Virus record (IMG/VR): IMGVR_UViG_3300035162_000013
Span: 1 to 35,347 of that record
Origin: a virus
Reading direction: 5' to 3' (one strand)
Length of the DNA stretch: 35,347 nt
Part shown: positions 1 to 35,347 of the stretch, in pieces
Layout: each line of letters opens with the position of its first letter
How positions within the stretch are numbered: the first letter of the stretch is position 1
Program-made: the position numbers and the translations under genes
The notes under the pieces: model-generated
Told to the model about the DNA's origin: nothing
Databases searched by the model: none
The model's input: only the letters and a program-made list of their open reading frames with translations

Positions 1-78
1 AACAAGAAAGCCTTGCGTAACAATTTGGCACAACAACTCCTGCATGAGAAAATGATAGACATGCAGTACAATAATTGA
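1..78 (+). CDS. 3' end of an upstream gene (partial)
   Basis: An open frame runs from the first base to a TGA at 76-78 and gives 25 C-terminal residues rich in Asn, Gln and Leu, ending in DMQYNN. The start lies outside the window. The stop sits inside the ribosome binding site of the next gene, so the two are probably co-transcribed. Too little is visible to name it. By position, before the lysis and head genes, a packaging or portal gene is possible, but this is only inferred from usual phage gene order. Confidence 0.5.
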   Translation, partial: NKKALRNNLAQQLLHEKMIDMQYNN

Positions 79-86
79 GGTTTATT

Positions 87-575
87 ATGAAATATTTTAT
101 TGCAACACTTTCTTTGTGTGCCTTTCCTGCACTAGCTAACGTCGAGATTACAGGTAGCGTAGAGGCTAAATGTGTTATTCAAACAACTAAAGCAGGTGTA
201 TACGGCAACCCGATTGCTAGTAAGTTAAGCACTACTCCCGCTGACGGTGGTATACTACCTATAATTAGGTATGATGTATCTATAGCAGATTCTTATACCG
301 CTAACATAACACACCCAACAGCATTTAGTTCATCACCTTCTTTATCTGATACGCTTGCATGGACAGGTAGCACAAGCGTAACACAAACATCTGTTGCTGG
401 TATGTCAGCCTATGAAGCCGCAAAGATTGTGGTAGGAAACACCACTATATTTGATTTAACTCTTGCAGGGTCCACATGGTTTTCTACTGCATCAAGCGCA
501 GTTTACGGATCGGCTAAAGCACTACCGGGTGGCACATACACGGCCGTCGTACAGGCAACTTGCATTGCGAAGTAG
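87..575 (+). CDS. Secreted pilin-like beta protein
   Basis: 162 residues. I chose the ATG at 87 over an upstream in-frame TTG at 75 because it has a GAGG site at 77-80 and opens directly with a clean signal peptide (MKYFIATLSLCAFPALA, then NVEITGS). The mature part is rich in Thr, Ser and Ala and looks all-beta. It has just two cysteines, Cys29 near the start and Cys159 near the end, which could form a disulfide in the periplasm. This layout resembles secreted pilin or adhesin-like subunits, and I recall similar proteins from uncultured marine phages. The next gene overlaps it and is also secreted. Role unknown: lysis help, exclusion of other phages and virion decoration are all possible. Confidence 0.7.
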   Translation: MKYFIATLSLCAFPALANVEITGSVEAKCVIQTTKAGVYGNPIASKLSTTPADGGILPIIRYDVSIADSYTANITHPTAFSSSPSLSDTLAWTGSTSVTQTSVAGMSAYEAAKIVVGNTTIFDLTLAGSTWFSTASSAVYGSAKALPGGTYTAVVQATCIAK

Positions 576-951
576 TATACTCATAACGTTTCTGCTTTGG
601 GCTACAGCTATCTCTGGACACGAGATGACCCCGGCTTACCCCGTGGTAAAGCCTTCGCACGTTGCTGACGTGGTCAAAGTAGAGATGTCTTTGTTTAACT
701 CCAGAGAAGAGATAGAGTATTACCAAATAGAATTGTTTGATTTAAACTGGATGAACATTCCTTTTTCTACAACATATCGAATTATGAAAATAGGCTACAA
801 AGAGAAAAAATCTTTTAATGTATATATTCGTAAAAAAGATATGGATGAAGCTGTGTATCTATGCACCACCTCAAAAGTCAAAAAGACTAATCAGTCTAGG
901 ACGCTTGTTTCGTCTAAGATATGTTCAAGGTTAGATGGGGAACCTGCATGA
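565..951 (+). CDS. Secreted protein, possibly periplasmic-chaperone-like, TTG start
   Basis: 128 residues if it starts at the TTG at 565, which overlaps the end of the preceding gene. This start is preferred because it places a signal peptide (hydrophobic ILITFLLWATAIS, then GHE) at the N-terminus. The first ATG, at 625, would remove it, and more upstream starts would add a basic, implausible leader. The mature part starts MTPAYPVVKPS and has alternating beta-type segments and two late cysteines (in VYLCTT and SKICSR), consistent with an Ig-like fold. From memory this resembles fimbrial-chaperone-like proteins found in phages. It shares an ATGA with the next gene. Confidence 0.6.
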   Translation: MRSSILITFLLWATAISGHEMTPAYPVVKPSHVADVVKVEMSLFNSREEIEYYQIELFDLNWMNIPFSTTYRIMKIGYKEKKSFNVYIRKKDMDEAVYLCTTSKVKKTNQSRTLVSSKICSRLDGEPA

Positions 952-1346
952 GACTAGCTTTTGCTCTTTGTGTTATGGCGAGTTCAGCAGTTGCTGACAG
1001 TAGTTCGCTTGCGTTAAGCCTACCAAACCCCCCTATGAACTATCAATCGGATTCATTTTCAACAGGTAGTCTCCGATGCAGTAATGCTGTTGGTGGCGGT
1101 GTAAACTTAGAGTATGGTGTAACCGGTGTGTTGTCTGGACTAAATACAATGAGTAAAGGTAAAGACATAGGCGTATACGCTCGTATAGTAATACCGTTAG
1201 ATAAACCAAAGGCTCGTATTAACTGTAATGACCTCTACCAAATAGAGCTAACTCAACGCAGGCTAGAAGTACAAAAACTACGTGACGAACTAGAAGCACT
1301 CAAGAATTTACAAAGTGTTGGCGGTGATATGGAGTTTGAGAACTGA
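948..1346 (+). CDS. Secreted protein with C-terminal coiled coil
   Basis: 132 residues, starting at the ATG in the ATGA overlap with the previous stop. The signal peptide is MRLAFALCVMASSAVA followed by DSSS. The middle is beta-rich with two cysteines (SLRCSN and RINCND). The C-terminal 40 residues (LYQIELTQRRLEVQKLRDEL) form a strong heptad coiled coil. Secretion plus a coiled coil beside holin and endolysin genes would suit a spanin-like or envelope-bridging job. There is no lipobox, so it is not a classical outer-membrane spanin. Function is not established. Confidence 0.65.
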   Translation: MRLAFALCVMASSAVADSSSLALSLPNPPMNYQSDSFSTGSLRCSNAVGGGVNLEYGVTGVLSGLNTMSKGKDIGVYARIVIPLDKPKARINCNDLYQIELTQRRLEVQKLRDELEALKNLQSVGGDMEFEN

Positions 1347-1858
1347 TGGTTGATACAACTAGAATAGCCGATAACATTGATGGTTTAGCAGATCGTGAGT
1401 TTAAGACGGGTGGTATGAAGCTGTCGTTTGGTTCTATCGTAGCTATATTTGCGTTCTTATCTACCGTAGTAGGTGGGCTATACGGTGGGTTCGTTATGTA
1501 CCAAAAGATCGAAGAGGTCGCGGGGCTAGACCTAGGAGAATATCAACAAGCAATGGATGTTATGGATGCAAAGGTTTCAGGTATATCTGATAAAGTAGAA
1601 GAATCTGTCGAGTACACTAGAGATATAAAAAACGGGCTAAAAGATGATCTGTTACGCATTGAACAACAGACTGACCGGATCGAAGACCTTGTGCGTAAGA
1701 ACGAAGACAAGGTGCGTACTATGATTGACGCGGCCGAAATTAGGTTTGAAAACCAACGTGAGCGTGTGCGTGTGTCCCAAGCGGGAAGCATGAAAGATTT
1801 AGAAACTAAAATAATGGATAAGCTACAGAGGGCTTTAGATAATCCTCTTGCGGACTAG
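1346..1858 (+). CDS. Membrane-anchored coiled-coil protein, spanin-like
   Basis: 170 residues in a TGATG overlap with the preceding gene. About 25 N-terminal residues are followed by one hydrophobic segment (roughly residues 27-52, SIVAIFAFLSTVVGGLYGGF). A long charged region with heptad character then runs to the end (DDLLRIEQQTDRIEDLVRKN and following). One membrane anchor with a long periplasmic coiled coil is the architecture of an inner-membrane spanin, and the gene sits just before the holin and endolysin. The match is architectural only, with no family motif recognised. Confidence 0.6.
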   Translation: MVDTTRIADNIDGLADREFKTGGMKLSFGSIVAIFAFLSTVVGGLYGGFVMYQKIEEVAGLDLGEYQQAMDVMDAKVSGISDKVEESVEYTRDIKNGLKDDLLRIEQQTDRIEDLVRKNEDKVRTMIDAAEIRFENQRERVRVSQAGSMKDLETKIMDKLQRALDNPLAD

Positions 1859-1867
1859 GAGATAAAA

Positions 1868-2188
1868 ATGGATGAGTTTAAAAAGTTTGATGTCAACGGA
1901 GATGGCAACATAGATCAAACTGAGTGGGATAAGTTAGCGTTAGAGGATAAACGTTTGCGAATGGCTGACGAGGATGCTCAAAGAGACGCTCAACGGCAAA
2001 TGGCGTGGTTTGCATTATTTGGTATGTTGTTGTATCCTTTCGCAATAATTATTTGTAACTTGGCTAATCTTGATGAAGCCATGAAATCACTAGCGTCCAT
2101 AGCTGGTGTGTATTTTGTTTCTGTAGCAGCTATCGTTGCCGCGTTCTATGGTAAGGAAGCCTACACAAAGGGAAAGGCGAATAACTAA
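1868..2188 (+). CDS. EF-hand protein with two membrane segments
   Basis: 106 residues preceded by AGGAGA. Residues 8-19 are a canonical EF-hand loop (DVNGDGNIDQTE) with Asp/Asn/Asp/Asn/Asp/Glu at positions 1, 3, 5, 7, 9 and 12, so calcium binding is well supported. Two hydrophobic segments follow, about residues 45-66 and 72-95. Two membrane passes, small size and a position directly before the 3TM holin suggest a holin-like or holin-modulating protein. Whether calcium controls it is unknown. The start of the next gene overlaps its stop by one base. Confidence 0.7.
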   Translation: MDEFKKFDVNGDGNIDQTEWDKLALEDKRLRMADEDAQRDAQRQMAWFALFGMLLYPFAIIICNLANLDEAMKSLASIAGVYFVSVAAIVAAFYGKEAYTKGKANN

Positions 2189-2592
2189 TGATGAGTTTAG
2201 TAAGTAATTTGATAGGGCCTGTTAGTGGGCTACTAGACAAAGTTATTGAGGACAAAGATCAAAAGGCCAAGCTGGCCCACGAAATAGCTACGATGTCCGA
2301 TAATCATGCCCAGCAGGCTTTAATGGGGCAATTAGAAATAAACAAAGCTGAAGCTGCATCAGGTTCTTTATTCAAAGGTGGGTGGCGACCATTCATAGGT
2401 TGGGTATGTGGCGTTGCTTTTGCATATCACTTTGTACTACAACCATTAATTGTATTTGGTGTGACTGCTGCTGGTGTTGACATACCAGAACTGCCAGAGT
2501 TTGATATGGGCAGCCTAATGACTGTGATGATGGGGATGTTAGGATTAGGCGGACTCCGCAGCTATGAGAAAAAACAAGGAATTACAAAATGA
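2188..2592 (+). CDS. Holin, 3TM gene-transfer-release type
   Basis: 134 residues. The N-terminal half is an amphipathic or charged helix (LLDKVIEDKDQKAKLAHEIA). It is followed by the signature GGWRPFIGWVCGVAFAYHF and two or three hydrophobic segments to the C-terminus (SLMTVMMGMLGLGGLRSYEK). This matches the 3TM holin family first described for gene transfer agent release and common in phages of alphaproteobacteria. It would form the inner-membrane lesion that releases the endolysin. The stop and the endolysin start share ATGA, as expected for a lysis pair. Confidence 0.85.
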   Translation: MMSLVSNLIGPVSGLLDKVIEDKDQKAKLAHEIATMSDNHAQQALMGQLEINKAEAASGSLFKGGWRPFIGWVCGVAFAYHFVLQPLIVFGVTAAGVDIPELPEFDMGSLMTVMMGMLGLGGLRSYEKKQGITK

Positions 2593-3203
2593 GTCATGCA
2601 CTAAAACTACTACAAGAAAAATGTGGATGTACTGCGGATGGTTCGTTTGGGCCCAACACAGCTAGAGGCATTGTATCACACTACGAACTGTCTCCAGAAC
2701 GTGGGGCACATCTGTTAGGTCAGGTTATACACGAAAGCGGCACGTTTAGATATGTGCGAGAAAACTTAAATTACAGTGTAGAATCCATGATGAAAGTTTG
2801 GCCTAGTCGTTTTCCAACAGAAGAAAGCGCAAAACCATTTGCTCAAAACTCAAGAGCGTTAGCAGAAAACGTATATTTTGGAAGAATGGGCAATGATACT
2901 AAGGAAAAAGCCAGCCTATACATAGGCCGCGGATTTCTTCAATTAACCGGGTATGACAACGTCAAAGCGTTTGCTAGTGATACAGGTAAGCCCGAGGTGA
3001 TACAGGATCCATCCCTTTTAGAAGAAGATTACGCTATGGATACCGCCATCTGGTTCTTTGAATCTAACAACCTATGGAAAATTTGTGACGAAGGTGTTAA
3101 TGATGATGCAATTAAACGTCTGACCCGCAGGATAAACGGCGGGTACACGGGGTTAGATCACAGGATTAAAGAAACAAATAAGGTCTATGATTGGTTGAAA
3201 TAG
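2589..3203 (+). CDS. Endolysin, glycoside hydrolase family 19
   Basis: 204 residues, a usual length for single-domain GH19 phage lysins. Visible family marks are HESGTFRYVRENLNYS with likely catalytic Glu49 and Glu58, the YIGRGFLQLTGYDN segment, and RRINGGYTGLDHR near the C-terminus. GH19 lysins cleave the beta-1,4 glycan bond of peptidoglycan. There is no signal peptide, so release should depend on the holin encoded just upstream, with which it overlaps by four bases. Confidence 0.92.
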   Translation: MSHALKLLQEKCGCTADGSFGPNTARGIVSHYELSPERGAHLLGQVIHESGTFRYVRENLNYSVESMMKVWPSRFPTEESAKPFAQNSRALAENVYFGRMGNDTKEKASLYIGRGFLQLTGYDNVKAFASDTGKPEVIQDPSLLEEDYAMDTAIWFFESNNLWKICDEGVNDDAIKRLTRRINGGYTGLDHRIKETNKVYDWLK

Positions 3204-3225
3204 ACTACTTGAGGAAGGACCTAAA

Positions 3226-3591
3226 ATGAGTAGCACTATTGTAATAAGCATAATGTCTGAGGGAATGCCCGTAGACAAAATGGAAGAAACTGAAGAAGGT
3301 ACGGCTTGCCCATTGCCAACTCAAGATCCAGAAGCCAACATGGAAAATCTAGATATGGCAGAATATGAGCATAACTACACTGAAGCTCATTTAACTGATC
3401 AGTGTTGTGGAACGTGTTCTATGTACAATCAAACTGAAGAAATGTTGGGTTGTATCGGAGATGACACAGGGGAAGTTGGGTACTGCCAAAGTTTAAAGTT
3501 TATGTGTTCTAAAGAAAAAGTCTGTGACATATGGGCAGAAGGTGGTCCAATCACATCTGATTCACAAGAAGAATACAAGGACATCCTATAA
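3226..3591 (+). CDS. Cys-rich protein with HiPIP-like cysteine spacing
   Basis: 121 residues, preceded by a good AGGAAGGA. An acidic N-terminal half has one cysteine (Cys28). The C-terminal half holds Cys60, 61, 64, 76, 87, 94 and 100. The pattern C61-x2-C64-x22-C87-x12-C100-x2-W103 resembles the four-cysteine cluster motif and following Trp of high-potential iron-sulfur proteins. Unlike cellular HiPIPs it has no signal peptide. A structural zinc site or disulfides are alternatives. It lies between the endolysin and a co-chaperonin, so context does not settle its role. Confidence 0.6.
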   Translation: MSSTIVISIMSEGMPVDKMEETEEGTACPLPTQDPEANMENLDMAEYEHNYTEAHLTDQCCGTCSMYNQTEEMLGCIGDDTGEVGYCQSLKFMCSKEKVCDIWAEGGPITSDSQEEYKDIL

Positions 3592-3803
3592 TGGATGTTG
3601 TGGACTTGGCGAAACATCTGTATAAGAAACTTGAAGAGCGCGAACAAGATATATCTCGGGCTCTTTCTCTCGGTGCTGTAAAGGATTGGGAGCAGTATAA
3701 AATGTCTGTGGGGGAGATACGGGGACTCTCTCTTGCTAGAGAAGAAATCAAGACCCTGCTGGAAAGAAACGTAGACGATGTCGAAGACTTTATATCTTCC
3801 TGA
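3591..3803 (+). CDS. Small helical protein of unknown function
   Basis: 70 residues, ATG sharing one base with the preceding stop (TAATG). The composition is charged and helical (HLYKKLEEREQDISRALSLG; EEIKTLLERNVDDVEDFI), with no membrane segment or cysteines. It overlaps the start of the GroES-like gene by 26 bases, which implies translational coupling. I cannot assign a function. Such short coiled proteins between the packaging and scaffold genes are common in related marine phages. Confidence 0.6.
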   Translation: MDVVDLAKHLYKKLEEREQDISRALSLGAVKDWEQYKMSVGEIRGLSLAREEIKTLLERNVDDVEDFISS

Positions 3804-4266
3804 TTCAGTCGCGCAGAAAATGAACAAAGACAAAGAAGCCAAAAAGGCTGAGTCTTCTTCTTTGGATAGCGCGTATGTAACCTCAGAAGAACGGGTGCTA
3901 GACCCAAACCTCTTAGAACAACCCCTGCTTGATCGACTTCCCCAACCTACAGGTTGGCGGGTTTTGGTTATGCCGTACCAAGGAAAAGCAAAAACCTCAT
4001 CCGGTTTGTATATACCAGACGAAGTCCGAGAACGGGAGTCCGTTGCTACCGTAGTGGCTTATGTTATGAAGCTAGGTCCACTAGCTTATAAGGATGCGGA
4101 TAAGTTTGGCCCAGAGGCTGAACCATGGTGTAAGGAAGGCCAGTGGGTTTGTATAGGTCGGTATTCCGGCTCAAGATTTAAAATCGAAGGAGGGGAAGTT
4201 CGTATTATTAACGATGACGAAGTTATTGCGACTATCCTAGAGCCTGACGATGTTAAACATATATAG
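3778..4266 (+). CDS. GroES-like co-chaperonin with N-terminal extension
   Basis: 162 residues. About 57 N-terminal residues are extra. Then a Cpn10-like domain starts at PTGWRVLVMPYQGKAKTSSG and contains the mobile-loop signature KTSSGLYIPD. Leu77-Tyr78-Ile79 sit where the GroEL-binding hydrophobic tripeptide is. Later segments VCIGRYSGSRFKIEGG and VRIINDDEVIATI match the C-terminal beta strands. A roughly 25-residue insertion (LGPLAYKDADKFGPEAEPWC) lies in the dome region. The expected role is to replace host GroES on host GroEL for folding the capsid protein, as phage T4 gp31 does. The start is uncertain: an ATG at 3820 is also possible and neither has a strong ribosome binding site. Confidence 0.8.
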   Translation: MSKTLYLPDSVAQKMNKDKEAKKAESSSLDSAYVTSEERVLDPNLLEQPLLDRLPQPTGWRVLVMPYQGKAKTSSGLYIPDEVRERESVATVVAYVMKLGPLAYKDADKFGPEAEPWCKEGQWVCIGRYSGSRFKIEGGEVRIINDDEVIATILEPDDVKHI

Positions 4267-4277
4267 GAGAGGTAGCT

Positions 4278-5180
4278 ATGTCAGAAGAAAAAATTGAAAT
4301 CGAAGAGCAGGAGACAGAGCAGGTTTATATAGAACCTGAGTCTGAGTCTGAGTCCTCGTCAGAGGAGCCCACTAAGGAAGCTTCCTCAGAAGAAACAAAG
4401 GTCGAAGCATCTAACGGTGACGAGGAACTGGACAGCTATAGCAAAGGCGTTCAGTCTCGCATTAAGAAGCTGACTGAAAAGTATCGTCAGGAAGAGAGGG
4501 ACAAGGCAGAAGCTGTTCGTCTTTCTCAAGAACTAATTGACGAAAACAAAAAACTTAAAAGTCGTATGCAAGCTTTAGACACAGGCTATCTTTCTGAGTT
4601 TGGAAGCAGGCTGCAAGCGCAGACCGAAGAGATTAAACGAATTTATAAAGAAGCCTACGAAAATGGTGACACCGACAAGATGGTGGAAGCGCAGCAGGCT
4701 TTAGCTCAAGTTACTAATGAGCAGGCTCGATACAACTCCGCTAAGTCTAGGCAAGAACAACAAGCTAAAACACAAGTTGAAATGGCTCAACAACCGCAAC
4801 AACAAGTTGCACCGCAGCGTCCTCAACCGGATGCAAAAGCGGAAAAATGGGCGCAAAAAAACAAGTGGTTCGGTGAAGATAGGGTGATGACCGCAGCAGC
4901 GTTTGCGATTCATTCACAACTTACGAATGACGAAGGGTTTGACTCTGACTCATCTGAGTACTATACTGAAGTTGATAAACGCATTAGGTCGGAATTTCCA
5001 CACAAGTTCCAACCTGCGAAGAAATCGGGTGGAGGTAGTCAGGTCGCATCCGCTGGCAACTCCGCATCCCGCAGTACTAAACAGGGGCGCAGGTCGGTCA
5101 AGTTAACGCATTCACAAGTCGCGATTGCAAAAAAGCTAGGCGTACCTCTTGAAGAATACGCTAAATTTGTGAAGGATTAA
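4278..5180 (+). CDS. Putative capsid scaffolding protein
   Basis: 300 residues. The N-terminal 50 are extremely acidic and Ser-rich. Residues about 55-180 are predicted coiled coil, followed by a Gln/Pro-rich stretch (QQPQQQVAPQRPQPDAKAEK). A conserved-looking WAQKNKWFGEDRVMTAAAFA segment follows, and a basic C-terminal helix (RRSVKLTHSQVAIAKKLG) could dock on the coat protein. Position just upstream of the capsid genes and this charge layout are typical of phage scaffolds. No protease domain is seen, so it is probably expelled or recycled rather than self-cleaving. Confidence 0.7.
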   Translation: MSEEKIEIEEQETEQVYIEPESESESSSEEPTKEASSEETKVEASNGDEELDSYSKGVQSRIKKLTEKYRQEERDKAEAVRLSQELIDENKKLKSRMQALDTGYLSEFGSRLQAQTEEIKRIYKEAYENGDTDKMVEAQQALAQVTNEQARYNSAKSRQEQQAKTQVEMAQQPQQQVAPQRPQPDAKAEKWAQKNKWFGEDRVMTAAAFAIHSQLTNDEGFDSDSSEYYTEVDKRIRSEFPHKFQPAKKSGGGSQVASAGNSASRSTKQGRRSVKLTHSQVAIAKKLGVPLEEYAKFVKD

Positions 5181-5184
5181 TAAA

Positions 5185-5646
5185 ATGACTGACAATAGAA
5201 CACCGCGAAAGAACGCAACTCGAGCCTCAGAAACTCGCAGAAAACCTTGGGCTCCGCCCAGCCGCCTCGCTGCACCAGACGCCCCAGAGGGCTATGTGCA
5301 TCGCTGGATTCGAACCTCAATGCGAGGTGAAGACGATAAGATGAACGTCAACACCAAACTGCATGAAGGGTGGGAACCCGTCCGAAAGGATGAGTATCCA
5401 GATTATGAAGCTCCTACTATTGACGAAGGTCGATTTGAAGGTGTGATTGGTCAAGGTGGTTTAATGTTGTGTCGCATACCTGTCGAAACCGCCAATGAAA
5501 GATCCGAGTATTACGGGAGCCGAACCCGCGAACAGATGGTTGCAGTCGATCAGGATTTAATGAAGGACCAACATCCTTCTATGCCGATATCTAATAGTCG
5601 GCAAAGTCGTGTATCCTTCGGAGGTTCAAGACGAGACTCCGAGTAA
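5185..5646 (+). CDS. Capsid-region protein of unknown function
   Basis: 153 residues, basic and disordered at both ends. It has a central folded part with YVHRWIRTSMRGEDDKMNV, GWEPVRKDEYP and a glycine-rich GVIGQGGLMLCRIPVETANE. I recall related proteins next to the major capsid gene in several marine phages, where they are thought to be virion-associated, but no function is known. It starts four bases after the scaffold stop and is part of the same head operon. Confidence 0.65.
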   Translation: MTDNRTPRKNATRASETRRKPWAPPSRLAAPDAPEGYVHRWIRTSMRGEDDKMNVNTKLHEGWEPVRKDEYPDYEAPTIDEGRFEGVIGQGGLMLCRIPVETANERSEYYGSRTREQMVAVDQDLMKDQHPSMPISNSRQSRVSFGGSRRDSE

Positions 5647-5665
5647 CTTTTATTGAGGTGCTATT

Positions 5666-6316
5666 ATGGCAAATTCTAACGGATCCTTTGGGCTACGTCC
5701 CATTGGCATTGTTGGACAAGGTGCGAATACTACGGGTGCTACCGAGTATCGTATTGCGTCAAACAACAATACAAAATTATATCAGGGCTCTCCTGTTATA
5801 CCAATCGCAGGCGGAACTATCTCAGAAGCGCAAGCTGCTGCAGGTGGTAACGTTGCATTCTTGGGTGTTTTCTGGGGCTGCGAATATGTTCGCGCATCAG
5901 ACGGTAAGACAATCTGGTCGGCTACTTGGCAGGGTACTGCTGCTGGCGCAGATGCTAACTACCCAATTAAAGCTTTTGTTTACGATAATCCAATGCAGAC
6001 GTTCACAATCGCTACATCTAATGTAGTGGGTGCGGCAAACACTGAAGCGGAAGTTCGTGCAATGGTCTTTAAAAATATCGCATTGGCAACTGCAACTGCA
6101 GGTAGTGACGTAACAGGAATCTCTTCTGCATCTGCAGATTTGAATACTGCTGCAAACACCGCTACTCTTCAGCTTCGTGTTATTGGCGTCCAAGATGACC
6201 CTGATAACTCAGACTTCACAGTCGCTGGTATCCCACTAATAGTACGTTTGAATACTTCGTTCAACTCTGCCAATGGCGGAATTGCAGCGGGTACTCCTTC
6301 GTCTCTCGGCGTTTAA
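5666..6316 (+). CDS. Putative capsid decoration or structural protein
   Basis: 216 residues with a GAGGTG ribosome binding site. It begins MANSNGSFGLRPIGIVGQG. The composition (Ala, Thr, Gly, Asn; few charges; many short beta-type strands) is that of a virion surface protein. It lies directly before the major capsid gene, with 14 bases between. There are no cysteines apart from one in FWGCEYV, no signal peptide and no membrane segment. Decoration protein or capsid vertex protein are the likely choices. I cannot tell them apart. Confidence 0.6.
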   Translation: MANSNGSFGLRPIGIVGQGANTTGATEYRIASNNNTKLYQGSPVIPIAGGTISEAQAAAGGNVAFLGVFWGCEYVRASDGKTIWSATWQGTAAGADANYPIKAFVYDNPMQTFTIATSNVVGAANTEAEVRAMVFKNIALATATAGSDVTGISSASADLNTAANTATLQLRVIGVQDDPDNSDFTVAGIPLIVRLNTSFNSANGGIAAGTPSSLGV

Positions 6317-6330
6317 AGGAGGTCTAACAC

Positions 6331-7242
6331 ATGGCTATATCACGCGCACAACTAGCGAAAGAGCTAGAACCAGGCCTTAACGCCTTATTTGGTATGGAGT
6401 ACAATCGGTACGAAAACCAGCACAGCGAAATCTTTACAACAGAATCTTCTGATCGTGCATTCGAAGAAGAAGTTATGTTGGCCGGGTTTGGCGCAGCACC
6501 TACAAAATCTGAAGGTTCTGCAATCAACTTCGATGATGCTAACGAAGCGTACACTGCTCGTTATAATCACGAAACCGTTGCACTTGCGTTCTCAATTACT
6601 GAGGAAGCAATCGAGGATAACCTGTATGACCGCCTCGGCAGTCGTTACACTAAGGCCCTCGCTCGTTCAATGGCGCACTCTAAGCAGGTTAAAGCTGCTT
6701 CTGTTCTTAACAACGCCTTTGCAGGCGGTGCTAGTGCAGGCGGTGACGGCGTTGCTCTTTGTGCAACAAACCACCCGCTAACTAACGGCGGAACATTCTC
6801 TAATACTCCAGCAACTGCTGCTGATTTGAACGAAACTTCTTTGGAAGACGCTCTTATCAACATCGCTGGTTATGTTGACGAGCGTGGGTTGAAGGTCGCT
6901 CTTCGCGGCTTGAAGTTGATGATTCCACGTCAACTGCAATTCGTTGCAGAACGTTTGATGGTATCTAACCTTCGTGTTGGTACTGCAGACAATGATACTA
7001 ACGCAATTCGCTCAATGGGTATGTTGCCTGACGGTTACGCCGTTAACGACTTCCTTACTGATCCAGATGCGTTTTTCATCAAAACAGACGCGCCTCGCGG
7101 CTTAGTTCACTTTGAGCGGACTCCGCTTTCCACTAACATGGAAGCAGACTTCGACACAGGAAACATGCGCTTTAAGGCACGGGAACGTTACAGCTTCGGC
7201 TTCTCAGACCCACGTTGTGTATTTGGTTCACCTGGGGCATAA
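6331..7242 (+). CDS. Major capsid protein
   Basis: 303 residues. It is preceded by an exceptionally strong AAAGGAGGT at 6315-6323 and followed by a strong terminator, as expected for the most abundant virion protein. The N-terminus is helical (AISRAQLAKELEPGLNALFG). Then FEEEVMLAGFGAAPTKSEGS and YTARYNHETVALAFSITEEA fit the E-loop and P-domain region of HK97-type coat proteins, and the C-terminus is beta-rich (FKARERYSFGFSDPRCVFG). It resembles the gpT-like head subunit group. No N-terminal protease or delta domain is fused. Confidence 0.85.
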   Translation: MAISRAQLAKELEPGLNALFGMEYNRYENQHSEIFTTESSDRAFEEEVMLAGFGAAPTKSEGSAINFDDANEAYTARYNHETVALAFSITEEAIEDNLYDRLGSRYTKALARSMAHSKQVKAASVLNNAFAGGASAGGDGVALCATNHPLTNGGTFSNTPATAADLNETSLEDALINIAGYVDERGLKVALRGLKLMIPRQLQFVAERLMVSNLRVGTADNDTNAIRSMGMLPDGYAVNDFLTDPDAFFIKTDAPRGLVHFERTPLSTNMEADFDTGNMRFKARERYSFGFSDPRCVFGSPGA

Positions 7243-7264
7243 GTTCCGGATTAATACTATAGTT

Positions 7265-7296
7265 AGAGGCGGTCTTCGGATCGCCTCTTTCTTTTT
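7265..7296 (+). terminator. UUCG intrinsic terminator after the capsid gene
   Basis: A 10-bp stem (AGAGGCGGTC at 7265-7274 with GATCGCCTCT at 7279-7288, one G-U pair) closes a C(UUCG)G tetraloop and is followed by TTCTTTTT. It lies 22 bases after the capsid stop. This is a textbook intrinsic terminator on the plus strand and probably sets the capsid mRNA apart from the tail operon. Confidence 0.92.
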
Positions 7297-7330
7297 GCCT
7301 TCAAGTGTTGTATGAAGAGTTATTCCCTGA

Positions 7331-7348
7331 CAGTCACACATGTGACTG
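7331..7348. promoter_or_regulatory. Palindrome between capsid terminator and next gene
   Basis: CAGTCACA, two bases, TGTGACTG: a perfect 8-bp inverted repeat. As RNA it would fold as a 7-bp stem with an ACAT loop in the leader of the gene at 7374. As DNA it looks like a dimeric repressor site. It sits 26 bases before the start codon. No clear -35/-10 pair is visible in 7297-7373, so a promoter here is not proven. Confidence 0.5.
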
Positions 7349-7373
7349 ACATTCGCCAAGACAGGAGACTCAC

Positions 7374-7844
7374 ATGGCTAATACAACTTTTTCCGGTCCG
7401 ATTCGGGCAGGCAACATTAAAAACACAACAGGAACTACTGTTGGTTCTGACATTGCAAACGTAGGTTACGTTGTAATGATGCAGACACACTCTATGGATC
7501 TTTCCAACGGTGCTATTGCAGCAGGAGCAACCAATATGGTTATTCCAGCTAACTCAAAAATTATTAATTGTGTGGTAGATATGGCCACAGCAGCATCTGG
7601 AGCAACAAACGTCAGTGTTGGCGATACTGTTGGTGGTGCAACCACAATCCTAAACGCGCTGGCAGTAGGCACATCTGTAGGCATTAAAGCACTGGGAATT
7701 TCTGGTGGTGGAACTCTCGCTTGGGGTGACACAGGAGCTGCTGATCTAAAACTTACTGTTACAAATAGTGCAGCAACCACAGCGGGTGTCTGTGTAATTA
7801 CAATTATGTATGCACAAGCATTTAACACTGCAATACGACCTTAA
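7374..7844 (+). CDS. Putative virion head or decoration protein
   Basis: 156 residues, ACAGGAGA ribosome binding site. Rich in Ala, Thr, Gly and Val with short beta repeats and almost no charge (TFSGPIRAGNIKNTTGTTVG; ATAASGATNVSVGDTVGGAT). No signal peptide. The composition matches capsid fibre or decoration proteins often found right after the coat gene. It is the first gene after the capsid terminator, so its level may be set by readthrough or by a separate promoter near the palindrome at 7331-7348. Confidence 0.6.
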   Translation: MANTTFSGPIRAGNIKNTTGTTVGSDIANVGYVVMMQTHSMDLSNGAIAAGATNMVIPANSKIINCVVDMATAASGATNVSVGDTVGGATTILNALAVGTSVGIKALGISGGGTLAWGDTGAADLKLTVTNSAATTAGVCVITIMYAQAFNTAIRP

Positions 7845-7856
7845 AGGAGAGCTTAG

Positions 7857-8138
7857 ATGGCAGGGTCAGACATAAATGCGTATACTCATGCACAAGGTTC
7901 AGCGGCGGCTCTCATAGGGCCGTCCAGATCTAGACTTCAAGCCGTAAACATATACGCGACTGCGGCGGGCTCGTTCACTCTTACCAATGGTAATGGGGGA
8001 GCAACACTGTTAACGCAGAAGTTTCCCATAGGTATGAACGAGATATACATTCCTGAGAATGGGATGCTGTTTACTTCTGGGGTCTACATTTCTGCGCTTA
8101 CGGGCGCGGGGACTGAACTGACGTTTCTTTTAGCGTAA
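7857..8138 (+). CDS. Small beta-rich virion-type protein
   Basis: 93 residues with a strong AAAGGAGAG site. The sequence (RLQAVNIYATAAGSFTLTNG; FPIGMNEIYIPENGMLFTSG) reads as a compact beta sandwich with few charges. Similar short proteins in phages are minor structural or decoration proteins. I recognise no named family. It follows the 156-residue protein with a 12-base gap and probably works in the same part of the virion. Confidence 0.55.
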   Translation: MAGSDINAYTHAQGSAAALIGPSRSRLQAVNIYATAAGSFTLTNGNGGATLLTQKFPIGMNEIYIPENGMLFTSGVYISALTGAGTELTFLLA

Positions 8139-8147
8139 GGATTATCC

Positions 8148-8393
8148 ATGCCTAAAATCGACAAGGCTAAGATGAAATGCAACAAACCTAAACGTCAGAT
8201 TTCTGGCGGTAAAAAGTCTGTTGTTAAAGCCTGCGATAAAGGAAAAGAAAAGATAGTTCGTTTTGGTGACGCCAACATGAAGATTAAAAAATCAGACCCT
8301 AAACGGCGAAAGTCGTTTAGGGCTCGTCATGGGTGCGATAAAGGCACTTTGGATAAATTAAAGGCCAAATATTGGTCTTGCAAAGCGTGGTAG
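8148..8393 (+). CDS. Small very basic Lys/Cys protein
   Basis: 81 residues with about a third Lys or Arg and four spaced cysteines (KMKCNKPKR, KACDKG, HGCDKG, WSCKAW). Key segments are MPKIDKAKMKCNKPKR, KIVRFGDANMKIK and RRKSFRARHGCDKG. Related short basic proteins recur in marine phages and I recall the KSFRARHG part as the conserved core. The extreme charge suggests DNA or RNA contact, perhaps packaged with the genome, and the cysteines could bind zinc. No function is known. Confidence 0.65.
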   Translation: MPKIDKAKMKCNKPKRQISGGKKSVVKACDKGKEKIVRFGDANMKIKKSDPKRRKSFRARHGCDKGTLDKLKAKYWSCKAW

Positions 8394-8395
8394 TT

Positions 8396-8629
8396 ATGAA
8401 ATTAGAAGTCAATCAACTGGTGTCGTTTGTTGCCTTGGGTTTATTAGGTTGGGCCTCTCTGCAGGTTTACCAGATGAATGCTCAGTTGACGGTCACGTCC
8501 TACAAGGTTGAAGAAAATTACAACATGATCAAGCCTATGTGGCAGGATTTTTTGGTAAGGAACGCATATCATGATCAGCCGCAGCCAGATGGCAAAGCAA
8601 ATATCCACGCCACCAACAAGGAGAGGTAA
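8396..8629 (+). CDS. Small protein with one N-terminal membrane segment
   Basis: 77 residues from the ATG at 8396. A more upstream in-frame ATG at 8372 would overlap the previous gene by 22 bases and lacks a good site. Residues about 8-25 (VSFVALGLLGWASLQVYQM) are one membrane segment, followed by a short amphipathic part (YKVEENYNMIKPMWQDFL) and a polar tail. An anchor plus short helix recalls small phage membrane proteins including inner-membrane spanins, but it is far from the lysis genes. Function unknown. Confidence 0.55.
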   Translation: MKLEVNQLVSFVALGLLGWASLQVYQMNAQLTVTSYKVEENYNMIKPMWQDFLVRNAYHDQPQPDGKANIHATNKER

Positions 8630-8630
8630 T

Positions 8631-8837
8631 ATGAGTTTATACGAGAATATCCGAAAACGTCGAGCAAGCGGAAAGCCTATGCGTAACAAGGGCGACAAGG
8701 GTGCGCCTAGTAACCAAGACTTTGTTAATGCGGCTAAAACCGCGAAGAAGGCAAAGGGTGGTATGATAAATAAAGGCTACAAGAACGGTGGCTGTGTTAT
8801 GGCTGGTCGCGGTGGGAAATATAAAGGCGGAATGTAA
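8631..8837 (+). CDS. Small basic Gly/Lys protein
   Basis: 68 residues from the ATG at 8631, chosen over the in-frame ATG at 8571 because AAGGAGAGG lies just before it. It opens MSLYENIRKRRASGKPMRNK, then KGAPSNQDFVNAAKTAKKAK, then a Gly/Lys tail ending YKGGM. This short family (SLYENI ... MR..G.KGAP ... AAKTAKK) recurs beside head-tail genes in many marine podovirus-like genomes. Its job is unknown. It shares one base with the next start (TAATG). Confidence 0.7.
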   Translation: MSLYENIRKRRASGKPMRNKGDKGAPSNQDFVNAAKTAKKAKGGMINKGYKNGGCVMAGRGGKYKGGM

Positions 8838-9502
8838 TGACAACTTCTGGATCAAGAGATTTCAATCTCGATGTAGCTGAACTTATTGAGGAAGCATATG
8901 AGCGGTGCGGTATAGAAGTACGCACGGGCTATGATGCCAAAACTGCTCGTCGCTCTTTGAATCTCATGTTTGCAGAATGGGCCAACAGAGGATTAAACCT
9001 GTGGACTGTTAAGTCTCATACGATTGATCTCACGCAGGGACAGGGACAAGAAACTCTTTCGGACAATGTAGTTGATCTATTGGATGTTGTTCTTCGTAGA
9101 AACAATACTGACTATGAAGTTCAAAGAATATCCAGGGGTGAATACGCAACTTTGCCCAATAAAACAACGCAGGGCAGACCTAGCCAGTATTGGCTAAACC
9201 GTCAGATTAATCCTGTACTGAATCTTTGGTCAGTGCCTGAGAACTCTACAGATCAAATTATTTATTATTTTGTTCAGAGGATTGAAGACGCCGACACATT
9301 GGTTAATACAACAGATATGCCGTTCCGGTTTTATCCTTGTATGGCTGCAGGGTTATCCTACTATATTGCCATGAAACGAGCTCCAGATCGTGTACAGATG
9401 TTAAAGACTGTTTACGAAGAAGAGTTCCAACGAGCAGCGGATGAAGATCAGGGAAGAACTCCTTTGAAACTTCAACCTAGTTTCAGTTATTTGAGGGTCT
9501 AA
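8837..9502 (+). CDS. Putative head-tail adaptor or tail accessory protein
   Basis: 221 residues. The N-terminal helices (FNLDVAELIEEAYERCGIEV, then AKTARRSLNLMFAEWANRGL) are followed by beta segments around residues 55-130. A final helical part (YPCMAAGLSYYIAMKRAPDR; LKTVYEEEFQRAADEDQGRT) completes it. This helix-beta-helix order and its position between capsid and nozzle genes fit the P22 gp4-like accessory or adaptor proteins that join portal to tail. Assignment is by architecture and recalled resemblance, not by an exact motif. Confidence 0.6.
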   Translation: MTTSGSRDFNLDVAELIEEAYERCGIEVRTGYDAKTARRSLNLMFAEWANRGLNLWTVKSHTIDLTQGQGQETLSDNVVDLLDVVLRRNNTDYEVQRISRGEYATLPNKTTQGRPSQYWLNRQINPVLNLWSVPENSTDQIIYYFVQRIEDADTLVNTTDMPFRFYPCMAAGLSYYIAMKRAPDRVQMLKTVYEEEFQRAADEDQGRTPLKLQPSFSYLRV

Positions 9503-9828
9503 TGGCATACGCAAGTGGCAGTAAAGCGTGGGGAATATCTGATCGATCAGGCCGTCGATACCGTCTTCGTGACATGAAGGTGGAGTGGACGGGAGCCAAG
9601 GTTGGTCCTGACGAGTTTGACCCCAAGCAACCTCAGTTATTTCCACCAAAAGCGTACCCAGATCCTCAAGCTTTGAGAAACCCAAGACCAGAAACAAATC
9701 TAGAGGAACAACGAGCTTTGCAGTGGGGGTGGAATCCAGTGGGATTTAACTACTTGCCGGGTCTTTCTCCAAATAACAATTTAGTAGCCACAGGATCTGT
9801 TGGCACAGTTACGGTGGTGATAACATGA
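9502..9828 (+). CDS. Small virion protein ending in the GSVGTVTV repeat
   Basis: 108 residues, start sharing one base with the previous stop. A basic N-terminal region (SDRSGRRYRLRDMKVEWTGA) is followed by a Pro-rich middle (DPKQPQLFPPKAYPDPQALR) and QWGWNPVGFNYLPGLSPNNN. The C-terminus is VATGSVGTVTVVIT, one unit of the repeat that builds the protein at 11221 and also ends the protein at 20976. It sits between two adaptor genes and is likely part of the head-tail junction. Function unknown. Confidence 0.65.
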   Translation: MAYASGSKAWGISDRSGRRYRLRDMKVEWTGAKVGPDEFDPKQPQLFPPKAYPDPQALRNPRPETNLEEQRALQWGWNPVGFNYLPGLSPNNNLVATGSVGTVTVVIT

Positions 9829-9830
9829 GT
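9811..9830 (+). repeat. 20-bp repeat spanning a stop/start overlap, copy 1
   Basis: ACGGTGGTGATAACATGAGT is identical to 21243-21262. In both places it encodes the C-terminal TVVIT, the stop, and the overlapping ATGA start of the next gene. The DNA just upstream is also similar but shows synonymous changes, so the copies derive from a shared coding module. Confidence 0.85.
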
Positions 9831-10472
9831 TTTACATACGATCAGCTAAAGCAAGCTATTCAAGACTACACGGAAAATTCCGAAACAACTTTTGTAGCTA
9901 ACCTTCCTTTGTTTATAAGGGCGTCCGAAGAGCGGATATTAAAGAATGTACAGCTAGATTTGTTCCGTCGTAATCAAACAGCGCATTTAACAAAAGCTAA
10001 TCCTTACTTAAATTGTCCAAGTGATTTTTTAGCACCTTTTTCTTTAAGTTATATTTTATCTGGATCAAAAGAGTTTATAGAGTTTAAAGACGTTTCTTTT
10101 GTACAAACGTATTCACCTAATCCAGCAACCGAAGGATTACCTAAATATTATGCACAGTTTGATGTAGGTAACTTCCTTGTTGGCCCGACACCTAACGCAA
10201 ACCTTGATGTTGAGCTACACTACCTGTATCGTCCAACTAGCATAACAGCGGGCGCAGGAAGTGGAACGACTTGGATTAGTTTAAACGGAGAGCTAGCATT
10301 GTTATACGGTTCGCTTGTAGAAGCGTACATATTTATGAAGGGTGAAGCTGACGTCATGCAACAGTACAATCAACGCTTTGAAGAAGCTATGATCGGGTTG
10401 AAGATGTTAGGTGAAGCTAAAGAAACCACTCAAGAATATAGAGTTGGTAAAGTTATAAGGACGAAAACGTAA
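9825..10472 (+). CDS. Tail adaptor protein, SU10-type
   Basis: 215 residues. N-terminal helices (TYDQLKQAIQDYTENSETTF, LPLFIRASEERILKNVQLDL) lead into a beta domain with YLNCPSDFLAPFSL and YYAQFDVGNFLVGPTPNANL. A C-terminal helix pair follows (LLYGSLVEAYIFMKGEADVM; YNQRFEEAMIGLKMLG). This is the pattern of the adaptor ring proteins of short-tailed phages such as SU10 (like T7 gp11 in function) that bind below the portal. It overlaps both neighbours by 1-4 bases. Confidence 0.7.
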   Translation: MSFTYDQLKQAIQDYTENSETTFVANLPLFIRASEERILKNVQLDLFRRNQTAHLTKANPYLNCPSDFLAPFSLSYILSGSKEFIEFKDVSFVQTYSPNPATEGLPKYYAQFDVGNFLVGPTPNANLDVELHYLYRPTSITAGAGSGTTWISLNGELALLYGSLVEAYIFMKGEADVMQQYNQRFEEAMIGLKMLGEAKETTQEYRVGKVIRTKT

Positions 10473-10765
10473 TGTTTAAACTAGATTTCAACATGCCGGA
10501 TCAACCAATGGTATCGGTAAAAACTACCGATAACCGTGGGTTTTCTCCGGAAGAAGTAGCTGAACGCTGTGTGTCTAAATTGATCAGCGTTTCAGATGGT
10601 GCACATCCTGCTATTAGAGATCAAGCACTGGCCTACAAAGAGCACATGGAAGAAGTAGTTGCATTTTATATGCGAGAAGCTATTCGCAGCGACCGTACAA
10701 CTGTGTATAATGCCCTAAAAGATTCGGGAAATCTCGAACTAGCTGACGCGATAAGGAGACTATAA
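10472..10765 (+). CDS. Conserved small helical protein
   Basis: 97 residues in TAATG overlap with the adaptor. It starts MFKLDFNMPDQPMVSVKTTD, then helical segments FSPEEVAERCVSKLISVSDG, AIRDQALAYKEHMEEVVAFY and MREAIRSDRTTVYNALKDSG. There is no signal peptide or membrane segment. I recall it as a common short companion of tail-adaptor genes in marine phages. A chaperone or minor virion role is a guess. Confidence 0.6.
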   Translation: MFKLDFNMPDQPMVSVKTTDNRGFSPEEVAERCVSKLISVSDGAHPAIRDQALAYKEHMEEVVAFYMREAIRSDRTTVYNALKDSGNLELADAIRRL

Positions 10766-10766
10766 T

Positions 10767-11207
10767 ATGGCGATAACTCAAGCAATGTGTACGTCCTTCA
10801 AGCAGGAACTTCTGCAAGGCCAACACAATTTTACTAACGGCGGTAGTACTTTTAAATTAGCTCTGTTTACAAGCAGTGCCACTTTAAGTGCCGCAACAAC
10901 AGACTATTCAACTTCGAACGAAGCTTCGGGCACTGGATATTCTGCGGGTGGATCAGCGTTGACAAACGTTACTCCAACAACAAGCGGAACAACAGCGTTC
11001 TGTGATTTCAACGATCTAACTTTTAGTTCTTCGACAATCACTGCTAACGGTGCAATGATCTACAACACCACAACAGGTGGTGGATCGAACACTACAGATT
11101 CTTGTATTATCCTAGCTTTTGGCGCGGACAAGACATCTACTAACGGTGATTTTACTATTCAGTTCCCAACAGCGGATGCTTCAAACGCGATCATTCGCAT
11201 CGCGTAA
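10767..11207 (+). CDS. Small virion or fibre-region beta protein
   Basis: 146 residues with a good AAGGAGA site. After a short helix (ITQAMCTSFKQELLQGQHNF) it contains FKLALFTSSATLSAATTDYS, GTGYSAGGSALTNVTPTTSG and a final FTIQFPTADASNAIIRIA. This low-charge Thr/Ser/Gly domain is widespread in phage tails (the FKLALF...GTGY.AGG pattern) and is taken to be structural or host-contacting. It opens the host-recognition region that runs to 19101. Confidence 0.65.
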   Translation: MAITQAMCTSFKQELLQGQHNFTNGGSTFKLALFTSSATLSAATTDYSTSNEASGTGYSAGGSALTNVTPTTSGTTAFCDFNDLTFSSSTITANGAMIYNTTTGGGSNTTDSCIILAFGADKTSTNGDFTIQFPTADASNAIIRIA

Positions 11208-11220
11208 GGAGTAGCCTCCG

Positions 11221-12120
11221 ATGGTAGACATCACAGGCTGGGGCAGAGGTACATGGTCTGAAGGACCTTGGGATTCCGCTATTCCTGTGACAGTCACGGG
11301 GGTAGCCGGAACTGGTGCCGTTGGCTCAGTTGGCATCGTTGCGGAAGCTAATATCCCAGTAACGGGGACGGTTGCCACAACTGGTGTCGGATCAGTTACA
11401 GTATCTGCGGATGCAAACGTAGGGGTAACAGGTTTACAAGCAGCAGGAAGCGTCGGCACAGTTAGCGTCACTGCTGACGCTGTTGTTTTACCTACGGGTA
11501 TTGCTGCCACGGGGGGTGTCGGCTCTGTAGTTGTTATTGCAAAAGCCCTAGTTCTACCTACTGGAGTAGCGGGAACTGGAGCGGCAGGTTCAGTGGTTGT
11601 TACCGCAGACGCAAACGTAGGTGTCACAGGTCTAACAGCAACTGGGGATACGGGAACAGTAGTCGTTCAAGCAGAGGCAAATGTCCCTGTATCAGGTCTA
11701 GTAGGAACAAGTGCTGTTGGCACAGTAGAAGTTTTAGCCAACAGCGTAGTCGAAATACCTACTGGAGTAGCGGGAACAGGTGGTGTTGGAAGCGTTGTAG
11801 TAGCTGCAGAAGCTGTTATTTTACCCACTGGAATAGCCGGAATAGGCGAAATTGGGGACGTAGATGTAGGTATTCGCGTCATTGTTCCAGTTACAGGGTT
11901 GGAAAGTACGGGAAATGTTGGTACTATAACCGTAATCGCGGAAGCAAATGTCTCAATTACAGGCGTTTCTGCAACTGGTCAGACTGGAGAAGTGTTCGTT
12001 TGGAGCCAAATAGATCCTAACCAGACACCAGGATGGAATGGAATAACACCGTCGCAAACACCCGGTTGGGACGATATAACACCGTCGCAATCCCCTGGTT
12101 GGACAGAAATAGCGGCATAG
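11221..12120 (+). CDS. Repeat protein, eleven 22-residue units plus PGW repeats
   Basis: 299 residues. Residues 1-24 contain Trp and Gly (GWGRGTWSEGPWDS). From about residue 25 to 261 there are eleven units of about 22 residues with the pattern (V/P)TG(V/L/I)xxTGxxGxVxVxAxAxV, which should stack as a beta-solenoid or bead-like fibre. The tail has three copies of (I/D)xPxQ(T/S)PGW: DPNQTPGW, ITPSQTPGW and ITPSQSPGW. A long thin virion fibre or tail shaft is likely. Single units of the same repeat end the proteins at 9502 and 20976, suggesting these three share an interface or an origin. Confidence 0.75.
   Translation: MVDITGWGRGTWSEGPWDSAIPVTVTGVAGTGAVGSVGIVAEANIPVTGTVATTGVGSVTVSADANVGVTGLQAAGSVGTVSVTADAVVLPTGIAATGGVGSVVVIAKALVLPTGVAGTGAAGSVVVTADANVGVTGLTATGDTGTVVVQAEANVPVSGLVGTSAVGTVEVLANSVVEIPTGVAGTGGVGSVVVAAEAVILPTGIAGIGEIGDVDVGIRVIVPVTGLESTGNVGTITVIAEANVSITGVSATGQTGEVFVWSQIDPNQTPGWNGITPSQTPGWDDITPSQSPGWTEIAA
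11293..12003 (+). repeat. 66-bp imperfect tandem repeats inside a gene
   Basis: Eleven 22-codon units, diverged mostly at synonymous positions. Unit boundaries are marked by ACTGG or ACGGG encoding TG and by GTTGGCACAGTT-like DNA encoding VGTV. The reading frame is intact throughout. Confidence 0.75.
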
Positions 12121-12129
12121 GAGAAACAG

Positions 12130-12708
12130 ATGGCGAGTACATACACTAGCGCAAACGGCATTGAGTTGATCGCCACAGGTGAACAATCGGGTGCATGGGG
12201 CGATACAACAAACGTTAACCTTCAGATTATCGACAGGATCCTTACTGGGGTTGGAACGATTACTTTGTCTGGTACGACGCACACCCTAACAACTACAGAC
12301 GGTACATTATCAGATGGTATGTATAAGGTCTTGGTTTTAGGAGGATCTCCTTCTGGTACGAACACTATCACTGTTGCACCTAATGATGCTCAGAAAACCT
12401 ACATGGTTTACAACAACTCAGGTCAATCGGCTATATTCTCACAAGGATCAGGGGCAAACGTCACAGTAGCCAACGGGGATACAAAACTAATTTATACAAA
12501 TGGTGCGGGTTCCGGAGCCGCAGTATTTGATTTCACTGCTAATTTAGCAATGTCGTCAGTAAACATTACAGGCGGCGTAATTTCTGGTATAACAGACTTA
12601 GCGGTTGCAGATGGAGGCACTGGTGCTTCTAACGTTGCAGGCGCACAAACAAATTTACAAGTAGACCCTGCTGGTACAGCGGTGGCTTTGGCAATTGCGT
12701 TGGGTTAG
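12130..12708 (+). CDS. Tail fibre module, N-terminal or shaft domain
   Basis: 192 residues with an AGGAGA site. It begins STYTSANGIELIATGEQSGA WGDTTN, a signature of the virion-proximal part of many marine phage fibres. Beta segments and the motif ITDLAVADGGTGASNVAGAQ, which usually precedes fibre shafts, follow. Here the protein stops soon after (VDPAGTAVALAIALG), so the rest of the fibre is presumably supplied by the separate genes downstream. Structural; probably attaches the fibre set to the tail. Confidence 0.7.
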   Translation: MASTYTSANGIELIATGEQSGAWGDTTNVNLQIIDRILTGVGTITLSGTTHTLTTTDGTLSDGMYKVLVLGGSPSGTNTITVAPNDAQKTYMVYNNSGQSAIFSQGSGANVTVANGDTKLIYTNGAGSGAAVFDFTANLAMSSVNITGGVISGITDLAVADGGTGASNVAGAQTNLQVDPAGTAVALAIALG

Positions 12709-12716
12709 GATAGACA

Positions 12717-13049
12717 ATGGCAAACACGTTTAAAAGAAAACTTTCACGGACTGTTGGTACTTCGCTTACTTCGGTAGGCAGCTACACTGTCCCATCATCA
12801 ACAGCTACAACGGTTATCGGATTGACGGTATCGAACGTTACAGCCTCCCAAGTTTTGATTACAGCGGTGGTAAACGACGGATCGAACGACACACATTTGA
12901 TTAAAGATGCCCCAGTTCCAAGTGGCGGTTCTATCGTTATTGTTGGTGGAGATCAAAAAGTAGTGTTAGAAACGGCAGATAGTGTTAAGGTAAGTTCGAA
13001 CACAGCAAGTTCTGTTGACGTAGTAATGAGTATACTGGAGATCACCTAA
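12717..13049 (+). CDS. Small virion-associated beta protein
   Basis: 110 residues. It starts ANTFKRKLSRTVGTSLTSVG, then YTVPSSTATTVIGLTVSNVT and HLIKDAPVPSGGSIVIVGGD, ending VVMSILEIT. This short beta-sandwich protein recurs in fibre operons of cyanophages and other marine phages and is regarded as a minor structural protein. It has no charge-rich or membrane part. The stop shares one base with the next start. Confidence 0.65.
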   Translation: MANTFKRKLSRTVGTSLTSVGSYTVPSSTATTVIGLTVSNVTASQVLITAVVNDGSNDTHLIKDAPVPSGGSIVIVGGDQKVVLETADSVKVSSNTASSVDVVMSILEIT

Positions 13050-14233
13050 TGGCAACACTTGGTAATGTACCTGCGGAAGCATATACGAACACTGTAAAAG
13101 ACAGTTTTAGTGGCAACGGTTCCACGACTGCTTTCACAATGTCATTGCCGACCGTAACGAACGACGTCAGGGTCGTAGTAGAGAACGTCATACAAGACCC
13201 GACGGTCGCGTACTCTGTATCGGGAACCACGCTTACATTTACGTCAGCCCCTCCATCAGGGACGAATAACATTTACGTTGTTCATCTAGGACCGGCGGTC
13301 ATGACGACTGTACCACCGGCTGAGATAGCGGATGCCACGACGTTTGCTTCGAGCCTCACGGTTCAAGGTGCGTTCACCTCTAAAGGGATTGACGATAACG
13401 CAGACGCAGTGGCACTTACGATTGATAGTTCAGAAAATGTTTTGGTGGGTAAGGCTTCTAGTAGCACTACCACAGCAGGTAATGAGTTAAGAGCTGGAGG
13501 GTTAGCCGCATTTACTAGGTCAGGCTCTTACTCATTAAACCTTAACCGACTAGCTTCAGACGGTGACATTGCAGTATTCCAAAAAGACGGCACAACTGTA
13601 GGTAGTATTGGGGCGCACTCAAGTGGGACATACCTTGGTACAGCAGACACTGGCATATATTTTAATGGTGGAAATGACAGTATTGACCCATATAATCCCA
13701 GTGTTCCAATTAATAGAGATAATGCTATTTCATTAGGGGCAGGGTCAAGACGCTTCAAAGACCTCTACCTATCAGGCGGTGTCTACCTCGGTGGCACTGG
13801 GGCGGCTAATAAGTTGGAAGATTATGAAGAGGGAACTTGGGAACCCACTATAATAGGAACAAGTAGTAGTCCTACTGTTACCTATCAAGCGGATAATGGC
13901 GGTTCTTACACAAAAATAGGTAGGGTTGTTTATTACACTGGTTGCGTTCGCTGGACTGCTTTTTCTGGAGGGTCGGGTACTGCAAGGATTGGTAATTTAC
14001 CTTTTACCTCGGCGGCAAGAACTAATGGCGATAACGCAGACAGTGTAGGGAGTGCTAGAACGTCTATTTGGAATGGAACATCAAGTAATCACCCTACAGT
14101 AATCGGCATGGTTGCTAATAACACAACACTTAACATAGTCGCTACCTCTTCCACAGGTACAGCGGCTACATTACAGATAAGTGATTTAGGAACAAATTGT
14201 AGTTTTCAATTTACTTGTATTGCGTATGTATAA
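13049..14233 (+). CDS. Tail fibre protein with exchangeable C-terminal domain
   Basis: 394 residues. The N-terminal domain (DSFSGNGSTTAFTMSLPTVT, VVVENVIQDPTVAYSVSG, LTFTSAPPSGTNNIYVVHLG) is the common attachment module of marine phage fibres. It is followed by a shaft with ADAVALTIDSSENVLVG and by a knob-like segment around residues 215-250. The boundary LEDYEEGTWEPT near residue 258 is followed by a C-terminal beta domain of about 130 residues (YTKIGRVVYYTGCVRWTAFS, ARIGNLPFTS). The same boundary and downstream DNA recur at the fibre ending at 15326. Likely receptor-binding. Confidence 0.78.
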   Translation: MATLGNVPAEAYTNTVKDSFSGNGSTTAFTMSLPTVTNDVRVVVENVIQDPTVAYSVSGTTLTFTSAPPSGTNNIYVVHLGPAVMTTVPPAEIADATTFASSLTVQGAFTSKGIDDNADAVALTIDSSENVLVGKASSSTTTAGNELRAGGLAAFTRSGSYSLNLNRLASDGDIAVFQKDGTTVGSIGAHSSGTYLGTADTGIYFNGGNDSIDPYNPSVPINRDNAISLGAGSRRFKDLYLSGGVYLGGTGAANKLEDYEEGTWEPTIIGTSSSPTVTYQADNGGSYTKIGRVVYYTGCVRWTAFSGGSGTARIGNLPFTSAARTNGDNADSVGSARTSIWNGTSSNHPTVIGMVANNTTLNIVATSSTGTAATLQISDLGTNCSFQFTCIAYV

Positions 14234-14256
14234 TAACCCACCGCATAGCTTTGGGT
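14233..14256 (+). repeat. 24-bp repeat after fibre gene, copy 1
   Basis: Begins at the last base of the stop: ATAACCCACCGCATA followed by GCTTTGGGT. It matches 15323-15346 at 23 of 24 positions, and both copies sit at the end of a fibre gene. ACCCA and TGGGT could pair as a weak hairpin with an 11-base loop. There is no T-tract, so it is unlikely to be a terminator. Confidence 0.85.
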
Positions 14257-14300
14257 CGGACAGGTGGCACTAACGTCACGATAAAACAAAGGAGGCCAAT

Positions 14301-14579
14301 ATGGCACTAACAAAAGTAATAACAGAAGATAAGATTGAAGTCGTTGGAGATCACAAAAATATTCAAGTGAGAACCAAAACCTCAGTTATGGAAGATGGTG
14401 TAGAACTATCATCAGGTTTCCATCGTCACGTCTTATCTTGCTCAACTAAATCAGATGACACATGGGGTGACACTGACATCTCAAGTGAGTCAACAGAAGT
14501 ACAAGCAATATGCAATGCAGTTTGGACAGACGCAGTGAAGACTGCATACCAGACAGCTATGGATGAAGCAGAAATATAG
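14301..14579 (+). CDS. Small fibre-operon protein
   Basis: 92 residues with a strong AAAGGAGG site. It starts ALTKVITEDKIEVVGDHKNI, then VRTKTSVMEDGVELSSGFHR HVL and a helical C-terminus (VQAICNAVWTDAVKTAYQTA). I recall this family from fibre regions of cyanophages and pelagiphages, function unknown. It is inserted between the two fibre genes that share flanking DNA, with 67 bases before it that contain the first copy of the 24-bp repeat. Confidence 0.6.
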   Translation: MALTKVITEDKIEVVGDHKNIQVRTKTSVMEDGVELSSGFHRHVLSCSTKSDDTWGDTDISSESTEVQAICNAVWTDAVKTAYQTAMDEAEI

Positions 14580-14588
14580 GAGACTAAC

Positions 14589-15326
14589 ATGAGTCGCGCA
14601 AGAGATACCGCAGATCAAATAAATAGAGTAAACTCTAGCGCGGCTGATGCTACCGCCATAACTGTGGATAGTTCAGAGACTGTTGGTATTGGGGTTACTC
14701 CATCCCCTTGGAGGAGTCTATATGGGGATAAGCAAGTTGATATTGGAGCGCACAGTTCAGTTTATTCAGAAGCGGGAAACACTACATATTTAGCTAACAA
14801 TTTTTATCGTAATGCTTCAAATGCTTTTATCTACAAAAAAACATCAGGAGCAAGTTACGTTTCCTTATCTCAGGAAAAAGTAATTTTTGCAGGGGCGGCA
14901 TCAGGGACGGCTGGGAATTCTTTTAGCTTTAGTGAGCGTGCTAGATTTGACAGTGACGGACTAAAGTTTAACGGAGACACCGCCGCCGCTAACGCTTTGG
15001 ACGATTATGAAGAGGGAAATTGGACTCCTGTAGGAGCAACTGGTTTTCCAGTAAGTTTAAGTTCGATTAACGCATCATATACAAAAGTTGGTGAATTAGT
15101 ATCTGTTAGGGCAAATTTTATAGCTAGAAATGATGGTACAACTTTATATATTTCTGGTTTACCTTTTACATCATCTGTTAATTGCGCTGCATCTATTTCG
15201 GTTAGTGACGGTACTGCTGTTACAGGAGAGAGAATAACTGCGGAGGGGTTTCGTTGCTTTATTGCAAGTACGATTAGCTCAAACGTTGCTTATTATCTTG
15301 AGGCTACATACGAAACAAACTCATAA
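14589..15326 (+). CDS. Second tail fibre protein with exchangeable C-terminal domain
   Basis: 245 residues, AGGAGA site. It lacks the attachment module of the fibre at 13049 and starts SRARDTADQINRVNSSAADA, then the shaft motif ATAITVDSSETVGIG. The middle includes SSVYSEAGNTTYLANNFYRN and ERARFDSDGLKFNGDTAAAN. The boundary LDDYEEGNWTPV then leads into a C-terminal beta domain (SYTKVGELVSVRANFIARND, LYISGLPFTSSVNC). It is related to the end of the first fibre but strongly diverged after the boundary, as expected for alternative receptor-binding tips. Confidence 0.72.
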   Translation: MSRARDTADQINRVNSSAADATAITVDSSETVGIGVTPSPWRSLYGDKQVDIGAHSSVYSEAGNTTYLANNFYRNASNAFIYKKTSGASYVSLSQEKVIFAGAASGTAGNSFSFSERARFDSDGLKFNGDTAAANALDDYEEGNWTPVGATGFPVSLSSINASYTKVGELVSVRANFIARNDGTTLYISGLPFTSSVNCAASISVSDGTAVTGERITAEGFRCFIASTISSNVAYYLEATYETNS

Positions 15327-15346
15327 CCCACCGCATAACTTTGGGT
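15323..15346 (+). repeat. 24-bp repeat after fibre gene, copy 2
   Basis: Second copy of the repeat at 14233-14256, with A in place of G at one position. It overlaps the TAA stop of the fibre gene. The 33 bases after it, before the gene at 15380, are AT-rich and contain only the AAAGGATAAAC ribosome binding site. Confidence 0.85.
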
Positions 15347-15379
15347 AATACACAACAATGAATAATAAAGGATAAACAA

Positions 15380-15877
15380 ATGGCATATCAAGGACGACAA
15401 CCGGGAGTAGGTGTACGAAACCGCTTCATATATTCTGCCACAAATGGTCAGACGTCCTTTAGCGGCGCTGACAGTAACGGGCTAACACTCGCCTACGCAG
15501 ACGCAACATATGTCGATGTGTTTTTAAACGGAACGCTTCTCGTTCCCGTAACGGATTACGCGGCCACAACTAAAACGTCCGTGGTCCTTGGATCGGGGGC
15601 CGCGGCTTCTGACATTGTGGAGATTGTAGCGTATGACATTAGTTCTATAGCAGACACGGTAAGCGCACTTAACGGTGGATCGTTCGGGGGGAACGTTATA
15701 GCACCTAAATTTTTAAGCACGACAACTAAGATTGAAACTGCTATATTTAGAATTAACGATCAAACGCTTAGTACGGACACAACAATTGACGCAGACGAAA
15801 ACGCTAGTGCGGCAGGGCCATTGGCTGTAGCATCTGGTGTAACCCTAACAGTCAATGGAAACTTAACGGTGATATAG
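15380..15877 (+). CDS. Tail fibre module of the GRQPGVG type
   Basis: 165 residues. It starts AYQGRQPGVGVRNRFIYSAT, then GQTSFSGADSNGLTLAYADA, VDVFLNGTLLVPVTDYAATT and SDIVEIVAYDISSIADTVSA. This is a widespread attachment or shaft module in marine phage fibres, where it is usually the N-terminus of a longer protein. Here it ends after a short beta tail (GVTLTVNGNLTVI), and the tag stop is immediately followed by the ATG of the first of three paralogous fibre genes. It probably anchors them. Confidence 0.7.
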   Translation: MAYQGRQPGVGVRNRFIYSATNGQTSFSGADSNGLTLAYADATYVDVFLNGTLLVPVTDYAATTKTSVVLGSGAAASDIVEIVAYDISSIADTVSALNGGSFGGNVIAPKFLSTTTKIETAIFRINDQTLSTDTTIDADENASAAGPLAVASGVTLTVNGNLTVI

Positions 15878-16414
15878 ATGAGTACATTACAAGTCGAAAA
15901 CTTAATAGGGCCAACATCTGGGTCTAATGCAAACAAGGTGATAATACCAAGCGGTCAAACACTGGATGCTAGTGCGGCAACACTTGTGCCTAGTGCTGGT
16001 CAGGTAGTTCAATGTGTTCAGTACTATGACCCATCCGCATCTTCCGAACAAACAACCAGCACTTCACTTGTTTCTTCAATCGTACATAAAACAATAACTC
16101 CAAAGTATTCAGATAGCAAGATTGTAATACAGTTAAGTCTTAGTATGGTAGATGCACAACAAACTAATATCAGAGGTAGAATGCGAGTAAATGATGTTGA
16201 TATGCCCTCCGCAGAACAGTTTATGTTAGGTTTCCAAGACGGAAATGCGCAAGCCCGATATACCCCATGGACTTTTAATGGTAACTATCAATGCACTTCA
16301 ACAGCCCCATTAACTTTTAGAGTATACTATATGAGTGGTAGCAGTAGTGTGAGTGTTAAAATAACTCATAACCAATCTGCCGCATCACTAATTTTATGGG
16401 AGATCGCGCAATGA
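15878..16414 (+). CDS. Fibre tip paralogue 1
   Basis: 178 residues. It begins STLQVENLIGPTSGSNANKV and contains the shared core of these paralogues: TTSTSLVSSIVHKTITPKYS DSKIVIQLSLS. The C-terminus is LILWEIAQ. This beta domain (S.v....TPk.s.SKi.v) is frequent at the tips of phage fibres. A central part with many Gln, Asn and Thr (FTFNGNYQCTSTAP region) is unlike the two sister genes. The stop overlaps the next ATG (ATGA). Confidence 0.68.
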   Translation: MSTLQVENLIGPTSGSNANKVIIPSGQTLDASAATLVPSAGQVVQCVQYYDPSASSEQTTSTSLVSSIVHKTITPKYSDSKIVIQLSLSMVDAQQTNIRGRMRVNDVDMPSAEQFMLGFQDGNAQARYTPWTFNGNYQCTSTAPLTFRVYYMSGSSSVSVKITHNQSAASLILWEIAQ

Positions 16415-16890
16415 GTACATTAAAAGTCGATAGCGTCGTTGAGAAGACCAGTGGCAATGGTGTGCAAATTGCAGGGCATGTAGTACAGGTTGTTAATGCT
16501 GTAACTACAACACTTTTTAATACGACATCTAGCTCTTATGTAGATATGAATTTGCAAGCATCCATAACACCCTTATCTGCGTCTAGCAAAATACTAGTTG
16601 TAGCAAATATTAATGTAGGCGTTTATGCATCTTCATACTTAGCTTACCCCAAGTTTAAAATATTAAGAGGTTCTACTACTTTAAGCGATACAGAAAAAAC
16701 TCACGTAGCAAGAGCAGATCAAGTAGGTAATTTTCAACAGTCTGCACAGCTTGGTTGGAGTTATTTAGATTCCCCAAGCACTACTTCTTTAACTACTTAT
16801 AAACTACAAATGAGAAATGACACTTCATATGGTGCAACCCTCTATGTACAAGATAAGTATGATATAACAGTAATGGAGATCGCACAATGA
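16411..16890 (+). CDS. Fibre tip paralogue 2
   Basis: 159 residues from the ATG at 16411 in an ATGA overlap. An in-frame ATG at 16396 is less likely because the opening MSTLKVDSVVEKTSGNG matches the start of paralogue 1. The core is SSSYVDMNLQASITPLSASS KILVVANINVG, the variable part is FKILRGSTTLSDTEKTHVAR, and the end is YDITVMEIAQ. Predicted beta domain of a receptor-binding fibre. Same coupling to the next gene. Confidence 0.7.
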   Translation: MSTLKVDSVVEKTSGNGVQIAGHVVQVVNAVTTTLFNTTSSSYVDMNLQASITPLSASSKILVVANINVGVYASSYLAYPKFKILRGSTTLSDTEKTHVARADQVGNFQQSAQLGWSYLDSPSTTSLTTYKLQMRNDTSYGATLYVQDKYDITVMEIAQ

Positions 16891-17414
16891 CCAGTATAAT
16901 AAAAGTCGATACTCTACAGACTGCGGCAGGTGCTGCACCAACGGCGGCTGACTTAGGGATTAATGTTACAGGTACAGTGTTACAGGTTGTTGAAGGCTCT
17001 AGTTCTACTAATACATCAATAACCGGTGCTACTTTTGCAGATACTTCTCTTTCTGTTTCAATAACCCCGAAGTCTTCTTCAAGTAAAGTTTTAGTTTTAA
17101 TCCAGCAAACATATGCTGCAGCTAATGGTGGTACTACTGAAATGGGTGTAGGTTTAAAACTGTTTAGAGGTAGCACTGAAATTGCCGCTATCAATGATTC
17201 CGCAAGAGCAATGGCACAATTACAGACATCAGATGGTTCATCACAACAAATGGCTGGAACAGCCTTTCTTCAAAAGTTAGACAGTCCAGCTACAACATCA
17301 GCCATTACTTATAAAACACAAGGGGCAACTTTTGCCGCTTCAAATACTACTACTTTAACATGTCAAAAGAATGGCACTCTAAGTCGTATAACAGTAATGG
17401 AAATAGCTGGCTAA
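16887..17414 (+). CDS. Fibre tip paralogue 3
   Basis: 175 residues, ATGA overlap with paralogue 2. It starts TSIIKVDTLQTAAGAAPTAA, has the core GATFADTSLSVSITPKSSSS KVLVLIQQ, then LKLFRGSTEIAAINDSARAM, and ends RITVMEIAG. Paralogues 2 and 3 are the closest pair (shared FRGST/LRGST and TVMEIA). The third ends in TAA and is followed by a strong AAAGGAGG for the next gene, so the tandem block stops here. Confidence 0.7.
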   Translation: MTSIIKVDTLQTAAGAAPTAADLGINVTGTVLQVVEGSSSTNTSITGATFADTSLSVSITPKSSSSKVLVLIQQTYAAANGGTTEMGVGLKLFRGSTEIAAINDSARAMAQLQTSDGSSQQMAGTAFLQKLDSPATTSAITYKTQGATFAASNTTTLTCQKNGTLSRITVMEIAG

Positions 17415-17429
17415 AGGAGGCCTTATAAA

Positions 17430-17813
17430 ATGACAACAATATCAACAGCATTATCAGAGTTGGGTGTTACAGAGTGGGTACTCCGTGGCGAACCAACAAC
17501 AGAAGCTGAGTTCACAACCATGTATGCCAAAGTAACTGGCGCAGATGCAAATGGTTCAGCTATTGAGAGCCAAGACCCATCTGATTGGGGTACAACTTGG
17601 TCGGCAGTATCAGCTAAGAAAGACGCATTGATTGCGGCTGAACCTATGAAGCTACTCAGAGCAGAACGTGATCGTTTGATTGCCGCTACTGATTGGTGGG
17701 CAGGGTCTGATCGTACAATGACTTCTGCACAGACTGCATACAGACAAGCACTCAGAGATATTACTACAAGTGCAACTTCACTAGACGATGTGACGTGGCC
17801 TACAAAACCATAA
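17430..17813 (+). CDS. Phage tail assembly chaperone-like (APC domain) protein
   Basis: 127 residues. The N-terminal half (STALSELGVTEWVLRGEPTT and following) is acidic. The C-terminal half is the recognisable domain: MKLLRAERDRLIAATDWWAG SDR, TAYRQALRDITTSATSLDD and the ending VTWPTKP. This matches the Phage_tail_APC-type domain found beside fibre genes in many tailed phages. It may help fibre folding or attachment. The role is known only from its usual neighbours. Confidence 0.8.
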   Translation: MTTISTALSELGVTEWVLRGEPTTEAEFTTMYAKVTGADANGSAIESQDPSDWGTTWSAVSAKKDALIAAEPMKLLRAERDRLIAATDWWAGSDRTMTSAQTAYRQALRDITTSATSLDDVTWPTKP

Positions 17814-17824
17814 GGAATAAATAA

Positions 17825-18913
17825 ATGGCGATTTCAACAATTGACAACAACGGCGCGAACCTCGGTCAACTGGGGAATCGTAACATGGTGACTAATGGTT
17901 CAATGCAGGTTGCACAAAGATCAACGTCAGTGGCAGGTATTGGTGCTAATGGAACTGCATACCATACTCTTGATAGATGGCAGATTGAAACAGGTGGCTC
18001 GAACTCAGGGCGATTTACAATGAGTCAATCTTCTGATGCCCCCAGTGGTTTTGGAAGTAGTTTAAAACTAGATTGCACAACGGCTGATACATCTATTGGT
18101 ACTAGTGAGTACCTTCTTCTTGAGTATAGAATAGAAGGTCAAGATGTGCAAAGGATTAAAAAAGGCACTTCAGACGCAGAAGAAATTACTATAAGTTTTT
18201 ATGTAAAAGCTAATGCTTCGTTTAATTTTGTTTTAGAAGTTTTAGATGCAACCAATAACAGAGCATGTAGTAAATTATTTTCTACTACAACAGGTTGGAA
18301 TAGAGTAGAGATTACATACCCTGCTGATACTACAGGTGAAATTGTTAATAGTAATGCACAAGGAATAAGATTATTCTTCTGGCTTCATGCAGGTTCAACT
18401 TTTACGAGTGGTACATTAAATTCTAGTTCTTTTAATACCCAAACGGCTTCTAAAAGAGCATCAGGTATAAGTAGTTTTTACAGTAGTACAAATAATGAGT
18501 TTTACCTTACTGGCGTACAGATGGAAGTCGGCGACACTGCAACTCCATTCGAGCATAGGTCATTTGGGGATGAACTGGCGAAGTGTAAAAGATACTATAA
18601 CTCAAGCTACAACTATGGAGTGGTAGCAGGGACTGCTAGTAATGACACCCCGATAAACCATATGTCTAGAGGTGGTTCTTACAACATTATTGGTCAAATG
18701 TTTCACTCTACTCCTATGAGGGCAGCGCCAACAGTAGTTATTTACAACCCTATCAATGGAACTGTTAATCAACTAAAAGGTGATGGAAGCAGTTATGCTA
18801 ATGCTGCTGTACTTGCAGACTCATTCGCTGGAACAACATTTTATGTTAATGGTACAGCCATATCAGAAACAGTATTTTTGAGTGTACACGCTACATTTGA
18901 TGCGGAGCTATAA
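17825..18913 (+). CDS. Tail fibre protein with carbohydrate-binding-like domain
   Basis: 362 residues. It starts NLGQLGNRNMVTNGSMQVAQ RST, then YHTLDRWQIETGG, FTMSQSSDAPSGFGSSLKLD, LEYRIEGQDVQRIKKGTSDA EEITISFYVKANASFNFVLE. It continues with FYLTGVQMEVGDTATPFEHR SFGDELAKCKRYY before a final variable domain. This NGSMQVAQR...DRW...FW/SFYVK jelly-roll pattern is common in phage fibres and tailspikes and resembles carbohydrate-binding modules. A role in binding surface glycans of the host is likely. No catalytic motif is seen. Confidence 0.78.
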   Translation: MAISTIDNNGANLGQLGNRNMVTNGSMQVAQRSTSVAGIGANGTAYHTLDRWQIETGGSNSGRFTMSQSSDAPSGFGSSLKLDCTTADTSIGTSEYLLLEYRIEGQDVQRIKKGTSDAEEITISFYVKANASFNFVLEVLDATNNRACSKLFSTTTGWNRVEITYPADTTGEIVNSNAQGIRLFFWLHAGSTFTSGTLNSSSFNTQTASKRASGISSFYSSTNNEFYLTGVQMEVGDTATPFEHRSFGDELAKCKRYYNSSYNYGVVAGTASNDTPINHMSRGGSYNIIGQMFHSTPMRAAPTVVIYNPINGTVNQLKGDGSSYANAAVLADSFAGTTFYVNGTAISETVFLSVHATFDAEL

Positions 18914-18915
18914 TC

Positions 18916-19101
18916 ATGGAAAATAATATGAACATCACAACAGCCCAATACCAAGCTGACAGGGATGGCAACAACTCAAACATCCAAGCAACAGTAGACG
19001 GACAAGAGGTACACATTCCACTAGACCCAGCCAACAGGCACTATGCAGAGATACTCAAGCAAGTCGAAGCTGGAACCTTAACAATTGCAGATGCGGAGTA
19101 A
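18916..19101 (+). CDS. Small fibre-associated protein
   Basis: 61 residues starting two bases after the previous stop, with GCGGAG upstream. The sequence TTAQYQADRDGNNSNIQATV DGQEVHIPLDPANRHYAEI and KQVEAGTLTIADAE is a recurring short phage family whose members sit near fibre and APC genes. It probably acts as a chaperone or small partner of the fibre just upstream, an inference from position. It closes the host-recognition region. Confidence 0.65.
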   Translation: MENNMNITTAQYQADRDGNNSNIQATVDGQEVHIPLDPANRHYAEILKQVEAGTLTIADAE

Positions 19102-19107
19102 TGACAT

Positions 19108-20979
19108 ATGCCTTTAACAAAGCTAGTATTCCGCCCCGGTCTTAACCGCGAAGGAACCAATTACTCAAACGAAGGTGGTTGGTATGACGGAGACAAGATA
19201 CGTTTCCGCTCTGGCTTTGTCGAGCGCATTGGTGGTTGGGTCAAGGTAGGGGCGTCCGCGTTCCTTGGAACATGCCGCTCGATGCATGACTTTGTAACTC
19301 TAGCCTCAGAGAACTTGTTGTTCCTGGGCACAGAGAAGAAAGCATACTTAGAAGACTCAGGTGCACTCTATGATATAACGCCTATTCGTCGAACCGTGAC
19401 CCTTGGAGCCAACCCGTTTAACACAACAGGTGGCGCAGGATCAGGTGTCATCACAGTCACAGACACTGGGCATGGCGTAACTCTTGGTTCATACGTCACG
19501 TTCTCTGGTGCTACAGCCTTTGACGGGCTGACCACGGCAAACCTAAACAAAGAACAAGTAGTCACAGCAGTTGTTAATGCTAACTCCTACAGAGTAAACA
19601 CAGGTGGAACAGCGTCTTCTGGTGGAACAGCGGGCGGTGGATCATCTGTTGTAGCTGCATATCAAATCAACATCGGTCTAAACACCACGATCCTTGGTCC
19701 AGGGTGGGGTGCAGGAACTTGGGGTCGTTTTACTTGGGGTTCTGGTGCAGGTTCTCTAGCAGGACAAACACTACGTCTGTGGTTTGCAGATGATTTTGGC
19801 GAAGACCTCCTTATGAATATCGCAGATGGGCAGATATTTTACTGGGATGCTACAGGCACAACAAACACAAGAGCCGTGGCTCTAAGTTCGTTAGCCGGTG
19901 CTTCCAATGTCCCTACTGTAGCGCGTAAGGTACTGGTGTCAGAAACAGATCGCCACGTTATATGCTTTGGAGCTAACCCATTAGGTGAAACACAGCAAGA
20001 TCCGTTGTTAATCCGTTGGTCTAGCCAAGAGAGTTTAACTGATTGGACACCTACAGCCACCAATACGGCAGGGGATTTACGTTTATCACAAGGTTCAGAG
20101 ATTGTAACAGCAGTTAGAACTAGCCGTCAGATCCTAATCTGGACAGATCATACGTTGCATAGCTTACAGTTCCTAGGACCACCATACACATTTGGTACAG
20201 CTATGTTGGGTGACAACATTAGAATTGCCGGACCTAACACTGCAATCAGTGTCAACGACATTGTTTACTGGATGGGTCAAGAGAACTTCTATATGTACGA
20301 TGGTCGTATTCAACCTATCCCATGTACTGTACGCCAGTATGTGTTTGATGATCTCAATAGAAACCAATCGTTTAAGTTCCACGCAGGCAGTCTGGCTAGC
20401 CAGAGTGAGGTTTGGTGGTACTATTGCTCTGCTTCTAGCGACGAGATTGACAGTTACGTTGTGTATAACTACCTCGAGCAAACGTGGGTATATGGTAAGT
20501 TAGCCCGTACTGCATGGAATGACAGAGCGGCAGGGCAACGTTCATTCCCACAAGCAACAGGTGTAGACAGTTATTTGTACAACCAGGAGAATGGTTTGGA
20601 TGATGGAAGCACAAGCCCCGCATCTCCAGTAGATGCATACGTTCAGTCATCAGACTTTGATATAGGCGACGGCGATCACTTCATGTTGATCAACAAGGTT
20701 ATACCAGATCTAAACTTTAGCCAATCAACAGCGGCAGCACCAGAAGTAGAATTCACCATGGCAGCACGTAACTACAACGGTAGTGCGGCAGGTCAGGGGT
20801 CAGATAGTGGCGATGTTATTAGAACATCTGTGGTATCTGGCACAGATAATTACACCAAACAATTGTTTATGAGACTACGTGGAAGGCAGATGAGCTTGAA
20901 AGTATCTAGTGATACAACAGGGGTTAAATGGAGATTAGGCGCACCAAGACTTGAGATGCGTCCTGATGGTCGTAGATGA
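19108..20979 (+). CDS. Tail nozzle-like protein, P22 gp10-like
   Basis: 623 residues. It starts TKLVFRPGLNREGTNYSNEG GWYDGDKIRFRSGFVERIGG W, a signature of the large tail protein of short-tailed phages. Beta-propeller-like repeats follow (LWFADDFGEDLLMNIADGQI, LIRWSSQESLTDWTPTATNT, IRIAGPNTAISVNDIVYWMG). Residues about 100-170 hold an extra Gly/Thr-rich inserted domain (GVITVTDTGHGVTLGSYVTF SGA ... LNKEQ). It likely forms the distal tube or nozzle below the adaptor ring. No tail-sheath or tape-measure gene is nearby, in keeping with a short tail. Confidence 0.72.
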   Translation: MPLTKLVFRPGLNREGTNYSNEGGWYDGDKIRFRSGFVERIGGWVKVGASAFLGTCRSMHDFVTLASENLLFLGTEKKAYLEDSGALYDITPIRRTVTLGANPFNTTGGAGSGVITVTDTGHGVTLGSYVTFSGATAFDGLTTANLNKEQVVTAVVNANSYRVNTGGTASSGGTAGGGSSVVAAYQINIGLNTTILGPGWGAGTWGRFTWGSGAGSLAGQTLRLWFADDFGEDLLMNIADGQIFYWDATGTTNTRAVALSSLAGASNVPTVARKVLVSETDRHVICFGANPLGETQQDPLLIRWSSQESLTDWTPTATNTAGDLRLSQGSEIVTAVRTSRQILIWTDHTLHSLQFLGPPYTFGTAMLGDNIRIAGPNTAISVNDIVYWMGQENFYMYDGRIQPIPCTVRQYVFDDLNRNQSFKFHAGSLASQSEVWWYYCSASSDEIDSYVVYNYLEQTWVYGKLARTAWNDRAAGQRSFPQATGVDSYLYNQENGLDDGSTSPASPVDAYVQSSDFDIGDGDHFMLINKVIPDLNFSQSTAAAPEVEFTMAARNYNGSAAGQGSDSGDVIRTSVVSGTDNYTKQLFMRLRGRQMSLKVSSDTTGVKWRLGAPRLEMRPDGRR

Positions 20980-21260
20980 CCAGAAAGATAGTCAGACAGA
21001 TAATTCCTATTGCTCCGATGGAGTATAGTGCTGCTTATGTAAACCAATTAGCACGAACATTAGACAATTTTATCGACGAACAGCGTAGTCCTATAGTAAA
21101 TTTCCAAGGAATACCTAGCGACGGCGCGGCAAATACGCTAGATTTAGGGGATGTATTCGAAGCTAATGGCTTTTTGAAGATAATTCGTGTAAACGATGTA
21201 TATTCGGGAAGTGTCTCGGCAGCTAGTTCAGTAGGAACAGTAACGGTGGTGATAACATGA
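20976..21260 (+). CDS. Small virion protein ending in the VGTVTV repeat
   Basis: 94 residues, ATGA overlap with the nozzle gene. The N-terminal part is TRKIVRQIIPIAPMEYSAAY VNQLARTLDNFIDEQRSP, then VFEANGFLKIIRVNDVYSGS and the C-terminus SAASSVGTVTVVIT. The last ten residues are identical to the end of the protein at 9502 and correspond to one unit of the repeat protein at 11221. Likely a small linker or tail component. Confidence 0.65.
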   Translation: MTRKIVRQIIPIAPMEYSAAYVNQLARTLDNFIDEQRSPIVNFQGIPSDGAANTLDLGDVFEANGFLKIIRVNDVYSGSVSAASSVGTVTVVIT

Positions 21261-21262
21261 GT
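21243..21262 (+). repeat. 20-bp repeat spanning a stop/start overlap, copy 2
   Basis: Identical to 9811-9830. It again covers the C-terminal TVVIT, the stop and the ATGA start of the following gene, here the zinc-ribbon-like protein. Confidence 0.85.
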
Positions 21263-21484
21263 AATCAAATAATTCAAATGCCTAACGGGACACAGTGGAA
21301 ACCTTCTACAAGTTCTGATACAGTGCATTGTGTAAGCTGCACAAACGCAGTTGATACGCCAGAAGAAATTGCATCCTACCCAAGTGGTAACTGCCCTGAC
21401 TGCGGTGAACCATGGACAGGATCCGAACGGCGCAGCACAACGATCGTGGTTACAATGCCCGAGCAGATAGTAGGTGAAGCGTAA
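21257..21484 (+). CDS. Small zinc-ribbon-like protein
   Basis: 75 residues. Cys25-x2-Cys28 and Cys46-x2-Cys49 (VHCVSCTN and NCPDCGEPW), 17 residues apart, form a typical zinc ribbon. The N-terminus is NQIIQMPNGTQWKPSTSSDT and the C-terminus RSTTIVVTMPEQIVGEA. It overlaps both neighbours. In this place it is more likely a small structural or assembly factor than a transcription factor, but nothing in the sequence decides. Confidence 0.65.
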   Translation: MSNQIIQMPNGTQWKPSTSSDTVHCVSCTNAVDTPEEIASYPSGNCPDCGEPWTGSERRSTTIVVTMPEQIVGEA

Positions 21485-21594
21485 TGGGTTTAGGTCTTGG
21501 GGTGTACGCAAACAACACTGCAGCAAAAGCTGGCGGTTTGATCGAATATGATGTATATAAGACATCAACAGGTGAATTGAGGATAGTGGTATGA
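21484..21594 (+). CDS. Micro-ORF, 36 residues
   Basis: ATG overlapping the preceding TAA (TAATG) and ending in a TGA that overlaps the next ATG. The product reads MGLGLGVYANNTAAKAGG, then LIEYDVYKTSTGELRIVV. The part AGGLIEYDVYKTSTGELRIV resembles a short module I recall at the same position in other marine phages, so it is probably a real gene despite its size. Function unknown. Confidence 0.6.
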   Translation: MGLGLGVYANNTAAKAGGLIEYDVYKTSTGELRIVV

Positions 21595-21686
21595 GCAAAA
21601 ATAATTTAGAAAATAATCCCATAAAACAAAAAAACGTTAGTGTTTCTATTACTGCTCACAAGCCAGCAGGCGGAGGTGTCTGGTAA
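21591..21686 (+). CDS. Micro-ORF, 31 residues
   Basis: ATG in an ATGA overlap with the 36-residue gene, and a TAA that shares its last base with the next ATG. The product is MSKNNLENNPIKQKNVSV, then SITAHKPAGGGVW. Perfect coupling on both sides supports translation. If it is not a functional protein, it would serve to carry ribosomes to the gene at 21686. No family recognised. Confidence 0.45.
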   Translation: MSKNNLENNPIKQKNVSVSITAHKPAGGGVW

Positions 21687-22465
21687 TGGGTCTTTTATCT
21701 TCTTTAGGTAGTCTTGTAGGAATGGCAGTTGGTGGCCCTGTGGGGGCCGCAGTTGGTGGAGGGATTGGAACCTTGGGAGAGGGCGGATCTTTATCAGATG
21801 CTCTTAACTCAGGGATAGGTAACGCATTAACAGCAGGAACTATGGGTAACGCTGGTTTAATAGGTAACGCTCTTGGAGGCGGTGCAAGTGCAGCGACTCG
21901 AGGCGCAGGTATAGCTTCTTTGTTTGGCGGCTCTATGGGTGGCATGATGGGTGGCGGTGCACCAATGAGCGCAATAGCAGGCGGTGCTATGGGTGGCGGA
22001 GCAGGTGGATACGGTCCTATGCAAGGCGGCATAGCTCAGAACTTAATGCAGGGCATTGGAATAACAGACGCTAACGGGCAGACTAACCCTCTTATGGGCG
22101 GTATTATGCGTGAGATGCTGTATCAACAACGCAGACCAAGGTTTGAAAACTTAATGTCCGACACAGAAATGGCTCAGTACAACACAGGGGAAAGACGCCC
22201 CGACTACAGAGGGACCGCGGTCCCAGGTACTCCTCGAGTTCAGACTCGAGCAATGGGTGGAATGATCGAGGGCCCCGGATCAGGGACCAGTGACTCTATC
22301 CCCGCAACTATTTATCAGAACGGTGGCCCTGTCCAAGAGGCTCGTCTATCTGATGGTGAGTTCGTAATGACCGCAGATGCTGTTAAAGGCGCAGGCGGTG
22401 GAAATAGAGGCGCAGGCGCAGCTAAGATGTACGAACTTATGAACCAATTTGAAGGGAGGGCTTAA
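21686..22465 (+). CDS. Gly-rich internal virion protein
   Basis: 259 residues. The first 140 residues are extremely Gly/Ala/Met-rich with small hydrophobic repeats (VGMAVGGPVGAAVGGGIGTL; GGSMGGMMGGGAPMSAIAGG), like a flexible or membrane-inserting segment. The C-terminal third is folded and conserved-looking: GGMIEGPGSGTSDSIPATIY QNGGPVQEARLSDGEFVMTA DAVKGAGGG and KMYELMNQFEGRA. That DGEFVM-type ending is widespread in marine podovirus-like structural genes. An ejection or inner-core protein fits the position before two large internal proteins. Confidence 0.7.
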   Translation: MGLLSSLGSLVGMAVGGPVGAAVGGGIGTLGEGGSLSDALNSGIGNALTAGTMGNAGLIGNALGGGASAATRGAGIASLFGGSMGGMMGGGAPMSAIAGGAMGGGAGGYGPMQGGIAQNLMQGIGITDANGQTNPLMGGIMREMLYQQRRPRFENLMSDTEMAQYNTGERRPDYRGTAVPGTPRVQTRAMGGMIEGPGSGTSDSIPATIYQNGGPVQEARLSDGEFVMTADAVKGAGGGNRGAGAAKMYELMNQFEGRA

Positions 22466-22468
22466 CTT

Positions 22469-23590
22469 ATGGCGGCTGAAAACGAGTACATCACCAAAAG
22501 TATGAACCTCCTTCCTGAGTATCAGGAGATGTTCCTTAAAGATTTATTAGCAAACATCTATCAAACAGATGAAGACACAGGTGAGATATCAGGTATCGCG
22601 GCTGTAAGTCCGTTGTATGGCGAAGCAGTTTTAGATGCAGAAGGCAACCCAATGTTCGAGGCTGCAGACGGCAGCGGCTTCACTTCGGATCCTTCACTAG
22701 CAAAGACAGATCAGTACGGTAACCCTATCGAGGGAACTCAAGGCGGCGTTGCTGCTCCAGATGTCATGCGTTTTACAGACGCACAGACGGATGCTATCCG
22801 TCGAATGACAGGTTACACTGATCCCGAAACAGGGGAAGTTGTTTATGAGAGTGGACTTGGTGCATACAAACCTTATTTAAACAAAGCAGAAGATACCTAC
22901 GACAAAGGTATTGCTTCTATTGCTGGTAGTACTGGGGTGTATGACCCTAACTCATATAAAGATTTTTACGATCCATTCGTGGAAGACGTAATCGATGTAA
23001 CTATGCAAGACATAGATCGAGCGGGTCAGATAGAAAACATGGATCAACGGGCTCAGTCTGTTGGTGCTGGAGCGTTTGGCGGGTCTCGTCAAGCCATCCA
23101 AGAATCCGAACTGCAACGAAATATTATGGATCAGAAGGCTAGAACTGGTGCTCAACTTCGTTCCGCAGCATACACTGGTGCTCAGAACCAAGCTCAGTCT
23201 GCTTTTGAAAACCAAATGAAACGTGGTCAGAATGCAGGTCAACTGTTCCAAGGTTTAGGAACTGGTATCGGAGCACTCGGGGAAGCAGCCCAAGGTCTGG
23301 GTATGACAGACATAAACTCATTGTACAATGTCGGGCAGCTTGAACAAAACCAACTTCAAAAAGAATACGATGTACAACGTGCGGGTCAACTTGAGGAAGC
23401 ATACGAGCCTTTCTCTAGATTCTCCTACATGAGAGATGTCCTGTCGGGTGTCCCATCAAGCGGCACTTCTTTGGCAGCAGCGGCTACACCACAAGCCAGC
23501 CCCATGAGCAACGTAATGGCAGGGGCAAACATATACGGTGGCGCACAAGGACAAGGAAACATTTTTGGCGGGTTAGGTAAACTCGTCTAA
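22469..23590 (+). CDS. Internal virion protein
   Basis: 373 residues. An N-terminal helix (YITKSMNLLPEYQEMFLKDL LANIY) is followed by an acidic domain, then PDVMRFTDAQTDAIRRMTGY. A long Gln/Ala/Gly helical region about 170-290 (QRAQSVGAGAFGGSRQAIQE; ARTGAQLRSAAYTGAQNQAQ) precedes a low-complexity end (YGGAQGQGNIFGGLGKLV). Such Ala/Gln coiled regions suit proteins packed inside the capsid and injected with DNA. Function by position between two other internal proteins. Confidence 0.65.
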   Translation: MAAENEYITKSMNLLPEYQEMFLKDLLANIYQTDEDTGEISGIAAVSPLYGEAVLDAEGNPMFEAADGSGFTSDPSLAKTDQYGNPIEGTQGGVAAPDVMRFTDAQTDAIRRMTGYTDPETGEVVYESGLGAYKPYLNKAEDTYDKGIASIAGSTGVYDPNSYKDFYDPFVEDVIDVTMQDIDRAGQIENMDQRAQSVGAGAFGGSRQAIQESELQRNIMDQKARTGAQLRSAAYTGAQNQAQSAFENQMKRGQNAGQLFQGLGTGIGALGEAAQGLGMTDINSLYNVGQLEQNQLQKEYDVQRAGQLEEAYEPFSRFSYMRDVLSGVPSSGTSLAAAATPQASPMSNVMAGANIYGGAQGQGNIFGGLGKLV

Positions 23591-23604
23591 GGCAGGACAA
23601 AAGC

Positions 23605-24633
23605 ATGGATAACGTATATAACCGCAGTTTATTTTCCAAGAGCAACAGACCTGCTCGACAAAAGTTGCAAAAGATGGGTGGAATTATGTCCTCATCTCCC
23701 GAACTTATGGAAGCGGCACAGAAGGTTGGTAACACACCTAATCAGAATATGGGTGGAGCAGGGTCTACTAAAATGGCGAACCTTGGACCTCCGCCTATGC
23801 CTATGCCTATGCCTATGCCTATGCCTATGCCTAGCTCAGTTCAAATGCCAACTCCTCCTATGAAACCTATGGGTTATGCCCCAGGTGGAGAGGTAGAGGT
23901 TGTAGACATTACAAAAACTCCAACAACATCTGTGAATAATCCAAAGTTTGCCACTGCGTTTGAACAGTATTTAAATACAACTCCTATGCTGGCGAACAAA
24001 TTAGATGAGACTTACGGCTCTAGAGAAAAAGCGGCTGCGGAAGCCGCAAAAACTAAAGATGCTATTGACGCTGCAATCGCCACAGAAAGTACAGACAACA
24101 TTGTTAACACGGTTTTAGATCAGGCAGGGATGCCTTTGAACGATGACTCTAAGAAAGAGTTTGCTCGGTCAGTGTTTGGAATGGAAGATGTAAACGACAT
24201 CGATGAGATAAACAAACGTATCGCAGACGTAGCTATTGGATCGTCCATCGGCAAAGGCCCAGACGCTTTTGCAGAAGCAGTGCTACTTGGTCTAGGTGAA
24301 TACAAGAAAACTGCTACGGCCCGTGCATCTGCTAAGTCAGGCGGAAAGTCAGGCATGTCACCTCTTGAGCCTTTCGCAGATGCGGTCCGTGATCTTGCAG
24401 GTAAACTTGTAGCTGCTCGAGGCGTTGACATTGATACTGCAATGCAACAAGCCGCTGCAGCATTAGCTCCGTACTACGGTACTGGTGGCGGTGTTCCGAC
24501 TGCATCCCCGTCAGGCCCTAGCTTAGACGAGCGAAGAACACTGGTTGAGGAAGCTTTAAAATCACAGCCTGATAAACGAGATTTGATTCTTGACCAAGCT
24601 GCAAAAGATGGTGTTAACATCGAGGGGCTATAA
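23605..24633 (+). CDS. Internal virion protein with Pro-Met repeat
   Basis: 342 residues. The N-terminus is basic (NRSLFSKSNRPARQKLQKMG). Residues about 63-76 are a (Pro-Met)6 run encoded by the CCTATG hexamer at 23794-23829. Then the common GYAPGGEVEVVDITK start of the folded part follows. The rest is mostly helical and acidic (ATAFEQYLNTTPMLANKLDE; FAEAVLLGLGEYKKTATARA), ending DQAAKDGVNIEGL. No enzyme motif was found. It is followed with a one-base overlap by the giant internal protein, so the two are probably partners in the ejection complex. Confidence 0.62.
   Translation: MDNVYNRSLFSKSNRPARQKLQKMGGIMSSSPELMEAAQKVGNTPNQNMGGAGSTKMANLGPPPMPMPMPMPMPMPSSVQMPTPPMKPMGYAPGGEVEVVDITKTPTTSVNNPKFATAFEQYLNTTPMLANKLDETYGSREKAAAEAAKTKDAIDAAIATESTDNIVNTVLDQAGMPLNDDSKKEFARSVFGMEDVNDIDEINKRIADVAIGSSIGKGPDAFAEAVLLGLGEYKKTATARASAKSGGKSGMSPLEPFADAVRDLAGKLVAARGVDIDTAMQQAAAALAPYYGTGGGVPTASPSGPSLDERRTLVEEALKSQPDKRDLILDQAAKDGVNIEGL
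23794..23829 (+). repeat. CCTATG hexanucleotide repeat, six copies
   Basis: Six perfect tandem copies of CCTATG in frame, encoding Pro-Met repeats. A seventh unit, CCTAGC at 23830, has decayed. Six-base units can gain or lose copies without changing the frame. Confidence 0.95.
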
Positions 24634-27600
24634 TGGCTGATAATCCGTACCTAGACTTGGACAAGCCTAAAGAGACTGTCGAAGATTCCAACCCATACCT
24701 GCAAACAGAAGACACTGGGCGCAATAGAGAGCAGTTTGGAGAAGGAACTGTTGCCCGTGAGTTTGTCGAGGGTGTTGGATCTGGTTTGATCGGCATCGGA
24801 GAAGGTGTCGTGGGCCTTGGAGCATTAGGCGTGGACCTCGTTGCAGGCACAGATTATGCGGATAACGTCACAGAGACGGCTGAGTATCTTAGAGATGCAG
24901 CGGGTTTCGACCCCGAAGGCATCGTGGGTAAAGGCGCAGAAGTAATTACACAATTTGTCGTACCTGGGGTGGGTGTTGCTGGCAAAGTAGGCAAAGGGTT
25001 TATGAAAGCTAGACAACTTGCTGGTAAGACAGGAAAGCTTTCTAAGACTGAACGAACCAACCTAGCACTGAGAGAACTTGGTGCGGTTGCTGGGGTTGAG
25101 ATGGCAGTGTCTGGGGACAACAGCACTACTATTGGTGATTGGGTCGAGATGGGTCCAACTCAAACTACAGACTTGATCGGGCTTGAGGGCACAGAAAAAA
25201 ATCTGGCTCGAGTAGGTAACAGGCTCAAGGTTATGGCAGAAGCAGGCGTTATAGGTGCAGGACTCCAAGCAGGTTTATCTAAAGCGGGTAAGACCATTGG
25301 GGACGCGAAGGTTACGAAAGATGTTGCAGGTGCAACAAAACGTAAGATCGATGCCGCAGGTACTTATCTTGACGAACTGGTTGACAAACGAACCTTGAAC
25401 GCACCGGGCGATGACTTGTCTGGTTTAGAGAAAGGTCTTGCTGAAGCAGTTATCTTTACTCGATATCGTGGGGCAACTCCTGCACAGATTGCAGAGAAAC
25501 GTTTGTTGTTAGATGGTCAGATTAAACCTGAGTTAGACAAAGCCGGACGTATCTTTAACAGTATTGAGGCTGACTTAGATAAAATTATAAAGGCTACGCC
25601 GAGCGGTTCCACATTGGATAAGACCGACACGTTAAACAAAGTTCTAGATTACATGCGGATTTCAGATCCCGCTGCAAAAAGAACGGCGTTCAGTTCTTTG
25701 CCTAAAGAGATACGCAAAGACGCAGCTAAGATGCGTGATCATGTGGACACACTGAGTCAAGGCGTATTAGACAGTAAGTTTTTGAATGATAATAACTTTA
25801 TGACTAAAGATGGTCGTATGATTAAGGATGTTATTCAAGATGGACTTGGCAGTTATGTTCGACGCAGATACAAAATATTTGAGGATGCTAAGTACACTCC
25901 GGATGAAAAAACAATAAAGGTAGCGGACAATTACTTCCGTAAAAACAAACGTTTGATCGGTAAAGAGCTAACTAGGTTGGCAAGAGCAGACGTTGACGAT
26001 GTATTCAATGACCAGTTTTTAAGATCTAACGGTCTTGATCGTACAGGCACGGGTGACAAACAGATCATTACTGTTCTGGGTCAGCCGTCCGAAACAGTAG
26101 TGAAGAAAGCCCGTGAAGGATACTTAAACAGGTACTCGTTAAAGAAGAACGAGAAGTTGAAGGGCGGCTTTGTTGCAAAAGACCGTTTGGATACAGGAAT
26201 GTTTATCTCCAGGGAAAAGATTGCTCCGGCTTTACGTTCTCTTTTAGGAGAGGTCGATGATCCTCGAGCCGCTGTCCTTGGTACTGTGGCAGACTTGGCG
26301 CAGTTCAATGCTATTGACGATTACTTTGGCTCTATTGCTAAGATGGCAGAGACAAACACAGGTATAGGAAAGTTCTTTCGCAATGGTAAAGATTTAAGTG
26401 AGGCTCAAAAGAAAGAGTTAACTCGCCGTGGATATGTAAAGCTTGGTGGTGATGACGGCGCAGCAAGTGTCCTCGGATCGGCAGGAAATAATGCTGACGC
26501 AGAAAAACTAATTGGTCGAACAGGGTGGGGTAGCTTGGACGGACACTACGTCCCCAAGCAAATCTATAAAGATCTTACTAATCAGGTGGCTGGCGAATCT
26601 AACTGGGGCGTGGAAATGTTGAAGGGTGGTTTAGGAGTTGCTCTTAAAGCCAAGGGTTTATCTCAGTATTCCAAAACAGTTCTGTCTCCTATCACTCAAG
26701 TCCGAAACTTTACAACCGCTGTTATGTTTGCAACAGCAAACGGAAACATGCCCGTGCTTGGTCGAGGAAGTAACTTCAAGGATTCTGCAACGGCAGTCTT
26801 CTCGGACATCTTTAACAAAGGCAGCGAGGCTGTATTCGATGACCTAGCTGACGCTCAACGCAGAGGAATCTTAGGAACAAATGCAGAGTTAAGGGAGATC
26901 CAAGACCAGTTAAGTAAAGGTATTGGGTACTCAAACTCCGCAGAAGTTCGTCCTAGAAATTTTATTGAGGCTGTTAGAGGTAAGACAACTGACAACAAAT
27001 ACGCACAAGGTGTGGGTAAAGTAGCTTCTGGTTTTGAGAAAGCATATCAGGGATCAGACGATCTTTGGAAATACTTCTCTTACCATTCTGAGCAAGCTAA
27101 GTTACGACACGCCTTGGACGGAGCGTCCGAAGCAGACAAGATTAAGTATCTGACTAAGAATATGGATGATGTTACTATCGAATCGCAGCAAGCAATTCGA
27201 AACGGAACTGCTAATATGGATGAGTTAATCAAGACTCGCGCTGCACAGATCGTGCGGGACACTGTGCCAAACTATAACAAAGGTGCATCTGAGTTTATCA
27301 AGCTTGGACGAAAGCTCCCGTTTGGAAACTTTATTACGTTCCCTGCTGAAATGTATCGTACAAGTTTTAATATTGTTCGCCAAAGCTTGGATGATATGGC
27401 TTCAGACATCCCTGCTATACAGGCTAGAGGTCGGCAGCGTATGATCGGATTTGCAACTACTACTGCAGTTGTTCCTGCCGCTGCGCTTGAAATGGCATAC
27501 GCCGTGACAGACGTGACTCGAGAAGAGATGGAAGCGTTCAAGAGATCCTTTGGTGCACCTTGGATGAAAGGTGCAACCCTGATTCCTACAGGTCGAACAA

Positions 27601-28751
27601 AAGACGGGAAGATCAAGTACATCAATTACAGTACCTCGAATCCTTATGACGTGCTGTCTAGGTTTGCCAACCGCGCTCTTACTGAAGCGGACGCTGCTAT
27701 GGCAGAAGGAAAAGACCTTGACCAGTGGATCGTGGATGTGGGTATCGGAACGTTAGGCGAGGCGTTTGCTCCGTTCTTAGACGAAGCCATGCTAACAGAT
27801 GCTCTTTTAGATATCTCGTACCGTGGTGGGCGCACATCTACAGGGGCACAAGTATATAACCCCGAGGACAATGGAGCTACTAAACTATTTAAGATGTCGG
27901 GTCATGTGGCAAACACAATGATTCCAAACGTTCTGGCTGTTGCGGATATATCTGGTGGTAAAATTGAGGCCAGCCGCGCAGTTCGCGGTCTTGTGGGAGA
28001 CGGACTTGGCATCGATGCCATAGCTTCTCAGGACAAAATGGGTCGGCAAAGAACTTGGAAGCAGGAGCTTGCAAGGTTGACAACGGGGGTGTCCGAGCAA
28101 GAGTTTGATCCAAAGCAAGGTCTTAGGTTTGCAGCCTACGGATTCCAACGGGGACAGACTGATGCGAAGCGGATGTTTAACAGCCTTACAGATGATTTCG
28201 GAGTGACTCCGGCGCAACTGTTGAAGGGTTATCAAGACGCTAACGAGGCGAAGTATCGCAATGACCGTGGCTACTACCGTATGATTCAAGACCTTCGGAC
28301 CATGGGAATCTCGGATTCTGAAATCCGCAGAACTCTTAAAGAGAACAACATCGGTGGTATCAAGGGGATTATGCGAGGTGAGTTCGAGCCATTTAAAATT
28401 ACACCTGACACATATAAGAAGCTTCTAAGAGTAGATGCCCTGGATAGTTTACCTCGAGACGCAATCCAGAATGTGCAGGACAACATGAGAAATCTTCCGC
28501 TTGATCCACAAGTTAAAGACAGACGTGAGATAAAGCCTGTTGAGATTACTCCTTCGGCTCCACAATCAAACCCGTACTTGCAGGCTCCGAGCAACTCTGC
28601 TCCTGCGAATCCGTATTTAAATTTAGATCAAAGCAGTTTGCCACAAGCTCCAATACTGCAAGCCAACAACAGAGGGCCCGTAAGTCCTGAGCTGTTGGGC
28701 GGTAATCCAGAGGAACGTGCGGCTAACGCTTTCTTAAATAATCGCGGCTAG
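24633..28751 (+). CDS. Giant internal virion (ejection) protein
   Basis: 1,372 residues, by far the largest gene. The N-terminal part has a Gly-rich hydrophobic region about residues 46-75 (GVGSGLIGIGEGVVGLGALG), the middle is helical, and a second hydrophobic segment lies about residues 938-962 (GFATTTAVVPAAALEMAYAV). Size, late position and membrane-prone parts fit a T7 gp16-like protein that leaves the capsid and lines the DNA path through the envelope. I see no lysozyme or transglycosylase motif. The motif NPYL occurs at residues 4 and 20 and again at 1313 and 1326, at both tips of the protein. Confidence 0.75.
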   Translation: MADNPYLDLDKPKETVEDSNPYLQTEDTGRNREQFGEGTVAREFVEGVGSGLIGIGEGVVGLGALGVDLVAGTDYADNVTETAEYLRDAAGFDPEGIVGKGAEVITQFVVPGVGVAGKVGKGFMKARQLAGKTGKLSKTERTNLALRELGAVAGVEMAVSGDNSTTIGDWVEMGPTQTTDLIGLEGTEKNLARVGNRLKVMAEAGVIGAGLQAGLSKAGKTIGDAKVTKDVAGATKRKIDAAGTYLDELVDKRTLNAPGDDLSGLEKGLAEAVIFTRYRGATPAQIAEKRLLLDGQIKPELDKAGRIFNSIEADLDKIIKATPSGSTLDKTDTLNKVLDYMRISDPAAKRTAFSSLPKEIRKDAAKMRDHVDTLSQGVLDSKFLNDNNFMTKDGRMIKDVIQDGLGSYVRRRYKIFEDAKYTPDEKTIKVADNYFRKNKRLIGKELTRLARADVDDVFNDQFLRSNGLDRTGTGDKQIITVLGQPSETVVKKAREGYLNRYSLKKNEKLKGGFVAKDRLDTGMFISREKIAPALRSLLGEVDDPRAAVLGTVADLAQFNAIDDYFGSIAKMAETNTGIGKFFRNGKDLSEAQKKELTRRGYVKLGGDDGAASVLGSAGNNADAEKLIGRTGWGSLDGHYVPKQIYKDLTNQVAGESNWGVEMLKGGLGVALKAKGLSQYSKTVLSPITQVRNFTTAVMFATANGNMPVLGRGSNFKDSATAVFSDIFNKGSEAVFDDLADAQRRGILGTNAELREIQDQLSKGIGYSNSAEVRPRNFIEAVRGKTTDNKYAQGVGKVASGFEKAYQGSDDLWKYFSYHSEQAKLRHALDGASEADKIKYLTKNMDDVTIESQQAIRNGTANMDELIKTRAAQIVRDTVPNYNKGASEFIKLGRKLPFGNFITFPAEMYRTSFNIVRQSLDDMASDIPAIQARGRQRMIGFATTTAVVPAAALEMAYAVTDVTREEMEAFKRSFGAPWMKGATLIPTGRTKDGKIKYINYSTSNPYDVLSRFANRALTEADAAMAEGKDLDQWIVDVGIGTLGEAFAPFLDEAMLTDALLDISYRGGRTSTGAQVYNPEDNGATKLFKMSGHVANTMIPNVLAVADISGGKIEASRAVRGLVGDGLGIDAIASQDKMGRQRTWKQELARLTTGVSEQEFDPKQGLRFAAYGFQRGQTDAKRMFNSLTDDFGVTPAQLLKGYQDANEAKYRNDRGYYRMIQDLRTMGISDSEIRRTLKENNIGGIKGIMRGEFEPFKITPDTYKKLLRVDALDSLPRDAIQNVQDNMRNLPLDPQVKDRREIKPVEITPSAPQSNPYLQAPSNSAPANPYLNLDQSSLPQAPILQANNRGPVSPELLGGNPEERAANAFLNNRG

Positions 28752-28753
28752 GT

Positions 28754-28990
28754 TCACTCGTCTATTTCTTTATAGGTGAAGCCTTCTCCTGTAACTACTA
28801 CATGTAGTCCTTTACCCCCGAAGAGTTTGATAAGCTCGTCTGAGTCCGCTTCGACTTCTGCTAGTACTTCTCGATCCTCAAGGGCCGCAGCACAGTTTAT
28901 AGCAACTGCTATGTAGTCTACCAAGGCATCGATTTGTAATTGATGCATCTGTTTAAAGCCTACAGTTTTAATGTCTTCTAGTTCCATCAT
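28754..28990 (-). CDS. Small acidic protein at the end of the replication operon
   Basis: 78 residues from the ATG whose last two bases begin the polymerase stop (ATGA), with GGGGAGA upstream. An in-frame ATG at 29005 would overlap further and puts a basic leader in front. The sequence is acidic and helical (ALVDYIAVAINCAAALEDRE VLAEVEADSDELIKLFG), with a short beta end (LHVVVTGEGFTYKEIDE). No family recognised. It is last in its operon and ends two bases from the oppositely directed giant virion gene. Confidence 0.6.
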   Translation of the reverse strand: MMELEDIKTVGFKQMHQLQIDALVDYIAVAINCAAALEDREVLAEVEADSDELIKLFGGKGLHVVVTGEGFTYKEIDE

Positions 28991-30921
28991 TCTATTTCTC
29001 CCCAATGGTCTTTAATATCAACGTCGATCTTAGATGGGATTGCCAAAGGCATTCCGGTCTCCATGATTTCTTTTATTTTAGATGCCTGTTCGTCACTCTC
29101 GATACTAAAGCATAACTCGTCGTGCACAGTAAGCATCGGAGTAAGCCCTTCGTTGTAGCAATCAAGCATCGCCTTCTTAGTTTGATCGGCGGCTGATCCT
29201 TGGATCAACTTGTTCAGAGCCTTGTATGTGAACGCTCTCCGTATGCCTCTGCCCCCAGGACCCCCGTACTCCTTCATAGCTTCGTCGTAAGGCAGAGGTT
29301 TGCCTATTCCGAATGTGACAGGCTCCCAAAGGTGGAAGCGGCATCTACGGCCCATTACAGTGCGTATCTGACCGTTCTTATCTCCCTGCTTAGTGGCAAG
29401 GTCTGCCAAACCTTTTACGAAAGGAACCTTAGAGTGGTGTCTACCGATCAAATCCTTGGCTGCTTCTTTAGAAATTCCAAGCTGATCGGCTAGTTTTGCC
29501 ACGCCCATGCCGTACATGATTCCAAGGTTCACCGTCTTCGCTTGCTTACGAGTGATGTTTGCAAGGTCCGCTACCATCTGGTGCAGGTCAACATCCCCTG
29601 TATTAAACTCTTCTACGATCTGATCCACGATTGGATGCCGGATAGTGGACGGAATCATCGAGGCAAAGTGAACGAGGAGCCTTGGCTCTTGACTTGAGTA
29701 GTCAAACGATCCCCACTTCTGCCCTTCTTCGGGGATGAATATCCCCCGTATATAACGTTTAATATCTGGGTCTCGAGCAGGAAGCTGCTGTAGGTTTGGG
29801 TTCGAAGAAGAAAATCTTCCGGTGACCGTTCCCCCAGAATCCCTGCGGGTAGAATGTAACTCAGTATGGATTCTTCCGTTGTGCTCATGACGCAGTATAC
29901 TATCAATGAAAGTACTGTCGGCTTTGTCGAACTCTCTTAGTTTAACTAAGATCTGTGCAACCTTCTCCGGATGCTCGTTAAGAAAACTTTTTGTAAACGA
30001 TGGAGACCCTTTCTCTGTGCGAGGGTATTCCAACTTCAACTTATCGAACATCTTTTGGATAGACGCGGATGCCCAGATATCCACCTCCATCCCTGCTTCT
30101 TTCTCCAACATTCCTCTAAGTAGTTTGCTTTGCTTTTGCAGAGCCTTTTTGTTTTCATCGGCTCGATCAAGATCAACACGCACACCCTTGGTTCTCATGT
30201 CCAAGATACACCGGATCAATCCTGTCTCCATGTTCCAGACATCCCACAACTCTTCCTTGTCCAGATGAACTTTCAACGCAGTCCATAGTTTAAGTGTGGC
30301 TACCGCATCCTGTTCCGCATAACCCCCCACAAATTTAGGAGGAAGCTTATACATTTCAGACTTAGGGTTGACTCCGAAATCTGCAGCAGCCGCCTTGAGT
30401 AGCTGTTCATTCTTTCGAACCCCTGCATAATCACGGGCCATAGCATCTAGGCCAAACGACCAACGGTTCTCATCGACCAAGGCTCCGGTCACCATGGTGT
30501 CGATGATCCTACCCTTAATCTCCACACCTTCTGCTCTCAACCAACCTGCGTCATAGGTTGCATTGTGCATAATCACATCCATCTCAGGAACTGATAGCTG
30601 TTTCTTGATCCACTTGAGCGTGATCCTCGGGTCCATGTTGTGCCCGTTCTCATGCCGCATAGGAAAGTACCCTTTGTATTCTCCGGCAGCGACAGCAATC
30701 CCAATGATATGTCCGTTGTTCGTGGCCCATCCAGGGCCGAGCGTAGTCAGGTTAGGGTCTTTTGTTTCCAGATCAACAGCCACCTCCTTGTACCCTGTAA
30801 GATCAGGGAACTCAGTTGGGATGTTCCAATCAGTTTCAATCACGTTCAACTCACCTTTGAGTTGGTAATTGAGATCACTGGAATCGCCGCTATCTTCTGT
30901 AAACAAAAACTTCTGACTCAT
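28987..30921 (-). CDS. polA: Family A DNA polymerase with 3'-5' exonuclease
   Basis: 644 residues. The exonuclease domain has Asp50-Leu-Glu52, Asn120-x3-Asp124 and Tyr201-x3-Asp205. The polymerase domain has TGRFSSSNPNLQQLP (about 368-381), motif A Asp407 in SFDYSSQEPRLL, the O helix Arg458-x3-Lys462-x3-Leu466-x3-Tyr470 in RKQAKTVNLGIMYG, and motif C His600-Asp601 in LTVHDELCF. There is no 5' nuclease domain, as in T7-type enzymes. It is probably the phage replicase. The residue matching E. coli Phe762 is Leu466. It overlaps both neighbours by four bases within the replication operon. Confidence 0.95.
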   Translation of the reverse strand: MSQKFLFTEDSGDSSDLNYQLKGELNVIETDWNIPTEFPDLTGYKEVAVDLETKDPNLTTLGPGWATNNGHIIGIAVAAGEYKGYFPMRHENGHNMDPRITLKWIKKQLSVPEMDVIMHNATYDAGWLRAEGVEIKGRIIDTMVTGALVDENRWSFGLDAMARDYAGVRKNEQLLKAAAADFGVNPKSEMYKLPPKFVGGYAEQDAVATLKLWTALKVHLDKEELWDVWNMETGLIRCILDMRTKGVRVDLDRADENKKALQKQSKLLRGMLEKEAGMEVDIWASASIQKMFDKLKLEYPRTEKGSPSFTKSFLNEHPEKVAQILVKLREFDKADSTFIDSILRHEHNGRIHTELHSTRRDSGGTVTGRFSSSNPNLQQLPARDPDIKRYIRGIFIPEEGQKWGSFDYSSQEPRLLVHFASMIPSTIRHPIVDQIVEEFNTGDVDLHQMVADLANITRKQAKTVNLGIMYGMGVAKLADQLGISKEAAKDLIGRHHSKVPFVKGLADLATKQGDKNGQIRTVMGRRCRFHLWEPVTFGIGKPLPYDEAMKEYGGPGGRGIRRAFTYKALNKLIQGSAADQTKKAMLDCYNEGLTPMLTVHDELCFSIESDEQASKIKEIMETGMPLAIPSKIDVDIKDHWGEIE

Positions 30922-31241
30922 TTATTTAGCACCTTGTCTAATCTATTAGATATCTCTTTCTCTCTATCAGAGAAATCTGATCCCAAGGCGCTATACCCAC
31001 ACTTATCAATCCAAGAATCCTCATGGTCTAGCCCGTTCAAAAGACGGGCGGACTTAACCCAATCCATCATGATCGCAACATGTTGCGCTGTAATGTATCC
31101 ATGAGTGCGTAGTGCCTCCCGTACTATTATATTCCATCCGTCAGCAATACGCGAGAAGTTATCGTGGGCATCCCCATAGTCCTTGGCTCTCTGCCCATTG
31201 ATCAGTTCTTTCGCCTGATCCAATACTTTATCTCTTTTCAT
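30918..31241 (-). CDS. DUF6378-type small phage protein
   Basis: 107 residues. Diagnostic parts are AKELINGQRAKDYGDAHDNF SRIADGWN, TAQHVAIMMDWVKSARLLNG and HEDSWIDKCGYSALG. These match a conserved family of small phage proteins of unknown function (DUF6378). The invariant-looking RAKDYG, Met-Met-x-x-K-R and DSWID-GY positions look like an active or binding site, perhaps for a nucleotide. It is sandwiched between helicase and polymerase with ATGA overlaps on both sides, so a role in nucleotide or DNA metabolism is likely but not shown. Confidence 0.75.
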   Translation of the reverse strand: MKRDKVLDQAKELINGQRAKDYGDAHDNFSRIADGWNIIVREALRTHGYITAQHVAIMMDWVKSARLLNGLDHEDSWIDKCGYSALGSDFSDREKEISNRLDKVLNK

Positions 31242-32767
31242 AGCGTGTACCTATACTTGTTACTGGATTGTAGGATATACAGATTGTGCCGCGCTCTTGT
31301 GATGGCAACATAAAATGCTCGATGTTCATCGTCGGGGAACCTAGTGGCGTAACAAGCTTTGGTCGAAGCAGTCCAAACCATACAGTTGTCATCTTCGCCA
31401 CCCTTCATAGCGTGGAAAGTCGATACCTTGATACGAGGTTCAGATAGAAGATTCTCCCCTCTGCGAAAGATAGCGTCGATGTACTCTTGCTCTGCACCAG
31501 ATACGTTGAAAATTTCATACGCCCCGTAAGCTGCATCTTTCAGAAGACCGTAATCTTTTAGCAGGTCGTTCATGGACAACATAGTCTCTGCAGGTAAGGC
31601 ATCGAGCAACTGCGTAGAACCTCGGCGTACAACTGCATCTACACCCTGTTTCTTTACAGACTCGTAGATCCTTTTGACCTCGGGCAAAGTTATAGCTTCA
31701 TCTTTACACAGGCTTTCCCAAGCCAATAGGTTGTGTACTAATGTTTCGGAAAGACTAGACTTACCGTTGCGTGAGTATTTATACCCCTGCCCTCGTAACC
31801 AGTTCGCCATCTCGGACACATATCCATTGGTCCTTGCCATCAACGTCCAAGACCCCTCATGGATTGGAGCTTCGGACAGGTAGTTAATGTACTCTACCTT
31901 GCCTTCTTCCTCACGGGCGGTGAACACCTTCTCATGCCGACCAGTAATTCTTTTTGATATTGATTGCGCGAGTCGGTGGACCGACTTGGGAATGCGATAC
32001 GACTGACTAAGAACCTCGATGTTATCAGAACTGTTGTTAAACTCTGATACCTCGACCCCCGTCCATCGGTGAATAGCCTGATCATCATCCCCTGCAATCC
32101 AAACAAACTCAGACTTTTCCGCTATCTTTCTTGCCATGTCCCACTGCAAAGGGGTGAAGTCTTGAGCCTCATCAATAAACAAGTAGTCCAGATTCGGAGT
32201 CTCACCGTGCTCAATAAACTTCTCGATCATGTCTACAAAATCATATTTGTCTGTAGACATTTTGTATTCAACTAACTGTTTAGATAGCTGATCCAATTTG
32301 GCATGGAACAAATTCCAATCGGCTTCCTCATTGTACTCCTGATCGATGCTGATCTTTCTCAAACGTGCGCGATTATCTAGCTGAAGATACCGAGCACCCG
32401 ACCCTCCAACCGTAGGCAATGTAACCCCACCGTCTAAAGACGTGTAATCTTTGCCTTCAAACGTCAGGCCAATCTCTCTGCCTATGTTGGCATAGTCCTC
32501 TGGCCCCATGATATCAGTAGTCTTGAGACCCAGACCATGGAATCCAAATGCATGTGTAGTTTTCATGTAAGGAAAGTCTTTGGGCTCTAGCTTAAATTTA
32601 CCACAGGCTCGAGCAATCATTTCCTCGATGGCCTTTCTTGTAAAAGAAATAACTCCAATACGAGAGGGATGAGCGCCGGAGTCTAGTGCCGCCTCTATCT
32701 CTTGTATCAAGCGATAAGTTTTACCGCACCCAGGTGGACCTAGCAGAAGTTTACTGTTCTGTATCAT
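31238..32767 (-). CDS. Superfamily 1 (UvrD/Rep-like) DNA helicase
   Basis: 509 residues, shorter than cellular UvrD (about 720). Motifs in order: Walker A GPPGCGKT (10-17), motif Ia VISFTRKAIEEM, motif II FIDEAQDFTPLQW, motif III IAGDDDQAIHRW, motif IV LSQSYRIP, motif V KVSTFHAMKGGEDDNCMVW and motif VI FYVAITRARHNLYI. All residues needed for ATP hydrolysis appear present. It should unwind DNA for replication or recombination. The start has GAGGAAAA upstream and overlaps the AlpA-like gene by 17 bases. Confidence 0.93.
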   Translation of the reverse strand: MIQNSKLLLGPPGCGKTYRLIQEIEAALDSGAHPSRIGVISFTRKAIEEMIARACGKFKLEPKDFPYMKTTHAFGFHGLGLKTTDIMGPEDYANIGREIGLTFEGKDYTSLDGGVTLPTVGGSGARYLQLDNRARLRKISIDQEYNEEADWNLFHAKLDQLSKQLVEYKMSTDKYDFVDMIEKFIEHGETPNLDYLFIDEAQDFTPLQWDMARKIAEKSEFVWIAGDDDQAIHRWTGVEVSEFNNSSDNIEVLSQSYRIPKSVHRLAQSISKRITGRHEKVFTAREEEGKVEYINYLSEAPIHEGSWTLMARTNGYVSEMANWLRGQGYKYSRNGKSSLSETLVHNLLAWESLCKDEAITLPEVKRIYESVKKQGVDAVVRRGSTQLLDALPAETMLSMNDLLKDYGLLKDAAYGAYEIFNVSGAEQEYIDAIFRRGENLLSEPRIKVSTFHAMKGGEDDNCMVWTASTKACYATRFPDDEHRAFYVAITRARHNLYILQSSNKYRYTL

Positions 32768-32978
32768 AGTCTTTTCCTCTTGGTCGTTGGTTAACCCAAT
32801 CCTCTATCTCTTCGAGAACCCAACGGCTGGCGGATCTTCTATTGTACTCACTGCCGAGCACGATAGGTTGGGGGAAGCTTGAGTCTGTTTGTGCCAGTTT
32901 GTAAACGTATGACTTAGATACCCCAAGCAGATCGGCTACTTCGGATACCCTCATCAGCTTATTAGAACGGGATGTCAT
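32751..32978 (-). CDS. AlpA-like small DNA-binding protein
   Basis: 75 residues from the ATG at 32978, which has a perfect AAGGAG seven bases upstream. A start at 33020 would be deep inside the primase gene without a site. Residues 8-28 (LMRVSEVADLLGVSKSYVYK L) are a MerR/AlpA-type helix-turn-helix. FPQPIVLGSEYNRRSASRWV LEEIEDWVNQR is the usual wing and C-terminal helix. Proteins of this kind act as excisionases or transcription regulators. Here, inside a replication operon with no integrase, control of operon expression or origin binding is more likely. The first 17 bases encode the primase tail in another frame. Confidence 0.85.
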   Translation of the reverse strand: MTSRSNKLMRVSEVADLLGVSKSYVYKLAQTDSSFPQPIVLGSEYNRRSASRWVLEEIEDWVNQRPRGKDYDTEQ

Positions 32979-34494
32979 TTGATATCTCCTTAATTGGTAG
33001 TTCAACTTCGCCTTCGTCAAAGGCAGGAATTACCCAACACCTAAGAGTAGACTTTATTTCGCCTTTCGGGCTTCGCTTAACGATGTTCTGCTTGCCAGTG
33101 TCTCCACCCATGTCTCGAATCATCTGCATAAGCTGACCTCTGGTCGGACCAGAGAATCTACGATGGTGAAGGTACTCCAACAAACCATCTAGTTTAAACT
33201 TCGTTGCACCTCCATCCGTCCATGGCTTACCCATATCCATTTCCTCTGGGGACATGGCTCGTACATGGCTTGTGCAGTAGTTCCGCAAGTGATCTTTGAA
33301 CTGTCCTGCGATTGTCAGTTCCGGAGGCACTTCTAAGAAGGTCGCACCTTGCATCAAACTGTTGACCAGTTGCTGCCACTTCTGAGGCTTCATCGTCGGA
33401 GGCATCATGTTCTTTTGATCCATGCAAGCACGTTGGAAAAGCGTCTGATTCTGTAGTTGCTCAGTGCTTAACTGTATTCTGTCTCCATCCACGTCCATAA
33501 AAAACAGGCGGGGCTCAGAAAGCATGATCGTAAGACCGCCAACCGAAACAGCGTCCGGTGCATCATTACCTATTCCAAACTTTCTCGTAGCGCATACTGC
33601 AGGATCACAGTAACTCCGCATCGGTTCATCTTTACAGGTGTAGAGATATTCTTTTTTCTCATGCTGCTTTGTAAGATTCACGATCTCGCTCGAGGGCAGA
33701 GGCGGACTAGCTAGTGTCCGGTTGTACCCTTCAAACTCTTGTTGCCACTGATCTGGACTCTTCATCTTGCAGTACCGAGCTACGTTGAACAGCGTGTTGT
33801 TTCTGAACTCGTCCACAGGTCCATCTGAAAACAAATGCTCGAGGCAAGGAGGTCCATCGGTAAAGTGTTGACGGGGCTTGGATAAGCGCATCCCCTCGAG
33901 GTCGCTTAAAGATACCCTGGATTTATCCACTGTGTCTAGAAACTCGTCTAACTCCAAAGCTTCTGTCTTAGAATTAAAGGCATACCGTTGTGGTAGGTCC
34001 GCATTGAAGTATGGCATGTTGATAAAGTTACCAACGTCACCACGCTCCGCGATGATGGTGTCCTGTTTGGGAAACACCTCACAACCACTGTGTCCTAATG
34101 CAATGGACATCTCAGTCAAATAATCTCGTATGTCTGCAGCTTGTTCCCAATCTTTTAAAAACAAATACAAGTGAGCACCGCCCGACTTGGATCGACAATG
34201 AACCAAAGGAAGCTTTAACTTCTGGATCTTGTCCTGCATTTCGTTGTGGTTTAAATCGTATACATCTATATCAAGCGCACCGAACTTACACTTGTTCTCT
34301 TCGTTGATTGGGATCGCACCAATACCCTGCTTCCCATCGATGTGGGCTTGCACAAGTTCCTCGGTCAGAGGTTCACGAACAATCATACTCTTGGATTCTG
34401 CTTTTCCATTGCGGCCCACCCGTCCTACAGTTGTAGTACCGTGTGCAGATTTAGCCCCAAGAAAAGAGGCAAGCAATCTTTCTGCTTGTGTCAT
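32962..34494 (-). CDS. AEP-family primase with SSB-like C-terminal tip
   Basis: 510 residues, AGGAGA site. The archaeo-eukaryotic primase core shows Asp75-x-Asp77 in FGALDIDVYD, SGGAHLYLFL with His108, and GNFINMPYF near residue 173. This resembles the primase domain of TOTE-type and related phage proteins. A cysteine segment around residue 290 (YTCKDEPMRSYCDPAVC then TRKFGIG) may bind zinc. The C-terminal third is helical, without a visible helicase motif. The last residues, EISNDIPF, copy the acidic tip of bacterial SSB proteins, a known docking peptide. It likely makes primers for the family A polymerase in the same operon. Confidence 0.85.
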   Translation of the reverse strand: MTQAERLLASFLGAKSAHGTTTVGRVGRNGKAESKSMIVREPLTEELVQAHIDGKQGIGAIPINEENKCKFGALDIDVYDLNHNEMQDKIQKLKLPLVHCRSKSGGAHLYLFLKDWEQAADIRDYLTEMSIALGHSGCEVFPKQDTIIAERGDVGNFINMPYFNADLPQRYAFNSKTEALELDEFLDTVDKSRVSLSDLEGMRLSKPRQHFTDGPPCLEHLFSDGPVDEFRNNTLFNVARYCKMKSPDQWQQEFEGYNRTLASPPLPSSEIVNLTKQHEKKEYLYTCKDEPMRSYCDPAVCATRKFGIGNDAPDAVSVGGLTIMLSEPRLFFMDVDGDRIQLSTEQLQNQTLFQRACMDQKNMMPPTMKPQKWQQLVNSLMQGATFLEVPPELTIAGQFKDHLRNYCTSHVRAMSPEEMDMGKPWTDGGATKFKLDGLLEYLHHRRFSGPTRGQLMQMIRDMGGDTGKQNIVKRSPKGEIKSTLRCWVIPAFDEGEVELPIKEISNDIPF

Positions 34495-34505
34495 GGGTGT
34501 CTCCT

Positions 34506-34547
34506 AAAAAAAAAGGCTCACGCTGACGGCCCGTGTCAGCGTGAGCC
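34506..34547 (-). terminator. Intrinsic terminator between ssDNA-binding protein and primase genes
   Basis: On the minus strand a perfect 13-bp stem (arms 34535-34547 and 34515-34527; GGCTCACGCTGAC) with a 7-base loop is followed by nine T residues (34506-34514). The AGGAGA ribosome binding site of the primase gene (34500-34505) starts directly after the T-tract. It should end most transcripts from the upstream gene. Confidence 0.93.
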
Positions 34548-34554
34548 AAACTAC

Positions 34555-35347
34555 TTAAAACGGGATGGAATCATCATCCGGTACAGAACGAACAGTTGCC
34601 TGATGTTCTGGGTCTTTAGCAGCTTTTAGTTCTCCTGCAGCAACACTGCTGCGGAAGGTGAGAGCCTCTTGAAGAAGGTCACGGTCATTGACCAAACCAA
34701 TCTTCTCGATTGAATAGTTAAACCAAGTACCTTGGTCATTGCTTTCCTCGACAGTGCTGAACTTCCACTGGGTTGCGAACAACGGTGGTAGAACCATGGC
34801 CCCTGTCTTCGGATGCTTAACCTTTTGCATTGCGATCTGTGTCTTCCAACGACGACTGACCTTCAACTGTGTGGACTTCATGTCGATCACAACAGGTTGA
34901 GAGATACCATCGGCATCGATCACCAAACAAAAGTGTTGGTCTGACTTAACCAGTTCATTGCCACTAGGCAATATTTCTTTTGAACCAGAGCGAGTAGTCT
35001 GTTGAAGAACCGGATCGGTTGCATCAATCTCACCTTGGAAACCGCCACCCAAATCACGCGGGATAAACTCAAGATACTTTGTGCTTTGATAGCAGGGCAA
35101 TACTGTGATGCCCTCTTCACCAGAGAACTTATCTCCAGTAACAGTGTTGAACATATCCCCTTGCTCTGCACCTTCAATGTACTCTGCTTCCCGTTTCTTT
35201 AACTGGGGAGACATAGCTTGAAGTATACGAACAAACGGGATCTGCATTTCGTCTGCGGCAAAGGTTGCACCTTCACCTGCGAACTCTAAGATATCGTCCA
35301 TGATATCGGTTGAGACTGCGGTCTCTTTCTTTTTTGCAACTGCGTTA
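34555..35347 (-). CDS. Putative phage ssDNA-binding protein (5' end outside window)
   Basis: At least 263 residues. An internal ATG at 35301 exists, but the frame stays open to the window edge and the extra residues (NAVAKKKETAVSTDI) look like a real N-terminus, so the start is probably just outside. Recognisable parts are IPFVRILQAMSPQLKKREAE YIEGAEQGDMFNTVTGDKF, VLPCYQSTKYLEFIPRDLGG GF and VVIDMKSTQLKVSRRWKTQI. The C-terminus VRSVPDDDSIPF is the acidic tip typical of SSB proteins, which recruits replication partners. I recall related proteins annotated as phage ssDNA-binding proteins. A strong terminator follows, in keeping with high expression. Confidence 0.68.
   Translation of the reverse strand, partial: NAVAKKKETAVSTDIMDDILEFAGEGATFAADEMQIPFVRILQAMSPQLKKREAEYIEGAEQGDMFNTVTGDKFSGEEGITVLPCYQSTKYLEFIPRDLGGGFQGEIDATDPVLQQTTRSGSKEILPSGNELVKSDQHFCLVIDADGISQPVVIDMKSTQLKVSRRWKTQIAMQKVKHPKTGAMVLPPLFATQWKFSTVEESNDQGTWFNYSIEKIGLVNDRDLLQEALTFRSSVAAGELKAAKDPEHQATVRSVPDDDSIPF

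Follow-up and report, generated by a model that had tools for sequence, protein, structure and literature searches.

The window examined here is the whole of a 35,347-nucleotide stretch of viral DNA (IMG/VR record IMGVR_UViG_3300035162_000013). Its central part carries two tail fibre genes on the same strand, separated by a small conserved gene. The ‘position’ of a fibre gene (1 or 2) is defined by the leader that comes after it. Searches of Pfam returned nothing for the fibre genes. The two-fibre region contains the following features:

13049..14233, + strand: fibre gene 1 (position 1), an open reading frame of 394 aa, with residues 1-174 matching the PHROG tail fibre family phrog_18673 (E=6e-17)
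13610..13750, + strand: middle segment of fibre gene 1, a second variable module 5' of the linker; close relatives align at the DNA level up to about -204 nt from the motif and again once the linker is reached
13751..13835, + strand: 5' border linker RFKDLYLSGGVYLGGTGAANKLEDYEEG, conserved at the codon (DNA) level in 52/66 fibre genes
13836..14230, + strand: variable tip domain 1, with 24-37% aa identity to tips from contigs with similar flanks and no long DNA match
14236..14256, + strand: 3' border, a stop-codon stem-loop of type a (ACCCA..TGGGT); relatives have alternative hairpin classes in the same place
14264..14279, + strand: second hairpin (GTGGC-N6-GTCAC), located within the next gene's leader and marking position 1
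14301..14579, + strand: small conserved gene that follows position 1, with a product of 92 aa, phrog_6228 (PHROG E=4e-24)
14589..15326, + strand: fibre gene 2 (position 2), an open reading frame of 245 aa, matching phrog_29288 and phrog_892 (tail fibre)
14973..15018, + strand: 5' border of gene 2, linker B (GGAGACACCGCCGCCGCTAACGC..DYEEG), with the same DNA in five viral contigs
15019..15323, + strand: variable tip domain 2, for which an AlphaFold2 model from 62 tips resembles phage receptor-binding domains
15326..15346, + strand: 3' border of gene 2, a stop-codon stem-loop of type a with one G-to-A change in the loop region
15347..15379, + strand: position-2 leader AATACACAACAATGAATAATAAAGGATAAACAA, before the next fibre gene; the pattern ACAACAATGAATARYAAAGGATAAACAAATGGC occurs in 7 other contigs

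Relatives of fibre gene 1 were found at 80 viral loci, and the small phrog_6228 gene occurs in 66 cyanophage, pelagiphage, and other marine phage records. Elsewhere in the window, three consecutive fibre-like genes (15878-17414; starts at 15878, 16411, and 16890) share their first ~20 bases (ATGAGTACATTACAAGTCGA-like), and the last two match the tail fibre family phrog_6942. Repeats spaced by ~66 bases (11291-11963) lie inside the gene at 11221-12120, which encodes a repetitive protein without a family match. The protein encoded at 3778-4266 matches phage co-chaperonin GroES (phrog_3188, E=2e-14). Replication genes occupy 28987-34494 on the minus strand and encode a UvrD-like helicase, an archaeo-eukaryotic-type primase, and a family A DNA polymerase that is ~48% identical to those of pelagiphages HTVC023P and HTVC027P.

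A previous sequence-only reading of this DNA had reported that both fibre genes carry an identical 16-bp stretch at the start of the C-terminal domain. This repeat (GATTATGAAGAGGGAA) is indeed exact at 13820-13835 and 15003-15018, and the 52-nt pair enclosing the two copies is 77% identical. The 5' edge is nevertheless larger than was reported, as in gene 1 the 16 bp are the tail end of a longer linker (13751-13835) that is conserved as DNA. The gene 2 linker (14973-15018) is unlike that of gene 1 and joins at the same DYEEG motif. Also as reported, the sequences between the marks differ, the two fibre genes having dissimilar linkers, tips, and leaders.

The downstream repeat (ATAACCCACCGCATARCTTTGGGT) was likewise recovered at 14233-14256 and 15323-15346, with 23/24 bases identical (96%). 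It had been placed just after the stop codons; the coordinates are exact, yet the 24-mer takes in stop-codon bases, namely the final A of the gene 1 stop codon and the whole stop codon of gene 2. A second in-frame TAA comes after the fibre gene 1 stop. The functional unit of the repeat is ACCCACCGCATARCTTTGGGT (14236-14256 and 15326-15346), a stem-loop. Both 24-bp copies are direct rather than inverted. Within the window, the 19-bp core occurs at two places only when up to three mismatches are allowed. None of 100 dinucleotide shuffles contained two core matches (mean 0.01), which rules out a chance origin.

The exact core was then sought in 2.9 million viral contigs, and the contigs found are referred to by L-numbers. 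It is present in 21 other viral contigs, in every one of which it lies on the stop codon, or 3-5 nt past it, of a gene with a DYEEG-type C-terminal domain (contig L002 begins inside such a domain). The sequence-only reading had proposed checking whether the element always ends a DYEEG-type fibre domain, and for the exact type-a pattern it does so in 21/21. The domains that it ends differ among these contigs. In L010, the gene stops five bases earlier and CATAA is still kept before the element, so that ATAA seems to be part of it. Bacterial genomes (257 billion bases) yielded two matches, L024 and L025, neither at a fibre gene. These were rejected as relatives, their number being approximately that expected by chance for a search of this size.

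These counts bear on the simplest account of the repeat, a recent duplication of one fibre gene end in this genome with no wider meaning, which the sequence-only reading had named as the case that would count against it. Two copies that are 23/24 identical in one genome would fit such an event, as would the finding that four of six two-cassette contigs carry the same hairpin class at both genes. The element is, however, present in 21 other contigs and related hairpins occur in 66 genes, while the linkers, tips, and leaders of the two window genes differ. Duplication of this kind is thus extremely improbable.

Relatives were also collected by scanning for the downstream leaders while ignoring tip and hairpin, which gave 74 contigs for the position-1 leader and 7 for the position-2 leader. 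Together with earlier loci, these scans provided 66 distinct fibre genes, the majority selected from the downstream leader alone. Nearly every leader-chosen contig has a stem-loop between stop and leader. The hairpins fall into several classes: a (CCCAYYGCATAGCTTTGGG), b (CCCWYTYAGAGATTGGG), c (CCCCACACCAMGGGG), and d, of which CCCTGTTGGATCACAGGG and GCCTAGTGGATTCTAGGC are examples. A scan for class b found 60 stretches. Classes a and b combined are accompanied by the fibre motif at 68 of 75 distinct places; the other seven comprise four cut by a contig end, one with an unclear frame (L141), and two chance-like matches (L192 and L194). Fibre genes are therefore present at all but two of the class a and b matches that have enough readable upstream sequence. 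In L141 (8572-8640), a class-b hairpin is accompanied by the position-1 leader, and the upstream fibre frame is not readable to the stop.

The hairpin classes differ in sequence while preserving pairing. The arms are complementary in all classes: L128 has CCTA/TAGG in place of CCCA/TGGG, and L027 and L142 have G-U variants. Stop-to-leader segments, stop codon included, have a mean folding energy of -7.7 kcal/mol compared with -4.8 kcal/mol after shuffling, and 43 of 44 fold below their own shuffled mean. Simply counting stems gave a weaker contrast when the stop codon was excluded (56% vs 26% for shuffled segments). Run on the aligned sequences, RNAalifold found few two-sided changes and little covariation; the hairpin classes cannot be lined up in such an alignment. 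The case for pairing rests mainly on comparison from class to class. At position 1, a second hairpin (GTGGC..GCCAC) comes next.

Several known kinds of element were considered for the stem-loop and rejected. It is not an intrinsic terminator, since the stem is followed by YGGACAG or AATAC without a T run, nor is it a general gene-end signal, as within the window the AACCC/GGGT hairpin ends the two fibre genes only. An integron cassette array does not fit an element of ~21 nt with changing loops, and no integrase was found among the window proteins scanned. Rfam gave no match up to E=1 across 13700-15500, and a literature search on fibre modules with intergenic stem-loops found nothing.

The sequence-only reading considered the non-coding downstream repeat notable because protein selection does not account for it. 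Exchange is not needed to explain the conservation of this repeat, because the arms are complementary across classes and RNA structure suffices. The hairpin is probably maintained above all for its RNA structure where the fibre frame ends, and it most likely acts in the mRNA, in the interval separating the fibre gene from the small conserved gene (phrog_6228).

The 5' border is conserved differently. The linker RFKDLYLSGGVYLGGTGSANK precedes the motif in 52 of the 66 genes, the remaining 14 having other linkers. Linker B DNA, for example, was found in five viral contigs that include the cassette-bearing contigs L136/L029 and L146. The linker codons are near-fixed and often rare: CTC is used in 87% of cases against a background of 3%, TCG in 82% against 5%, and AAG in 100% against 22%. 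Where the amino acid is the same, codon identity in the linker is 0.70 against an expected 0.385, even for pairs without detectable upstream DNA similarity. This conservation of silent sites is limited to codons -20 to +5 around DYEEG; among the leader-scan genes only (n=27), codon identity jumps at -20 and has returned to background near codon +6. The linker is 52% GC and the tips 39%. Since the same codons are kept even between genes without upstream homology, the 5' edge is conserved as DNA, and protein selection alone is insufficient to account for it. Nor does RNA folding explain the silent-site conservation, as the linker has no stable fold (mean z 0.33). No mention of DYEEG was found in the literature searched.

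Between these borders lie the tips. Of 60 gene pairs whose DNA is >85% identical on either side of the tip, 58 have tips that lack DNA similarity. L043 and L044, for instance, are 93% identical over 1503 nt upstream and 95% identical downstream from the first post-stop base, with no match between the tips; in L029/L039, DNA similarity likewise returns at the first base past the stop. Window gene 1 follows the same pattern relative to its relatives, with ~80% identity after the stop, 67-84% in the stem, and 24-37% at the amino acid level in the tip.

The converse arrangement also occurs. Seven tip pairs are 84-93% identical in DNA (77-89% aa) and are attached to dissimilar adjacent stems, which have 35-47% aa identity or none. 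In three of the seven, a position-1 tip matches a position-2 tip (L138 and L013 vs L149; L112 vs L029), and the shared downstream DNA is confined to the hairpin and a few bases. Because little else is shared there, the hairpin is the sole 3' homology at hand in these cross-position pairs. The identity of shared tips starts in the linker or at DYEEG and, in several pairs, ends in or just after the hairpin. The linkers of L112 and L029 are unlike, and similarity starts at the DYEEG codons. A switch of hairpin class follows the stop in L001/L134 and L138/L149, whose tips match as far as that stop. The hairpin does not mark every 3' junction, since L107/L142 and L016/L039 share tips and keep the same leader. 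A second variable module lies at about -204 to -66 nt from the motif. DNA of L013, L138, and L149 is alike again farther upstream (86-90% beyond ~-350 nt), so the dissimilar stretch in these contigs is the middle module and not the whole gene.

These patterns support the sequence-only reading of the fibre ends as exchangeable cassettes, with swapped tips at the same locus and between fibre positions. We consider it probable (roughly 0.84) that the two fibre genes carry exchangeable receptor-binding tip cassettes swapped by short-homology recombination. Comparison of the sequences supports a tip cassette, the last ~110-140 aa, that would be exchanged between marine bacterial viruses and between the two fibre genes. 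A reading without exchange would have only a functional RNA hairpin, one that protects the 3' end, causes pausing, or controls the next gene, and a linker that serves only as protein structure, with tips that diverge fast. It gains from the stable folds and from the arm complementarity of all classes, including the CCTA/TAGG of L128 and the G-U variants of L027 and L142. Fast divergence predicts the opposite of tips that are 84-93% identical in DNA on stems of 35-47% aa identity or none, and selection on the protein would not by itself freeze the linker at silent sites; this reading is accordingly improbable.

A dedicated site-specific recombinase might instead move the tips at the linker, the hairpin, or both, in the manner of integrase/attC or Gin/Cin crossover sites. 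Such a system would fit the short, fixed borders that flank the variable segment, and the constant place and orientation of the element. The hairpin class changes, however, with the pairing alone kept; the two repeat copies are direct, not inverted; some pelagiphages lack the hairpin and linker types differ; and no recombinase, whether integrase or invertase, was identified among the scanned proteins of the window, which is not a complete genome. We regard this as very unlikely. An invertible fibre segment of the Gin/Cin/Pin type was rejected given the direct repeats and the lack of an invertase among the window proteins scanned. With regard to a diversity-generating retroelement, which has template and variable repeats that differ at adenines as well as a reverse transcriptase, the tips differ throughout (24-37% aa), and no reverse transcriptase was found among the proteins scanned in this incomplete window.

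Nearly all of the swap cases are metagenomic assemblies, and the swaps are read from comparison rather than seen directly. Short-read assemblers misjoin at shared tracts such as those of 66 and ~24 nt, and the tracts shared here, of just these lengths, are of the misjoin-prone kind. Assembly error, in which a shared linker or hairpin would link reads that come from different phages, is therefore the main caution on exchange. It is eased by cultured phages with complete genomes that share the architecture. Roseobacter phage CRP-804, on which no paper was found, has the same architecture, with similar linker DNA, a class-c stop hairpin, and a similar leader. Methylophilales phage Melnitz-3 has a class-d hairpin. 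Pelagiphages HTVC119P, 131P, 134P, and 304P have one linker DNA of their own in common under different tips, in five copies across the four phages. That artefacts created the mosaic contigs is accordingly a slight prospect.

The stop hairpin is absent from these four pelagiphages. Since they have a shared linker without it, a DNA-conserved linker accompanies tip diversity more widely than the hairpin does, and the hairpin is better viewed as a convenient joint than as a required signal. In HTVC119P (L169:2809 and L169:3009), the linker and tip start form a tandem pair, of which the first copy ends early; the full tip comes next, in another frame.

The predicted structure of the tip suggests a role in host recognition. 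An AlphaFold2 model from 62 tips (pLDDT 81) is rich in beta strands and matches the C-terminal domain of the Dettilon tailspike gp208 (Z 10.0, 2.8 A, 105 residues). Less clear matches are Listeria phage PSA gp15 (Z 7.9, 3.0 A, 99 residues) and the receptor-binding protein of lactococcal phage TP901-1 (Z 7.6, 5.5 A, 112 residues). Sequence identity to the three is 13-18%, and the matches other than Dettilon fall in a range in which fold similarity is commonplace. On the strength of this model, the tip is likely to bind the receptor, and the last ~110-140 aa of the tail fibre are likely the part touching the host.

The sequences show each tip lying between a DYEEG-terminated linker on its 5' side and, on its 3' side, the stop codon and stem-loop, with related tips placed on differing backbones and before the differing leaders of positions 1 and 2. 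Junctions map to the linker or to DYEEG itself, and frequently to the stop-codon hairpin or just past it. In the proposed mechanism, exchange would proceed by ordinary homologous (short-homology) recombination between co-infecting phages. The linker (66-78 nt) would supply the 5' arm of homology; the 3' arm would be the hairpin with the next leader and conserved gene, or the hairpin alone for a transfer from one fibre position to the other. Silent-site identity of the linker may be maintained by frequent exchange of one pool, perhaps with additional selection for homology. The hairpin probably protects the fibre message or separates it from the next gene. New tips would change the receptor recognised. 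More tentatively, linker and hairpin could both be selected as exchange borders, forming a standardised format for tip cassettes across families with no dedicated recombinase. We hold this to be considerably less probable than exchange itself; alternatively, an RNA hairpin and a linker may simply have been spread by exchange.

Parts of this arrangement have precedents. Lambdoid phages have boundary sequences, short conserved tracts at module edges that act as recombination joints between genes. Those boundaries are intergenic, whereas here one border is intragenic and frozen at silent sites. In T-even phages, the C-terminal specificity determinants of the distal fibre (genes 37/38) are shuffled from phage to phage when conserved motifs recombine (Tetart, Desplats, and Krisch 1998, J Mol Biol 282:543, as described in PMC3797505). 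From that description, the likeness lies in C-terminal specificity domains exchanged at conserved motifs. The features by which such swapping is recognised are present here: a variable C-terminal specificity domain between conserved flanks (58/60 pairs), the same tip on different backbones (seven pairs, three of them cross-position), and junctions within short conserved tracts. The differences from what is described for T-even phages are a 5' linker frozen at silent sites, a non-coding stop-codon stem-loop as 3' border, and one tip pool shared by two fibre genes.

Among marine phages, metaviromic islands have variable host recognition genes, and the C-terminal tail fibres of related phages are dissimilar (Mizuno et al. 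2014, PMC3909814). Variability was identified there by read recruitment; the word ‘recombination’ is absent from its text, and border elements are absent from its relevant passages. Alteromonas phages A5 and V22 share a host recognition module, indicating that fibre modules move between unrelated marine phages (PMC10579305). That module is a whole fibre-chaperone unit, while the present one is a tip cassette with DNA borders. Adhesin swapping in T-even phages and variable fibre ends in marine phages are thus already known, as far as these sources describe them (PMC3797505; PMC3909814). The new parts are the silent-site-frozen linker, the stop-codon hairpin border, and the sharing of tips between two fibre positions.

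These findings bear on the means by which lytic phages of the ocean track changes in host receptors. Recognisable DNA borders allow tips to be catalogued from metagenomes by border sequence alone, and a defined cassette makes swap rates measurable in long reads. Silent-site conservation beyond protein selection makes evolution for exchangeability a testable proposition. If the borders are selected for exchange, tips could pass from one fibre position, or one phage family, to another with no need of a dedicated recombinase.
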